From contig CACJWR010000006.1 in NCBI GenBank assembly GCA_902596985.1, positions 1-60,237 of the forward strand: a stretch of 60,237 nt of DNA. The letters are read 5' to 3'. This DNA is from an uncultured Alphaproteobacteria bacterium (GTDB taxonomy: Bacteria; Pseudomonadota; Alphaproteobacteria; Rhodobacterales; Rhodobacteraceae). Below are positions 1 to 60,237 of this stretch, piece by piece. Every line of letters starts with the position of its first letter. Position 1 is the stretch's first letter. The translations under genes were made by a program, and so were the position numbers. The notes below the pieces were generated by a model. That model saw only the letters and a list, made by a program, of their open reading frames with translations, did not search any database and was not told the DNA's origin.

Positions 1-59
1 TTATTTTAATGAGTGATTTTGAATTTGAGAAACAGTGACTAAGGGATTGAGGAGGTGAT

Positions 60-539
60 TCACTTTTCAAAAGTGAAAGTAATTATTGCTCCTTCATATA
101 GATAAAATGCCTTGTTAGAACCATCTACTGTTATGAAAGGATACAGCACTTTCCTATCTACAACTTTACTTCCATTGCATGTAATCCGATGAACAAAGAC
201 TTCAGTATTTTCATTCATCAGACCATTTTCTTTGAAAACTTTAGCAAACGCTTTCTGTTGATTGACGAGTTCAAATTCCTTGTTCAAAAGGAATTCTCTA
301 ATTGTATGAGCATTATAAGTTGCAGACTGCCCTGCGTAATCACAGGAATAGAATACACCATCTGCCCACCCTTTGTAAAATTCCTGGTGCTTACCAAGAA
401 TGTCTTCCTCCTTGGCGAACCACAACTCCCCAAAATATTCAGTAACCGTCCATTTTGTATCGAGGAATTGGGCAGATGCTATTGAAGGAAAGGTCAAAAG
501 CATCCCTAGGATCAATCTATTAAAAATTTTATAAAACAA
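60..539 (-). CDS. exported protein of unknown function
   Basis: I do not recognise the family. The N-terminus has a short basic segment, a hydrophobic core (LILGMLLTFPSIA) and an A-S-A-Q junction that fits a signal peptidase I site, so the product is probably periplasmic. The mature part holds two cysteines (in SCDYAG and ITCNGS) that could form a disulfide. The start shown is a TTG with AGAAGG nine bases upstream; a TTG three codons further out (548) abuts that Shine-Dalgarno and is less likely. It is the last of a run of small minus-strand genes. Coding status rests on the clean signal peptide. Confidence 0.6.
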   Translation of the reverse strand: MFYKIFNRLILGMLLTFPSIASAQFLDTKWTVTEYFGELWFAKEEDILGKHQEFYKGWADGVFYSCDYAGQSATYNAHTIREFLLNKEFELVNQQKAFAKVFKENGLMNENTEVFVHRITCNGSKVVDRKVLYPFITVDGSNKAFYLYEGAIITFTFEK

Positions 540-615
540 AACTACCAACCTTCTTCATGCGAATATAATGTCCTTTAGGTTAAAGCATTATAAAACAATT
601 CACTTTTTTCTCAAA

Positions 616-984
616 TCAACCAAAACCAACCTGGCAAATACCATCGTAAATTTTTATTTTATTACCATCGACTTTAATTGCTTTTCCAAGAACTCCCATA
701 TCACTTCCAAGAAGGTAAACGTTTCCATGCCTTGTCTTCCCAGCAAGAAAAATTTTCCTTTTATCTAGATTTTCAACAAGATTGTCTTCAAGTTTTAACT
801 TAAGTCCTTCTGTTCCAAATAATTGCATGATTGCTATAAAGTCATCGCTAGCTCCAACCCATTCACCAGATTTAGAATATGTTGTCCCTGAAAGAAAATT
901 ACAGGTTACTGATGCTGCAGAAGTTTTTTCTGAAATCAAGAAACAGAACAGTCCTGCAAGTAAACCCGATATTAGTTTTTTCAT
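616..984 (-). CDS. small exported protein of unknown function
   Basis: A 122-residue protein with a clear signal peptide (MKK start, hydrophobic stretch to about residue 18, TSA-ASV cleavage region) and a mature domain with two cysteines, one near the new N-terminus and one five residues from the C-terminus, which could close a disulfide. The ATG is preceded by AAAGGAG at a normal distance. The middle reads as a small beta-rich domain with glycine turns (GSDMGVLGKAIKVDGNKIKIYDG). No family is recognised. It follows the two membrane/recombinase-like genes on the same strand but with a 139-base gap, so it may be separately transcribed. Confidence 0.65.
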   Translation of the reverse strand: MKKLISGLLAGLFCFLISEKTSAASVTCNFLSGTTYSKSGEWVGASDDFIAIMQLFGTEGLKLKLEDNLVENLDKRKIFLAGKTRHGNVYLLGSDMGVLGKAIKVDGNKIKIYDGICQVGFG

Positions 985-1123
985 AAAATACTCCTTTTCA
1001 AACCACTTATTTTCGGAGATAGTATATAGCCACCTACACCACTATTCCACGGTAACCGAATAGATTTAGAATGACCTATTAAAATAATAATATAAAAAGA
1101 AACCCAATAACCTCATAATCGTA

Positions 1124-1363
1124 TTATTCATCACTAAATTTATCTTTTTTCATCCAAATAGAAAATTTACCAAAGCATAACCAATTAAAAATAATAGTTA
1201 TGATAATGAGGATTGAACATATAAAAAGAAGTCCGACTATACCGTCTCTACTTAACCCATACATTTTTGCTTCAATAAAAAAATAATAATAGGTTGTACC
1301 TAAAATTAAAATGAAAACTATTGATGATATTAATCGACTTAATCTAAAAATAAATGAATTCAT
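1124..1363 (-). CDS. small two-helix membrane protein
   Basis: A 79-residue protein made largely of two hydrophobic segments (about residues 11-31 and 43-64) joined by a short polar loop, with a lysine/acid-rich tail that would be cytoplasmic. No catalytic or ligand motif is visible. It lies 12 bases downstream of the recombinase-like gene on the same strand and may be co-transcribed with it. No strong Shine-Dalgarno is seen before the ATG. The function is unknown. Confidence 0.5.
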   Translation of the reverse strand: MNSFIFRLSRLISSIVFILILGTTYYYFFIEAKMYGLSRDGIVGLLFICSILIIITIIFNWLCFGKFSIWMKKDKFSDE

Positions 1364-1375
1364 ATTTAAATTAAA

Positions 1376-1747
1376 TCATAACTTTAGGGTGATATAAAGT
1401 TCCTCTTTGATATTGAAAATCTTATCTTTCTTAAATCTACTTAATCTTTTTCGATACTTATTTAATGAAGTCCAAACTAATTTGGGTGAATATTTTTCAT
1501 TAGTTCTAATAGTTCTTATTCCATTTATATTTAAGAAATTAGTAATTTGAGTTGATGAATAACCCCTATTACTTAATTCATTCATCAATTCTAATCGTTT
1601 CAGTCTACTTTCAGATAAACGAAATACACCTAACTTTGATGTTTCTAATGTAAATTTAAACTTAAAATTGTAATTACCTTTTAAATAGGTAATTCTAAAC
1701 TCATTCCACAGTAACAGATTTTGCCAAATTTCTGGGTTGGTCGACAT
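1376..1747 (-). CDS. small recombinase-domain-like protein
   Basis: The middle of this roughly 123-residue protein reads R-L-E-L-M-N-E-L-S-N-R-G-Y-S-S-T-Q-I, then F-L-N-I-N-G-I-R-T and later K-L-V-W-T-S-L-N-K-Y-R-K-R. This matches the helical pattern of the serine-recombinase 'recombinase' domain (IA..LN..GI.T, then a W-containing helix and a basic end). There is no resolvase catalytic domain, so it is not a working recombinase; it could be a stand-alone DNA-binding protein. Start codons available are an ATG at 1747 and one at 1762, and both lie inside the 3' end of glmS in another frame. No start exists after the glmS stop before the conserved part. Confidence 0.5.
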   Translation of the reverse strand: MSTNPEIWQNLLLWNEFRITYLKGNYNFKFKFTLETSKLGVFRLSESRLKRLELMNELSNRGYSSTQITNFLNINGIRTIRTNEKYSPKLVWTSLNKYRKRLSRFKKDKIFNIKEELYITLKL

Positions 1748-3524
1748 CGGTTCCTTTGTCAAGAGCTGTATAGTAGGCTATCAGTTGCAACGGTAGGGAA
1801 TATAAGATCGGAGTCAGAAAGTCAGAGCAACTAGGCAGTTGGAAAATTGACTTGGTTAAATCCTTGGATAACTCTCTACCTATTTTGTCAGTAAGTAATA
1901 TTATTCTACCTCTTCTGGCCTTAACTTCTTCTAGATTTGACAACGTTTTTTCAAATACTTTAGACCATGGATTCAAGGCAACTAACGGCATACTCTTATC
2001 TATCAGTGCTATGGGCCCATGCTTCAACTCACCAGAGGCATATCCCTCTGCATGTAAATAGCTTATTTCTTTTAACTTCAATGCACCCTCAAGAGCTATG
2101 GGATATAAAATATCTCTTCCTAAATATAGAACGCTATTCGAGCTTATAAATTTTTTGCACAACTTTTTGATGTTTTCGTTCTGAGATAAAATCTCTGAGA
2201 AAAGCCTGGGCAACTCTAACAATCCTTTTAAAAGATTAGACCTTTGTTTTGCCGTGATTTTGGATAAGTCACTTGCTAATTTGATATTTAAAATTTTTAG
2301 AACTAGCAGTTGGCATGTAAAAGCCTTAGTGGATGCCACCCCAATCTCTGGTCCTGCTTTAGTTGGAAATACCCAATTTGACTCGCGTGCTATTGAGCTT
2401 TGCTCAACATTGACAATAGCAAGAATATTTTTTGTATATTCTTTAGCGAATCTCAAAGCTCCAATCGTATCAGCCGTTTCACCTGATTGGCTGACAAAAA
2501 TAAGCAAATCGTCTTTACTAACAACTGGAGACCTATATCTGAACTCTGATGCTAGCTCAGCTTGCGTTGGTATGCTACTCAAGCTTTCGAACCAATATTT
2601 TGCGACCAAACATGAATAGAAAGCCGTTCCACAACCTATCAATATAATTCTCTTAATTTCAGTGGATTGAGGCAAAGATGGTAACGATAGCGTCTCTTTA
2701 GATGCATTCAAATAAGTACCCAGTACTTGTGAAATCACCTCAGGTTGCTCAAAAATCTCTTTTTCCATAAAATGCTTGTACTGACCTTTACTGAGATTGA
2801 CTGGATCGGTATATAATATATGAATGTCCCTAGAAACGATGTTGCCATAGCTATCATACATTCTCACTTCATCAGAAGAAATTTCAGCAAAGTCACCTTC
2901 TTCTAAATAACATACTTTCTTAGAAAAAATTGATAAAGATAACGCGTCTGAACTGACAAAATTCTCTTCATCGCCAAAGCCAAGAGCTAATGGAGATCCT
3001 CTTCTAGTTGCTACCATGAAACTCTCATGTCCTCTGAAAATAAAGCACAAAGCAAAAGATCCACGTAACTTTTCTACGGTAAGTCGCACTGCTTCTAGAG
3101 GTCGACACTTTTCCTTAGAAATTTTTTCCTCTACAAGCTTGGCGATAACCTCAGTATCAGTTTGCGATTCAAAGTTTATTCCTTTCTCAAGCAATCCATC
3201 TTTAAACTCTGCAAAATTTTCAATAATCCCATTATGCACCACTGCCACATTTTTTGTAATATGTGGGTGTGCGTTAATTTCAATTGGTTCACCGTGAGTG
3301 GCCCATCTTGTGTGACCAATCCCAATATGACCGTTTATTGGCTTTTGTTTTAATTTGTTCTTTAGAGAGACAAGTTTACCTGTGCTCTTACTGCAAACAA
3401 TCTCCGAATTATTAACCGTGGCTATCCCCGCACTATCATACCCCCGATATTCGAGACATTCTAAGCCATCTATTAACCGGTCAACAACCTGATTTTTTGA
3501 AACTATGCCAATAATACCGCACAA
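1701..3524 (-). CDS. glmS: glutamine--fructose-6-phosphate aminotransferase (isomerizing)
   Basis: Makes glucosamine-6-phosphate from fructose-6-phosphate and glutamine, the first step towards UDP-GlcNAc for peptidoglycan and surface sugars. The 607 residues match the full family length. The glutaminase domain begins M-C-G-I-I-G, with Cys2 as nucleophile, and has HTRWATHG at 71-78 and the NG pair at 98-99. Two SIS domains follow (GCGTAFYS near 297; SQSGETADT near 345) and the C-terminus ends in the conserved DVDQPRNLAKSVTVE. The start codon is TTG, preceded by GGAG seven bases upstream. A TATAAC sequence lies about 25 bases upstream in the rpmB-glmS divergent region. No glmS ribozyme is seen. 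Confidence 0.97.
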   Translation of the reverse strand: MCGIIGIVSKNQVVDRLIDGLECLEYRGYDSAGIATVNNSEIVCSKSTGKLVSLKNKLKQKPINGHIGIGHTRWATHGEPIEINAHPHITKNVAVVHNGIIENFAEFKDGLLEKGINFESQTDTEVIAKLVEEKISKEKCRPLEAVRLTVEKLRGSFALCFIFRGHESFMVATRRGSPLALGFGDEENFVSSDALSLSIFSKKVCYLEEGDFAEISSDEVRMYDSYGNIVSRDIHILYTDPVNLSKGQYKHFMEKEIFEQPEVISQVLGTYLNASKETLSLPSLPQSTEIKRIILIGCGTAFYSCLVAKYWFESLSSIPTQAELASEFRYRSPVVSKDDLLIFVSQSGETADTIGALRFAKEYTKNILAIVNVEQSSIARESNWVFPTKAGPEIGVASTKAFTCQLLVLKILNIKLASDLSKITAKQRSNLLKGLLELPRLFSEILSQNENIKKLCKKFISSNSVLYLGRDILYPIALEGALKLKEISYLHAEGYASGELKHGPIALIDKSMPLVALNPWSKVFEKTLSNLEEVKARRGRIILLTDKIGRELSKDLTKSIFQLPSCSDFLTPILYSLPLQLIAYYTALDKGTDVDQPRNLAKSVTVE

Positions 3525-3592
3525 AAGTCGTCTCCACCCAACTAGCCCCCTTGTTATAAATCACCGATATGACATAAGTCTAGCTAAATGTC

Positions 3593-3621
3593 TTGACAGA
3601 GAAAAATACTCACAGTAAAAG
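3593..3621 (+). promoter_or_regulatory. sigma70-type promoter of rpmB
   Basis: A perfect -35 TTGACA at 3593-3598 is separated by 17 bases from TAAAAG at 3616-3621, four of six matches to the -10 consensus. It lies 22 bases ahead of the rpmB ATG, which has GAGAGGGA as its ribosome-binding site. Spacing and position fit; no experimental start is known. Confidence 0.55.
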
Positions 3622-3643
3622 AGCACGCAAGTGAGAGGGAATA

Positions 3644-3940
3644 ATGTCCAGAACGTGTGAATTGACAGGTAAAAAAGCAATGAGTGGCAATAACGTCAGT
3701 CATGCTAAGAATAGGACTAAAAGAAGGTTTTTGCCAAATTTAAATAACGTCACATTGACTTCTGAAGTGTTAGGAAGAGATTTTCAACTTAAGGTTTCTG
3801 CTTCTGCACTTCGAACGATTGATAAAGTTGGAGGCCTAGATTCTTTTCTAAGAAAGTCAGCAATAGATAATCTTTCTTCAAACGCTATGAAGATTAAGAA
3901 AGACATTGAAAAGATAGAAGTAGAAAAAGCGTCTAACTAG
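3644..3940 (+). CDS. rpmB: 50S ribosomal protein L28
   Basis: L28, a protein of the large subunit near the E site. The N-terminus M-S-R-T-C-E-L-T-G-K-K and the following KNRTKRRFLPNL segment are diagnostic of the family. At 98 residues it is the longer alphaproteobacterial form; the extra length is a charged C-terminal helix (KKDIEKIEVEKASN). A GAGAGGGA Shine-Dalgarno and a near-consensus promoter precede it. lepA follows after 54 bases on the same strand, so both translation genes may share a transcript. Confidence 0.97.
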   Translation: MSRTCELTGKKAMSGNNVSHAKNRTKRRFLPNLNNVTLTSEVLGRDFQLKVSASALRTIDKVGGLDSFLRKSAIDNLSSNAMKIKKDIEKIEVEKASN

Positions 3941-3994
3941 TTAAAAGTATTACGCAAAAACCGGACAGACACCAGAGAATAATAAGAGTTACGT

Positions 3995-5794
3995 ATGCAG
4001 GCAATTGAAAAAATTAGAAATTTTTCAATTATAGCTCATATAGATCATGGAAAGTCCACATTAGCTGACAGATTGATCCAATTTACTAACACGGTGTCTT
4101 CTAGGGATATGAAAGAACAACTTCTCGACTCGATGGATTTGGAAAGAGAACGTGGAATTACGATAAAAGCCAACTCGGTCCGCTTATCTTACAAAGCTAA
4201 GGATGGTGAAGAATACATACTGAATTTGATTGATACTCCCGGACATGTTGACTTTTCTTATGAGGTTTCCCGCTCGATGCGAGCTGTAGAAGGTTCTTTG
4301 CTAGTAGTCGATGCGAGTCAAGGTGTTGAAGCCCAAACTTTAGCTAATGTATATACCGCCTTAGAGGCTGATCACGAAATCTTTCCAATTCTTAATAAAG
4401 TAGACCTGCCTGCCTCCGATTGTAATAGAGTTGCACAACAAATAGAAGAAGTTATTGGTCTAGACGCCTCATGCGCACTGCAAATATCTGCAAAAACTGG
4501 CCAAGGAATTGATGAAGTGTTAGAAGCAATTGTGACTTCACTACCTCACCCAAATGGAGTTCACAAAAGTCCCCTTAAAGCTATGCTGATAGACAGTTGG
4601 TATGACAGCTACCTAGGTGTAGTGGTTATGATACGAATGGTTGATGGAATTCTAAAAAAAGGTGACAAAATAATAATGATGCAGAGCGGAGCCAAGTATA
4701 CCATAGATTCAGTAGGTATCTTGAAACCAAAAATTCAAAATGTAGATTTTTTATCCGCTGGGGAGATAGGGGTGTTTACTGCCTCTATAAAGCAAGTCAG
4801 GGATACGCGTGTGGGAGATACTATAACGCATGAAGGAAGACCTTGTAGTGAACCCCTTGCCGGATATGAACCGGCAAAACCAGTTGTATTTTGCGGTTTT
4901 TTCCCTGTTGACAGTTCCGAATTTGAAAACCTGAGAGAATCTATCGAAAAATTGGCGTTAAACGATTCCTCATTTACCTTTGAGATCGAAACTTCATTAG
5001 CTTTAGGGTTTGGATTTCGATGTGGTTTTCTTGGATTGCTACACCTCGAGGTCATAAGAGATCGAATAGAGCGTGAGTTTAATATTGATTTAATCACGAC
5101 TGCTCCAAGCGTCGTATACAGTGTTGAGACTACTGACAATCAATTGCTGAATATTCACAATCCCGCGGACCTTCCAGATGCCTCCAAAATCACTTGCATA
5201 AAGGAACCCCGGATTAAGGCAACAATTTTGGTTCCAGATGACTATCTGGGAGATGTACTGAAACTTTGTCAGGAAAGACGAGGTACCCAGAAAGACTTAA
5301 CCTATGTTGGTAGTCGCGCCATGACTATATATGACTTACCTCTAAATGAGGTAGTTTTTGATTTTTATGACAAACTAAAGTCAGTAACAAAAGGATACGC
5401 AAGCTTTGACTACCAAATTGAGGGCTATCAAGAGGATAATTTAGTAAAGATGCAAATTCTTGTTAATGACGAACCCGTTGATGCTCTTTCAATGATGGTG
5501 CATAGATCCAAGGCAGAGAGTCGTGGACGTAGTTTGTGTGAGAAGCTTAAGGGGCTAATTCCACAGCACTTATTCAAAGTCCCTATCCAAGCAGCCATTG
5601 GAGGCCGAGTAATAGCGAGAGAAACAATATCTGCTCTCAGAAAAGATGTTACTGCTAAATGTTATGGGGGTGATATTACGAGAAAAAGAAAGTTACTTGA
5701 GAAACAAAAGGCTGGTAAAAAGAAAATGCGCCAATTCGGACGAGTGGAAATCCCTCAACAAGCTTTCATAGATGCGCTAAAAATGTCTGATTAA
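3995..5794 (+). CDS. lepA: elongation factor 4 (LepA), translational GTPase
   Basis: Ribosome-bound GTPase of the EF-G-like superfamily that back-translocates or remodels stalled ribosomes. All G motifs are present: AHIDHGKST at 14-22, RGIT at 53-56, DTPGH at 80-84 and NKVD at 134-137, with the ISAKTG G5 loop after them. Domains II, III and V follow, and the LepA-specific C-terminal domain ends in the conserved [11 protein letters not shown] region. At 599 residues it is full length. It ends five bases before the convergent lipoprotein gene; no hairpin terminator is obvious there. Confidence 0.97.
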
Positions 5795-5799
5795 ACTTA

Positions 5800-6189
5800 T
5801 CATGCAGGATGTGGGTGGATGTGATAGGTTTTCTTCTTACATAAGTATATGTTTCCAACATATCCAGTGGTGTTGTTATTTTCAAACCACTCGACCAAAG
5901 AAACAGAGTTACCACCCATAATTAAAGCTCTGTTCTTTAATTCGGTCATAACACTACGATAATCTTGCGTTTGTCCAAAGCTGATCTTCATGACTTTTGT
6001 ACATGAACTATTCATCCTTAAATTTAAATCTGGATGCACAGACACATGACCCACCCCTCGAGCAGGTATAGTTCCTTGGGACATCTTTCCTGAAGCACTA
6101 GTTCCATTTGCGTTAGTTACGTTAGGCAACTGAGGGTTATAAGCACAACCCAAAATGAATATAAAGACAAAAACTGCAGCTATTCTCAT
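5800..6189 (-). CDS. small outer-membrane-type lipoprotein (DUF4156-like)
   Basis: The N-terminus M-R-I-A-A-V-F-V-F-I-F-I-L-G-C is a lipoprotein signal with lipobox I-L-G-C, so the cysteine should be lipidated. The start at 6189 is chosen because AGGAGA lies eight bases upstream and the resulting protein begins directly with the signal; an upstream ATG at 6222 would add residues with no role. The mature part has a lysine/Cys pattern and a segment (MTELKNRALIMGGNSVSLVEW, then a terminal C-x-K) like DUF4156, in which an A..lGgN.v core is flanked by two cysteines. That family call is tentative. The function is unknown. Confidence 0.7.
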   Translation of the reverse strand: MRIAAVFVFIFILGCAYNPQLPNVTNANGTSASGKMSQGTIPARGVGHVSVHPDLNLRMNSSCTKVMKISFGQTQDYRSVMTELKNRALIMGGNSVSLVEWFENNNTTGYVGNIYLCKKKTYHIHPHPA

Positions 6190-6242
6190 AATAATATCTC
6201 CTTGAAAACTAATTAACGACAAAGAGTGAAATTTTTTAATTA

Positions 6243-6815
6243 TTATTTAAAGAAGTAAATTTCAGATATGTCAACTTTTGCCTCATGGTCACGACCATAG
6301 GCGACTATCCCTATACTTTTGATAGATGAACTTTTTATCGTTTTCCTGAGAAAACTGCTTGAAGGTTGAAATGCATCAAAGTTTATCTTTATAACCCTCC
6401 AGTTTTTTGAAGTCTTAAAAGCCGCATTGTAAAATTGCCAAGGAAGTAGGGTTGAGGTTGTTCTTACAAAGACATAATACTTCTCTCCATTCCCTCTAAC
6501 CTTAAGAGAAATGCCCTTAATATCATTATTAAGGTATTTTTCTAAGCTATGTCTAATTTGTATAAATCCACCGTTATTAGCTGTTGAAACTCTTCCCTCA
6601 AGACGTACAAAATTATCTGATCCGCTTTTTCCAAAAAACGCCTTTCCACTTGATACACCACCCATCACGCCATCAGTAAAAAACGACCAATTTCTATTTT
6701 TATTTGGGTCAAAGGTCTCAAATGGTTTTTCTGACGCCATAATTAAGCTTACCTTAAACAAAGTCATAATCAAAAATTTGCATGCAAATAGAAGATATTT
6801 ACTTTTTCGTGACAT
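6243..6815 (-). CDS. CIA30-family (complex I intermediate-associated protein 30-like) protein
   Basis: The core reads W-S-F-F-T-D-G-V-M-G-G-V-S-S-G, then L-E-G-R-V-S-T-A-N-N-G-G-F-I-Q-I-R, the hallmark of the CIA30 jelly-roll domain, followed by the family's R-T-T..LPWQFY region and the terminal S-I-G-I-V-A-Y-G-R segment. In eukaryotes the family includes the complex I assembly factor NDUFAF1; the bacterial role is unknown. A basic and hydrophobic N-terminus (residues 1-27) suggests export or a membrane anchor. Its start overlaps the end of the YtoQ-like gene by 17 bases, so the two are likely translated from one mRNA. Confidence 0.85.
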   Translation of the reverse strand: MSRKSKYLLFACKFLIMTLFKVSLIMASEKPFETFDPNKNRNWSFFTDGVMGGVSSGKAFFGKSGSDNFVRLEGRVSTANNGGFIQIRHSLEKYLNNDIKGISLKVRGNGEKYYVFVRTTSTLLPWQFYNAAFKTSKNWRVIKINFDAFQPSSSFLRKTIKSSSIKSIGIVAYGRDHEAKVDISEIYFFK

Positions 6816-7242
6816 ATTTCAGAACTTCTATTAACTGCTGATTGTTTTGAACCACAGCCAATGCAGTAGCATCTATCTCCTTAAGTGCATGTTGATGATC
6901 ATCTTCATGCATAATGATTAGCGATTTGCCTTTAGCAGCAGAGTATCCTGCATCAAAAGCTGCATTCCACTGTTTATATTTTTCTCCAAATTTTACTACC
7001 ACAAGATCCGCGCTTTCAATATTTCTTCTTATTCTTATAGAGTTAATTTTTGCACCCTTATGATCATGCCAGAATCTTTTATCCTCACTTCCTAGTATAT
7101 CAGCTCCAGAGTTGTCAGAAAGATCGTGATCAGTTTCAGGTGCCAAAAACTCTACCTTTAGGTTAGCTTCATTTGCTGCTAATTTTAGCTCATCTCTCCA
7201 ATTTGTATGAATTTCCCCTGATAAATAAATTCTCCAGCTCAT
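6799..7242 (-). CDS. YtoQ-family protein
   Basis: A 147-residue cytoplasmic protein. Diagnostic stretches are M-S-W-R-I-Y-L-S-G-E-I-H at the N-terminus, F-L-A-P-E-T-D-H-D-L-S-D, F-W-H-D-H-K-G-A-K-I-N, and F-G-E-K-Y-K-Q-W-N-A-A-F-D-A-G-Y. These follow the YtoQ family closely; the fold resembles nucleoside 2-deoxyribosyltransferase-like proteins, but no reaction is established. The start at 7242 fits the family N-terminus; an in-frame ATG ten codons upstream (7272) would add an atypical extension. It is the first gene of a three-gene minus-strand group. Confidence 0.85.
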   Translation of the reverse strand: MSWRIYLSGEIHTNWRDELKLAANEANLKVEFLAPETDHDLSDNSGADILGSEDKRFWHDHKGAKINSIRIRRNIESADLVVVKFGEKYKQWNAAFDAGYSAAKGKSLIIMHEDDHQHALKEIDATALAVVQNNQQLIEVLKYVTKK

Positions 7243-7332
7243 AAATTTTCCCAAAAAATTGTTGTCAAACATTAGATCTCTGATTAATAAACACTATGAA
7301 AAAATGTTACTAAACCATGTGAGGGAAACATA

Positions 7333-8343
7333 ATGGAAAAAAGAAATCTTGGCAATACAGGAACGAAGGTTGGTGCACTGGGTATAGGTGCGATGTCCTT
7401 TTCTGACTTTTATGGTCCCACAAATACACAAGAAAGCCATGCGATTTTAAAAATGGCTCTCGATAACGGAATAGATCATATTGATACTGCAAAAGTTTAT
7501 GGAATGGGCCTATCTGAAGAAAGAATAGGGCAGTTCTTAAATACCTTGAACCCAAAAGATAGGCAATTTTTCAAAATAGCAACAAAGGGTGGTATAGACA
7601 GAAAAAATTTTGATGATAAGGGCACCGTCGTTTTTGATAATTCAAAAGAATTTTTAACCGAAGAATTAAATAATTCGCTTAGACGACTTGGGGTCGACTG
7701 CGTTGAACTTTATTATGTCCATCGAAGAGAAGCAGATAGACCAATTGAAGAAGTAACAGAAACTTTAGTTGAGTTTATAAAGGAAGGAAAAATCAAGCAA
7801 TTTGGTTTTTCAGAAATTGCTCCAACTTCATTGGAAAAAGCAGCATCAATTCATCCCGTCGGTGCTGTACAGTCAGAATATTCTTTAAGCACACGATATC
7901 CAGAACTAGGTCTCGTACAAAGAACAAAAAGTCTAGGTACATCGCTCGTGGCATTTAGTCCCATCGGGAGAAGCCTCTTAACAGATAAGCCACATAATTC
8001 GGAAACGGTTGAAAAAATGGAGTTTCTTAAAGCAAACCCTCGATTTATAGAACCGAATCTTTCTAGTAATATACAAGCCACACAAAAATTTCGTGAATAT
8101 GCTGCGGATCTTGGGTGTAAAGCATCAGGTCTTGCAATTGCTTGGCTTTTAAAGGTGGATACGCATGTTCTCCCTATACCTGGAACGAGGTCAGTAACTC
8201 ATCTAAAAGAAATGATAGATGGTTGTGAGCTGAAACTCACAGACAGTAACATGAGAGATATTGAAAATATATTACCTGTTGGATGGGCACATGGTGATCG
8301 CTATTCAACTGGCCAGTGGTTTGGACCTGAAAAATACTGTTAG
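7333..8343 (+). CDS. aldo/keto reductase
   Basis: NADPH-dependent oxidoreductase of the AKR superfamily, (alpha/beta)8 barrel. The catalytic tetrad is complete: Asp51 and Tyr56 in DTAKVYGMG, Lys85 in IATKGG and His130 in YYVHRRE. The C-terminal LPIPGTRSVTHL cofactor-binding segment is present. The 336-residue length and the overall pattern are like the AKR11/13 group (YccK/perakine-reductase-like) acting on aldehydes; the substrate is unknown. AGGGAA precedes the ATG. Its TAG overlaps the TAA of the convergent MFS gene by three bases. Confidence 0.92.
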   Translation: MEKRNLGNTGTKVGALGIGAMSFSDFYGPTNTQESHAILKMALDNGIDHIDTAKVYGMGLSEERIGQFLNTLNPKDRQFFKIATKGGIDRKNFDDKGTVVFDNSKEFLTEELNNSLRRLGVDCVELYYVHRREADRPIEEVTETLVEFIKEGKIKQFGFSEIAPTSLEKAASIHPVGAVQSEYSLSTRYPELGLVQRTKSLGTSLVAFSPIGRSLLTDKPHNSETVEKMEFLKANPRFIEPNLSSNIQATQKFREYAADLGCKASGLAIAWLLKVDTHVLPIPGTRSVTHLKEMIDGCELKLTDSNMRDIENILPVGWAHGDRYSTGQWFGPEKYC

Positions 8344-9566
8344 GCTGTCTTTCTTGTAACTGGCGTGGACGTCCCAAAAAATAGCAGTGAACCTACTATC
8401 AGTATATTTATTAAGTTCCACATTATTCCATTTAGAATAGCAAGCTGATAAGAGTTAGTCGCATCAAAAATCACTCCAGAAATCCAGCCCCCAAAAGCCA
8501 TACCGATAACTGTTGCCATTATAACGATTCCTACACGTGCTCCTGCCTCTTGCGGCGGCATGTATTCCCTTACAATAATTGCATAACTTGGAACAATACC
8601 ACCTTGGGACAAACCAAAAATTAAGCTCACTATATAAAGAGAACTCATCTCAGTTGTAGGGTAGTATAAAACTAATCCAATACATTGAAGCGATGAGCCT
8701 AATAATAAAGTCTTTACGCCACCAATAAAATCAACCAAAACACCTGATATTAGTCTTGATATTACACCCCCCAATAGCATTAAAGATAACATTTCAGCTC
8801 CAACTTGCGACCCATAACCAAGGTCGACACACATTGTAACTAAGTGAATTTGTGGCATTGACATAGCGACACAACAGCAAATCCCTGCAATGCTAAGAAT
8901 TATTTGAAGGGTCAAAGGTTTAAAACGGGAGGAAATTGACATTTCACTCGCTAGTTTTTCTTGCTCATCACTAAATTTTTTATCCAAACGTCTACGCAGA
9001 AAAAATGATGCGGGTAAGATTATTATTATGCATGATAAGGCTAGTAAGAAATAAGATAGTCTCCATCCATAATCACTTATTAAATCTCCAAGCAAAATAG
9101 GAAAAATAGCACCAGAAATATAATTTCCACTAGCAGTAATTGCGACAGCGATACCGCGATACTTTTTAAACCAAAGAGAAATATCTGCTAACAAAGGCCC
9201 AAAACTCACGGCTGTTCCTATCCCTATAAAAAGATGAAAAAATGCTAACGCAAGGAATGAATCAAAAATTGATGCACAAACATAACCAAATGCATTTAAT
9301 AGTGACGCCAAAATTATAGCTTTTGTTATGCCAAATCGATCGACGATCCGACCTAAAAAAACATTTCCTAATGCGAAGCCAAGCATTGTTAATGTATAGG
9401 GGATAGATAACACCGATCGCGTTACCTGAAATTCCTCTCCGAGATTAGGCATAATAACTACAATGCCCCACATTCCAGCATTTCCGACTATAGCGATAAA
9501 TAGAGTTATGATTAAGCGCGTTAATGAATAAAAACTATCTGGATAATAAGGTATTGTTGCGTTCAA
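8340..9566 (-). CDS. MFS transporter
   Basis: A 408-residue integral membrane protein with about 12 hydrophobic segments. The motif A loop between helices 2 and 3 reads G-R-I-V-D-R-F-G-I-T-K-A, matching GxxxDRxGxxx; the second half has the related GVLVDFIGGVKT. A charged cytoplasmic loop (RRRLDKKFSDEQEKLASEM) splits the two bundles. The pattern is that of monocarboxylate/oxalate-type carriers (the OFA or MCT branch), but no substrate can be assigned. Convergent with the aldo/keto reductase gene, overlapping at the stop codons. Confidence 0.9.
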   Translation of the reverse strand: MNATIPYYPDSFYSLTRLIITLFIAIVGNAGMWGIVVIMPNLGEEFQVTRSVLSIPYTLTMLGFALGNVFLGRIVDRFGITKAIILASLLNAFGYVCASIFDSFLALAFFHLFIGIGTAVSFGPLLADISLWFKKYRGIAVAITASGNYISGAIFPILLGDLISDYGWRLSYFLLALSCIIIILPASFFLRRRLDKKFSDEQEKLASEMSISSRFKPLTLQIILSIAGICCCVAMSMPQIHLVTMCVDLGYGSQVGAEMLSLMLLGGVISRLISGVLVDFIGGVKTLLLGSSLQCIGLVLYYPTTEMSSLYIVSLIFGLSQGGIVPSYAIIVREYMPPQEAGARVGIVIMATVIGMAFGGWISGVIFDATNSYQLAILNGIMWNLINILIVGSLLFFGTSTPVTRKTA

Positions 9567-9705
9567 AATGTTTCCTGTATTTTAGTATAAAACCGGTGTT
9601 AAACAAATATCCTGCAGTAACACAAAACAATACATATTTTGTTATAGGTAATGTGTCAAAACTTTTATATAGTAACGAAATGGTAGTTAGTTTTAGTTTA
9701 GTACA

Positions 9706-10608
9706 TTGAAAATTGAGTCACGAAATCTTGATACTTTTGGCATAGCTGGCCTTTGTTTTTTTTCGTTAATCTCTGGTTATAATCAAGTTGTAATGAAGGT
9801 CGTAAATGATGGCTTGCAACCTGTTTTTTGCGCTGGTCTAAGATCTTTATTTGCCGCCTTTCTTATATTGCTTTGGCTGTATTTAACGAACAAAAGGATT
9901 AAAGTAGAGAAAAGCTTACTACCAGCTATCCTATTCTACGGTGTGATTTTTGGGGCTGAATTTATGTTCCTCTACATTGCCCTGGATCTGACTTCTGTTA
10001 TTAGAGTAACAATCATGTTCTATACTATGCCAATTTGGTTAGCACTCATGAACCATTTTTTACTAAAAAATGATAAGTTATCCATGGGCAAAACAATTGG
10101 GCTTTTTGCGGCCATTATCGGGGTGATTATTTCCGTAAGCTCTTCAACAGCATCTGGAGGATTAAGAGCTTCTATTATCGGCGATCTCTGCGCGCTATTG
10201 GGGTCTATTGGCTGGGCTTACTTTGCGTTTTATTCAAAAAATTCCAGGGTTAGTGCAGAGTCACCTGATACGTTAATGTTTTATGCTTTCCTTGTATCTG
10301 CCCCTATGCTGATCATTCTTTCAATGTTCTATGGAGACTTCGTGAGAGAACTTACACTATTGCATTATGCGGGTTTTTCATTCCAAGTCTTATTTGCTTC
10401 GATAGGTTTTATATTCTGGGTCTGGCTTTTCAAGCGCTATTCTGCAACTACCGTAGCAAGTTTTTCTTTTCTAACCCCAATTATGGGTATCTTTTTCGGA
10501 TGGTTACTTTTATCAGAACAACTATCAAGCGCATTATTTCTAGCAGGGCTACTGGTGATAGGCGGTATTTATCTCGTTACGCGGGCCGAGACAAAATTAA
10601 CCGGATAA
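9706..10608 (+). CDS. EamA-family (DMT superfamily) transporter
   Basis: A 300-residue protein with ten predicted membrane helices in two EamA repeats (about residues 12-140 and 158-293), typical of small-metabolite exporters. The reading frame has a TAG at 9694-9696, so the first usable start is the TTG at 9706; the next in-frame ATG (residue 30) would cut the first helix away. The Shine-Dalgarno before the TTG is poor, so expression may be low. Its stop lies five bases before the convergent crotonase gene. The substrate is unknown. Confidence 0.88.
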   Translation: MKIESRNLDTFGIAGLCFFSLISGYNQVVMKVVNDGLQPVFCAGLRSLFAAFLILLWLYLTNKRIKVEKSLLPAILFYGVIFGAEFMFLYIALDLTSVIRVTIMFYTMPIWLALMNHFLLKNDKLSMGKTIGLFAAIIGVIISVSSSTASGGLRASIIGDLCALLGSIGWAYFAFYSKNSRVSAESPDTLMFYAFLVSAPMLIILSMFYGDFVRELTLLHYAGFSFQVLFASIGFIFWVWLFKRYSATTVASFSFLTPIMGIFFGWLLLSEQLSSALFLAGLLVIGGIYLVTRAETKLTG

Positions 10609-10612
10609 AAAG

Positions 10613-11404
10613 TTAACTACCTGTAAACCTAGGCCTTTCCTTATTAAGAAACGCATTTAGTCCATGAGGACCGTCATGAGTGTCCATTGTGCCAACAATA
10701 TGTCGGGTCTCGTTGTCAAGTTGCGACTCTATGGGAGATGAAAAGGATGATAAAAGCATTTTCTTCACTCCTCCATAGGCCTTAGTCGGTCCGGATGCAA
10801 GTTGAATTGCTAACTCATTTGCCTTTGTGGCTAAGTTATCGTGAGCTACTACCTCAGTTACAAAACCCCATTGCTTGGCCTCATCTGCAGACAACGTTCT
10901 ATTTGTGAGAAAGATTTCTTTGGCTCTAAGTAGTCCGACATGTTTAGCCAAAAAATACGTAGATGATCCGTCAGGAGTTAGCCCTGAAGCGGTATACGCT
11001 GAGACGAATTTTGCTTTATCCGATGCCAAAATGTAGTCTCCTGACAGAGCGAGAGAAAAGCCCCCACCTGCAGCAGTTCCATTGATAGCCATAATTACAG
11101 GTGGATCCATATATTGAAAACGTATAATTGCGTTATGAAGATCGGACGCAACACGACTGAGATGTTCATCCTGTCTACCTCCTGGAGGATTATCAAATTC
11201 CTTTAGGTCGCCTCCAGCGTTGAACATTTTACCATTTGCTGTAACAATCAGAGCACCCAAGTTTTTGTCTCTTGAGCACAATACCGATATCTCAAATAAC
11301 TCCTTAGCCATCTGAGCGTTCAATGCATTCGCTTCATCAGGCCTATTCATCGTAAGTATTCCGACTCTATCTTTAGTCTCGAAAGTAATTGTCTCAAATC
11401 GCAT
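10613..11404 (-). CDS. enoyl-CoA hydratase/isomerase (crotonase) family protein
   Basis: A 263-residue crotonase-fold enzyme acting on an acyl-CoA thioester. The oxyanion-hole segments are A-N-G-K-M-F-N-A-G-G-D-L-K and A-I-N-G-T-A-A-G-G-G-F-S. In place of the second catalytic glutamate of true hydratases it has A-S-G-L-T-P-D-G-S-S-T, the Asp-type site of the isomerase branch (PaaG-like), so isomerisation is more likely than hydration. The exact substrate is unknown. It is divergent from the SnoaL-like gene, with a 117-base intergenic region that must hold both promoters. Confidence 0.9.
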   Translation of the reverse strand: MRFETITFETKDRVGILTMNRPDEANALNAQMAKELFEISVLCSRDKNLGALIVTANGKMFNAGGDLKEFDNPPGGRQDEHLSRVASDLHNAIIRFQYMDPPVIMAINGTAAGGGFSLALSGDYILASDKAKFVSAYTASGLTPDGSSTYFLAKHVGLLRAKEIFLTNRTLSADEAKQWGFVTEVVAHDNLATKANELAIQLASGPTKAYGGVKKMLLSSFSSPIESQLDNETRHIVGTMDTHDGPHGLNAFLNKERPRFTGS

Positions 11405-11521
11405 TATTGCCCCTCTTTAATAATTCAAAATTAGTACTTTAGTAATCATACAACATAAATATAATTTTTCCCTATAAGTATTTGACTTCCCTTGTTAAGA
11501 TCTGTGTTGGAGGTCTAAACT

Positions 11522-12001
11522 TTGGAATTTAGTGAAATTGTAAAAACTTTTACAACCGCAGTTGAAAATAACGATGGAGAAAAACTAGCCTCTCTGTTTA
11601 CTGTCGATGGAGTCTATGACGACTATATTTATGGTGAATTTAAGGGAAGAAGGAATATTGCTATGATGCTTCCAACTCATTTTCATAGAGATGCTAAAAA
11701 TTTTTCTTGGGAAATGTACGACCTTATTAACAATAATAGTAGAGGGTACGCCAGGTATAGGTTCTCTTTTACCTCGACACTGATCGGTTCTGAAAACCTA
11801 AAAGTAGCTGTACCCGGCATGGCCTATTTCCAATTTGATGGTAATCTAATTGAATATTACGGGGAGGTAGTAAATGGTGGGATACCCATGGCTCAATTAA
11901 ATCTCCCAGCCGGAAAAATCAAGCGCGTCTTCGAAAAATGGTCTGATAGAGCTCTAGACTCAGATTCAGAGCTAAAGAAGCTATATACCAAAGGAGAATA
12001 A
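11522..12001 (+). CDS. SnoaL-like / NTF2-fold protein
   Basis: A 159-residue protein with the cone-shaped NTF2/SnoaL pattern: an N-terminal helix (EIVKTFTTAVENNDGEKLASLFTVDGVYDD, where the D-G-V-Y-D-D segment is typical), then amphipathic strands ending in VPGMAYFQFDGNLIEYYGEV. Such proteins are isomerases, cyclases, dehydratases or ligand-binding; no catalytic set is diagnostic here. The start is TTG with TTGGAGG eight bases upstream, a strong site. It is the first gene of a seven-gene operon and may act with the lyase gene that starts two bases after its stop. Confidence 0.85.
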   Translation: MEFSEIVKTFTTAVENNDGEKLASLFTVDGVYDDYIYGEFKGRRNIAMMLPTHFHRDAKNFSWEMYDLINNNSRGYARYRFSFTSTLIGSENLKVAVPGMAYFQFDGNLIEYYGEVVNGGIPMAQLNLPAGKIKRVFEKWSDRALDSDSELKKLYTKGE

Positions 12002-12003
12002 TT

Positions 12004-12867
12004 TTGACTAATAGAGCGAGACGAAGTTTTATTTTTACGCCTGGATTAAAACCTGAAATGTTTCCGAAAGCTCTGGCGTGCGGTGTTGATATGGTTTGTG
12101 TAGAATTGGAGGATGGAATCGCACCTCATGATAAATCTAAGGCTAGGACGCATGCCTTAAATCTGTTTAAGAATGATAAGGGATTTGAAAACGTTGAGCG
12201 TATTCTTAGAATCAATAGTATTCGCACACAATTTGGATTAGAAGACTTACATGCTGTTTTGAAAAGTGAATGCCCGCCTCCAGCTTTAATGCTCCCCAAA
12301 GTGATGGATGCTGAAGAAATTATCATAGTGGACGATCTATTATCAGAAGCAAATAAAGACTGTGACCTTCACCCTATTATAGAGACAAATAAAGGTTTAG
12401 AAAATGTCTTCAAAATTGCAGCCGCTAGTAAAAGAATAAAAACTCTATTTTTTGGACTTATTGATATGGCAGCAGAGCTTCGATGTAAATTGACGTGGGA
12501 AGATTTATTGTACGCTCGTTCAAGAGTGGTTCATGCAGCCGCAAAAGAAGGTCTTGATGCGATAGACGGACCTTATCTAGATCTCAGCGACAGTGATGGC
12601 CTTAAACGCTACTGTGAGCAAGCACGCAACTTGGGTTTCACAGGGAAAGGTTCCATTAATCCAAAACAGGTTCCAATAATTAATGATATATTTTCTCCTA
12701 ATGATGAAGAAGTAAAAAAAGCTGCACGGATATTAAGCATTTTTGAAGAGGCAAATACTGGTCTTGTGATGGTCGATGGAAAGTTGATCGAGAAGCCTGT
12801 CCTAAGACAGATGCAGAGAACTGTTGAGATTTCAAATAAATTGAAATCCCCCCAATCCAATGGATAG
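12004..12867 (+). CDS. HpcH/HpaI aldolase / citrate lyase beta (CitE-like) family protein
   Basis: A 287-residue TIM-barrel lyase of the CitE/malyl-CoA lyase superfamily. The N-terminus R-R-S-F-I-F-T-P-G is the family signature. Metal and substrate residues are visible: E-L-E-D-G-I near residue 36, R-I-N-S after it, the metal-ligand Glu in H-P-I-I-E-T-N-K-G and Asp in F-F-G-L-I-D-M-A-A-E. This predicts retro-aldol or retro-Claisen cleavage of a beta-hydroxyacyl-CoA or a hydroxy-dicarboxylate. The start is TTG with AGGAGA upstream. It overlaps the following hydrolase gene by eight bases. The product specificity is unknown. Confidence 0.9.
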   Translation: MTNRARRSFIFTPGLKPEMFPKALACGVDMVCVELEDGIAPHDKSKARTHALNLFKNDKGFENVERILRINSIRTQFGLEDLHAVLKSECPPPALMLPKVMDAEEIIIVDDLLSEANKDCDLHPIIETNKGLENVFKIAAASKRIKTLFFGLIDMAAELRCKLTWEDLLYARSRVVHAAAKEGLDAIDGPYLDLSDSDGLKRYCEQARNLGFTGKGSINPKQVPIINDIFSPNDEEVKKAARILSIFEEANTGLVMVDGKLIEKPVLRQMQRTVEISNKLKSPQSNG

Positions 12868-14008
12868 CTTCGAGAAGGAGATCAACTCAACGTTTCTGAA
12901 GTTGAATATACCATTTGTTGATTATGGTTTAACAACTAGTGACTCGATTTCTCTTGAATCTATTTTTAGAAATCCAAAGTTTCAAAATTTATCTCAAAAT
13001 AAAAGCCCCCTATTTCGAATGGCATCGATGACTAAGCCTCTAACCGCCTATCTTACATTAGCTCTACTTGATGATTATAGAATTGACCTTCATGAAAGCG
13101 TTGGCAATTATCTTCCTGAAATTAATAAGTTAAAAATTGCGTATAAAGAGGGAGAGACAATTAATTATAAAAAAAATGATGTACCTATTTCTTTCCATCA
13201 CCTATTAAGCTGTACATCTGGAAATGCATATGAACATCACGATCCATTAGTATCGGAGCTGGTATCAAAAAAAAAAGTAGCCCCAATGAAAAATGGGGAT
13301 GACGCATTTCTCAAAGCTCCATTAGTTTTTACGCCTGGCAGCCAATGGGGTTATGGCATTTCTTATGGCTGGCTTGGCAAGGCTATAGAAGCCATAAGTG
13401 GATTAACTCTGGATGAAAATTTAAAAAAGTATCTATGTAATCCTTTAGGCTTAAAGCAGACTTCTTTTGATCCAGAGCATTCCAGTAAAGAGATCCTGGC
13501 CCCAGTATATTTTAGAGACGCGGAGGGTTCTTACTCAGACATTTCTACCAAGATTACTTTGGGCTTCAACCCATTCCACTATGGTGGTGGTGGAATTACA
13601 TCTACCTTGAGTGACTATTTGAAGATCCTTCAGTTTTTTTTGAAAGTTATGAAATCTGATCGAGAAGACTCTACTGTTTCATATATGTTTAGAAATCAAA
13701 TAGGCAATTTGGCGATTACACCTCTAAAAAGTTTCAATAAAAACTTAGCACTAGATTATGATATAAATCCTGATATTGAAATGCGATGGGGCTATGGTCT
13801 TATTTTAAATAAGGAACCAATACCGAAAAGACGCGAAGCGGGAAGTGGAAGCTGGGCCGGCGTGCTAAATACCTACTTTTGGATAGATTACAGAAACGAT
13901 ATAGCTGGCGTTTTCCTGACACAAATACTCCCCTGCTATACGCCCTCTCTGCTCAAAGGTTTTGAATATTTTGAAGAACTTTCTTATAAGTTTTTAGTAA
14001 AGAGCTGA
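12860..14008 (+). CDS. serine hydrolase of the beta-lactamase/EstB family
   Basis: A 382-residue class C beta-lactamase-fold enzyme. The catalytic S-x-x-K is S-M-T-K at 56-59, and Tyr165 in WGYGISYGWLG fills the catalytic tyrosine position, with the spacing to the L-G pair seen in EstB-type esterases. A glycine-rich GGGGITSTLSDYLKIL segment follows at about residue 247. No signal peptide is present, so it should be cytoplasmic and an esterase or amidase rather than a drug-resistance lactamase. It is translationally coupled to the lyase gene by an eight-base overlap. Confidence 0.9.
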   Translation: MDSFEKEINSTFLKLNIPFVDYGLTTSDSISLESIFRNPKFQNLSQNKSPLFRMASMTKPLTAYLTLALLDDYRIDLHESVGNYLPEINKLKIAYKEGETINYKKNDVPISFHHLLSCTSGNAYEHHDPLVSELVSKKKVAPMKNGDDAFLKAPLVFTPGSQWGYGISYGWLGKAIEAISGLTLDENLKKYLCNPLGLKQTSFDPEHSSKEILAPVYFRDAEGSYSDISTKITLGFNPFHYGGGGITSTLSDYLKILQFFLKVMKSDREDSTVSYMFRNQIGNLAITPLKSFNKNLALDYDINPDIEMRWGYGLILNKEPIPKRREAGSGSWAGVLNTYFWIDYRNDIAGVFLTQILPCYTPSLLKGFEYFEELSYKFLVKS

Positions 14009-14012
14009 TTAC

Positions 14013-14786
14013 TTGTTTTTTATTTTTTCAAAAATATTTAGTTTTTTTTTAGATCCTCTAAATCTCCTACTAATTACATTTCTTCTATTTATTGTTATTG
14101 TTTCTAGAGCAAAGCGAACGAAATTTACAGGCACGTTTTGGTTTATTCTTTTTTGGTTCATATTGTTATACAAACCCTTACCTGAATTTCTTTTAAAAAC
14201 TATTGAAGATCCACATGTCTATAATGAGAGAGTTTTTCTTGAATTAGAAGGCTTAGTTATATTGGGTGGAGGAGCTGGTTCAGGTAAAGTCGCTCAAGAC
14301 AGAAATGATTACACGTTAGGAGAGGGTTCGGAGAGGATATTAAAGGGATTAGAATTTCTTAAACAAAAACCTGAGGGAACTATCATTTTTACAGGCTTTT
14401 CTGGAAAAATATTCCACGAAGGACTATCAGAGTCGGAGATAATAGAGCAATTAATTGAAGCTTTAAATACAGATTCCACTAATATTCTGTTTGAAAATCG
14501 CTCACGAAATACTTTTGAAAATGCTGTTTACAGTAAGGAGATCATTTACAGGCTTAAAATTAAAAAGTGGGGTATCGTAACTTCAGCTAGCCATATGAAA
14601 AGAGCTATCGCCACCTTTGAGAAAGAATTCCCTGAGATGAACTTCAAACCGATACCTGTTGATTTCCGAACGGCAAACTCGATATACTGGGGTCCAGGAA
14701 ACATGCAAGGTAGTATTAATCTTTGGCGTATCTATATACACGAAACTGTAGGATACTGGGTTTATAAGTTGACAAGGAAACTCTAA
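14013..14786 (+). CDS. YdcF/ElyC-family (DUF218) membrane protein
   Basis: A 257-residue protein. Two hydrophobic segments (about 5-30 and 37-54) precede the DUF218 domain, which begins L-E-G-L-V-I-L-G-G-G and contains the conserved E-N-R-S-R-N-T-F-E-N-A and the later TSASHMKRAI segment. The family includes ElyC/SanA-type envelope factors with a Rossmann-like fold and no settled reaction. The start is TTG, four bases after the hydrolase stop; the stop overlaps the BLUF start by one base (TAATG). Confidence 0.9.
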   Translation: MFFIFSKIFSFFLDPLNLLLITFLLFIVIVSRAKRTKFTGTFWFILFWFILLYKPLPEFLLKTIEDPHVYNERVFLELEGLVILGGGAGSGKVAQDRNDYTLGEGSERILKGLEFLKQKPEGTIIFTGFSGKIFHEGLSESEIIEQLIEALNTDSTNILFENRSRNTFENAVYSKEIIYRLKIKKWGIVTSASHMKRAIATFEKEFPEMNFKPIPVDFRTANSIYWGPGNMQGSINLWRIYIHETVGYWVYKLTRKL

Positions 14787-15196
14787 TGAAACTAATGCAG
14801 CTCGTTTATTGCTCACAACCCTTCGGATATAATTTGGAAATTTTATCAGCTATACTAATTGCTTCAAGAGCAAACAATAGAAAAAGGGATATCACTGGCG
14901 CCTTAATTTGTCGTTCTGATATTTTTCTTCAGCTTCTGGAGGGCCCCGAACAGCAAGTAAAAAGCACTTATGCCGCAATACAAAATGATGATCGCCATAT
15001 TAACATTTACCACCTACTCGATCAAAATGTTGATAAACGATTATTTCCTGCATGGGCTATGAAAGACGACCCCGTTAAAACATGGATGTGGAGCCGAGAG
15101 GAGGTTTCAAACGGAATTGTTAAAAGCTTGTCTAAAGCTGAGGTAGAAGAAGTTTTTGTTAAACTTTCTAAAGAAGCGACAATTTTTAATTTTTAG
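14786..15196 (+). CDS. BLUF-domain blue-light sensor protein
   Basis: A 136-residue stand-alone BLUF photoreceptor binding FAD. Residues 3-95 carry the domain: Tyr8 in LVYCSQ, Asn31 in RANNRKRDITG, Gln49 in IFLQLLEGP, then the DDRH at 68-71. Tyr8 and Gln49 are the pair required for the light-driven hydrogen-bond switch, and Trp90 and Met92 in FPAWAM correspond to the signalling Trp/Met of AppA. The light-sensing core therefore looks intact. No effector domain is fused; only about 35 C-terminal residues follow, which should contact a partner. It sits inside a metabolic and transport operon, overlapping the DUF218 gene by one base. Confidence 0.95.
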   Translation: MKLMQLVYCSQPFGYNLEILSAILIASRANNRKRDITGALICRSDIFLQLLEGPEQQVKSTYAAIQNDDRHINIYHLLDQNVDKRLFPAWAMKDDPVKTWMWSREEVSNGIVKSLSKAEVEEVFVKLSKEATIFNF

Positions 15197-15199
15197 GCA

Positions 15200-15466
15200 A
15201 TGTCTAAGTATGTGAGTTATTTTACCTATTTCATTGCCTTTATCTGCTTTATTTTAAGTTGCCTTTTTTTGATATTATTTTTAATTGAGTTCTTTGAACT
15301 GATAAATAGGTGCATCAGTGTCAATCGCTTTTCTGTTTCTCTCTTTAACTGTGTACAAGTATTTTATTTTGAAATACTAAAGACTAGTTTATTGATTGTG
15401 GTGTTATTCCTTTTGGCTATTTTGATAATGCAAAAACTTACAGTTCCCTTCAGATCGAGTGATTAA
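15200..15466 (+). CDS. small two-helix membrane protein
   Basis: An 88-residue protein with two strongly hydrophobic segments (about 6-33 and 60-80) linked by a segment with two cysteines (C-I-S-V-N-R and F-N-C-V-Q-V). No family is recognised. It begins three bases after the BLUF stop and its own stop overlaps the AEC carrier start by one base (TAATG), so it belongs to the same transcript. It could be the membrane partner of the photoreceptor or a carrier subunit; that is inference from position only. Confidence 0.65.
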   Translation: MSKYVSYFTYFIAFICFILSCLFLILFLIEFFELINRCISVNRFSVSLFNCVQVFYFEILKTSLLIVVLFLLAILIMQKLTVPFRSSD

Positions 15467-16392
15467 TGACTGATGTCTTAAATTTAACTATTCCAATGTT
15501 TTCTTTAATTGGTATCGGCTACTTATTGAAAAAAATTCAGTTCATGTCAGAACGGGATGGTACTGTCTTGTCAAAGTTTGCTTTTTATATTTTGCTACCC
15601 CCACTTATGTTCACAAGTATCCTTTCGGGCAATGCCAGTAAAAGCTTAAACTTAAATTTCATTTTCAGTTACGAGATCGTAACAATATCGATCTTTGGAA
15701 TCACCTATATTTTTGGGCTTGTGATAAAACTTAAGACAATGGAGAAAGCAATATTTGGTCTAAATGCCGCTTATCCTAATTATGGGTATATAGGTGTACC
15801 CTTATGCATTTTAGCTTTCGGCACGGAGGCTGCAATACCTTTAGCCTTGATCCTATTGGCTGATACGTTTGTTTTATTAAGCACTCTAATATTTTACAAA
15901 TTAACAGAGAATAGAAAAACCAGCCTGGAAGAGCTGGGAAAAGAAGTAATTAAGCGCTTCGTTTACAACCCACTTATGATGTCTGTTTTTGTGGCCTTTA
16001 TTTTTTCAATTGCTGATATAAAATTAACAACGGCAATTGACAGAACACTTTCGATTGTTGCGGCATCAGCAACTGCCGTTGCTTTGATCGCACTTGGCGT
16101 CTCATTAAATGTCACGTCTATCAAAAATCAAAAGAGTGTTTTGTTTCTTATAACTTTAATAAAACTTGTAGTGCATCCGATATTGATATTTATTATTTTT
16201 CAATTTCAAAGTGGTATCGATCCCATGTGGGTTAAAACAGCAATTGTTTGCGCAAGCTTACCGGTTGCCGCAAATGTTTTCGTTTTAGCAAATTATTACA
16301 AAACATTTTCTAATGAAAGTGCTGCTGCTATAACCATAACAACTATTGTTTCAAGCATAACCGTTACAATTACGCTATTGTTGACCTTATAA
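15466..16392 (+). CDS. AEC (auxin efflux carrier) family transporter
   Basis: A 308-residue carrier with ten predicted helices in two five-helix halves. The crossover segments are visible as N-A-A-Y-P-N-Y-G-Y-I-G-V-P in the first half and C-A-S-L-P-V-A-A-N-V-F-V-L-A in the second. The N-terminus (PMFSLIGIGYLLKK) is family-typical. Bacterial members move dicarboxylates such as malate or malonate and other organic acids, which would suit the CitE-like lyase in this operon. It is the last gene of the operon and ends 12 bases before the convergent ABC-F gene. Confidence 0.93.
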   Translation: MTDVLNLTIPMFSLIGIGYLLKKIQFMSERDGTVLSKFAFYILLPPLMFTSILSGNASKSLNLNFIFSYEIVTISIFGITYIFGLVIKLKTMEKAIFGLNAAYPNYGYIGVPLCILAFGTEAAIPLALILLADTFVLLSTLIFYKLTENRKTSLEELGKEVIKRFVYNPLMMSVFVAFIFSIADIKLTTAIDRTLSIVAASATAVALIALGVSLNVTSIKNQKSVLFLITLIKLVVHPILIFIIFQFQSGIDPMWVKTAIVCASLPVAANVFVLANYYKTFSNESAAAITITTIVSSITVTITLLLTL

Positions 16393-16404
16393 TTCTTTTA
16401 TACG

Positions 16405-18237
16405 TTATTGACTTAGTTCTTCCAATTCAAGCCAACGCTCTTCGTACTCTTCCAATTGATCTTTCGCCAGTTTGAGTTCCTTGGTCATTTCGACAAAACC
16501 GTCAGGATCACTTTTATAAAAATCTCCATCGGATAACTTTTCTGTGAGTATTTTAATCTCGGCTTCTTTAACTTCAATTTGCTTAGGAAGATTTTTCAAT
16601 TCATATTCAAGCTTGTAGGTTAGTTTCTTGGTTCCAGTGTAATCTTTTTTCGTTTCTACTTCTTTTACCTGCTTGATATTTTCCTTCTTATTACCATTTT
16701 TTTTCGGCTGGGACCTCTTTTGATTAAGATAATCAGAATACCCTCCGATACACTCTTCAATTTTTCCATCTCCCTCAAATGCCAAAACTTTAGTTACCGT
16801 CTGATCTAAAAAGTCGCGGTCATGTGAAACCAATAATAAAGTACCCTCATAATTGATAAGAATCTCTTCAAGCATATCCAGCGTTTCCATATCGAGATCA
16901 TTTGTGGGTTCGTCAAGAATAAGACACGTTTTTGGATCAGCTAAAATTTTTGCAAGTTTTAAACGATTTTTTTGGCCGCCCGACAGTGTCACCACTTTAT
17001 CTAGCACGACGCTTGAATCAAACATAAAGTCTTTCAAATAACCATAGATATGCCGCGTCTTGCCTCTGACATCAACGTAGTCACCTCCATTGGGAGCCAT
17101 GACATCTTTCAATCGATCGTTTGGTCTCAAATCACTTCTATTTTGATCAAAGTATGAAAACTCAATTGTCTTTTGTACTTTCACGCTTCCACGATCAGCT
17201 TTTAATTCATTAAGAATAAGTTTTAAAAAGGTTGATTTCCCTGATCCATTTTTACCAATTATTCCAATGCGATCCCCTCTCTTAATACGGATATTAAAAC
17301 CATTGAGTATATTAATTGTTTCTTCATCATTCTGAAATGATTTATGTACATTATAAAACTCACAAATGACTTTCGTGTGATTATCAAGGTCTTTGATTGG
17401 TTCATAACTTATTTTTTTTGTTGCACGACGATAAGCTGACTCGTCGGCCTTTAACCTATCTCTCATTTCACGTACCTGACTTAGGCGTCGTACATTTCTT
17501 TTTACGCGCGCTTTAACACCGCGGGATGCCCACTCTACCTCCTGGGCTACGATTTGTTTTCTTTTTTGAAGTTCGCGTTCCTCTTGCTCTAAGAGCATAG
17601 TTGACCATTCATCAAAAACCTTAAACCCTTTTGGACTGACCTTGAGTTTTCCTCTATCCAACCAAAATACCTTGTTGGTTATATTTTCTAAGAAGCGTTT
17701 GTCATGGGAAATGCAGAGTATCGCACCTTGATAATTATTAAGATAACCCTCGAGCCAACTAATTGCTTCAAGGTCTAAATGGTTCGTTGGTTCATCAAGC
17801 AAAAGAATATCGGGCTCTTCCACAAAGGCTTTTGCCAATCCCGCTCTTCTAAGCTGGCCTCCAGATAGCATTGTCATGCGTTTTTTTACATCCAAGTCAA
17901 GTGCTTCGGCGGCAATATCCACTTTATATTGATAGAGTTCTCGATCCTCACCTTTAATATTATTAAAAATAAAATCAAATACTGTTTCTTTTTCATTGGG
18001 TTGAAAGTCTTGGACTAAATACCCTATTGTTGTTCCAGGATTTTCCCAGCGTTCTCCTTCATCCAGTGACTTAACACCCGTTATAATATTCATAATTGTT
18101 GATTTACCTGCACCATTTTTTCCTACCAAAGCGATACGGCTACCCTGATGTATATTCAACGTAAGGTCTTCAAATACGGGTATCTCTTTATATCGAACGA
18201 GCGCATCTTTTATGGAAAATATAAGTTGTGATGACAT
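16405..18237 (-). CDS. uup: ABC-F family ATPase (Uup-like)
   Basis: A soluble tandem ABC ATPase acting on ribosomes or nucleic acid; no membrane segments. First cassette: Walker A GKNGAGKST (about 39-47), signature LSGGQLRRAGLAKA, Walker B ILLLDEPTNHLD. Second cassette: GKNGSGKST, LSGGQKNRLKLAKI, CLILDEPTNDLD. The inter-cassette linker is arginine/lysine rich and the C-terminal 80 residues form a lysine/glutamate-rich coiled coil, the arrangement of Uup. The 610-residue length fits. It follows the nonulosonate operon by 26 bases on the same strand and may read through from it. Confidence 0.93.
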   Translation of the reverse strand: MSSQLIFSIKDALVRYKEIPVFEDLTLNIHQGSRIALVGKNGAGKSTIMNIITGVKSLDEGERWENPGTTIGYLVQDFQPNEKETVFDFIFNNIKGEDRELYQYKVDIAAEALDLDVKKRMTMLSGGQLRRAGLAKAFVEEPDILLLDEPTNHLDLEAISWLEGYLNNYQGAILCISHDKRFLENITNKVFWLDRGKLKVSPKGFKVFDEWSTMLLEQEERELQKRKQIVAQEVEWASRGVKARVKRNVRRLSQVREMRDRLKADESAYRRATKKISYEPIKDLDNHTKVICEFYNVHKSFQNDEETINILNGFNIRIKRGDRIGIIGKNGSGKSTFLKLILNELKADRGSVKVQKTIEFSYFDQNRSDLRPNDRLKDVMAPNGGDYVDVRGKTRHIYGYLKDFMFDSSVVLDKVVTLSGGQKNRLKLAKILADPKTCLILDEPTNDLDMETLDMLEEILINYEGTLLLVSHDRDFLDQTVTKVLAFEGDGKIEECIGGYSDYLNQKRSQPKKNGNKKENIKQVKEVETKKDYTGTKKLTYKLEYELKNLPKQIEVKEAEIKILTEKLSDGDFYKSDPDGFVEMTKELKLAKDQLEEYEERWLELEELSQ

Positions 18238-18263
18238 AAATTTTTAGAATAAATAGTGTTTTT

Positions 18264-19520
18264 TTATGGCTTACCGGGGAGGTAGTTTAAATCTTCTAGC
18301 AAATTAGGGCAATCAAACTTTGAGACAAGTATTTGTTCTTTTTCAATGTTTGATTTATACAAAAAATGACCTGCAGAATTTGAGAGAGAACGTTTAGGGT
18401 TACCCTGATTTTTTTCGAGAAAAAATTTATCAACGCATTGGAACTCGCATTCTCCTGATTTCATCAGATCATCAATTAATAGTTGGTCATTCAACGTAAA
18501 CGCCATTCTAGCGACACAAAATTCGGGAAGACAAATATTATTATTCTCATAAATAAAAATTGAGTCTAATTTCTCTCCTGGAATATGCGACTTTATAAAT
18601 GCATCAATATAGCCTTTGCCAAATGCACACTCAATCATAAGATCTCTCCATCCTCCCATTCGAGAAGCAAAATCAAGCGTATATATTTCATCTTCAACAA
18701 TTCTGACCTCGACGTGACAAGCTCCAGTTTGAATGTCAAATCCGTTGAGTAATGTAAGGACATATTCAGTTATTGACGAATTTAACTCTTGTGAAATTGG
18801 AGCAGGTAAAATATGTCCAGTTTCAACTTGCATTTCAGTTGGATCCATAGTTTGTGAAGCAATAGCTACGACTTTATGTTGGCCACTGTAACTGAGCGTT
18901 TCTATACTAAATTGTCTGCCCGCAAGCAAGCTCTCGATAATAACAAAACCTTGTGATGACTCATTTAACGCGTATTCAATAGAGTGGGGCAGATCAACGT
19001 TAGAGTTGCAAATAGATATTCCTCGTCCAGCGGAACTATCCACTGGCTTTACGATGCAAGGAAATAAAATCATAGATTCTTTTTTTTTAGAAAGAGAATC
19101 GTTCAATAAATGCTCAGAAGAAATAATAACGTAATTTGGGTTCTTTAACCCTATAGAAGCCATTCTTTTTCGCATCTCAGACTTATTGCGTGTCATTTCC
19201 ACAACTGAGGGACTATTATAGATATATCCTTGTTTAGCAGCTATCTTGCTAGCCGTTAAATTACCGATTTCAGAGGCAGGCGCCATTATTGCTATTACAT
19301 TGACTAACTTAGTTACACGAAGCGATACTTCATCAAAATCATCTATAGAAACGGCAAAAAAGTCATCAGCTACCCTTTTACCGATGCAGGCTTCCTCTTT
19401 ATCAAAGCAAACAACATAATAACCAAGTTTTTGGCACCTTTCAATACACCTCGCTTGTTGTATTCCACCGCCCAAAACTATAATTTTCTGTTTATCATAT
19501 GACCTTACTGGCTTTTTCAC
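18264..19520 (-). CDS. ATP-grasp domain carboxylate ligase
   Basis: A 418-residue ATP-grasp enzyme. The N-terminus is a pre-ATP-grasp Rossmann segment (KIIVLGGGIQQARCIERCQKLGY). The ATP-binding lid has IVKPVDSSAGRGI, and the metal-binding end reads YTLDFASRMGGWRD, with Asp where many relatives have Glu. It would join a carboxylate to an amine through an acylphosphate. It is not a known enzyme of sialic or pseudaminic acid synthesis. The start is GTG with AAGGAAC seven bases upstream and overlaps the preceding PLP-fold gene by 26 bases, so it is part of the nonulosonate operon. Confidence 0.85.
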   Translation of the reverse strand: MKKPVRSYDKQKIIVLGGGIQQARCIERCQKLGYYVVCFDKEEACIGKRVADDFFAVSIDDFDEVSLRVTKLVNVIAIMAPASEIGNLTASKIAAKQGYIYNSPSVVEMTRNKSEMRKRMASIGLKNPNYVIISSEHLLNDSLSKKKESMILFPCIVKPVDSSAGRGISICNSNVDLPHSIEYALNESSQGFVIIESLLAGRQFSIETLSYSGQHKVVAIASQTMDPTEMQVETGHILPAPISQELNSSITEYVLTLLNGFDIQTGACHVEVRIVEDEIYTLDFASRMGGWRDLMIECAFGKGYIDAFIKSHIPGEKLDSIFIYENNNICLPEFCVARMAFTLNDQLLIDDLMKSGECEFQCVDKFFLEKNQGNPKRSLSNSAGHFLYKSNIEKEQILVSKFDCPNLLEDLNYLPGKP

Positions 19521-20523
19521 CTTTTGTTCCTTTTAGAATTATGTCACAGCAGGCAAGACAAAACTCTTTGGTTTGGGTCATTCCATTAAAAAGATTTATA
19601 ACATTTTTTGATAAATCAGTACTAATTTGGCACGATCTATCATATGTTCTATAATGATCACTTGCAAATAACCCAGCGTTAAAAATTTTCTTTAATACCA
19701 GTGCGCTGTCATCGATCAAAATGTTAAAGCGCCAAAAATTAAATCGATCATCTAAAATATCGATTTCAGTTTCAGATCCCAATTGACCTCGGTATATGGT
19801 GTTAAGAATTATTTTTTTTTCTAAGGTTTGCTCTACTAAAATAGGAATAGTTTTTAAAATCCAGTCTACACTCAAGTTCAATTTTTCCTCCTCATTTGAA
19901 ACCCAAGAAAGGTTTCCAATGTTTTTACCAACCGTATAGGGATTATGATGTCTCCTTAGAGCCTGATCTACTACTTCATAAGATTTTTTGTTATACTTCC
20001 AAGAGAGGCGCTTGTAGGTTGAAGGCTTTTTTACGAAGGCGACAGCGCCGCTTTGATTTAATTGAATAAACTTTGAATATCCAAAACTGAATAATGTTAA
20101 ATCAGCCCAAAAGTTTTCGAACTTTGGAATACAAAGACATCGATCGTCGATTATATAGGTTAGCCCAGCTGTTCGAAGCCACCGGGTATTTGACTCATTA
20201 AAGTCGCTCAAGGCTCCATATGTATGTGCCAAAAGTAACGCGGTGACTTCATTTGAATTTTTTGCCAAGAAATTTTTTAAAGGTCTCATGTTTAAGTTTC
20301 GGAGGTTTGGAGTTAAATCTAATGTTTGTACTTTTATATCAAGTGAGCCTAATAAAGCATAAACTACTGGGCAACAGTTAGCTGGTAGAAAAACTTTTTG
20401 AATTCTATTACAAATTAAAAAGTTTCCTAAAATAGATAACGCTCTTGATCCCAAAACATACATGGAGGCAACTAAAGTTTCACATATCTCTTTAGCTCTG
20501 GAAGTGAGCAAGAGCGGACCCAT
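19495..20523 (-). CDS. DegT/DnrJ-type PLP-dependent aminotransferase-fold protein
   Basis: A divergent fold-type I PLP protein, 342 residues. Visible family points: V-L-G-S-R-A-L-S-I-L near the N-terminus, P-A-N-C-C-P-V-V, H-T-Y-G-A, the cofactor-ring Asp in I-I-D-D-R-C-L, and F-S-F-G-Y-S-K-F, whose Lys sits where DegT proteins form the Schiff base. The substrate is unknown; it is too divergent to call PseC. The ATG at 20523 overlaps the methyltransferase gene by 52 bases; an ATG at 20463 starts just after that stop and keeps the core, but has no Shine-Dalgarno. Confidence 0.75.
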   Translation of the reverse strand: MGPLLLTSRAKEICETLVASMYVLGSRALSILGNFLICNRIQKVFLPANCCPVVYALLGSLDIKVQTLDLTPNLRNLNMRPLKNFLAKNSNEVTALLLAHTYGALSDFNESNTRWLRTAGLTYIIDDRCLCIPKFENFWADLTLFSFGYSKFIQLNQSGAVAFVKKPSTYKRLSWKYNKKSYEVVDQALRRHHNPYTVGKNIGNLSWVSNEEEKLNLSVDWILKTIPILVEQTLEKKIILNTIYRGQLGSETEIDILDDRFNFWRFNILIDDSALVLKKIFNAGLFASDHYRTYDRSCQISTDLSKNVINLFNGMTQTKEFCLACCDIILKGTKGEKASKVI

Positions 20524-21149
20524 TCAGGCTTTAAAGCGTAAATTGAATACTCAAATAGTGCATAATCTGCTTTAAGTCCGATAAATCTAGTACATTCTTC
20601 ACTTAAAAAATTTAGCCATTCTGTTGGGCAGGAATAAAACATATCCCGATCAAAGTAATCAGCTGAGGTTGATAAGCCATTGAAACAAATTCCTATTTCA
20701 GCATGTTTAAACATTTTACGTATCATGGAGCGACAGTATTCACTCCATTCGTCTGTTTTCGTTCCGCCGTGAAAATTAAATACGCCCGATAGACAATAAA
20801 TATCGGCCTTAGGAAGTTGTGGATCACTTAGGAGGTCTTGACCCCGAATTTCACAATTGGGGTTTTTTTCTCGAGCTACATTTACCATTTCGGGCACGAT
20901 ATCATTTCCACAATAATTCAAATGCTCAACACGCAGCCGAAGCCAATCATTCAGTTCACCAATCCCACAGCCAACATCGAAAACAGACAATTTTTCAACA
21001 GGAAAATTTATCCAATGAAACAACTTAGAATAGCGCAAATCTTGATGTGATTTTGTTTGATTGAATGTTGCTGCTGGCCCTCGCGGGTTATCAATAAAAT
21101 TTTTACTATAGATTTCTCTTTGAGTACGAATTATGCCTTGTTCCTTCAT
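20472..21149 (-). CDS. class I SAM-dependent methyltransferase
   Basis: A 225-residue enzyme with motif I F-D-V-G-C-G-I-G-E-L-N, an acidic motif II (Y-C-G-N-D-I-V-P-E) and a post-II aspartate in P-K-A-D-I-Y-C-L-S-G, which together define a Rossmann SAM methyltransferase. The start at 21149 is chosen with GAGG upstream; an ATG six codons earlier is possible. It overlaps the PseG-like gene by 44 bases and the PLP-fold gene by 52, so co-expression is almost certain. O- or N-methylation of a surface sugar is the likely role, by context. Confidence 0.82.
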   Translation of the reverse strand: MKEQGIIRTQREIYSKNFIDNPRGPAATFNQTKSHQDLRYSKLFHWINFPVEKLSVFDVGCGIGELNDWLRLRVEHLNYCGNDIVPEMVNVAREKNPNCEIRGQDLLSDPQLPKADIYCLSGVFNFHGGTKTDEWSEYCRSMIRKMFKHAEIGICFNGLSTSADYFDRDMFYSCPTEWLNFLSEECTRFIGLKADYALFEYSIYALKPEWVRSCSLPELKRYVKL

Positions 21150-22122
21150 ATACAAAACGCCTCGCATTTACTAAGTTTGTTTCGTCAAAGGCCTTCTTTG
21201 AAGCTCGGAAGAATAACTGTATCCGACTTTCAAGAGACTCACTAGAAAGCTCATAAAGCTCCTTTTTATGATTAAAACATAAACCAAGTCCTAATGCACA
21301 AAAATTTTTGTTATCTTCATTTTGTAAAGGAGTTCCCCCTACACAGATCGGCAAACGGCCTGCGAGAGCAGCTTCATACTTTATTAGCCCCCCTGAATTC
21401 AACAATAAATCACTCTTTAAAAGAAGTTTGTAAACGTTCGATTCAAATACTTGCATATCATATTTTTCAATTACAGCCGGTTTAGAGTGTTTCAAAGACT
21501 TAAATTGGCATTCAGTTATATAAAAAAAACGCTTTTTTATAGTGGGTATTGTTGGAAAAACTTCGAGTGCACTGATCATCAGATCACTAAAACTAGTTAT
21601 ACCACCTCCAAAACAAACGGCTAAATTTAATCTATCATGCAACCAATTTTTTCGTTCGACCATTCTTCTCATTTGCCAAAGCTCTTTACTCCCCCAAAAA
21701 TTTTTCACACCCAAAAGTTTATTGGGACAGTCAAAATTATCGTAAATCTCAGCCTTTGCACGAACATTGATAATATAATCAATATCCAAACCCACGTTTG
21801 TATAAGGACTATTATAAAAACTATCATTTAATGCAAAAACATTTACATTCTTAGAGTAGCTACGAAACTTTTTAATAAAGCTCTCATCATAGCTATCGAT
21901 CAATAGGCTATGTTTATTAGTCGACTTCATTTTGAGAAAATCGAGAATGTGACTTATTTCTGATATTTTTTCCTGCACAAGCCTTTTGCGACAGAAGTTA
22001 TCGAAGTCTCCCAAAAAAAATATCGGTTGGTCAATTATATCAGAAAAAAATTTCACAAAACTTAAGCATCTAAAAAAGTGGCCATAACCAATTTTGTTAT
22101 TTCCGTTACAGGCGACTAACAT
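21106..22122 (-). CDS. PseG/SpsG-like nucleotide-sugar hydrolase or glycosyltransferase
   Basis: A GT-B-fold protein of 338 residues. The N-terminal N-N-K-I-G-Y-G-H-F-F-R-C-L corresponds to the G-x-G-H-x-x-R-C-L signature of PseG, the UDP-sugar hydrolase that releases the 6-deoxy-hexose for pseudaminic acid. The middle F-G-G-G-I-T-S-F-S and the later N-S-G-G-L-I-K-Y-E-A-A-L-A-G fit the UDP-binding half. Overall it is divergent, so a related glycosyltransferase is possible. It starts one base before the FAD oxidoreductase stop and lies with PseI- and PseF-like genes, which supports the call. Confidence 0.78.
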   Translation of the reverse strand: MLVACNGNNKIGYGHFFRCLSFVKFFSDIIDQPIFFLGDFDNFCRKRLVQEKISEISHILDFLKMKSTNKHSLLIDSYDESFIKKFRSYSKNVNVFALNDSFYNSPYTNVGLDIDYIINVRAKAEIYDNFDCPNKLLGVKNFWGSKELWQMRRMVERKNWLHDRLNLAVCFGGGITSFSDLMISALEVFPTIPTIKKRFFYITECQFKSLKHSKPAVIEKYDMQVFESNVYKLLLKSDLLLNSGGLIKYEAALAGRLPICVGGTPLQNEDNKNFCALGLGLCFNHKKELYELSSESLESRIQLFFRASKKAFDETNLVNARRFVYEGTRHNSYSKRNL

Positions 22123-23466
22123 TTAAAGACCCATTATATGCATTAGATCATTTACTTTTTTAAATGTTTCGTTAAGTACATCACGCATAAAAAAACCACC
22201 ACTAGCTTGTCGCCCCACAAAACTTAAGTTTGCAAATCTGTTTTCGAGAGCACGAGTATAGCTGTCCATATGTTTTACATTTTTGCGCCAGATTATTGGA
22301 AAACCATTGGGAATTCTTTGCAAATTATAGTCTTTTACACAAAAGGAACTTTCAACAATATTTAAATCTACAAGTTCCTTAGAAATAAGCCGTATTAAGG
22401 CTTTATCTGCAATTGCGTCTCTAAGTGAAGGACTGCTTACAATTTCTACTCCAATTAAGATCTCATCTGAAGGCAAATCAGTCCGGAAATTATTGTATAG
22501 AGTATACCGCCAACCAAAACCATCATGTTGATAAAAATAGCATAAATCAGATAAAATCCTTCCTTTCCCACGAATGTGTAAAAGACAAATTTCGTTGAAG
22601 CGCGGTTTAGTGTTCAGACCCTCACCGAGAATTTGACCGAAAATTTGTGCAGGGGCGCTCCATAGTGCAAGGTCTAAAGAGATATCTTTCTCACCATTTG
22701 AAGTAGAGAAACTTGATATCTTATTTCCGACAATTTTGAAATGTGTCGCTCTGCAACCAAGTTTAATTTCTACTTTCTCACTCTTTAAGAGTTTTTTTTC
22801 AATGTTTGAAATAAATGATCCCATGCCCCCAGTTTTTGGATAAAGTATCGTGCTGTCCTCAGACTCATCATGAGTAGCTAAAAGTGAGTCACAATAAAGA
22901 GAATTTTTCTTCAAATCCTCATTTAGTGCTTTTTGACTAAGACGAATTCGCTTAAGTCCAGCAGCTAAAAAAACTGAATCGTCTAAAAGAGAAACTTCTC
23001 TTTTGCTCACATTCGCGAAACGCGAAATGGCAGGGATAAATAATTTATTATTAAGCAGGTTGCCAAATTTTGTGCCATGAGAACAATCAGCAATATTAGG
23101 TTTCACAGAGTTATCTATCAGTTGGCGTGCAATTAACTTGTCTGCATCTGTAAAAATACTTTTGGTTTCTAAAAAATTTGTCTTGTAAACCGCTCCATTA
23201 AGTGCATGTCCAATAGAGGATTTAACTTCTTGCAATAATTTATTTGGGTATAAACCTAAGGTTTGATTTATTTCTTCACATTCATTTGAAGAAAGTAAAT
23301 GGGTTCCCATATCTACTTGTAAGTCACCAAAATTATTCGATGCCAGCAAACCGCCCAACTTTGGCCCATTTTCGATTAAAATTACTTCAGAAATCGAACG
23401 TCTATTTGATAATTGTAAAGTTGCCAGAAGACCAGCTATTCCTCCGCCAAATACTGCAGCTTTCAT
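22123..23466 (-). CDS. FAD/NAD(P)-dependent oxidoreductase (amine-oxidase/mutase fold)
   Basis: A 447-residue flavoprotein. The dinucleotide fold starts at residue 4 with V-F-G-G-G-I-A-G-L-L-A and ends in an acidic strand tip (V-I-L-I-E-N-G-P-K-L-G-G-L), the pattern of protoporphyrinogen oxidase and UDP-galactopyranose mutase relatives. Y-P-K-T-G-G-M-G-S-F marks the substrate lid and V-G-R-Q-A-S-G-G-F-F-M-R the C-terminal flavin site. It lies between the CMP-sugar synthetase and PseG-like genes. A role in oxidising or rearranging the nonulosonate or a precursor is inferred only from context. Confidence 0.82.
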   Translation of the reverse strand: MKAAVFGGGIAGLLATLQLSNRRSISEVILIENGPKLGGLLASNNFGDLQVDMGTHLLSSNECEEINQTLGLYPNKLLQEVKSSIGHALNGAVYKTNFLETKSIFTDADKLIARQLIDNSVKPNIADCSHGTKFGNLLNNKLFIPAISRFANVSKREVSLLDDSVFLAAGLKRIRLSQKALNEDLKKNSLYCDSLLATHDESEDSTILYPKTGGMGSFISNIEKKLLKSEKVEIKLGCRATHFKIVGNKISSFSTSNGEKDISLDLALWSAPAQIFGQILGEGLNTKPRFNEICLLHIRGKGRILSDLCYFYQHDGFGWRYTLYNNFRTDLPSDEILIGVEIVSSPSLRDAIADKALIRLISKELVDLNIVESSFCVKDYNLQRIPNGFPIIWRKNVKHMDSYTRALENRFANLSFVGRQASGGFFMRDVLNETFKKVNDLMHIMGL

Positions 23467-23472
23467 TATTGA

Positions 23473-24180
23473 CTACCTCCAAAGCCCGCACTCAAAAAGT
23501 TGTTCTGCCATGACCCAATCATTCGGTTCATCGATATCAAAAACAAATCTACTTGCAAGTTCGAAGCCAAGTGTATTGCCACTAAAAAAAGGTTTTCTAC
23601 TTTGCCATGCTGCAGCCTTACCCCAATAAAATTGGCCGACGTCATGGTAAAGTTTCTCACAGTCTTGTGATCTTTTGAAAAAATGTTTTGGGACTTTCAT
23701 TTTCAAGTCACCACTTTCTCTTTTGATAAGAGCCCTTTCAATATTAGATTCAAAAGTTTTAATACATGTTGTGTAATCTGCTTTCTTATTTACAGTAAAA
23801 TAGCTTAAGCTTTGAAAAATTTCATCTTTAGAAAAAGCAAAAGCAGTTGGTAAAGCGCACAACACATATTTATAGCTACCCATACTTGCTAATCTATTTG
23901 CTTCAAAGGCCATTACTTCAACTAAACTTGTTTGGTCATCACTTAAATTTCCTGCTCTTAAATGAAAATAGTCTTTGTATTTCTTGAGTGTATCTGGAAT
24001 TTTTTTCAAATCAGTGGAGACAATAATTTGGTCGAACAAGTTTGTAGAAACAAGCTTGTCTATTATTCTCGCTACAGCTGGTTGTCCATCAATGACACGA
24101 AAATTCTTATTTGGAATTCTTTTACTGCCTGCTCTAGCAGGAATCACTGCTGCTATACCATCATCCCTAAAGTTCTGCAT
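23473..24180 (-). CDS. CMP-nonulosonic acid cytidylyltransferase (NeuA/PseF-type)
   Basis: Activates a nine-carbon 2-keto sugar acid with CTP to give the CMP-sugar. The signature I-P-A-R-A-G-S-K-R-I-P-N-K-N occupies residues 13-26, the CTP-binding loop of NeuA, PseF and KdsB relatives. S-T-D at about 56 and L-P-T-A at about 109 follow, and the terminal F-D-I-D-E-P-N-D-W carries the metal-binding Asp pair of PseF-like enzymes. It overlaps the synthase gene by 14 bases. PseF and NeuA cannot be told apart safely by eye. Confidence 0.9.
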   Translation of the reverse strand: MQNFRDDGIAAVIPARAGSKRIPNKNFRVIDGQPAVARIIDKLVSTNLFDQIIVSTDLKKIPDTLKKYKDYFHLRAGNLSDDQTSLVEVMAFEANRLASMGSYKYVLCALPTAFAFSKDEIFQSLSYFTVNKKADYTTCIKTFESNIERALIKRESGDLKMKVPKHFFKRSQDCEKLYHDVGQFYWGKAAAWQSRKPFFSGNTLGFELASRFVFDIDEPNDWVMAEQLFECGLWR

Positions 24181-25207
24181 TTGCGAGCTCTAAAAAAGAC
24201 AACTTTATTGGTTCGTATGCTTGAACGTCCCGCAATACTTTCGCTCCTAATATAGCAAAATAAAGCTCCGCTCCCAAACCATGGCCTGGGCGACAAACTG
24301 CTAAATCGTTCTCTGAGATCAAACTGCCCTTCTTTATATTATTTTTTGCAAATATTGAGCGACGCGCTCGAAAACTCTCTCTTGCCGCATCAACAACCCT
24401 TAAATCTGCATTTTTTGAAGCAAAAGAACTCGCTCTTACCGCGGCCACATATTCCTTAAAAGCATTTCCAGTACTTGAAAAGCTTGCATCAACTACATGA
24501 GAGTTTTCTTCAATATTAAAATGTTTTTCGAAAACACGGTACCCCATAGATGCCGCTGCTACACCTAGATTAGAGCTTATTGTATGATCGGAGATACCGG
24601 GGATACACCCCAGTTCAAGTATATCTCCAATCAAGCCTAGCGGATACATTTCCAGGGACGCGGGATACGCCGATACACAATTCATGATACAAATTTCTTT
24701 AACACCTTTTTTTCTAAGTATTTTGACTGCTCTTAAAACATCCTCCCAATTCGCTATACCAGTGGAAAGAGCGACCGGTTTTCGCATTGCACCAATCGCA
24801 GAAATCAGACGGATATCAGTTATTTCAGGAGATGCAATTTTATATGCAGGACAGTTGGAATTCTCTAAGACATTCAAAGCATTAATTGAAAAAGGAGAAG
24901 CGAAAACGGTTAAATTTATTGATTTTCCGTAATCCAACAAAAGTGACAACCAATGAAGTGGTGTTGTAGCCTTGTCGTATAAATTATAATAAGTATCGAA
25001 TTGGGACCATTGGCTTTTATTATTTATGCGAAATTCCGGTGCATCTGATGGAAGGGTCAGACAATCAGCAGTATAAGCTTGTATTTTTGCAAATGTGGCA
25101 TCACATTGCAGCGCACCCATTAACAACCGCTTAGCCACGGTTAAGTTTCCCCCATGATTTCCAGAAATTTCAGCTATACATACTGGAGTAGGTTGATCAA
25201 AGAACAT
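24167..25207 (-). CDS. pseI: pseudaminic acid synthase-like (NeuB/PseI family)
   Basis: Condenses phosphoenolpyruvate with a six-carbon acetamido sugar to make a nonulosonic acid. The TIM barrel shows I-A-E-I-S-G-N-H-G-G-N, A-K-I-Q-A-Y-T-A-D, L-Y-D-K-A-T-T-P-L-H-W (the segment that favours PseI over NeuB), Y-K-I-A-S-P-E-I-T-D, I-S-D-H-T and F-E-K-H-F. The C-terminal 60 residues form the SAF antifreeze-like domain (R-R-S-I-F-A-K-N-N-I-K-K-G through C-R-P-G-H-G-L). It is the first gene of the operon; the upstream region is AT-rich with no clear consensus promoter. Confidence 0.9.
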   Translation of the reverse strand: MFFDQPTPVCIAEISGNHGGNLTVAKRLLMGALQCDATFAKIQAYTADCLTLPSDAPEFRINNKSQWSQFDTYYNLYDKATTPLHWLSLLLDYGKSINLTVFASPFSINALNVLENSNCPAYKIASPEITDIRLISAIGAMRKPVALSTGIANWEDVLRAVKILRKKGVKEICIMNCVSAYPASLEMYPLGLIGDILELGCIPGISDHTISSNLGVAAASMGYRVFEKHFNIEENSHVVDASFSSTGNAFKEYVAAVRASSFASKNADLRVVDAARESFRARRSIFAKNNIKKGSLISENDLAVCRPGHGLGAELYFAILGAKVLRDVQAYEPIKLSFLELANAEL

Positions 25208-25639
25208 CTCAAAAAACCCAGAAAGTCTATTTCTATTATGTTGTTATCAAAAGCAATTGTTAATTTAAGGATAAAATAAAAAAATCAAAATTTAAACATA
25301 TTTCTAAAACCAATGTTGATAAAATATAGAGATAAATTGAACTGAATACTTTTGATTAGACCTTTAGATTTTACTTTAATTCATCCATATAGCTTAGAGC
25401 ATTTTCTCTAGAATGCTCATCCAAACTCTCAGCCCCAAAAACATTATCCAGATATTACAAACCCTAAGGGCGGCGACTTCTAAGCGGATTGGCACACTAG
25501 CGCTCTTATTTCAGACATACGTTTCTAAGGTCTCGGGCAGTTTGGTCAGTAATTTGTTCAGCGTTCTCTCAAACCCATTACAAAGGGTATTTTTGAAAAT
25601 ATTTTCTGTCGATAGACTACGTATGTCCGATAGTAATAA
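25208..25639. other. 432-base gene-free region with inverted repeats
   Basis: No convincing reading frame on either strand. The half next to the synthase gene (about 25220-25390) is AT-rich and should hold its promoter. The part from about 25395 to 25639 is richer in G and C than the flanks and carries three symmetric elements: a 7-bp inverted repeat (GAGCATT, 25397-25403; AATGCTC, 25412-25418), a 9-bp inverted repeat 96 bases apart (GACATACGT, 25514-25522; ACGTATGTC, 25619-25627), and a 12-base palindrome GAAAATATTTTC at 25595-25606. It abuts the 3' end of tRNA-Arg. A structured RNA or an old integration scar are both possible. Confidence 0.4.
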
Positions 25640-25716
25640 TGGCGCACCGGGGAGGATTCGAACCCCCGACCCCCTGATTCGTAGTCAGGTACTCTATCCA
25701 GCTGAGCTACCGGTGC
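25640..25716 (-). tRNA. tRNA-Arg (anticodon ACG)
   Basis: Read on the minus strand, the 77-base molecule folds as a cloverleaf: acceptor GCACCGG/CCGGTGC, D arm with AGCTCAGCTGGATAGAG, anticodon stem CCTGA/TCAGG with loop CTACGAA (anticodon ACG), a short variable loop, T arm with GGTTCGAATCC, discriminator G and an encoded CCA at 25640-25642. The ACG anticodon is expected to be deaminated to ICG by TadA to read CGU, CGC and CGA. It lies divergent from rpmH. Confidence 0.97.
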
Positions 25717-25799
25717 TGTAATGCGAATTTACTGAGGTGTTATCGAATTGTAAATACAAATCCTGTTATATTAATGTATCGTTATTTAAAAATAGCCAA

Positions 25800-25828
25800 T
25801 TGACAATAAAGCCCGTTTCCATTAATCA
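25800..25828 (+). promoter_or_regulatory. possible promoter of the rpmH operon
   Basis: A perfect TTGACA at 25800-25805 stands 17 bases before a poor -10 (TAATCA, 25823-25828), 23 bases ahead of the rpmH ATG. A second candidate pair, TTGTAA with TATATT at a short spacing, lies about 50 bases further upstream. The -35 is convincing, the -10 is not. Confidence 0.35.
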
Positions 25829-25851
25829 ATAAGTCCTTAAGGAATTTAGTT

Positions 25852-25986
25852 ATGAAAAGAACATATCAACCCAGTAACCGAGTTAGAAAGCGTCGCCATG
25901 GCTTTCGTTTGCGTTCTGCAACAAGTGCTGGCAGAAAGATACTTAACCGAAGACGAGCACGCGGTAGAAAGACGTTATCCGCATAA
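25852..25986 (+). CDS. rpmH: 50S ribosomal protein L34
   Basis: A 44-residue protein with the full L34 pattern: MKRTYQPSN at the start, RKRRHGFR in the middle and [14 protein letters not shown] near the end, ending KTLSA. AAGGAA lies about nine bases before the ATG. L34 binds 23S rRNA late in large-subunit assembly. It heads the conserved rpmH-rnpA-yidD-yidC block, and rnpA begins 35 bases after its stop. Confidence 0.98.
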
Positions 25987-26021
25987 TATTCTAGTAGTCT
26001 TGACGACTGCAGGGAGTAATT

Positions 26022-26384
26022 ATGGATATCCAGACAATAAAAAAGCGCCGAGATTTTTTTAGAGGTAATAACGCACCTTACGCTGCTATGCCATCAGTGG
26101 TCGTTCAAAGCTACATGCGAACCGATGAAGTAGTGGAGACAGATGAATCCGTAATGATGGGTATTACATGTTCAAAAAAAGTTGGAAATGCTATCAAACG
26201 AAACAGGGCAAAACGACGATTAAGAGAGGCAGGAAAAATAATACTTAAGGAAATCGGTATAAAAAAAACGAATTATATTTTCATTGCACGAAAGGACACA
26301 ACTATCAAAGTAAAATTTACCGATCTTTGTAATGATATAGAAACCGGAATAAAAAAGATATATGGCCAGGAGAAAACTAAATAA
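26022..26384 (+). CDS. rnpA: ribonuclease P protein component
   Basis: Protein subunit of RNase P, which trims the 5' leader of tRNA precursors. Family marks are K-K-R-R-D-F-F-R-G at residues 6-14, the G-I-T-C-S-K-K-V-G-N-A strand and the RNR helix A-I-K-R-N-R-A-K-R-R-L-R-E. The loop between residues 18 and 46 is shorter on basic residues than in enteric homologues. GGGAG precedes the ATG, and the stop codon abuts the yidD ATG with no spacer. Confidence 0.96.
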   Translation: MDIQTIKKRRDFFRGNNAPYAAMPSVVVQSYMRTDEVVETDESVMMGITCSKKVGNAIKRNRAKRRLREAGKIILKEIGIKKTNYIFIARKDTTIKVKFTDLCNDIETGIKKIYGQEKTK

Positions 26385-26630
26385 ATGCTTATAAAAATTA
26401 TTTCTTTTCCCATTCACATATATCGTCTTTTCATTAGCCCATTAACTGGAAAGAATTGTCGCTTTGAGCCAACATGCTCAGAATACGCTTTGACCGCTTT
26501 AAAAACACACGGCTTTTTTTGTGGTTTATTTCTTTCTATAAAAAGGATACTCAAATGCCACCCATTTAGCCGATACTCCGGTTATGATCCTGTACCGAAT
26601 AAACAAAAATCAAAAGACATCACTCGATAA
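26385..26630 (+). CDS. yidD: membrane protein insertion efficiency factor YidD
   Basis: An 81-residue peripheral membrane protein that assists YidC-dependent insertion. It has the amphipathic N-terminal helix ([18 protein letters not shown]) followed by [12 protein letters not shown], the diagnostic double-cysteine segment, and [14 protein letters not shown]. It begins immediately after the rnpA stop, so its translation should be coupled. yidC follows after 66 bases. Confidence 0.96.
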
Positions 26631-26696
26631 ATCGATTGAATTAAGTCATTAGTAACCATATATTAGTCGCAGAATATTTAAGAGAAGGCAGAGCAG

Positions 26697-28496
26697 ATGG
26701 ATGATCAGAATAAGAACCTTTTATTGGCAACGTCCCTAAGTTTTTTAGTACTGCTTGGTTGGATGCTAATGTTTCCACCAGAGCCAATAGAGGAAGTAAG
26801 TCCTGAACAATCTACAGAAAAAGTTACACAAGAAGATAACCAAAAGAGTACCGGCCTTAGTACTCCAGTACAAGTTGATACTAACCAAAGTCAGCAAAAA
26901 CAAGATACATCTGCGGAGGTTCCGCGAGTACCAATAGAAACATCGCGCCTATCAGGCTCATTATCTCTAAGAGGAGGTAAAATTGATAACCTTAAACTCT
27001 TGGATTATTTTGAGACGCAGGAAGAGAACTCAAAGAATATTGAGCTTTTTCAGTTTGAAAATGAAAACTATTACGCCGTTTACGGATGGTCATCCCGAGA
27101 TAGAGAAAATGTACCAAATCCGAGTACAGTATGGAACCTTGCGAAAGGTGCAAAGCTTACACCCAGTACACCTATAACGTTGCAATGGACTAGCCCTAAA
27201 GGTGTAATATTTGAAAGAGAAATCTCCATCGATGAAGACTTTCTTTTCACTATAAGACAACGCGTATTTAATCAATCAAATACGACCATTGATTTGGCGG
27301 CTTATGGAATATTAGCTCGTCATAGCGCTCCCGAAACTATTGGCTTTTACATTCTTCATGAAGGGATAGTAGGATACGACGATGGCGAACTCGTTGAATT
27401 ATCCTATGACGATATAACAGATCAGAAGTACGACGATAGAGAGCGTGCCAATCTTGAAATCTATGAGATCACAGAAAATGGCTGGATTGGGTTTACCGAT
27501 AAGTATTGGATGTCAACACTCGTCGGAGAACCACAAAGTAAATTTAAAATGGCTAGCAAATATAACGAAGCAAACGATATTTACCAAGCAGATATTCGTC
27601 ATCCTCTGCAGAGCATTGGGTCTGGACAATCTACGGAAGTAAAAACATATCTATTCGCGGGTGCTAAAGAGGTCAATACGATAAAAACCTATCAGAAAGA
27701 CGCAGACTTTGCTGACTTTATTGATACCGTTGACTGGGGATGGTTTTTCTTTTTGACCAAACCAATTTTTTCCTTACTTGATTATTGTAATAAGCTTGTT
27801 GGGAATATGGGGTGGGCAATAATTCTTCTTACGTTGGTTGTAAAGACAGTATTACTGCCACTTGCTTATAAATCTTACGTTTCAATGTCGAAGTTAAAGC
27901 AACTACAACCAGAGATGGAGAAAATAAAAAAGAGGGCCGGTGATGATAGAATGAAGTTACAGCAAGAGATGATGGCTATGTACAAGAAAGAAAAAGTCAA
28001 TCCTGCTGCCGGTTGTTTACCTATACTCTTGCAAATTCCGATATTCTTCTCATTATACAAAGTCCTTTTTGTTACCATCGAAGTAAGGCATGCTCCGTTC
28101 ATAGGATGGATCACCGACCTTTCAGCTCCCGATCCTAGCTCTATATTAAACTTATTTGGCTTGCTGCCATTCTCGCCACCTGGCCCAGAAAGCTTCCTTG
28201 TAATTTTTTCTATTGGGGTTTACCCGATACTTATGGGTATAACAATGTGGTTGCAACAGAAGCTTAATCCAGCGCCAACTGATAAAACACAGCAAATGAT
28301 TTTTGCATGGATGCCCTGGATTTTCATGTTCCTTCTTGGGCAGTTCTCCAGTGGCCTAGTAATTTATTGGGTAGCAAATAATATTATAACGTTTGCACAA
28401 CAGTATTTTATTATGACATCACAAGGTGTGAAACCAGATATTTTTGGAAATATTCTGAGCTCCTTTAAAAAGGAAGGGGCCTCCAAAGAAAACTAA
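26697..28496 (+). CDS. yidC: membrane protein insertase YidC
   Basis: Inner-membrane insertase of the Oxa1/Alb3 family, long Gram-negative form (599 residues). The first helix (residues 8-27) is followed by a low-complexity Q/E/T linker, the periplasmic beta-sandwich P1 domain (about 80-345) and the conserved five-helix region beginning F-L-T-K-P-I-F-S-L-L-D-Y. The cytoplasmic hairpin (K-L-K-Q-L-Q-P-E-M-E-K-I-K-K) and NPAAGCLPILLQIPIFFSLYK are intact. AGAAGG lies upstream of the ATG. The engB gene follows after 14 bases if the AUU start is correct. Confidence 0.98.
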   Translation: MDDQNKNLLLATSLSFLVLLGWMLMFPPEPIEEVSPEQSTEKVTQEDNQKSTGLSTPVQVDTNQSQQKQDTSAEVPRVPIETSRLSGSLSLRGGKIDNLKLLDYFETQEENSKNIELFQFENENYYAVYGWSSRDRENVPNPSTVWNLAKGAKLTPSTPITLQWTSPKGVIFEREISIDEDFLFTIRQRVFNQSNTTIDLAAYGILARHSAPETIGFYILHEGIVGYDDGELVELSYDDITDQKYDDRERANLEIYEITENGWIGFTDKYWMSTLVGEPQSKFKMASKYNEANDIYQADIRHPLQSIGSGQSTEVKTYLFAGAKEVNTIKTYQKDADFADFIDTVDWGWFFFLTKPIFSLLDYCNKLVGNMGWAIILLTLVVKTVLLPLAYKSYVSMSKLKQLQPEMEKIKKRAGDDRMKLQQEMMAMYKKEKVNPAAGCLPILLQIPIFFSLYKVLFVTIEVRHAPFIGWITDLSAPDPSSILNLFGLLPFSPPGPESFLVIFSIGVYPILMGITMWLQQKLNPAPTDKTQQMIFAWMPWIFMFLLGQFSSGLVIYWVANNIITFAQQYFIMTSQGVKPDIFGNILSSFKKEGASKEN

Positions 28497-28510
28497 TCAA
28501 GGAGCCATAG

Positions 28511-29128
28511 ATTACAAAATCACCTTTATTAAATGAAGTCTCTTTTTTAAAAGGAGTGGCTGGGATTAACGGGTTGCCTCCAGATAGAGAAGCAGAAGTA
28601 TGCTTCATAGGCAGATCCAATGTTGGAAAATCCTCACTAATCAATGCCCTATTTGAAAGAAGAAACCTTGCAAGGACTTCCAAGACACCAGGCCGAACTC
28701 AAGAGTTAAATTTTTTCTCATTGGGAGAAAGTAGTTATATCGTTGACCTCCCAGGCTATGGTTACGCAAAAGCGTCAAAAGATAAAAGGTCAGATTGGCA
28801 GAATCTTATAAAGTCATATATCGCGGAAAGACGTTCACTTAAGAGGGTATTTACTCTTGTCGATGCGAGGCACGGTATAAAAGATAATGATAGAGAATTT
28901 TTCTCTTTTTTGGATACTTATGCCGTGAATTATCAAATAATACTTACCAAAATAGATAAAGTTAAAAATAACGAAATGGTCCTACTTCTTGACCAAATAA
29001 ATAGCAAAATAAAAGAGCACCCTGCCTGCAATACGGATTTTTTTCTTACATCAGCAATCAAAAAAAGAGGTATCAGTGAAATTCGAGACGTAATGTTCTC
29101 AATTTTAGGTTTAAATCAAAACAATTGA
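28511..29128 (+). CDS. engB: ribosome biogenesis GTPase EngB (YsxC/YihA), probable AUU start
   Basis: TRAFAC GTPase for 50S assembly. Counting from the start shown (205 residues), G1 is G-R-S-N-V-G-K-S-S at 34-42, followed by T-P-G-R-T-Q, D-L-P-G-Y-G-Y-A and T-K-I-D-K. The frame is open back to a TAG at 28508-28510, and the only start before the conserved N-terminal residues (T-K-S-P-L-L-N-E-V-S-F-L-K-G-V) is ATT at 28511, with AAGGAG six bases upstream. The first conventional start, GTG at 28556, has an AAGGA touching it with no spacing and would drop 15 family-like residues. The start is inference; the gene itself is certain. Confidence 0.9.
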   Translation: MTKSPLLNEVSFLKGVAGINGLPPDREAEVCFIGRSNVGKSSLINALFERRNLARTSKTPGRTQELNFFSLGESSYIVDLPGYGYAKASKDKRSDWQNLIKSYIAERRSLKRVFTLVDARHGIKDNDREFFSFLDTYAVNYQIILTKIDKVKNNEMVLLLDQINSKIKEHPACNTDFFLTSAIKKRGISEIRDVMFSILGLNQNN

Positions 29129-29161
29129 CAAATCAGCATTATAATTGCATTAGGTTTTGCT

Positions 29162-30028
29162 ATGAACGGTAAAATAGAAAATAATTTTAAGCAAACGGCA
29201 GCCACGCTGGCCGAAGCCCTACCATACATCCAGAGATATGAGGACTCTACAATAGTTATTAAGCTCGGTGGTCATGCCATGACGAGCAAACCCTCAATGG
29301 AAAATTTTGCGCGAGATATTGTTTTGATAAAGCAGTGTGGCGTCAACCCAGTGATAGTGCATGGCGGTGGCCCCATGATTAATAAGGTATTATCGGATTT
29401 AAAAATTGAAAGTAAATTTGCTGAAGGAAAGAGGATAACAGATGGTAAAACTATGGAAGTTGTTGAAATGGTACTATCTGGAAATGTAAACAAATCGATA
29501 GTTAATGCAATTAACAGCCAAGGTGGAAAAGGCGTTGGACTATCCGGAAAAGATGCGAATATGATTGAATGTGAGCAAGATAATCCCAAACTTGGATTTG
29601 TTGGGAAGATAAAAAAAGTTGATACTGATATAGTCCAGAATTTTATAAAGGGTGACTTTATCCCCGTTATTGCACCCATCGGTTTTGGAATAAAGGGCGA
29701 AACATTCAATATAAATGGTGATACAGCAGCGGGCGCTATAGCCTCAAGCCTCTTAGCTGATCGTCTCTTACTGCTAACGGATGTGGTCGGTGTAAAAGAT
29801 AGCGAAGATAAATTAATACATCAATTAACTATAGAAGAAGCACGAAACTTGATAGGCTCAGGAATTATTAACTCGGGAATGATCCCCAAGGTTAATACGT
29901 CGATAAAAGCTATTGAAGAGGGTGTTAGGGCATCCGTTATAATCGATGGGAGAGTTGATCATGCCTGTCTTCTTGAACTCTTTACTAGCCACGGTGTGGG
30001 AACTCTGTTTAAAAAAACTTTCGACTAG
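29162..30028 (+). CDS. argB: acetylglutamate kinase
   Basis: Phosphorylates N-acetylglutamate, the second step of arginine synthesis. The 288-residue amino-acid-kinase fold has the phosphate-binding K-L-G-G-H-A-M at 34-40, H-G-G-G-P at 67-71, N-I-N-G-D-T-A-A-G and the ADP-binding G-M-I-P-K-V near the end. An N-terminal helix (residues 6-25) of the type that makes the arginine-sensitive hexamer is present, so feedback inhibition by arginine is likely. It starts 33 bases after engB. A hairpin followed by a T run lies 130 bases downstream. Confidence 0.96.
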   Translation: MNGKIENNFKQTAATLAEALPYIQRYEDSTIVIKLGGHAMTSKPSMENFARDIVLIKQCGVNPVIVHGGGPMINKVLSDLKIESKFAEGKRITDGKTMEVVEMVLSGNVNKSIVNAINSQGGKGVGLSGKDANMIECEQDNPKLGFVGKIKKVDTDIVQNFIKGDFIPVIAPIGFGIKGETFNINGDTAAGAIASSLLADRLLLLTDVVGVKDSEDKLIHQLTIEEARNLIGSGIINSGMIPKVNTSIKAIEEGVRASVIIDGRVDHACLLELFTSHGVGTLFKKTFD

Positions 30029-30036
30029 CTTGTAGA

Positions 30037-30141
30037 ATGTCAGATAAACTGCAGAAAATTCAAAGAATGCTGAATAAAAAAAGCCTTGATATCGTAGGCT
30101 CTTTCGCTCCAGATAGGTCTGATAGGGTTTTTCTAAAGTAA
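30037..30141 (+). other. 34-codon open frame of uncertain status
   Basis: An ATG-initiated frame of 34 codons directly after argB, with M-S-D-K-L-Q-K-I-Q-R at the start and G-S-F-A-P-D-R near the end. There is no convincing Shine-Dalgarno and no family match by eye. Its 3' half contains the left arm of a 10-bp inverted repeat that ends in a T run, an arrangement like a leader peptide before an attenuator. It could equally be chance. Confidence 0.15.
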
Positions 30142-30180
30142 GAACAATTTTGCTCATAGGGCCGAAAGAGCCCTTTTTTT
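30097..30180 (+). terminator. hairpin with two alternative pairings, then a T run, after argB
   Basis: A 10-bp perfect inverted repeat pairs GGCTCTTTCG (30097-30106) with CGAAAGAGCC (30163-30172). A competing compact hairpin pairs AGGGC (30158-30162) with GCCCT (30170-30174). Seven T residues (30174-30180) follow. Either form can act as a Rho-independent terminator of the argB transcript; the two cannot form together because they share 30163-30172. Confidence 0.6.
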
Positions 30181-30206
30181 GGGACGTATTTAAAAAAAGT
30201 AGCTAA

Positions 30207-30682
30207 TATAGGGATAATAAAGAAAACCACCTTGATAGATGGTCAAAAAAAATCATAGAAGAAATTGCAATAAAATTGAATGCGCGATCATTTTTTCCTT
30301 TTGAGACACCTTTTCAGCCATTTATTGATTGGGCTAAAAAATATTCAACAATGCGATCATCTCCTGTCCGCCTTTTAGTACATAAAGAGAAGGGCCTATT
30401 TATTTCTTTTTGAGGTGCCCTTGGTATAAATGAATATATTGAATCACCAAATAACTTGAAAGATATTTGCACCCATGTGAGAAACCATGCCTCACTGCTT
30501 GTCCAGTAAGTGCACTTAACCAAAACGGCTATGATGTGATTCGATGTAAGGAATATGTCAACACACCCAGTGGTCAAGAATGCAGAGACGGCTGCCTCGT
30601 CAGAAGATCCTGCCCCTCTGGTCAGAATTTAAGACTTAAGGAACAATCAAATTTTCATATGCGTGCTTTTCTGAGCGATTAG
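30207..30682 (+). pseudogene. broken 4Fe-4S ferredoxin-like gene
   Basis: Two frames together give one recognisable protein. The first part (to about 30470) reads R-S-F-F-P-F-E-T-P-F-Q-P-F-I-D-W-A-K-K, then S-S-P-V-R-L-L-V-H, with an in-frame TGA at 30412-30414 inside an F-I-S-F-stop-G-A-L stretch where an arginine would be expected. The second part continues in the next frame: C-E-K-P-C-L-T-A-C-P-V-S-A-L and ends F-H-M-R-A-F-L-S-D. Adding back one base near 30475 restores C-T-H-C-E-K-P-C-L-T-A-C-P, the four-cysteine cluster motif. No good start codon is left. Downstream of argB is a normal place for this gene in alphaproteobacteria, so this is local decay. Confidence 0.8.
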
Positions 30683-30683
30683 G

Positions 30684-31448
30684 TTAATGACCTAATACCT
30701 GACTCAAAAACAGCTTTGTTCGATCAGACTTTGGGTTTTTGAAGAATTCTTCTGGTTCGTTTTGTTCAACAATCTGACCGTCGTCCATGAATATAACTCT
30801 ATCCGCAACCTGTCTGGCAAAGCCCATCTCATGCGTAACACAAATCATCGTCATACCTTCTTCAGCTAACTGAATCATAGTATCCAGCACCTCTTTAATC
30901 ATTTCAGGGTCCAATGCGGACGTCACTTCATCAAATAACATTATTCTTGGTTTCATGCATAGAGATCTTGCAATTGCTACTCTTTGTTGTTGTCCTCCAG
31001 AAAGTTGACCTGGGTATTTATGAGCCTGCTCAGGAATTTTCACTTTTTCAAGCATTTCCATTGCGATCTCTGTAGCTTCTTTTTCTGGAGTTTCTCTAAC
31101 CCACATAGGAGCTAGAGTACAATTCTCTAAAGTTGTCAAATGAGGGAACAAATTAAAATGCTGAAAGACCATGCCAACTTCAGATCTGATCTTATCAATA
31201 TTCTTTAGGTCAGTGGTTAGCTCCGTGCCATCAACAATTATGCTTCCCTTTTGATGCTCTTCAAGTCTATTAATGCATCTTATCAGTGTTGATTTACCAG
31301 ATCCAGATGGACCGCAAACCACGATTCTCTCACCTCTTCTCACTTCCAGATTAATATCCCTAAGTACGTGGAAGTTACCAAACCACTTGTTCATATCAGA
31401 TATGTGGATAGCTACTTCATCTGTTATGTTTATCTTAGTTTTTTCCAT
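30684..31448 (-). CDS. aapP: general L-amino acid ABC transporter, ATP-binding protein AapP
   Basis: ATPase of the polar amino-acid uptake system. In 254 residues it shows Walker [10 protein letters not shown] at 46-54, the Q-loop V-F-Q-H-F-N-L-F-P, signature L-S-G-G-Q-Q-Q-R-V and Walker [13 protein letters not shown], then the switch His in C-V-T-H-E-M. It ends the aap operon, 32 bases after aapM, and reads towards the ferredoxin pseudogene; its stop is immediately adjacent to that remnant. Confidence 0.95.
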
Positions 31449-31480
31449 ATCAATCTAACTCCTAACCTACATAGACAATT

Positions 31481-32764
31481 CTATTTATCCGTTTTTAATT
31501 TTCTTTCTAAATATTGTGAGTACTGGGACATACCCCAACAAAAAATAAAGAACATCAATCCAATAGCAACGTAGAGTTCCCAATAAATACCATTCCACTT
31601 TTGATCCGCTCTTATTGTCGAAGCAAGCCCTACCGGATCTCTTAGGCTTATTATGGATACAAGAGTTGTATCTTTAAACAAGCCAATAAAGGTGTTCACA
31701 ATACCTGGAATAGATATTTTTAATGCCTGCGGCATAATTATAAGTCGTTGTGATTGCCAGTAAGTGAGCCCTAAAGACGCTGACGCTTCATGCTGACCTA
31801 ATGGTAATCCTGCGAGCCCGCCACGAATTACCTCAGCCATATAAGCTGCGGAAAATAGTGTAACCATAATTACTACTCTCAACACAATGTCAAAGTTGGT
31901 TCCTGGAGGTAAAAAGTAGTTTAGTAGAACGGACGCAACAAATAACAACGTTATTAGAGGTACGCCTCGTATAAACTCAATGAACCCCACGCATATCATC
32001 TTAATTACTGGTAAATTAGATTGTCTACCCAATGCTAATAAAATCCCAATAGGGAAAGACGCAACAATTCCTGTAACTCCTACGATCAGAGACAAGGTGA
32101 ATCCACCCATCTTTAAAGATTCAACGAAGGGAAGACTAATTGGCAAAATAACATTAAGAAGATCTACCAAAGGATTGGAGATAAAGAGGAAAAATACAGA
32201 AGTAAATAAGAAAGCAAGGATAACTGCTATCATATAGTTTTTTAGATACTGTCTTATCAACGTCAGAAAAAACAGCGCTCCTAAAGTTAACCCAACATAT
32301 ATTATACTAATTGACCAAAACGATCCCCCCCACAGTAGCCATACGGCTAATCCGGGATAAATTATTGAAAACCAAAAAAAACGAAAAAACTTTGGAAATA
32401 AAATAGGAACGATGGCAAGTAGCAAAAAGATAAAAGTTAATGTAGGCCTCCAATACTCCTCAGCTGGATACAGCCCAAAAAGCAATTGTTTCCATCTAGC
32501 CGTAAGTACTGAAAAGCAGGCTACATCTGGGTCTAAGTCTAAACATTCTCTTAGCGATTTAGTATTCCAGTGTCCTCCATAAGCCCAGGGTATGAAATCC
32601 CATAATATAATAACTATAAAGTATACCGACAACACAGTAAGTATCGAGTTTAGCCATGATGAAAATAAATTTTGTCTTAACCATCCAATAAGCCCAACCT
32701 CTGTTATTGGGGGCGCTGATGGCGGTATTTCTTTTTTTCTAACAAAAGCTATCTTAGTCATCAT
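31481..32764 (-). CDS. aapM: general L-amino acid ABC transporter, permease AapM
   Basis: Inner-membrane subunit of the Aap importer, 427 residues. The N-terminal half has several extra helices typical of AapM; the C-terminal half has the core permease domain with the EAA loop E-V-I-R-G-G-L-A-G-L-P-L-G-Q-H-E-A-S-A-S-L-G-L that docks to AapP. Its start overlaps the aapQ stop by four bases, so translation is coupled. Confidence 0.95.
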   Translation of the reverse strand: MMTKIAFVRKKEIPPSAPPITEVGLIGWLRQNLFSSWLNSILTVLSVYFIVIILWDFIPWAYGGHWNTKSLRECLDLDPDVACFSVLTARWKQLLFGLYPAEEYWRPTLTFIFLLLAIVPILFPKFFRFFWFSIIYPGLAVWLLWGGSFWSISIIYVGLTLGALFFLTLIRQYLKNYMIAVILAFLFTSVFFLFISNPLVDLLNVILPISLPFVESLKMGGFTLSLIVGVTGIVASFPIGILLALGRQSNLPVIKMICVGFIEFIRGVPLITLLFVASVLLNYFLPPGTNFDIVLRVVIMVTLFSAAYMAEVIRGGLAGLPLGQHEASASLGLTYWQSQRLIIMPQALKISIPGIVNTFIGLFKDTTLVSIISLRDPVGLASTIRADQKWNGIYWELYVAIGLMFFIFCWGMSQYSQYLERKLKTDK

Positions 32765-33978
32765 CGCACCACTATTTGAAAAGACCGATTAAAGTAATTA
32801 ATAAACGAAGAGATCAACAATGATACCGCAAGATAAAAACCCATCAATAAAAGCATTGACTCCAACTCTCTTCCAGTCTGATTAAGAGTAATTCCCCCTA
32901 GGGTTCCTCTAACGTCCATGTACCCCACCGCGATAGCGAGAGATGAATTTTTAGTTAAATTTAGATAATTTGAGATAAGAGGAGGAACAATAATCCTCAA
33001 AGCCTGTGGAAGAATTATAAGGCTCATTATTTTGTTAGGTCTCAAACCCAGAGATGCTGCTGCCTCAGATTGGCCTTTGGAAACCGCCATGATACCTGCT
33101 CTTACTATCTCAGCAATAAAGGCAGAGGTATAGAAGGCTAATGCTAAGGTCAACGCAAGAAATGAGTTTCGAAGATGTATTCCGTCTTTAAAATTAAATC
33201 CCTTGAGATAAGGATACTCGAGTGAAACTGGCTGGCCTATTGCAAAAAAAAGTATTAATGTTGGAAACACAATCAACACTGAACTAACCCAAAATGTAGG
33301 CAAGCTTTTTCCTGTATCTTTTTTCTGTTTATTTGCGTATCGAATAAAATATATAACGGCAACTATCGAAAGCCCAAAACACAGTAGTAGCCAATAGGCT
33401 CCTTCAGCCAAAACTGGTGCTGGAAAATATGTTCCTCGATTTGTTATCGCGACACTCTCAAAAAATAACATCGTAGCTTCAGGTTCAGCCCCTTTGAAAG
33501 CCCTTGGTGCGGGGGTAAATTCGGTAAGCAAAGCAAAAACCATCACAATCCAAAGCAGTACTGGGACATTTCTGAAACCTTCGATATATGCAGACATAAG
33601 CTTTGCCACAATCCAATTTTTTGAGAGGCGTAGAATGCCGACAAAAAGCCCGATAACTGTAGCTATTATGCACCCTACAAATGCAACCAGTAGAGTATTA
33701 AGAATGCCAACTAACGCTGCCATTCCGTGTGTACTATCGCTGGTGTAAGGTATTAGTCGCTGGTTTATATCATATCCTGCTCTTAGCCATAGAAAATTAA
33801 AGCTCACATCTTTATCAAGCAAGGCTAAGTTTTTAATAGTATTATCGACTAGCCAGAAAAATACAGCCATAAAAATTATAAACGTGATTACTTGTAGTGA
33901 CATTCCTCTGTAACGTGTGTCACTTAGCAACATACTAAACTTAAAGCTTTCTGATGGTGGAAGAGTTGGTGAGCTCAT
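32761..33978 (-). CDS. aapQ: general L-amino acid ABC transporter, permease AapQ
   Basis: Partner permease of AapM, 405 residues. It has the long loop with a hydrophobic insertion between the first helices that marks AapQ, and the EAA loop E-I-V-R-A-G-I-M-A-V-S-K-G-Q-S-E-A-A-A-S-L-G-L near residue 285. About eight hydrophobic segments are visible. It begins 158 bases after aapJ; a stable hairpin lies in that gap, so permease mRNA should be less abundant than that of the binding protein. Confidence 0.95.
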   Translation of the reverse strand: MSSPTLPPSESFKFSMLLSDTRYRGMSLQVITFIIFMAVFFWLVDNTIKNLALLDKDVSFNFLWLRAGYDINQRLIPYTSDSTHGMAALVGILNTLLVAFVGCIIATVIGLFVGILRLSKNWIVAKLMSAYIEGFRNVPVLLWIVMVFALLTEFTPAPRAFKGAEPEATMLFFESVAITNRGTYFPAPVLAEGAYWLLLCFGLSIVAVIYFIRYANKQKKDTGKSLPTFWVSSVLIVFPTLILFFAIGQPVSLEYPYLKGFNFKDGIHLRNSFLALTLALAFYTSAFIAEIVRAGIMAVSKGQSEAAASLGLRPNKIMSLIILPQALRIIVPPLISNYLNLTKNSSLAIAVGYMDVRGTLGGITLNQTGRELESMLLLMGFYLAVSLLISSFINYFNRSFQIVVR

Positions 33979-34098
33979 ATTAGTTCCATAATTTACATCT
34001 GAGAATAGTTAAGAAATCTTATCTTCAGAGGTAATATAAATTATTAAAACCTGCAACATCTGAGTTTTGTAAAATTCACTTATGTTGTAAACAAAAAA

Positions 34099-34117
34099 GG
34101 GGCGTTCAAGACGCCCC
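34099..34117 (-). terminator. intercistronic hairpin between aapJ and aapQ
   Basis: A perfect 7-bp stem (GGGGCGT, 34099-34105; ACGCCCC, 34111-34117) with a five-base loop. On the minus strand it is followed by six T residues, the form of a Rho-independent terminator just after the aapJ stop. A shorter T run lies on the other side. It would stop most transcripts after aapJ and let some continue into aapQMP. Confidence 0.85.
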
Positions 34118-34136
34118 TTTCAAATAGGTTTTCAAA

Positions 34137-35150
34137 TCATCTAAATGGAGGTGAATAAAGAATACCACCCTTAGTCCAAGACGCGTTCACACCTCTTTCG
34201 ATGTTAATACCGCTTGTAGCACCTAGATTATTTTCAAAGATTTCGCCATAGTTTCCACCGGCTTTAATCGCATTGTACATAGCGTTCTTAGGAAGTCCTA
34301 CCATGGCTAGAATGTCATCATCACCAGTTCCAAGAAGTCTATGGATCTCGGCATCTTTAGTATCTTTCCAACTATCGATGTTAGCTTTTGTTATCCCTTT
34401 CTCTTCAGCAATAACTAGAGCGTTTAGGACCCAACGTCCAATGTCAGCCCAATTGTCATCACCATGTCTCACAAGAGGTCCGAGTGGTTCTTTTGAAATG
34501 ATTTCCGGCAGAACAAGATGATCATCAGGGTTTTCAAGGTTTACCCTTGTCCCATGCAATGCGGAGGCATCGGTTGTGTATGTGTCACACGCTCCGGCAA
34601 GATACTGCTGTTGAGATTCAGCATTATCAGCTGTTGGTACAGGCTCGTAGCTCATACCATTTTCCTTGAAGTAGTCAGCAAGGTTAAGTTCTGTTGTTGT
34701 TCCAACTTGAATACATACGGTTGCACCGTCTAATTCTGTTGTAGACTTAACACCTAGTTCTTTCTTAACCATGAAGCCTTGACCATCATAATAGTTTACA
34801 CCTAAAAATGTCTGCTTCAGGTCGGTATCTCTGCTATATGTCCATGTTGTGTTTCTAGCGAGGATGTCAACTTCTCCTGCTGCCAATGCTGTAAATCTTA
34901 CTGCAGAGGTCAAACCAACAAATTTTACTGCCATTGGATCACCAAAAATCGCAGCTGCTAGAGCTCGACAATAGTCCACGTCAAACCCAACATCTTTACC
35001 GCTATCATCGACAGTAGCAAAACCAGGTGCACCCGTGGATACACCACAAAGTAAATTTCCACGTGCCTTCACATCATCTAATGTTCCAGCAAAAGTACCA
35101 CCAGCAGCCAAAGCAAACGCTGTGAGCACTCCCAAAAATAGTTTCTTCAT
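34137..35150 (-). CDS. aapJ: general L-amino acid ABC transporter, substrate-binding protein AapJ
   Basis: Periplasmic binding protein, 337 residues. A classical signal peptide (MKKLFLGVLTAFALAAGGTFA) ends near residue 21. The mature domain follows the polar amino-acid-binding pattern: V-K-A-R-G-N-L-L-C-G-V, F-D-V-D-Y-C-R-A-L-A-A-A-I-F-G-D, R-F-T-A-L-A-A-G-E-V-D, and R-N-T-T-W-T-Y-S-R-D. It is first in the operon and should be made in excess over the membrane parts because of the hairpin that follows. AAGGAA precedes the ATG, and a 14-base palindrome lies 26 bases upstream of it. Confidence 0.97.
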   Translation of the reverse strand: MKKLFLGVLTAFALAAGGTFAGTLDDVKARGNLLCGVSTGAPGFATVDDSGKDVGFDVDYCRALAAAIFGDPMAVKFVGLTSAVRFTALAAGEVDILARNTTWTYSRDTDLKQTFLGVNYYDGQGFMVKKELGVKSTTELDGATVCIQVGTTTELNLADYFKENGMSYEPVPTADNAESQQQYLAGACDTYTTDASALHGTRVNLENPDDHLVLPEIISKEPLGPLVRHGDDNWADIGRWVLNALVIAEEKGITKANIDSWKDTKDAEIHRLLGTGDDDILAMVGLPKNAMYNAIKAGGNYGEIFENNLGATSGINIERGVNASWTKGGILYSPPFR

Positions 35151-35175
35151 ATTTTTTCCTTCTTTAACCTAATTT

Positions 35176-35189
35176 AAGTTTCGAAACTT
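35176..35189. promoter_or_regulatory. 14-base palindrome upstream of aapJ, candidate operator
   Basis: AAGTTTCGAAACTT is a perfect palindrome centred about 32 bases before the aapJ ATG. The length, symmetry and promoter-proximal position fit a homodimeric regulator site. No regulator gene is adjacent and no identical second copy was noticed in the 240-base intergenic region. The region upstream to 35388 is otherwise AT-rich with no gene. Confidence 0.35.
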
Positions 35190-35388
35190 TCGTATGTACA
35201 TTAAAATATTCATACACACTTCAAAGATCGTAATTTTAAACATTCTGACATTTTTTTCCACTTTTAATTATTCATGTAGAAAAAATTCATTAAAATCAGT
35301 TAATTAAAGGGCATTTCATCTTTTTTTTTTAGACAATTCTTCTTAAACACTGATTCTTCAATCAACTATGATTCTTAAAGCTGCCGAA

Positions 35389-36090
35389 CTATATCATTTG
35401 GAGTATTTTTGCCAGATCTTTAAAATGATCAAAATCTACATTTTTTTTCTGCTTTTCTTCTTCAACTTCACCCCAGACTTCAATTCTAAAGTTATCTTCT
35501 ACATTAGCAACTTCCCAAGCGAGTTCTGGAGTTACTACGTTTTTATAGAGCGCTAGACTAATAAAAAGAGATCCAAGACTTTTAGTCAGCTCATGTATTG
35601 CAGTTAAATGAAAATCATCAAGCTCTTCTAAGTATTTTTTAATTATGTTAGCGTTTATGGGTGGCTGCTTAATAAAAAGAAGTCCTGTTCCTATATTCAA
35701 TTTTATTGAGAAAAATTTTTCAGCCCATTCTATCAAGGGACTATAGAGATTTTTTTGCTTCAAATGTAGTTTTGTTGGTTCACTTGCGATATAACAAATC
35801 GGATCACAGGAGCAATATTCCACCAAACGACGAAAAACAGCTTCCCTCTCTTTTTTTGTAATATCCGTCGCTGAAAAGCAAAATTTAGTATAGAGCCTGT
35901 TTTTAATAGCACTAATTTTTCCATCTGCACTCCACTCTCTTACGACCTCGTTAGCTAATTGTTCAGACAGCCTTAATGTGTGGCCTTTATCTGACTTTAG
36001 ACATACCTCATCTAAGTAAATGAGGAAAAAGTTTTTACTCTGCTCCTCTTTTCTGACTCTTCTCCAGTATTTATCTTTGCTAACTATCAT
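35389..36090 (-). CDS. ATP12-family F1-ATPase assembly chaperone
   Basis: A 233-residue homologue of mitochondrial Atp12, which protects the alpha subunit during F1 assembly and is found in alphaproteobacteria. Diagnostic features are the N-terminal K-D-K-Y-W-R-R-V segment, V-C-L-K-S-D-K-G-H-T-L-R-L-S, V-V-R-E-W-S-A-D-G-K-I, the C-Y-I-A-S-E-P strand and the T-A-I-H-E-L-T-K-S-L-G-S-L helix. It lies 31 bases downstream of the rluC-type gene and is probably the last gene of that transcript. Confidence 0.92.
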   Translation of the reverse strand: MIVSKDKYWRRVRKEEQSKNFFLIYLDEVCLKSDKGHTLRLSEQLANEVVREWSADGKISAIKNRLYTKFCFSATDITKKEREAVFRRLVEYCSCDPICYIASEPTKLHLKQKNLYSPLIEWAEKFFSIKLNIGTGLLFIKQPPINANIIKKYLEELDDFHLTAIHELTKSLGSLFISLALYKNVVTPELAWEVANVEDNFRIEVWGEVEEEKQKKNVDFDHFKDLAKILQMI

Positions 36091-36121
36091 AGATGTTTAA
36101 TTCCAAACATTTAATTGCACA

Positions 36122-37105
36122 TCAAATTTTCCAACCAAAATGTTTCCAAACTAAATCCATATGCTTGGGCAAAGGTGCCTCAATTTTTGTTGTCTTTTTT
36201 GATATTGGATGCACGAAAGTAACGCACCTTGCATGTAGAAAGAGCTTTTTAAAGCCAAATGGAAGGTCTTTAAAATTCTTATCTTCACTGCTTTTGTATT
36301 TTCTGTCCCCTACGATGGGGTTTCCTAACTCAGCACAATGAATTCTCAACTGATGAGTACGACCAGTAGCAGGTTTTAATTCTAGCCACGCATATTTTGA
36401 CCCTATCTTTTCTATCACTTTATAGAAAGTAAGTGCATTTTTTTTATTATCACTGTTTCGCCTACTTTTTTTTTGCCCTATAAGTCCCCGATTAATATTG
36501 GGCTTCCAAATATCTATGGTTCCGATATAGCTTTCCAATATACCTTTTTCTTTTTTTGGCACCCCTTCAACAAGCGCCCAATATATCTTCTCAACCTGTT
36601 TATCCCTGAATAGAGCGGCAAAAGCGCTAGCCGTCTTAACGTCTCTAGCTAGCAACAAAATACCAGAGGTTTCTTTGTCAAGCCTATGAATTAATCTTGG
36701 TGGATCCTTTGAACCGAATTGTAGTGTTGATTTATATGCATCTACATGACGCGTTCCCTGACTACTACCTCCTTGTGAGGCTAAACCCTCTGGTTTGTTT
36801 ATAGCAATAAGATGATTATCCTTTAAAATTATTGTACCAAGTAAAAGCTTAGCCAACTTAGGATCAATTTTTGGGGTTGATTCATGTCCAGTGACACTTA
36901 ATGAAGGGATAGGTATCGTAATCACGTCACCTATTACGAGTTTGTAAGACGCCTTTGTCTTAATGCCATTAACTTTAATCAAACCTTTTCTACAGAGAGT
37001 ATTCACCAACTTGAAAGTTAGCCGCCTATCATTTCTTTTAATCCAAGTGCTTAGTCTGCAGTCGATTCCATCTTCTTCAACAATTATGTCTCGGCTATTA
37101 GCCAT
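36122..37105 (-). CDS. 23S rRNA pseudouridine synthase, RluC/RluD family
   Basis: A 327-residue enzyme. An S4 RNA-binding domain occupies about residues 16-70 (L-S-T-W-I-K through I-K-V-N-G). The catalytic loop is R-L-I-H-R-L-D-K-E-T-S-G-I-L, whose Asp attacks the uridine. K-P-A-T-G-R-T-H-Q-L-R-I-H and P-I-V-G-D-R-K-Y complete the family. By position beside the ATP12 gene it resembles RluC of alphaproteobacteria, but the exact uridine target cannot be read from sequence. It starts 14 bases after rplQ on the same strand. Confidence 0.93.
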   Translation of the reverse strand: MANSRDIIVEEDGIDCRLSTWIKRNDRRLTFKLVNTLCRKGLIKVNGIKTKASYKLVIGDVITIPIPSLSVTGHESTPKIDPKLAKLLLGTIILKDNHLIAINKPEGLASQGGSSQGTRHVDAYKSTLQFGSKDPPRLIHRLDKETSGILLLARDVKTASAFAALFRDKQVEKIYWALVEGVPKKEKGILESYIGTIDIWKPNINRGLIGQKKSRRNSDNKKNALTFYKVIEKIGSKYAWLELKPATGRTHQLRIHCAELGNPIVGDRKYKSSEDKNFKDLPFGFKKLFLHARCVTFVHPISKKTTKIEAPLPKHMDLVWKHFGWKI

Positions 37106-37119
37106 TAATAAGAAATTAA

Positions 37120-37554
37120 TTACTCTTTATTTTCGGTGGCTTCGGCACTTTCCAGTTCTTCTACACGTTTTCGGTCACCTGCACCTTTTGCGTTTTCGTC
37201 TCGATCAACAAGCTCGATTATAGCCATGTCCGCCATGTCCCCATATCTCTGACCAGCTTTTAGAACTCTCACACAGCCTCCATGTCGATCTTTATAACGT
37301 GACGCTAGAACATCAAACAATTTTCTTACAGCATCTTGCTGTTTAATCCTTGAAATTAAAATTCTTCTAGAATGCAAATTGCCTTTCTTCGCGAGGGTTA
37401 TTAACTTCTCTACGATCGGCTTTAGTTCTTTTGCTTTAGGAAGGGTTGTTTTGATTTGTTCGTGCTCGATTAAACTACAAGCCATATTAGCAAACATAGC
37501 TGACCTGTGTTCATGCGTTCTGTTTAACTTCCTGTAACCATGCGAATGTCTCAT
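37120..37554 (-). CDS. rplQ: 50S ribosomal protein L17
   Basis: L17 begins [13 protein letters not shown], with the family's [10 protein letters not shown] and a K-R-G-N-type basic patch. At 144 residues it exceeds the enteric length by a charged C-terminal tail ([15 protein letters not shown]), common in alphaproteobacteria. It follows rpoA by 22 bases as the last ribosomal gene of the alpha operon. Confidence 0.98.
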
Positions 37555-37576
37555 AGTGCATCTCTCATATAGTTAT

Positions 37577-38593
37577 TTAATATTGATCTTCGTGTTTTTT
37601 TGCAAGTTCTTCGATGTTTTCAGGTGGCCACTCAGAAACATCCATTCCTAAATGCAGCCCCATTGAAGTAAGAACTTCCTTAATTTCATTGAGAGATTTT
37701 CTGCCAAAGTTAGGAGTCCTTAACATTTCCGATTCCGTTTTTAAAATTAAGTCACCAATGTAAACAATATTATCGTTCTTTAAGCAGTTTGCGGACCTTA
37801 CTGATAGCTCAAGTTCTTCAACTTTTTTCAATAAAAGTGGATTAAACGCTAGTTCATCATCCTCACTAGCAATCTCTTCAGCCTGAGGCTCCTCAAAATT
37901 AACAAAAACAGTAAGCTGATCTTGTAATATTCTAGCAGCAAAAGCTATTGCATCCTCTGGACTGACCGATCCATCGGTCTCTATCGATAGCGAGAGTTTA
38001 TCATAGTCAAGAACTTGCCCTTCGCGCGTAGAGTCCACCTTGTATGACACTTTTTTCACGGGAGAAAACATAGCGTCTACAGATATCAAACCTATGGCCA
38101 TATCTTCATCTCTATGTTTATCACCTGGCACGTATCCTTTTCCCGTATCAACCGTAAGTTCCATATCAAGTGATCCGCCTTCATCTAGCTGACATATCAT
38201 AGCATCTTTGTTCAGAATGCTTATTCCATTTGTCTCAACAATATCTCCGGCGGTAACAGCCTTAGGGCCTTGTTCTTTTAATGTTAATTTCTTTGGACCC
38301 TCCACTTCCATACCTACTGCGATAGCCTTAAGATTTAAAACTATATCAGTAACATCCTCTCTTACGCCTGGTATTGAAGAAAATTCGTGTAAAACACTAT
38401 TTATTTTTACTGAAGTGATTGAAGCTCCTTGAAGAGAGGAAAGAAGCGTTCTTCTAAGAGCATTTCCTAAGGTAAGCCCAAACCCTCTTTCGAGTGGCTC
38501 AACAACAATAGTTGCAGAATTTGGATTTTGTTCATCGTTTACTAATTTTAAACCCGAAGGTTTTATAAGTTCATGCCAGTTTTTGTGGATCAT
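37577..38593 (-). CDS. rpoA: RNA polymerase alpha subunit
   Basis: The 338-residue alpha subunit. The N-terminal domain has [22 protein letters not shown], the assembly core, and [10 protein letters not shown]. The C-terminal domain carries [10 protein letters not shown] (the UP-element and CRP contact helix) and the [11 protein letters not shown] segment. An acidic linker (residues 239-253) joins the two. Confidence 0.99.
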
Positions 38594-38669
38594 CTAGTCC
38601 TCCATTCTTACATTAGCTCGATCCGTGACAGCTAAGCGTTCCCGAGGTTGAAATAATTACGATATGTCT

Positions 38670-39047
38670 TTAGACACGTCGTCGCTTTGGTGGTCTACAT
38701 CCATTATGTGCAATTGGCGTAACATCTCTAATTGACGTTACGTTCATTCCAATAGCAGACAGTGCTCTCAGTGCTGACTCTCTACCAGAGCCCGGACCTT
38801 GAACATGTACGTCAAGAGACTTCATACCATGCTCCTGCGCCTTCTTTCCTGCATCCTCTGCTGCCAACTGTGCAGCATATGGGGTTGCCTTTCTTGAACC
38901 TTTAAAACCCATAGTCCCACTTGAAGACCACGCTATTGCGTTTCCTTGCACGTCAGAAATTAGAACTTTGGTATTATTGAAACTGGAATTTATATGAGCA
39001 ATTCCGGTTGTAATGTTTTTCTTCTCTTTCTTCTTTTTCTTAACCAT
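38670..39047 (-). CDS. rpsK: 30S ribosomal protein S11
   Basis: S11, a platform protein of the small subunit, 125 residues. It has [31 protein letters not shown], the [13 protein letters not shown] helix and the terminal [12 protein letters not shown]. The lysine-rich first fifteen residues are typical of the group. Thirteen bases separate it from rpsM. Confidence 0.98.
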
Positions 39048-39060
39048 TTGATTTTCCGTC

Positions 39061-39429
39061 TTATTTTTTCTTGCCAGCTATCGCTTTTGCTGGTCCTTTT
39101 CTTGTTCTAGCATTAGTGTGCGTTCTCTGCCCTCTTACAGGTAAACCTCTCCTGTGTCTTAAACCCCTGTAACATCCAAGGTCCATAAGCCTCTTAATGT
39201 TTATTGTCTTTTCCCTTCTCAAGTCACCCTCTACCACCACACTACCATCGATGTGCTGCCTAATAGAGGCGACTTCTTGCTCGGAAAGTTGGTTAACCCG
39301 TGTTGATACATTTACTCCCGCAGCATCGCATATACTTTTAGAAGTCACTTTGCCTATACCGTGTATGTAAGTGAGCGCAATTAAAACCCTCTTGTTTGTC
39401 GGCAAATTTATCCCGGCTATTCTAGCCAT
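39061..39429 (-). CDS. rpsM: 30S ribosomal protein S13
   Basis: S13 of the small-subunit head, 122 residues, complete: [10 protein letters not shown], the helix-hairpin-helix [32 protein letters not shown], and a basic tail. GGAGAG precedes the ATG. It is the first gene after the promoter in the secY/adk-rpsM gap. Confidence 0.98.
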
Positions 39430-39478
39430 TCTTACTCTCCACTCAATTTTCTCTAACTAAATAACGATTTAGACTGTC

Positions 39479-39506
39479 TTTATAGCGCTTAAATTAATAA
39501 GGTCAA
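39479..39506 (-). promoter_or_regulatory. promoter of the alpha operon (rpsM-rpsK-rpoA-rplQ)
   Basis: On the minus strand, TTGACC (39501-39506) and TATAAA (39479-39484) are 16 bases apart, about 50 bases before the rpsM start. The gap between adk and rpsM (160 bases) is the longest within the ribosomal block after the str promoter region, which supports a separate initiation here. Confidence 0.65.
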
Positions 39507-39589
39507 TAGATCAATATAATATTTCTTTTATTCCTTTAAAATGTTATCTCAGCCTTCTTCAATAGACGCAACATTAGGTTCCTATGGCA

Positions 39590-40165
39590 TCATTTCTCAA
39601 TATTTACTAATTGACCTTCAATATCGCTACTAACTTCCTCAACACTTCTCATCCCATCTATTTTAACGAGTTTTTTCTGCTCTAAATAGTATGGTTTTAT
39701 CCTTTCTGTACTCTCATGATAGATATTCAGCCTGTTTTTAAGTACTTCTTCGTTATCATCACTTCGTGCGTTTTTGCTTTCCTTGGCGCGATTTTCAATT
39801 CTGTTTATTAAGATCTCATCGTTTACTACTATTTCGATTACCAAATCTAGCCTTAACTTTAACTCATGTAATATTTTATCTAGCGCTTTAGCCTGCTGCA
39901 AGTTGCGTGGAAATCCGTCAAATATAAATCCGTCACAGCCACTTTTTCTTAACTTATCTTTAATCATTGATAGTATTATATCGTCAGAAACCAACTCACC
40001 TCTATTCATAATTGAGCTTGCTTTTTTACCTAATTCGCTTCCTTCAGCTATAGCCTCCCTAAGCATGTCTCCAGTCGATAATTGTTTTAGGTTGTGATTA
40101 GCGACCAATCTTTGAGCTTGCGTCCCTTTTCCAGCTCCTGGAGGTCCAAACAATATTATAATCAT
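39590..40165 (-). CDS. adk: adenylate kinase (short-LID form)
   Basis: Interconverts 2 ADP with ATP and AMP. The P-loop is G-P-P-G-A-G-K-G-T (residues 7-15), followed by Q-L-S-T-G-D-M-L-R and F-D-G-F-P-R-N. At 191 residues the LID between about 127 and 138 (E-N-R-A-K-E-S-K-N-A-R-S-D-D) is the short type without a zinc-binding cysteine set. Its start overlaps the secY stop by four bases, as in the classical spc operon. Confidence 0.97.
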   Translation of the reverse strand: MIIILFGPPGAGKGTQAQRLVANHNLKQLSTGDMLREAIAEGSELGKKASSIMNRGELVSDDIILSMIKDKLRKSGCDGFIFDGFPRNLQQAKALDKILHELKLRLDLVIEIVVNDEILINRIENRAKESKNARSDDNEEVLKNRLNIYHESTERIKPYYLEQKKLVKIDGMRSVEEVSSDIEGQLVNIEK

Positions 40166-41514
40166 CTTCTAAACCTGCTTTGCCTTTTATTTTTCTTACC
40201 TAGGCGCGACTTCTCAATTAAACCTTCATATTGATACGCTAAGAGGTGCGATTGCAATTGTCCTACTGTATCCAAAGTAACAGACACAACGATTAATACT
40301 GATGTACCACCAAAGTAAAAAGGAACATTCATTTGCGCTCTTAAAAACTCAGGTAAAAGACAGACTGCGGCCAAATATAGTGACCCTACTACTAGGAGCC
40401 TAACTACTACGTATTCAAGGTATTCGGCTGTTTTTGGTCCTGGCCGTATTCCAGGAACAAATCCGCCCTGCTTCTTAATATTTTCTGCAACGTCCTCTGG
40501 TTTAAAAGATACATTTAGTGTGTAAAAATAGGTGAAGAAAATAATCATACCTCCAAAGAACAAATAGTAGAGCACTTGGCCGGGGCCTAGATAAGCAGCT
40601 AAAAATCCAACAAAACCAGAACTATCATTTGATGAGAACGCGGTCATAGTTGTGGGCAACAATAGTAATGATGATGCAAATATCGCAGGAATGACACCTG
40701 CTGGATTCACCTTTACCGGGAGGTTAGAGTTTTCGCCTTCAAATATTTTCATTCCTACTTGTCTTCTAGGGTATTGTAGAGGAACCTTACGCAGAGCCCT
40801 TTCAACGAATACAACAAATGCTATCACAGCAATTACTACAATTATTAGAAAGATAATAGTAAAGGCACTTAGCGCTCCAGATCGACCAGATGCAAAAAAC
40901 TGTCCTAAAGCTCCAGGTAATTCAGCTATTATACCAACGTATATAATTAACGAGATACCATTTCCAATACCCCTCTGGGTTATTTGTTCACCAAGCCACA
41001 TTAAAAGCATAGTGCCTCCCACTAGTGTAACAACGCAGGACACTCGAAAGAAAAGCCCAGGTTCTGACGCTAGACCCTGAGACTCAATACCAGCGGCTAT
41101 CCCCCATGATTGAAAAAAAGCCAGTATCACCGTACCGTATCTGGTATATTGATTTATTTTCTGTCTACCCTGTTCTCCCTCTTTTTTAAGTTGTTCAAGG
41201 TATGGAACCATAGAGGTTAACAATTGCATAATAATAGATGATGTTATATACGGCATAATCCCGAGTGCAAATACAGCCATTCGTCCCACCGCTCCACCGG
41301 TAAACATATTTAGCATTCCACCTATACCCTGAGCATTTTGCTCAAAAAAAACTTTCAGTTGTTCTGCATCTACACCGGGGACTGGCACATAAGTACCCGC
41401 TCTGTAAATGATTAGAAGCAAGAGTGCATAAAGTATCCTGTTCTGAAGGTCTTTAGCTTTACCAATAGAGCTCCAGCTCAAGTTGGCTGCCATCTGTTCT
41501 GCCGCAGATACCAT
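40162..41514 (-). CDS. secY: protein translocase subunit SecY
   Basis: Channel of the Sec translocon, 450 residues and ten hydrophobic segments. Marks include A-L-L-L-L-I-I-Y-R-A-G-T-Y-V-P-V-P-G near the start, the plug region after it (M-L-N-M-F-T-G-G-A), G-L-I-P-type Y-I-T-S-S-I-I-M-Q-L-L, and the cytoplasmic loop R-K-V-P-L-Q-Y-P-R-R-Q. The C-terminus is basic. It sits between rplO and adk in the spc operon. Confidence 0.99.
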   Translation of the reverse strand: MVSAAEQMAANLSWSSIGKAKDLQNRILYALLLLIIYRAGTYVPVPGVDAEQLKVFFEQNAQGIGGMLNMFTGGAVGRMAVFALGIMPYITSSIIMQLLTSMVPYLEQLKKEGEQGRQKINQYTRYGTVILAFFQSWGIAAGIESQGLASEPGLFFRVSCVVTLVGGTMLLMWLGEQITQRGIGNGISLIIYVGIIAELPGALGQFFASGRSGALSAFTIIFLIIVVIAVIAFVVFVERALRKVPLQYPRRQVGMKIFEGENSNLPVKVNPAGVIPAIFASSLLLLPTTMTAFSSNDSSGFVGFLAAYLGPGQVLYYLFFGGMIIFFTYFYTLNVSFKPEDVAENIKKQGGFVPGIRPGPKTAEYLEYVVVRLLVVGSLYLAAVCLLPEFLRAQMNVPFYFGGTSVLIVVSVTLDTVGQLQSHLLAYQYEGLIEKSRLGKKNKRQSRFRR

Positions 41515-41529
41515 AGTACAATATTCCTT

Positions 41530-41994
41530 TTATGCAGAAATAAGATTGAGTTCGCCACCCATCTTTTCAACTGCTTGTCTAGCTTTTTCTGAGGCGCTCG
41601 AAACTTCAATTTTTACTTTTGAGGCGAGAGATCCTTTTGCCAAAAGCTTTACATAGACTGCATTCTTGTTTATCAAACCTACACTACGGAGTACTGCTAT
41701 ATCTATTAACTTATTCTCGACAATCTTTTTCGCATCAATGAGCTTTTGGATTGACCCCAGGTTTACTTGGTCTAGTAATTTTTTCGAATTTCTTGAATTG
41801 AAACCTCGCTTAGGTAACCTTTGATAAAGAGGCATTTGCCCACCTTCAAAAGCCTTTATTGAGACCCCCGATCTTGACTTTTGACCCTTTATTCCTCGGC
41901 CAGCAGTTTTACCCTTACCGGACCCAGGTCCCCTTCCAACTCTTACCCTTTTTTTAAAAGCACCAGGGTTATCTGAAATATCATTTAAACGCAT
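41530..41994 (-). CDS. rplO: 50S ribosomal protein L15
   Basis: L15 of 154 residues. The N-terminus has the glycine-rich basic [22 protein letters not shown] segment; the end has [19 protein letters not shown]. It follows rpmD by 18 bases and precedes secY by 15. Confidence 0.98.
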
Positions 41995-42012
41995 AATCTT
42001 AAACTTCCTTTT

Positions 42013-42192
42013 TCAATCTAAAACCTTAACCAAATGTGCTACTTTGGACAGCATCCCCCTTACTGAAGGCGTATCCTCTATTTCTCTTACCGAGTTAGTT
42101 TTCCTTAGTCCCAAGCCTTTTACAACCCTAATCTGGTTTTGTGGCTGACGTATTAGAGATCCTACCCTTTTTATTTTTATTTTCTTATTCAT
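42013..42192 (-). CDS. rpmD: 50S ribosomal protein L30
   Basis: A 59-residue L30. Reading the minus strand from the ATG at 42190-42192 gives M-N-K-K-I-K-I-K-R-V-G-S-L-I-R-Q, then the core G-L-G-L-R-K-T-N-S-V-R-E and D-T-P-S-V-R-G-M, ending V-K-V-L-D. It is in the expected place between rpsE and rplO, eleven bases after the rpsE stop. Confidence 0.97.
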   Translation of the reverse strand: MNKKIKIKRVGSLIRQPQNQIRVVKGLGLRKTNSVREIEDTPSVRGMLSKVAHLVKVLD

Positions 42193-42203
42193 GAATTTTA
42201 CCG

Positions 42204-42719
42204 TTATTTAAATGTTATCTCAGAAACTTTTTTGCCTCTTCGCTGAGCAATCATTCTTGGGCTCCACTCCTTGGTCAAGCCACTGATAGTCGCTCTAATC
42301 ATATTATAGGGATTCTGAGAACCTAATGACTTTGCTACAACATCTTGAATACCTAGCATCTCAAAAACAGCTCGCATTGGTCCACCGGCAATAATTCCTG
42401 TTCCCGCTTTCGCACTTCTCATAATTACTCTTCCCGCGCCATGTCTGCCGTCGATATCATGATGAAGAGTTCTACCTTCCCTCAAAGGAACCTTTACTGT
42501 CTTTCGTTTTGCTTGCTCTGTAGCTTTACGAATAGCTTCAGGAACTTCCTTAGCTTTCCCTTTTCCATAACCAACTCTACCTTTTTGATCACCTACTACT
42601 ACTAAAGCTGCAAATCCGAACCTCTTTCCTCCTTTTACCGTTTTTGAAACTCGATTTATCGCTACAAGACGGTCTGTAAATTCTGATTCTTCTCTATCTA
42701 ATTTTCTCTTATCTTCCAA
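42204..42719 (-). CDS. rpsE: 30S ribosomal protein S5
   Basis: S5, 171 residues, with the double-stranded-RNA-binding N-terminal domain ([18 protein letters not shown]) and the S5 C-terminal fold (A-G-P-M-R-A-type segments, G-I-I-A-G-G-P-M-R). Involved in accuracy and mRNA entry. It starts eleven bases after rplR. Confidence 0.98.
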
Positions 42720-42730
42720 AGCTCTTATCC

Positions 42731-43090
42731 CTATAGTTTTAATCCATTTTCCCTAGCGGCGTCTGCTAGCGCCTTAATTTTTCCGTGATATAGGAATCCT
42801 CCCCTATCAAATACCACTTCCTTAATCCCTTTTTTTAAGGCTCTTGAGGCTATTTCCTTTCCAATTTTTGTAGCAACTTCTATATTATTCTTTCCAACTA
42901 CTCCTAAGCTCTTTTCTAGCGTTGACACAGAAGCCACTGTTTTTCCTACACTATCGTCTATAACTTGCGCATAAATGTTCTTCGAGGATCTATGAATAGA
43001 CAGCCTACATTTACCGTAGCTAGTTTTCTTTAACTTGTTTCTGACCCTGAGAGATCGTTTCTTAAACAATTTTATCTTATGTGTTGTCAT
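42731..43090 (-). CDS. rplR: 50S ribosomal protein L18
   Basis: L18, the 5S rRNA-binding protein, 119 residues. [18 protein letters not shown] and the terminal [23 protein letters not shown] are diagnostic. The N-terminus is strongly basic. It lies eight bases after rplF. Confidence 0.98.
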
Positions 43091-43098
43091 TATAGCTC

Positions 43099-43632
43099 CT
43101 ACTTCTTCTTTCCCTCTTTCGCAAAAATGTATTCACCTTTATACCGTATTCCTTTTCCCTTGTAAGGCTCAGGAGACCTCCAAGCACGTATCTTTGCTGC
43201 CACTTCTCCCACAACCTGCTGATCTATACCTTCCACTTTGATCTCAGTAGGTTTTGCGCACGTTATTTTTACATCGTCTGGAATATCAAAATCAACATCA
43301 TGAGAATATCCCAAGGACAATTTAAGAACTTTACCCTGCACGGCTGCCCTATAACCAACCCCATTTATTTCAAGCTCTTTAGAAAATCCTGCATTTACTC
43401 CATGCACTATATTTGCTATCTGCGACCTCGACATGCCCCAAAGCTGGCGCGTTTCTTTCTCAAGATTTTTTGGAGTTATTGTAATATTCTTATCAACGAT
43501 ATCCACCTTAAGTTTTTCTGAAAAATCAAAATGTCTCGAACCAAGGGCACCCTTGACCTCTATGGTACCTTCTTTAAGAACAGCTTCAACTCCACTCGGA
43601 ATTTCAATTGGTTTTTTTCCTATCCTTGACAT
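43099..43632 (-). CDS. rplF: 50S ribosomal protein L6
   Basis: L6, 177 residues, with the two repeated L6 domains. S-R-I-G-K-K-P-I at the start and the C-terminal [17 protein letters not shown] are diagnostic; the latter binds 23S rRNA near the sarcin-ricin loop. It follows rpsH by nine bases. Confidence 0.98.
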
Positions 43633-43641
43633 GACATATCC

Positions 43642-44040
43642 TTAAAAAACAGTACATAAAACTTCGCCACCCACTCTGGATTGACGAGCTTTTGCATCTG
43701 ACATAATACCTTTAGAAGTGGACACAATTGCCACCCCCAAACCTTGTCTAACTTTTGGAAGGTTATCCGCTCCTAGATATACCCTTCGACCTGGAGTAGA
43801 CACACGCTTGAGCTCTTTTATCACTGGCTCTCCATCGAAATATTTTAGGGACACCTTAATATTATCGGTACCTGCCACATTTTTTTCAATTTCGTAACTT
43901 CTAATATAGCCCTCACTTTGTAACACATCTAAAACCCAGGCTCGCAATTTTGAGTTTGGTGTGAGAACATATTGTTTTCGCCGCATTTGAGCGTTTCTAA
44001 TTCTAGTTAACATATCCCCTAATGGATCAGTCATTGTCAT
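43642..44040 (-). CDS. rpsH: 30S ribosomal protein S8
   Basis: S8, 132 residues: [13 protein letters not shown] at residues 5-17 and the C-terminal [14 protein letters not shown] loop that binds 16S helix 21. In enteric bacteria S8 represses the spc operon by binding its mRNA; no matching site was verified here. It follows rpsN by twelve bases. Confidence 0.98.
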
Positions 44041-44052
44041 TTTGAATTCTCC

Positions 44053-44358
44053 TTACCAGCTGGACTTTATCATACCGGGGATTTCGCCAGCAGAAGCTAG
44101 CTCTCGCAAAGCTATTCTTGACATCTTCAGCTTCCTGTAATAACCCTTTGGTCTTCCTGTGACTGTACACCGGTTATGTAATCTTGTCGGACTCGAATTT
44201 CTTGGCAACTTAGCGAGTGCTAATCTTGCCTTGAAGCGCTCTTCATTACTTAATGACGAGTCTTTCGATATTTTCTTCAGTTCTTCTCGCTTTTTCATAA
44301 ACTTTTGAACTAACCGCTCACGTTTAATTTGTCTATTCACCATAGAAACTTTTGCCAT
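44053..44358 (-). CDS. rpsN: 30S ribosomal protein S14
   Basis: S14 of the long, zinc-free type: 101 residues, with [26 protein letters not shown], which lacks the paired CxxC motifs of the short form. Sits in the small-subunit head. Twelve bases separate it from rplE. Confidence 0.98.
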
Positions 44359-44370
44359 AATTATTCTATC

Positions 44371-44922
44371 CTAATCTCTAAAAGGGAAATTAAATAAACC
44401 AAGTAAAAACTTAGCTTCATCATTCGACCTTGCTGTAGTACAGACCACAACATCAAGCCCCCAAATCTCGTCTACTTTATCAAAGTCGATTTCTGGAAAT
44501 ACTATGTGTTCTTTTATGCCAAGTGCGTAATTGCCTCTACCATCAAAGCTTTTTGGAGATAATCCTCTAAAATCTCTTATTCTCGGCATGGCGACATTAA
44601 TCAGACGGTCAATAAACTCGTACATTCTCGACCTTCTTAGTGTGACTTTTGCACCTAATTGCATACCCTCTCTAACTTTAAAACCCGCAATAGATTTTTT
44701 TGCCTTTGTAAATACGGGTAACTGACCTGCAATGAGCATTAAGTCATTGTGTGCCGACTTAACCTTCTTTGTATCCGCAACAGCCTCTCCTATGCCCATA
44801 TTTAATACTACTTTTTCCAGCCTTGGTATCATCAAATCATTTTTATATTTAAAATGTTCTTTAAGACTTGATCTGAGTTTCTCGTTATAAAGTGTTTCCA
44901 AACGAGGCTTATAATTATCCAT
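44371..44922 (-). CDS. rplE: 50S ribosomal protein L5
   Basis: L5, 183 residues, binding 5S rRNA and the P-site tRNA. The [16 protein letters not shown] segment, [14 protein letters not shown] and [15 protein letters not shown] are all present. Its start overlaps the rplX stop by eight bases, so it is translationally coupled. Confidence 0.98.
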
Positions 44923-45229
44923 CTATCACCTCCCCAGAGTTTTTTGCTATTCTAACCTTTTTTCCATCTTTGATCGTAAATCCAACTCTTGTTGCAACAT
45001 CATTTTTTGGGTCAATCAAGGCAACATTTGATACATGGACTGGAGCGCTCTTTGGCACTCTTCCACCTGCGCTATTTTTATCTTGCTTTTTATGCGTAAT
45101 AACGGAGTTAACTCCCTCAACAATGACTTTATCTAATTTGGTGAGCACTTCTGATACTTGACCTCGCTTACCTTTATCTTTTCCAGCAAGCACTACCACT
45201 GTATCACCCTTTCTAATTCTAGCGGCCAT
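44915..45229 (-). CDS. rplX: 50S ribosomal protein L24
   Basis: L24, 104 residues, with the KOW motif [19 protein letters not shown] near the start, an assembly initiator of the large subunit. The ATG at 45229 overlaps the rplN stop (TGATG) and has GGAGG seven bases upstream; a GTG one codon earlier is not needed. rplE overlaps its 3' end. Confidence 0.97.
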
Positions 45230-45597
45230 CACAAAACCTCCGGAGCTAATGATACTATTTTCATAAACTTCTTCAATCTAAGTTCCCTGACGACAGGCCC
45301 AAATATTCTTGTTCCAATTGGCTCACCTGAATTGCTCAATAGTACAGCAGCATTAGTATCGAATTTAATTGAACTCCCGTCCTGTCTGTGAATTTGCTTT
45401 GAGGTTCTTACAATTACAGCTCTTCTCACTTCACCTTTTTTGACTTTACCTCTTGGTATAGCTTCTTTAATAGTCACAACTATGACATCTCCGACCGAAG
45501 CATACTTCCTTTTAGCACCACCCAATACTTTTATGCATTGGACCCTCTTCGCTCCTGAGTTATCTGCAACGTCGAGGTTGCTCTGCATTTGTATCAT
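45229..45597 (-). CDS. rplN: 50S ribosomal protein L14
   Basis: L14, 122 residues and highly conserved: [18 protein letters not shown] at the start and [13 protein letters not shown] near the end. It sits at the subunit interface. A 59-base gap from rpsQ is the longest in this part of the operon; in enteric bacteria this is where the spc operon begins, but no clear promoter was identified here. Confidence 0.98.
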
Positions 45598-45656
45598 TTT
45601 ATTCTCCCGACCTTTAGGTTAAATTTACCTTGGTTTCGATTTATACTTTGAATTTT

Positions 45657-45884
45657 CTACTCTACAACTTCCCACCGCTTCGTCTTGGAAATAGGTGCCG
45701 TTTCTCGTATCTTTACTATGTCTCCGGATTTGTATGAGCTGTTATCACCGTGTGCCCGATACTTTTTTGATCTTCTAATGGTTTTTTTCAGCACCGGATG
45801 TTTAAATCTTCTCTCAACTGAGACTGTCAATGTATTTTGGTTTAACGTGCTTACTACTGTTCCTTGCAATACTCTTTTTGGCAT
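45657..45884 (-). CDS. rpsQ: 30S ribosomal protein S17
   Basis: S17, 75 residues, OB fold: R-V-L-Q-G-T-V-V-S at the start and [20 protein letters not shown], then [17 protein letters not shown]. The ATG at 45884 is used, with GGAG upstream; the codon before it is TTG. It follows rpmC by about a dozen bases. Confidence 0.98.
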
Positions 45885-45896
45885 CAAAATCTCCGA

Positions 45897-46091
45897 CTAT
45901 ACTTTCTCAACTTTTGAATTAAGTACCGTTAATATTCTAGCGATCGTTCGCCTAACCAATCTAACCCTAGCCGTGTTTTCAAGCTGCCCACTTGCTTTTT
46001 GGAACCTAAGGTTAAATGATTCCTTCTTAAGCTTTTCAAGCTCTCCCTCTAGTTCTTCGGTACTTTTATCCCTTATATCTTTAACTTTCAT
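45897..46091 (-). CDS. rpmC: 50S ribosomal protein L29
   Basis: L29, 64 residues, two helices: [14 protein letters not shown] and [25 protein letters not shown], the family core. It lies at the nascent-chain exit tunnel and 26 bases after rplP. Confidence 0.98.
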
Positions 46092-46117
46092 TGTCTATTT
46101 CTTACCTCTTCAAAATA

Positions 46118-46531
46118 CTACCAATCCTGCCTTACAACAAATCGAGACTTGACGGGTAGCTTCATTGCTGCCAGCCGCAAGCCTTCCTTTGCTATTAACT
46201 CAGAAACGCCATCAACCTCAAACATAATTCTGCCTGGCTTAACCTTCGCCACCCAGCGATCGACTGAACCTTTACCTTTACCCATTCTTACCTCTATAGG
46301 CTTAGCTGTTACTGGAACATCAGGAAAGATTCTTATCCAAACTCTACCCTGTCTTTTCATATGTCGTGTTAGAGCCCTACGAGCTGCCTCAATTTGTCTT
46401 GCCGTAATTCTTTCTGGCTCTGTGGCTTTCAATGCATAGTTACCAAAATTAACGGTGTACCCACCTTTCGCCAATCCATGTATGCGACCCTTGTGCTGTT
46501 TCCGAAACTTAGTTTTTTTTGGTTGTAACAT
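46118..46531 (-). CDS. rplP: 50S ribosomal protein L16
   Basis: L16, 137 residues: [17 protein letters not shown] at the start, [21 protein letters not shown] and [12 protein letters not shown]. It contacts the A-site and P-site tRNAs. It starts two bases after the rpsC stop. Confidence 0.98.
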
Positions 46532-46533
46532 TT

Positions 46534-47259
46534 TTAACTTGCTCTTTCCTGAGGCATATTTGTGCTTTTTTGGGCTCTAGATGGACTCTCCTTTAGTTCA
46601 CTAAGCCTTCTGTCTCTTGCAGATGGATCATGCTCCATGATGTCACCCTTAAAAATCCATACTTTTACACCTATAATACCGTATGCTGTGCTGCTTTCAG
46701 CAACACAGTAATCTATATCGGCTCGGAGTGTGTGCCGTGGCACTCTGCCCTCAGAATACCATTCAGTTCTGGCTATCTCTGCACCACCTAAACGGCCTGA
46801 TATGTCAACTCTTATGCCTAATGCACCCATACGCATGGCATTTTGTACTGCTCTCTTCATCGCTCTTCTAAAAGAAACTCTTCTTTCTAACTGCTGAGCA
46901 ATGCTTTCAGCTACAAGCGCGGCGTCAGTTTCTGGCTTCCTTACTTCCAGAACATTTAACAATAACTCACTACCAGTCAATTTCGAAAGAGCCTTTCTCA
47001 GAGTTTCAATATCGGAGCCTTTTTTACCTATGATCACGCCTGGTCTGGCTGCGTGTATTGTAACTCTACATTTTTTATGCGGCCTCTCGATAACTACTCG
47101 ACTGATACCCGCTTGAGCACAGTTAACTTTAACGTATTTACGGATCTCCAAATCTTGATGTAGCAGTTCACCAAATTCACGTCTCCCAGCAAACCAAACG
47201 CTCTCCCACGTTCTATTGACCTGAAGTCTTAATCCTATAGGATTTATCTTTTGTCCCAT
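46534..47259 (-). CDS. rpsC: 30S ribosomal protein S3
   Basis: S3, 241 residues, with [12 protein letters not shown] at the start, a KH domain ([13 protein letters not shown]) and the C-terminal [20 protein letters not shown] helix-strand that lines the mRNA entry. The last 25 residues are a variable basic tail. It follows rplV closely. Confidence 0.98.
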
Positions 47260-47264
47260 GGGTT

Positions 47265-47645
47265 TTATTCCTCTTCTTTATTCTGTCTAACTACTATTGT
47301 TATCTGGCTGAAAGGCTTTAGTATTCTTCCGTATCGACCTCTTGCGCGTGGCCTTCCTCTTTTAAGCACCATATTCTTTCCAACATAAGCACTTTGCACA
47401 ACGAGCTCGTCTACATCAAGTCCGTGATTATTTTCTGCATTAGCTATTGCGCTTTGCAGACAATTTGAAACCTCTTTTGCTACGCGCTTCTTTGAAAATC
47501 TTAGGTCAGATAGTGCTTTTGCTACAGGCTTATTTCTTATTAGCTGCGCAACTAAGTTTAGCTTTTGTGGACTTGTCTTGATCATTCTAAGTTTAGCCAT
47601 AGCTTCGTTATCTGCAACTCTGCGACCATTTTTTTCTTTTGACAT
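47265..47645 (-). CDS. rplV: 50S ribosomal protein L22
   Basis: L22, 126 residues. A start at 47645 (M-S-K-E-K-N-G-R) is chosen because it lies just after the rpsS stop and has AGAGGAAA about nine bases upstream; the open frame extends upstream to 47714 but this would overlap rpsS by 65 bases. [13 protein letters not shown] and the tunnel loop [14 protein letters not shown] are intact, including the macrolide-facing hairpin. Confidence 0.97.
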
Positions 47646-47649
47646 CGAT

Positions 47650-47928
47650 TTATTTCCTCTTAGCTTTTTTATCGGCCGCATGACCATAATAAGTTCGAGT
47701 TGGGCTATACTCACCCAATTTTTGTCCTATCATCTCCTCAGAAACCATCACTGGTATGTGCTTACGTCCGTTGTAAACACCAAATGTTAATCCTACGAAC
47801 TGCGGCAATATCGTTGATCTACGAGACCAAGTCTTTATTACCTCTTTGCTGCCTTTTTCCCTAACAAGCTCGGCTTTTTTTAGAAGATGGGAATCAACAA
47901 ATGGTCCTTTCCAAGCAGATCTAGCCAT
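47650..47928 (-). CDS. rpsS: 30S ribosomal protein S19
   Basis: S19, 92 residues: [26 protein letters not shown], and the terminal [15 protein letters not shown]. It sits in the small-subunit head with S13. It starts one base after the rplB stop. Confidence 0.98.
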
Positions 47929-47929
47929 A

Positions 47930-48772
47930 TTATCTTCTTCCTTTCTTCTTTAAATGTCGCGAACGTATGATGTATTTGTCGGTATCCTTATTTGACCGAG
48001 TCTTAGCGCCCTTAGTAGGCTTTCCCCAAGGCGTAACAGGGTGTCTTCCGCCTGATGTTCGACCCTCTCCTCCACCGTGAGGGTGATCAATTGGATTCAT
48101 TACAACGCCGCGGACAGTTGGCCTTCTTCCTAAATATCTTGATCTACCGGCTTTTCCAAGATTTTGGTTAGAGTTATCTGGATTAGAAACCGCTCCAACT
48201 GTAGCCCTGCACTCTTGCCTAACAACTCTTACCTCTCCCGAAGACAATCGCAATTGGGCGTAACCTCCATCTCTACCGATAAACTGTGCATAAGCACCGG
48301 CAGATCTTGCAATTTGTCCACCTTTACCTTGCTTAAATTCTATATTGTGAACTATTGTTCCCACTGGCATACTTGAAAAAGGCATTGCATTCCCCGGCTT
48401 AACATCCGCTTTTTCTGCAGATATTACGGTATCACCTGCCTTAAGCCGCTGAGGGGCCAAAATATAAGATTTCTGTTTATCTTCATAAACAATTAATGCA
48501 ATGAAGGCAGATCGATTTGGATCGTATTCAATTCTTTCCACAGTTGCGGTAATACCTGTTTTCGAGCGTTTGAAGTCGATTTCCCTGTATAACCTTTTTG
48601 CGCCACCTCCTTGATGCCTAACTGTGATCCGCCCTAAATTATTACGTCCACCCTTTTTTGTTAAACCTCTGGTAAGTGTTTTTTCGGGTCTTCCCTTCCA
48701 CAATCCTGACTTATCAACTAACACAAGACCTCTTTGCCCAGGTGATGTTGGTTTATAATTCTTTAGCGCCAT
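47930..48772 (-). CDS. rplB: 50S ribosomal protein L2
   Basis: L2, 280 residues and among the most conserved here: [16 protein letters not shown], and the C-terminal [15 protein letters not shown], with the functionally important histidine. It assists 23S folding and subunit joining. Its N-terminus [14 protein letters not shown] is standard. Confidence 0.99.
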
Positions 48773-48793
48773 CTTTCCTACCTCGATACCAAC

Positions 48794-49081
48794 TTAAAGA
48801 CCTGAAGTAACATCTATTGTGTTACCTTCTTCAAGCATCACATATGCTCGTTTTATATCTCTTTGTTTTCCTAGTTGACCACGAAAACGTTTTCTCTTGC
48901 CTTTTGTTATACTCGTATTCACCGCCTTAACCTTTACTTTGAAAAGATCTTCTATTGCCTGTTTAATCTCAGTTTTATTTGATTTCATAGCAACTTCAAA
49001 TACTACTCCACCTACCTCTGAAGCTAATGTTGCCTTTTCGGTTATTATAGGACGACGAATTATATCATAGTTACTCCTCAT
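48794..49081 (-). CDS. rplW: 50S ribosomal protein L23
   Basis: L23, 95 residues: [11 protein letters not shown] near the start and [16 protein letters not shown], docking site of trigger factor and SRP at the tunnel exit. Its start overlaps the rplD stop by four bases (ATGA). Confidence 0.98.
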
Positions 49082-49701
49082 TGAAGCTTATCCTCTAACT
49101 GCTTTAGTGCTGCCGAGGTTATCAACAACTGATCTTTCCTCAAAATGTCATAAACATTTATGCCATCTACACTTAAAACATCCCTATGTGTAAGCCTCTT
49201 AGTAAACTTTGCCAAACCTTTAGCCTTTTCTTGATCATCTATAATCAAAAGGTTCTGCCAACCATACTTATCAAAAATCTTGACTAAATCTTTTGTTTTT
49301 TCAAAATTCGTCTTTATTTCATCCACGAATACTACCTTTCCTAAGGAAACTTTACTTGATAGAGCATGCTTAATTCCTAGCTTTCTAAACTTCTTATTAA
49401 GATCGTGGCTGTGACTTCTTGGCTTCGGCCCTTTGTACACCCCTCCTTTTCTAAAAATGGGGGCATTTCTGTCACCGTGCCTAGCTCCACCAGTACCTTT
49501 TTGCCTATAAATCTTTGATTTGGAGTAACTACCCTCGGACCGTGTTTTGACTGAATGACTTCCCTGTTGTCTGCGCGCTAGTTGCCACCTCACAACCCTG
49601 TTAAGAATATCTTTTCTTGGCTCCAGAGAGAAAATTTCATCTGACAGCGTCACCGCCTTTGCCTTACCGGTATCAATGTTAAGTAGCTCAGCTTTCATCA
49701 T
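49078..49701 (-). CDS. rplD: 50S ribosomal protein L4
   Basis: L4, 207 residues. The tunnel loop is [21 protein letters not shown], followed by [14 protein letters not shown]. In enteric bacteria L4 represses the S10 operon; no leader structure was verified here. It overlaps the rplC 3' end by 14 bases. Confidence 0.98.
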
Positions 49702-50464
49702 CTTTTACTTTCTCTTCAACAGGGCTCTCATTAACAGGTGTAGTAACTACAACTTCCTTTTCTAGCTCTGTTTCGTTATTCTCCTTGACTACACCTACAA
49801 TGGCCGCAGGTATGGGCGCATCCCTATTTACAGGTTTTTTTACTGCATCGGATATGGTCACCCAGCCCCCTTTAGCACCAGGGACTGCCCCCCTAACTAA
49901 TATCAATCCAGCTGCTACATCGGTGCTCACAACCTCTAAATTCTGTGTCGTAACCTTTCTCGACCCCATATGTCCTGCCATTTTTTTTCCCTTAAATACC
50001 CTTCCCGGATCTTGACACTGACCCGTTGAACCATGGGACCTATGGGAAATTGAAACACCATGACTGGCTCGAAGACCTCCAAAATTATGTCTTTTCATCG
50101 AACCAGCAAATCCCTTACCTATAGAAATACCAGACACATCCACGAGTTGTCCCTCGACATAGTGGTTTGCAGTAATTTGTGAGCCCACCTCAATGAGGTT
50201 CTCGCTTGAGACTCTAAATTCCTTTAGTACTCTCTTCACCTCGACATTTGAAGCTGCAAAATAGCTTCTCATAGGTTTACTAACATTTTTTGCTTTAGCC
50301 AATCCTGATCCTAACTGAACAGCCGTATAACCATCCTTCTCCATGGTCCGTCTAGCAACAACCTTTAGATCATCTAAAAGAAGAACAGTTACAGGGACCT
50401 GTCTTCCGTCTTCATTGAAAACCCGAGACATTCCTATTTTCTTTGCGATAACGCCCGTACGCAT
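49688..50464 (-). CDS. rplC: 50S ribosomal protein L3
   Basis: L3, 258 residues, longer than the 209 of enteric bacteria because of an acidic C-terminal tail (about 35 residues ending E-K-V-K-D-D-E-S). The core is intact: [15 protein letters not shown] at the start, [14 protein letters not shown] and the loop [12 protein letters not shown], where an enteric-type glutamine becomes methylated. Confidence 0.97.
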
Positions 50465-50487
50465 ACGTTTGTTGCTCCTTCTTTACT

Positions 50488-50796
50488 TCAAAGTTTAATT
50501 TCTACGTCGACACCTGCCGCAAGGTCAAGCTTCATAAGAGCATCAACGGTTTGCGGGGTGGGATCGACAATATCTAAAAGTCGTTTATGTGTTCTCATTT
50601 CAAATTGCTCTCTACTTTTTTTGTCTACATGTGGACTTCTAAGAACAGTATACTTCTCTATTTTGTTGGGTAAGGGTATGGGACCTCGCACTTGAGCACC
50701 TGTACGTTTTGCCGTTGACACAATCTCCTGAGTGCTGGTATCCAGCACCCTGTAGTCAAATGCCTTCAACCTTATTCGTATACTTTGGTTTTGCAT
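50488..50796 (-). CDS. rpsJ: 30S ribosomal protein S10
   Basis: S10, 102 residues: [12 protein letters not shown] at the start, [12 protein letters not shown] and [17 protein letters not shown]. It also pairs with NusB in antitermination. It lies 12 bases after tuf, so the S10 genes here follow the str genes without a detectable break. Confidence 0.98.
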
Positions 50797-50808
50797 CTTA
50801 CCTTCTCT

Positions 50809-51984
50809 TTACTTTATTATCTTAGATACAACACCCGCACCGACTGTCCTACCACCTTCTCTGATTGCGAATCTCAATTTCTCCTCCATAGCTATCGGAG
50901 CAATTAACTCAACTTCGAACTTAAGGTTATCTCCTGGCATTACCATCTCCGTTCCAGAAGGAAGCTGAACAGTTCCTGTAACATCTGTCGTTCGGAAGTA
51001 AAATTGCGGTCTGTAATTACCAAAGAACGGAGTATGCCTACCCCCTTCGTCTTTAGTAAGAATGTAAGCCTCTGCTTCAAACTTAGTGTGAGGAGTAACA
51101 GATCCAGGTTTAACAAGACATTGTCCACGTTCAACGCCATCGCGTTCGGTACCTCTCAGCAGCGCGCCAATGTTGTCGCCTGCTTCGCCTCTGTCAAGCA
51201 ACTTTCTAAACATTTCAACGCCTGTACATACTGTTTTAGAAGTTTCCCTGATACCTACTATCTCAATTTCATCTCCATTGTTAATCACACCACGCTCTAC
51301 ACGCCCTGTTACAACCGTCCCCCGGCCTGATATTGAAAATACATCTTCAATAGGCATAAGAAATGGCTGGTCAATAGGCCTATCAGGCGTTGGTATAGAG
51401 TCATCTACCGCTTTCATAAGCTCAGCGATCTTCTTAGCTCCAATTTCTTCGTCCCTATCTTCCAGAGCAGCTAGAGCCGAACCAGAAATAATGGGAATAT
51501 CATCTCCTGGGAACTCATAAGAGGAAAGCAGTTCTCTGACTTCCATTTCAACTAGTTCTAATAGTTCAGGATCATCGACCTGATCAACTTTGTTCAAGAA
51601 AACAACCAGTGCCGGAACACCAACTTGTCTTGCCAGCAAGATGTGCTCTCTTGTTTGAGGCATTGGTCCATCAGCTGCATTAACAACCAAAATAGCACCG
51701 TCCATTTGTGCGGCTCCAGTTATCATATTCTTTACATAATCAGCATGGCCAGGGCAATCTACATGTGCATAATGCCTCGCATCTGTCTCGTATTCTACAT
51801 GAGCGGTCGAGATAGTTATTCCCCTAGCTTTTTCCTCAGGAGCATTATCGATTTGATCGTATGCTCTAAAGTCACCAAACTGCTTAGTTATTGCTGCCGT
51901 TAAGGTGGTTTTCCCATGGTCAACGTGGCCAATGGTTCCAACGTTGACGTGGGGTTTATTTCGTTCGAATTTTTCTTTTGCCAT
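50809..51984 (-). CDS. tuf: elongation factor Tu
   Basis: Delivers aminoacyl-tRNA to the ribosome. The protein is 391 residues from [12 protein letters not shown] at 51984; the frame is open further upstream into fusA but that part is not EF-Tu. G1 is G-H-V-D-H-G-K-T (19-26), G3 D-C-P-G-H-A-D-Y, G4 N-K-V-D. AGAGGAG is 10-15 bases upstream of the ATG. It is a single copy here; alphaproteobacteria often carry a second elsewhere. Confidence 0.99.
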
Positions 51985-52018
51985 TTTTTTCTCCTCTTCT
52001 CTAAAATTCCTTTTTGAC

Positions 52019-54136
52019 TTAAGCAAACTTGGCTTGTATTTCTTCAGAAATATTTGATGGCACAGCCTCATATTTCTCAAAAATCATTGTAAACTGAGCC
52101 CGTCCTGACGACATTGATCTTAAATTATTGATGTAACCAAACATATTAGCGAGTGGTACAAGTGCATTTACTACTATCGCATTTCCCCTAGTTTCCTGTC
52201 CAGTAACCATGCCACGACGAGACGTTAGATCGCCAATAATATTACCGGTATACTCATCAGGAGTAACTACTTCAACTTTCATTATCGGTTCTAACAGCTT
52301 TGCTCCTGCCTTTTTCAATCCATCTCTCATGGCCGCTCTGGAAGCAATCTCGAATGCCAGTACACTTGAGTCGACATCATGTTGAGCGCCATCAATCAAC
52401 GCCACCTTGAAGTCAATCACAGGGAACCCTGCCAATGGCCCACTATCCATTACAGATTGTATCCCTTTTTCTACCCCAGGTATATACTCCTTGGGCACTG
52501 CCCCTCCAACTATTTTACTTTCAAAAGCGTAACCTTCTCCAGGATCGGTTGGAGAAATGATTAACTTCACCCTTGCGAACTGACCAGCTCCGCCAGACTG
52601 CTTTTTATGAGTGTAATCAATTTCAGCTTCATTACTAACTGTCTCTCTGTAAGCGACCTGTGGCGCACCTATATTTGCCTCAACTTTGAACTCTCTTTTT
52701 AGTCTATCAACCAAAATGTCTAAATGAAGTTCACCCATGCCTTTCATTATCGTCTGCCCAGACTCTAGATCCGTCTCGACTCTAAAAGATGGATCTTCTG
52801 CAGCCAACCTCTGCAATCCAGCAGACATTTTCTCTTGGTCATTTTTAGTTTTTGGTTCAACAGCAATCTCGATTACAGGATCTGGAAATGTCATAGTTTC
52901 TAAAACAACCGGTTTGACTGTGTCGCATATAGTGTCTCCTGTAGTTGTGTCTTTCAAGCCCGCTAAGGCAATTATGTCACCGGCATAGGCTTCATCAATC
53001 TCTTCTCTGTTATTAGAGTGCATCATCATCATACGCCCAACGCGCTCCTTTTTACCTTTTGTAGAGTTTAAAAAGCTATCTCCTTTTTTTATAACCCCCG
53101 AATATATACGTGTGAAGGTTAGTGACCCAACAAATGGATCATTCATTATCTTAAATGCTAGACCAGAAAAAGGTTGACTGTCGTCTGCTGATCTCTCTAT
53201 ATCTCTAACTTCGCTTTCGTCGCCTGGCTTAAACCCCATGTAAGCGGGCACGTCTAAAGGGCCTGGTAGATAATCAATAACAGCATTTAGTAGAGGCTGC
53301 ACCCCCTTGTTCTTAAAGGCTGATCCGCAAAGGACGGGCACAAAGGCCATACTAAGCGTACCCTTTCGTAAAAGATCTCTTAGGGTCAGTTCATCTGGTT
53401 CATCTCCTTCAAGATATTTCTCCATTACCGCATCATCCATCTCGACGGCTATTTCAATCATCTCTCCCCTATACTTTTCAGCAGTTTCGATCAGATCGGG
53501 TCTAATATCTTGACATGTCCAGCTTGCTCCTAGATCTTCTCCAGCCCAAGTCCATTCCTTCATAGTGACTAGGTCAATTACTCCCTCGAGGTTGGTTTCT
53601 GAACCAATAGGCAGTTGTATCGGACACGGAGTCGCTCCTGTTCGATCCTTAATCATTTTCACACACTGAAAATAATCAGCTCCTATTTTGTCCATCTTGT
53701 TTACAAAAACAATTCGCGGAACTTTGTATCTGTCGGCCTGTCTCCATACGGTCTCAGTCTGAGGCTCCACACCTGCGTTGGCATCCAACACACAAACTGC
53801 CCCATCCAAAACAGCGAGCGATCTTTCAACTTCTATTGTAAAATCGACGTGTCCCGGTGTATCAATTATGTTGAACCGGTGTTTAGGCGATAGTGGCTTC
53901 TCACCATCTTCTGTTCTCTCCCAAAATGTCGTGGTAGCAGCTGAGGTAATCGTTATCCCTCTTTCTTGTTCCTGCTCCATCCAATCCATTGTCGCGGCCC
54001 CGTCATGTACTTCTCCAATTTTATGAGACTTTCCTGTATAATATAGTATCCTCTCTGTACATGTAGTTTTACCAGCATCGATATGAGCCATAATGCCGAA
54101 GTTTCTATAAAGATTTAAAGTATATTCTCTAGACAT
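52019..54136 (-). CDS. fusA: elongation factor G
   Basis: Translocase GTPase of 705 residues. G1 is A-H-I-D-A-G-K-T-T (17-25), then [28 protein letters not shown] and N-K-M-D-K. Domain IV has [15 protein letters not shown]. It fits the housekeeping EF-G rather than the mitochondrial-like EF-G2. It starts 16 bases after rpsG. Confidence 0.99.
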
Positions 54137-54152
54137 ATTTTTTACTCTTCCA

Positions 54153-54626
<474 letters not shown>

Positions 54627-54635
54627 TCATTTTTC

Positions 54636-55007
54636 TTATTTTGGTTTCTTTGCGCCGTATTTTGATCTGCGCTGTTTTCTGTCTTTAACACCCTGCGTAT
54701 CTAACACTCCCCTAAGCACATGATACCGAACCCCAGGCAAGTCTTTAACTCTTCCGCCTCTAATTAAAACAACTGAATGCTCTTGAAGATTATGTGCTTC
54801 TCCTGGTATGTAAGAAATTACCTCGTAACCATTGGTCAACCTAACTTTAGCAACCTTACGCATCGCGGAGTTGGGCTTTTTTGGGGTTGTTGTGTAAACC
54901 CTGGTACAAACACCTCTCTTTTGCGGACAAGCTTGAAGATGCATCGACTTCTGCCGGTATGTTCTGGGCTTCCTTGGCTTTCTTATCAACTGTTGTATAG
55001 TCGGCAT
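54636..55007 (-). CDS. rpsL: 30S ribosomal protein S12
   Basis: S12, 123 residues, decoding-centre protein. It begins [13 protein letters not shown]. The decoding loops are wild-type in form: [13 protein letters not shown] (with Met where many have Leu) and the Pro-Gly loop [10 protein letters not shown]. The lysines that, when changed, give streptomycin resistance are kept. AAGGAAGG stands before the ATG; a promoter lies about 130 bases upstream. Confidence 0.98.
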
Positions 55008-55135
55008 TTTGCCCCTAACCTTCCTTAAAATGGATCAACAAAGACCCTTTTCCACAATGCAGAGGATTAACTAAAAAGTAATCTTGCCTTTTAAATTTTT
55101 GAATGTTTAGTCACAGATTCAACGAATTTTGCGAG

Positions 55136-55164
55136 AATTTATAAACTTAATTCGTCACTGTCAA
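55136..55164 (-). promoter_or_regulatory. promoter of the str-S10 operon (rpsL onward)
   Basis: On the minus strand a perfect TTGACA (55159-55164) is 17 bases from TAAATT (55136-55141), which shares four of six bases with the -10 consensus. It lies in the 205-base gap between rpoC and rpsL, about 130 bases before the rpsL start, leaving room for a regulatory leader. No hairpin terminator for rpoC was clear in the same gap. Confidence 0.6.
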
Positions 55165-55212
55165 CAACAAATACGACTAAACTTGAGTTGTGTGACTTTT
55201 ATATCTTCCAAT

Positions 55213-58200
55213 TTAAGTTTTTTCTACTTCATCGCCTGTATCTAAAACCTCTTCTTCAAGATTTTCTGCCTGAGAACGCTCATTTAGAATTCGTAAATCA
55301 CGCATAGCAGCAACCTTTCTAATTTCTCTTGCTGACCCTCCAGTTCCTGCTGGGATTAACCTCCCCACTATAACGTTTTCTTTCAGGCCTATAAGTTTGT
55401 CTTTTTTACCCTGGGTTGATGCTTCCGTTAATACTCTAGTTGTTTCTTGGAAAGATGCAGCGGAGATAAAACTTCTTGTCTGCAAACTTGCTTTAGTTAT
55501 CCCCAATAGAACCGGCCCGCCCTTGGCTGCCTGTAAACCTTGCTCTAAAGCTTTTTCATTTGCCTCTAAAAACTCTGACTTATCAACCTGCTCACCTTTG
55601 AGCAATATAGTTCCCCCACTATCTGTTATCTCCCATTTTTGAAGCATTTGCCTAACAATCACTTCTATATGCTTATCGTTTATCTTCACACCTTGTAGCC
55701 TGTATACATCCTGAACTTCATTGATCATGTATTCAGCCAGCGCTTCTACTCCCATTATTGTTAAAATATCGTGTGGAGCAGGATTGCCGTCCATTATGTA
55801 TTCGCCCTTCCTCACGAAATCTCCCTCTTGAACAGGTATGTGTTTTCCCTTTGGCACGGCATATTCAACTGCTTCGTCATCATTTCCATCAGGCACAACA
55901 GCAATAATTCTTTTGTTTTTGTAATCCTTTCCAAAACGCACATATCCATCTTTCTCAGCGATTATCGCGTGATCTTTAGGTCTTCGAGCTTCGAACAGCT
56001 CTGCAACTCTAGGTAACCCACCAGTGATATCTTTGGTCTTTGCACCCTCTCTCGGGATCCTTGCTAATACATCCCCTGGTTGGATTTCAGATCCATCCTC
56101 AACTGACATTATAGCATCAACTGACATCGGGTGAACAGCGGGATTACCATTTTCAAGCCTGACGGGCTCCCCATTATCTTTGTCCACAATTATAATTTCG
56201 GGCTGCAAAGAACTTCCTTTAGAAGAGGCCCTCCAATCTGAAACTATTTTTTGTGATATCCCTGTAGCGTCGTCCACATCTTCTCTCATTGACACCCCCG
56301 GTATCAAATCAGCGAACTTTACGATTCCCCCTCTTTCAGCAATTATAGGAAGCGTATATGGATCCCACTCAAAGAGCTTATCGCCTGCAGATATTTTTTG
56401 CTTCTCTTTAACATATAGTTTAGTCCCATAAGAAAGCCTATGAGAACTAAGAGCAACACCCTTTTCATTTTTTATTACAAGCTCCATGCTGCGACTAGTA
56501 ACAATTTCTTCACCTTGTCCGTTAGTAAGAATATTGGCACTTTTAAACTCCACCACCCCACTATGATTGGATTGCATAAATGACTGTGATCCACCCTGAG
56601 CAATACCCCCGATATGGAAAGTTCTCATAGTAAGCTGTGTTCCTGGCTCACCAATTGATTGTGCGGCAATAATTCCAACCGCTTCTCCAGGATTAACTGG
56701 TGTTCCTCTAGCCAAATCTCTTCCATAGCAGGTAGCGCATATTCCGTCTTCAGCTTCACATGTTAGAGGTGACCGTATTTGTACTGTTGCGATATTCGCT
56801 TTTTCAATCAAATCAGCAATGCGCTCATCTATCATCGAGCCTCTTCTACATATTACAGTATCGTCTGATAGACTTTTTATATCCTCTGCTGCCACCCTAC
56901 CTAAAATCCGCTCGGACAAAGTGGCCACTACTTCGCCATCACTGACTGCTGCCTCGCACTTAATCGATGTTTCAGTTCCGCAGTCGTTAATTCTAACTAT
57001 GCAATCTTGAGCAACATCAACTAAACGTCGTGTCAAATATCCTGAATTAGCGGTTTTTAGGGCTGTATCGGCAAGGCCCTTTCGCGCTCCATGTGTCGAG
57101 TTAAAATACTCTAAAACAGATAAACCTTCCTTGAAGTTGGCTATTATTGGTGTCTCTATAATAGCTCCGGAGGGCTTTGCCATAAGACCACGCATTCCAC
57201 CTAATTGCTTCATTTGAGCAGGTGAGCCTCGAGCACCTGAGTGAGCCATCATGTAAACAGAATTAGGCTCTAATTCAGATCCATCATCACTTTTTTTAGT
57301 GGAAGATATATCGGCCATCATTGCGTCGGCGACTAAATCTGAACATTTTGACCACGCATCTACTACTTTATTGTATTTCTCACCTTGTGTAATCAGACCG
57401 TCCATATATTGTCTCTCAAAATCTTTAACTTGATCTCTAGTTTCGTTTACAAAATCCCACTTTGTCTCTGGAATAACCATATCATCTTTACCAAAAGATA
57501 TTCCCGCCCTGAATGCCTCATGGAAACCAAGTTGCATAATCTGATCACAAAATATCACTGACTCTTTTTGCCCACAATGCCTATAAACAGTATCGATAAC
57601 TTCGCCAACTTCTTTCTTCCTTAGAAGTCGGTTTACGATCTCAAATGGTGCTTTATGGTTCTTTGGTAGTAAGGCCGCAAGTCTAAGCCTACCAGGAGTA
57701 GTCTCGTACCTTTTGAAGAATGTCTCGCCGTCACTATCTATTTGAGCAACCTTTGCTGTGATCTTTGAATGCATATTGACAACACCTGCTTCTAGAGCAT
57801 GCTCAACCTCCTCCACAGAGGAAAAGATCATCCCTTCACCTATCTGCCCTTCTCTCATAAGAGAAATATAGTATAACCCTAGAACCATATCTTGGGAGGG
57901 TACTATAATTGGCTTACCATTGGCTGGAGAAAGTACATTATTCGTTGACATCATTAAAACACGAGCCTCAAGCTGTGCCTCTAAACTTAAAGGTACGTGA
58001 ACAGCCATCTGGTCACCATCAAAGTCGGCATTAAAAGCTGAACATACCAGTGGGTGTAGGTTTATCGCTTTTCCTTCAATTAATACTGGTTCAAAAGCCT
58101 GTATTCCAAGTCTATGTAGAGTTGGTGCACGATTTAATAACACAGGATGCTCTCGAATTACCTCCTCCAATATATCCCAAACTTCTGGTCTTTCTCTCTC

Positions 58201-59409
58201 CACCATTTTTTTTGCTTGTTTTACTGTAGAGGAAAGGCCACGAGCTTCTAGTTTTGAGTAAATGAATGGTTTAAAAAGCTCAAGAGCCATCTTTTTTGGA
58301 AGTCCACACTGATGCAGTTTTAATCCAGGCCCAGTAACAATTACCGAACGACCTGAAAAGTCAACCCGCTTCCCTAAAAGATTCTGCCTAAAACGACCTT
58401 GCTTTCCTTTAAGCATATCGGAAAGAGATTTCAAGGGTCTTTTATTCCCTCCAGTTATCACTCGTCCACGCCGCCCATTGTCAAAGAGCGCATCAACTGA
58501 CTCTTGAAGCATCCTTTTCTCATTTCTAATAATGATATCAGGTGCTTTAAGTTCCATTAACCTTTTCAACCTGTTGTTCCTATTAATAACTCTCCTGTAA
58601 AGGTCGTTAAGATCTGAAGTTGCAAACCTTCCGCCGTCCAACGGAACCAAAGGTCTTAGCTCTGGCGGAATGACTGGGATTACTGTCATAATCATCCATT
58701 CGGGCTTGTTAGAACTCTCTCTAAAATTTTCAACAAGCTTCAGTCTCTTTATTATCTTTTTTGGTTTAAGTTCACCTGTTGCCTCTTTCAGCTCTTCTCT
58801 AAGTTTCTCAGCCTCTGAGTCAACATCAATCGCCATAAGCATTTCCCTGATTGCTTCGGCCCCAATACCCGCTTGGAAAGCATCCAAGCCATATTGATCT
58901 TGTGCATCTAAATATTCCTCTTCTGAAAGTAATTGCCCTGCCTTTAAGTCAGTCAAACCAGGCTCAATCACTACATATTGCTCAAAATACAGTATTCTTT
59001 CTAAATCCCGTAGGGTCATATCCAGCATTAACCCAATTCGAGACGGAAGAGATTTTAAGAACCAAATATGTGCAACAGGAGAAGCAAGTTCAATGTGACC
59101 CATTCTTTCTCGTCTTACTTTTTGCAAAGTTACTTCAACCCCACACTTTTCGCACGTAACTCCTCTATACTTCATCCTTTTGTACTTGCCACAGAGACAC
59201 TCGTAGTCTTTAACTGGCCCAAATATTCTTGAACAAAACAAGCCATCTCTTTCAGGCTTAAATGTACGATAGTTAATAGTTTCGGGTTTTTTTATTTCAC
59301 CAAAAGACCAACTCAATATTCTCTCGGGTGAGGCAATAGAAATTCTTATCTCATCGAAGGTTTTGAGTGCTTGTGGTTTGCCAAACGGATTCGTTATTTC
59401 TTTATTCAT
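55213..59409 (-). CDS. rpoC: RNA polymerase beta' subunit
   Basis: Catalytic subunit of 1398 residues. The N-terminal zinc site uses Cys71, Cys73, Cys86 and Cys89 (C-L-C-G through C-E-K-C). The active-site triad is in [13 protein letters not shown]. The second zinc site ([15 protein letters not shown]) and the trigger loop ([24 protein letters not shown]) are intact. It follows rpoB by 43 bases. Confidence 0.99.
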
Positions 59410-59452
59410 TTTTACATCCTATAAAATGTTCAAGTTTGCATTTAGCACGAAA

Positions 59453-60237
<785 letters not shown>

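Follow-up and report, generated by a model that had tools for sequence, protein, structure and literature searches.

An acquired tRNA-Arg(ACG) island that probably completes a Pse-type flagellar sugar pathway in an uncultured member of the Rhodobacteraceae

What would be made by an operon that joins three late enzymes of Pse-type sugar synthesis to a flavoprotein, a PLP enzyme, a methyltransferase and an ATP-grasp ligase, has no PseB, PseC or PseH of its own and lies between a tRNA-Arg gene and an ABC-F gene, away from flagellar genes? We met this operon in a stretch of 60,237 nucleotides from an uncultured bacterium of the Rhodobacteraceae (contig CACJWR010000006.1; the whole stretch is called the window below). 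The answer that we favor, with a probability of about 0.7, is that it is an acquired island at a tRNA-Arg(ACG) gene which completes a Pse-type flagellar pathway begun by PseB and PseC on another contig. The FAD enzyme, the DegT-family enzyme and the methyltransferase would tailor the sugar or its acyl group.

Seven genes and their products

The minus strand between 18264 and 25207 carries seven ORFs of 346, 235, 447, 338, 231, 342 and 418 aa. With the longest-ORF starts the junctions, in the order of transcription, are -14, +6, 0, -62, -52 and -26 bp; the overlaps vary with start choice, the largest gap is 6 bp, and the seven frames, closely packed, are open throughout. This agrees with an earlier note, made from the sequence alone, which had described seven one-strand genes with gaps of at most six bases. 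Its labels of synthase with SAF domain, CMP-sugar synthetase, FAD enzyme, methyltransferase and ATP-grasp ligase were upheld by Pfam and NCBIfam searches. The same searches found no glycosyltransferase, Wzx/Wzy or export gene among the seven products. A pattern scan of the operon leader gave no match to a sigma-28-like promoter at up to 3 mismatches.

The first gene (24167..25207, minus strand, as are all seven) encodes a PseI-type nonulosonic acid synthase of 346 aa with NeuB and SAF domains. Its best NCBIfam model is PseI, with 297.3 bits against 193.5 for NeuB and under the curated equivalog cut-off of 340.25; its best PDB match is the pseudaminic acid synthase 8h2c (E 1.6e-51). The second product (23473..24180, 235 aa, CTP_transf_3) is a PseF-type CMP-nonulosonate synthetase with 183.9 bits to NCBIfam PseF, also under the equivalog cut-off (205.7). 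The PseG-like protein (21106..22122, 338 aa) is far more divergent. It scores 31.6 bits where the NCBIfam PseG cut-off is 153.55, and it has no Pfam match. A profile of four such sequences has a single PDB match at E <= 0.01, the UDP-sugar hydrolase 3hbm (E 8.9e-6), and the motifs GxGHxxRCL and GGLxKYE are invariant in all four, the window protein included.

The flavoprotein (22123..23466, 447 aa, NAD_binding_8/Amino_oxidase) belongs to the UDP-galactopyranose mutase / protoporphyrinogen oxidase superfamily; a profile of seven relatives from which it was left out gives it 173.1 bits. At the level of the family profile, and not for the window protein alone (no PDB match at 0.001), the similarity to UDP-galactopyranose mutase is nearly full-length (4dsg, positions 3-399 of 442, E 1.6e-16), which makes a mutase role a candidate only. 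Carotene desaturase 4rep outscores 4dsg with the same profile (E 1e-18), mainly over positions 1-260. The locus L100 of genome G649, suggested by BLAST as another FAD locus, was dropped when a profile that excluded it gave its FAD gene 32 to 41 bits; alignments A2 and A4 still contained it, A4 being the one used for FAD searches. Its methyltransferase match stands.

The window methyltransferase itself (20472..21167, 231 aa, SAM-dependent, Methyltransf_25 32.8 bits) scores 96.7 bits to a profile of four relatives built without it. Its family is not confined to Pse loci; pseI-type genes occur in only 2 of the 14 loci of its relatives.

The PLP enzyme (19495..20523, 342 aa) has no Pfam or NCBIfam match when taken alone. 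Joined in a profile with its homologue from Thalassotalea loyana, it finds in the PDB aminotransferases of the DegT family (best E 2.2e-16); the homologue by itself scores 170.1 bits to DegT, so that the divergent PLP fold suspected earlier is supported indirectly. Lys151 and Asp127 are invariant in three sequences. By these comparisons it is assigned to the DegT/DnrJ/EryC1 aminotransferase family as a very divergent member, and the solved PDB members listed for that family are largely sugar aminotransferases. With a Thalassotalea-type profile it scores 32.4 bits, and 46 other values rank higher; BLAST in a small set gave a weak match to a LegC-like aminotransferase on C21 (E 3.5e-4). AlphaFold models were too poor for a fold search, with a mean pLDDT of 34.0 for this protein and 43.7 for the FAD enzyme.

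The last gene (18264..19520, GTG start, 418 aa) encodes an ATP-grasp_4 carboxylate-amine ligase with 62.0 bits to PF13535 (gathering cut-off 27) and a PDB match to the L-amino acid ligase 3vot (E 3.8e-10). It reads D-F-A-S-R where four other aligned ATP-grasp proteins have E at the first position, a residue that we presume has a role in metal binding.

An insertion at a tRNA gene

The ABC-F gene was located in 14 relatives of the same genus, and in all 14 the distance from it to tRNA-Arg, upstream, is 27-31 bp. In the window the two are about 7.4 kb apart. The ABC-F ATPase gene (16405..18237, minus strand), 93-96% identical in 12 of 14 relatives, is the native left-edge neighbor and lies outside the system; the tRNA-Arg (ACG) gene (25640..25716, minus strand), the integration target, is intact. 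Between them the operon is bounded by a 17-bp direct repeat. The right copy (25639..25655) is the tRNA 3' end plus one base. The left copy (18266..18282), a degenerate tRNA-Arg 3' end, lies 7373 bp away and adjoins native sequence upstream of the ABC-F gene. The copies match at 15 of 17 positions, and none of 20000 random 60-mers did as well; in a two-strand control with the last 17 nt of the tRNA, 1 of 20000 reached at least 15, the observed value being 14. The empty site in 14 of 14 relatives and the tRNA-end repeat show that the operon has been inserted into the 3' end of tRNA-Arg(ACG); we read it as an acquired accessory island.

The last codons of the ATP-grasp gene fall within the left repeat, and its stop overlaps the repeat edge. 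Island sequence also lies between pseI and the tRNA gene (25208..25638). There is no integrase among the seven products, nor was one seen by eye in a six-frame translation of the 432 bp beside the tRNA.

The rest of the pathway and its recurrence

PseB (500.8 bits, cut-off 407.75) and PseC (441.1, cut-off 423.5) are encoded in the same genome on another contig, flanked by FliS and by a NanM-type sugar O-methyltransferase, FliD and a Maf/PseD-like gene. No PseI, PseF, PseG or flagellin gene is labelled in the 18 kb examined around them. The Maf-like protein has 111.9 bits to PF01973 (cut-off 34.6) and 115.9 bits to NF050051 PseD (cut-off 670); the Maf_flag10_N domain, present in all four relatives' Maf proteins tested, is not reported for it. 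Two NeuB-type genes of the genome exceed the PF03102 cut-off, in addition to a 20.6-bit partial, and the second of them sits with NeuC and its own aminotransferase. No PseH exceeds the cut-off in this draft, the best candidate being a GNAT at 27.7 of 93.1 bits; at 75% completeness, PseH or another PseG could be missing from the assembly. Because PseB and PseC adjoin FliD, FliS and the Maf/PseD-like gene, the pathway, divided between two loci as far as gene assignments go, is probably aimed at flagellin.

Where do these genes occur elsewhere? Among 398 genomes of the phylum, and leaving aside the one that contains the window, T. loyana has the best match to pseI. There, a 13-gene locus has FAD, PseG, PLP and methyltransferase genes adjoining Maf, FliS, FliD and flagellin. 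The same block stands beside pseI in T. eurytherma and in a third gammaproteobacterium (G1326), again in flagellin-glycosylation islands of marine bacteria. Among 1137 distinct ORFs, the window PseI matched best the PseI proteins of these three genomes, and the window PseG matched, besides copies of itself, only genes of the block. With the window PLP protein as query, phmmer returned the protein itself and those of T. eurytherma and G1326 and nothing more; the T. loyana PLP was not reported. Of the 8 relatives of the window FAD found outside the window, 7 have flagellin, FliD, FliS or Maf in the same stretch; one family member (G193, 187 bits) adjoins an rRNA operon, in neither a flagellar nor a nonulosonate locus. 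Within the genus, FliD shares a stretch with a pseI homologue at four loci (L051, L052, L054, L056). The negative entries for L095 and L099, where no NeuB ORF was labelled, and for L140, L148 and L152, where no clear methyltransferase ORF was, are weak.

The ATP-grasp gene is in none of the three full blocks, which have GNAT and WbqC instead. A pair of ATP-grasp and methyltransferase genes, with an HMGL-like aldolase next to them, does stand beside pseI in another locus, L151. The earlier note had supposed that the operon combines late Pse-type steps with four genes that modify the sugar or its precursor. The gene families agree with this, and so does the recurrence of FAD, PLP and methyltransferase genes in three genomes; the ATP-grasp gene falls outside the recurring block. 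The chemistry put forward in the note, an ATP-grasp amide with the carboxylate or amine of the sugar and a ring altered by the flavoprotein, is a candidate.

A resemblance to PLP enzymes suggested itself by eye for genes of 305-314 aa that come after FAD and methyltransferase (L167, L168) or after methyltransferase (L165); neither profile comparison nor Pfam bore it out. Mobile elements yielded little. No relatives of the window FAD were found in viral contigs (by exact peptide patterns, which detect close relatives only), none of it or the T. loyana FAD in phages, and none of these or of the window PLP or PseG in plasmids. The best plasmid matches to the window PseI have about 36% identity and are pseI-type genes where annotated. 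ATP-grasp matches occur in 252 plasmid records; in the two stretches inspected there are no nonulosonate genes, the neighbors being rhamnan-synthesis, GDP-mannose and amidoligase genes in Brachyspira hyodysenteriae and pantothenate-type genes in Vibrio coralliilyticus.

What the island may do

If our reading is correct, PseB and PseC would form UDP-4-amino-4,6-dideoxy-L-AltNAc. The free 4-amine would then be acylated, probably by the ATP-grasp ligase in place of PseH, as an amide with an amino or hydroxy acid and with release of ADP and Pi. The PseG-like enzyme would take off UDP, PseI would condense the sugar with PEP, PseF would make the CMP-sugar, and the Maf-like enzyme would transfer it to flagellin. 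At some point the FAD enzyme, the DegT-family enzyme and the methyltransferase would further change the sugar or its acyl group. ATP-grasp_4 proteins have precedents in flagellin modification, in Shewanella (described in PMC3765264) and in Clostridioides difficile (described in PMC5207246), and the gene set would suggest that amide ligation can stand in for acetylation by PseH. Such a replacement is not general, since a GNAT accompanies pseI and ATP-grasp in L151.

In Treponema denticola, a flagellin glycan reportedly carries a hydroxylated acyl group. The flagellin pathway of Campylobacter and Helicobacter (PseB-PseC-PseH-PseG-PseI-PseF) has in common with ours PseI, PseF and a PseG-like protein, here in the island, and PseB and PseC, here near flagellar genes; it differs in that ours is split over two loci, has no PseH above cut-off and has four additional genes. 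The sfmABCDE operon of Shewanella oneidensis, as described in PMC3765264, encodes NeuB, a TPP enzyme, an SDR, a methyltransferase and ATP-grasp_4. Going by gene families in that description, it shares the synthase, the SAM methyltransferase and ATP-grasp_4 in one operon, with PseB/PseC homologues elsewhere in the genome, while TPP and SDR enzymes take the place of FAD and PLP; according to that paper, Shewanella has no clear PseH, PseG, PseI or PseF orthologue. Aeromonas group I islands mix pse genes with reductase, class III aminotransferase and methyltransferase genes, much like the Thalassotalea loci, and unlike our operon adjoin flagellar genes; no FAD or ATP-grasp gene is described in the available part of PMC7874193, whose text nowhere has the term ATP-grasp. 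In C. difficile, loss of CDR20291_0245, a PF13535 ATP-grasp of the type B flagellin locus, removes the terminal peptidylamido-sugar of the flagellin glycan; it shares this family with our operon, although that pathway is not nonulosonate (as reported in PMC5207246).

A further likeness is to the Thalassotalea loci (T. loyana LMG 22536, L154; T. eurytherma JCM 18482, L153), with PseI, FAD, PseG and PLP in the operon's relative order, plus a methyltransferase. In these it follows PLP, whereas in the window it precedes PLP. They also carry PseB/C, an AKR, a class III aminotransferase, a different cytidylyltransferase, a second methyltransferase, WbqC and GNAT, which the window operon is without, and they adjoin flagellar genes and have no ATP-grasp, in contrast to it. 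The operon's gene set is not described in the literature that we found, including the available text of PMC3765264, PMC13317340, PMC5207246, PMC7874193 and PMC5109656, a body in which subscription journals are incompletely covered; PMC4875605 contains none of the relevant terms.

Other suggestions can be made. The three tailoring enzymes might leave the sugar ring alone, instead making or altering an unusual acyl group for ATP-grasp (or, elsewhere, GNAT/WbqC) to join to the amine of the sugar. Such a scheme is a variant of our reading, compatible with it, and we regard it as a serious if tentative possibility. In Shewanella, whose flagellin bears a mono-acetylated Pse-type sugar (274 Da) and a 236 Da moiety able to carry methyls, the sfm operon combines methyltransferase and ATP-grasp_4 (PMC3765264); the aldolase of L151 and the class III aminotransferase and reductase genes described for Aeromonas islands in PMC7874193 point the same way. 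Against this, the likeness of the FAD family to a nucleotide-sugar mutase extends along most of the protein, and the solved structures listed for the family of the PLP enzyme are largely those of sugar aminotransferases. A bolder proposal, which we think unlikely, is that the mutase-like FAD enzyme and the DegT enzyme add an extra amine, or rearrange the ring, of a Pse-type sugar that is then methylated and joined by ATP-grasp to an amino acid. The resulting peptidyl-nonulosonate on flagellin would be a new class of flagellar nonulosonate, with tailoring genes that travel as exchangeable modules; the tRNA-targeted island that carries them in this case would reprogram a flagellar pathway already in place.

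Could the sugar be meant for a capsule, O-antigen or other surface glycan, with PseB and PseC of the flagellar locus incidental or left from a decayed flagellin system? The operon stands at a tRNA site well away from flagellar genes, and within the genus several loci (L050, L053 and L058, and L055 on a short contig) have a PseI relative but no flagellar label in the stretch. But the operon brings no glycosyltransferase or export gene, PseB and PseC keep company with FliD and the Maf/PseD-like gene, and the FAD relatives are so often flagellar neighbors that we regard this as distinctly improbable. It would be more improbable still that the island is a decaying remnant whose enzymes have diverged too far to work. 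The missing integrase, the degenerate left repeat, an ATP-grasp gene that runs out in tRNA-derived sequence, the absence of PseH, the low scores to PseG and DegT models and the D of D-F-A-S-R would all fit decay; the open, closely packed frames, however, have kept the Lys and Asp of DegT, GxGH and GGLxKYE of PseG and the motifs of the FAD enzyme.

Under the flagellar reading, the operon would represent a pathway of known type, flagellar and Pse-like, with a new combination of genes and a chemistry of roughly the kind outlined above. Genomic context ties a flavoprotein, a divergent DegT enzyme and a methyltransferase to flagellin glycosylation, and the two Thalassotalea strains with the tailoring block are culture-collection strains. 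If true, a flagellar sugar pathway is shared between a flagellar locus and an island inserted at a tRNA gene, and the gain of one island could alter the flagellar surface at once.

The island and its site

ORF calling confirmed the seven-gene minus-strand operon at 18264-25207 as the earlier note had described it. In the order of transcription, family searches give a PseI-type synthase with a SAF domain, a PseF-type cytidylyltransferase, a flavoprotein (FAD), a PseG-like protein, a SAM methyltransferase (MT), a protein without Pfam or NCBIfam match (PLP) and an ATP-grasp_4 protein, with junctions of -14, +6, 0, -62, -52 and -26 bp. The synthase is nearer PseI (297.3 bits) than NeuB (193.5 bits), and in PDB it matches pseudaminic acid synthase at E 1.6e-51, other NeuB-type entries reaching at best E 2.8e-29. 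PseB, PseC and PseH are absent from the operon.

The operon was inserted at a tRNA gene and is present only in the window's genome among 15. These 15 are the genomes, out of 22 of the genus, in which the neighbouring ABC-F gene was found. In all 14 others tRNA-Arg(ACG) lies 27-31 bp upstream of ABC-F (whose frame is broken in G015 and partial in G005); in the window the operon separates the tRNA (25640-25716) from ABC-F. At each edge of the island stands one copy of a direct repeat, 17 bp long, that corresponds to the 3' end of the tRNA; the two copies are 15/17 identical and 7373 bp apart. In both registers examined, none of 20000 random 60-mers gave as good a match; in a separate two-strand run with the last 17 nt of the tRNA, 1 of 20000 reached at least 15, the island edge itself scoring 14. 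The left copy occupies exactly the place that the tRNA end has in empty sites, with the native spacer directly after it, and this position is a stronger argument for insertion than the repeat-match statistics. Inspection of the other 432 bp by eye revealed no integrase. A 102-aa plus-strand ORF (25413-25721) spans the tRNA-Arg gene and is probably no gene.

Other pathway genes in the genome and genus

The genome is a draft of 1.83 Mb, 75% complete, and the window is its contig C6. Another of its contigs, C10, carries pseB and pseC (500.8 and 441.1 bits, both above cut-offs), flanked by FliS on one side and by a NanM-type sugar O-methyltransferase, FliD and a 695-aa Maf/PseD-like protein on the other. 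No PseI, PseF, PseG or flagellin is labelled in the 18 kb of C10 read, and the highest PseH score in this 75% complete genome is 27.7 bits, the cut-off being 93.1. Within the genus, pseI homologues (29-35% identical) lie in four FliD-bearing stretches (L051, L052, L054 and L056), three of which also have Maf; nothing flagellar is labelled in four further stretches with a pseI homologue (L050, L053, L055 and L058). Of these eight, L054 and L055 are short contigs. Since pseB and pseC stand beside flagellar genes on C10, and some pseI homologues of the genus near FliD, the most economical interpretation is a single flagellar pathway whose genes are divided between two loci. The nonulosonate operon with unusual tailoring genes proposed earlier is supported and refined, as a tRNA-inserted island that most likely works together with a separate pseB-pseC-Maf-like locus.

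A second nonulosonate set on contig C21 (L005:2908-8510), comprising a LegC-like aminotransferase, a cytidylyltransferase, a GMC-type oxidoreductase, NeuC (above its cut-off) and a NeuB-type gene, looks like a separate pathway. NeuB matches similar to this one, 28-30% identical to the window's PseI, occur in many genomes of the genus.

Occurrence of the putative tailoring genes elsewhere

The pseI search matched 149 of 398 phylum genomes, the window's own included, with G748 the best of the others. Among 20 pseI loci taken from near the top of the ranking, though not exactly its first 20, relatives of FAD, PseG, PLP and MT occur together in G748 only. The window's PLP itself has no match in 100 relatives. 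A pattern scan of a species-genome collection with a two-row PLP alignment, of limited sensitivity, returned 43 stretches, two of them relatives: Thalassotalea loyana, on the same contig as G748 with genes 100% identical, and T. eurytherma. Both have the order pseB-pseC-aldo/keto reductase-class III aminotransferase-cytidylyltransferase-pseI-FAD-pseG-MT2-PLP-MT-WbqC-GNAT, adjoined on the opposite strand by Maf, FliS, FliD and flagellin. The PseB, PseC and PseI proteins of T. loyana exceed their cut-offs; its PseG falls below (96.7 of 153.55). A third full block is present in G1326. The expectation that the extra genes recur beside pseI therefore holds for FAD, PLP and MT, found in three full blocks, but not for ATP-grasp, found in none. 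An ATP-grasp gene does accompany pseI, MT and GNAT in genome G935, whose Pse locus (L151:1445-12554) has its own unusual set: ATP-grasp, HMGL-like, methyltransferase, amidohydrolase and PIG-L-like genes.

At 1e-3 the FAD query had matches in 9 of the 384 other genomes of the class, in eight through the N-terminal part alone. The FAD profile found six copies in 5 of 257 genomes of the order of T. loyana; among 196 of the window's order it found the window's own genome alone. G450 has two (L165:10554-11918 and 17685-19013), 34% identical, both within a single flagellar glycosylation locus and separated by about 6 kb, and in G1178 and G1208 FAD directly follows Maf. At L167:9758-12711 and L168:9939-12918 the gene immediately after Maf is FAD; a methyltransferase-like gene comes next, then one for a product of 305-313 aa that has no Pfam match. 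This is possibly a shorter version of the tailoring set. Outside the window, 7 of 8 FAD copies lie in flagellar stretches; by search, 6/6 family members from the order of T. loyana are flagellar and 0/1 from the class genomes. The last, in G193 (187.4 bits; L057:8998-10446), has a NUDIX gene on one side and an rRNA operon on the other, and the 19 kb read there contains neither a flagellar nor a nonulosonate locus.

The window FAD scores 173.1 bits against a profile of seven relatives built without it. In a further test, window proteins were queried on 1322 ORFs (1137 distinct) from 187 loci, which had themselves been fetched by PseI, MT, FAD or PLP similarity; for G748 neither PLP nor PseG was a criterion. 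The three full-block PseI proteins are the best matches of the window's PseI, and PseG finds, besides self copies, only full-block PseG genes. Besides itself, PLP finds only the PLP genes of T. eurytherma and G1326, that of T. loyana not being reported; against a three-block PLP profile the window PLP scores 32.4 bits, and other proteins give 46 distinct values that are higher. FAD matches best in G450 and G1178, and MT in the G1326 block, just 0.8 bit above an unrelated locus. MT belongs to a broad family: at 1e-8 it has matches in 27 of 369 genomes, one of which is G748. Loci were fetched for 17 of the other 26, and the 14 with a clear MT ORF include WbqC in seven and pseI-type genes in two. 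In those seven (L136, L138, L139, L141, L142, L143 and L147) and in the Thalassotalea block, MT is within one or two genes of the WbqC-like gene.

Possible enzyme roles and destination of the sugar

Carotene desaturase is the best match of the FAD family profile, chiefly within profile positions 1-260. The match to UDP-galactopyranose mutase spans positions 3-399 of 442 and takes in the D-x-G-x-H and R-x-T-x-x-x-N stretches; the window FAD alone has no PDB match at 0.001. From this resemblance it may be a mutase-like or redox enzyme acting on a nucleotide sugar. The PLP enzyme belongs to the DegT family and retains Lys151 and Asp127, and its profile has among its nearest solved relatives 5k8b, the aminotransferase of 8-amino-3,8-dideoxy-octulosonate (ulosonic-acid amination). 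We treat this as a lead only, because many DegT enzymes score alike. The closest PDB entries to the ATP-grasp protein are L-amino acid ligases and one with the name phosphoribosylglycinamide synthetase. Its activity is not certain, because at one usual motif it has D-F-A-S-R, whereas the first residue is E in four other ATP-grasp proteins.

Published extracts offer flagellar precedents. Normal flagellin modification in S. oneidensis requires the sfm operon (NeuB, TPP enzyme, SDR, SAM methyltransferase, ATP-grasp_4); the flagellin carries a singly acetylated Pse-type sugar plus a 236-Da moiety able to bear methyls; ATP-grasp loss shifts flagellin mass slightly less than other sfm losses and reduces spreading (PMC3765264). 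In C. difficile type B flagellin, loss of an ATP-grasp (PF13535) gene removes a terminal peptidylamido sugar (PMC5207246), and in Aeromonas islands pse genes are interspersed with genes for a reductase, a class III aminotransferase and a methyltransferase (PMC7874193). A UDP-galactopyranose mutase (Glf) gene can be present in islands of Geobacillus (PMC5109656).

The sugar of the operon could instead serve a surface glycan. The Maf-like protein on C10 matches PF01973, and a Maf_flag10_N domain is not reported for it, unlike its relatives; this makes a surface-glycan role slightly stronger and a flagellar one slightly weaker. Even so, we consider the surface glycan unlikely. With a probability of roughly 70%, the tRNA-inserted accessory island serves flagellin, together with the separate pseB-pseC-Maf-like locus.
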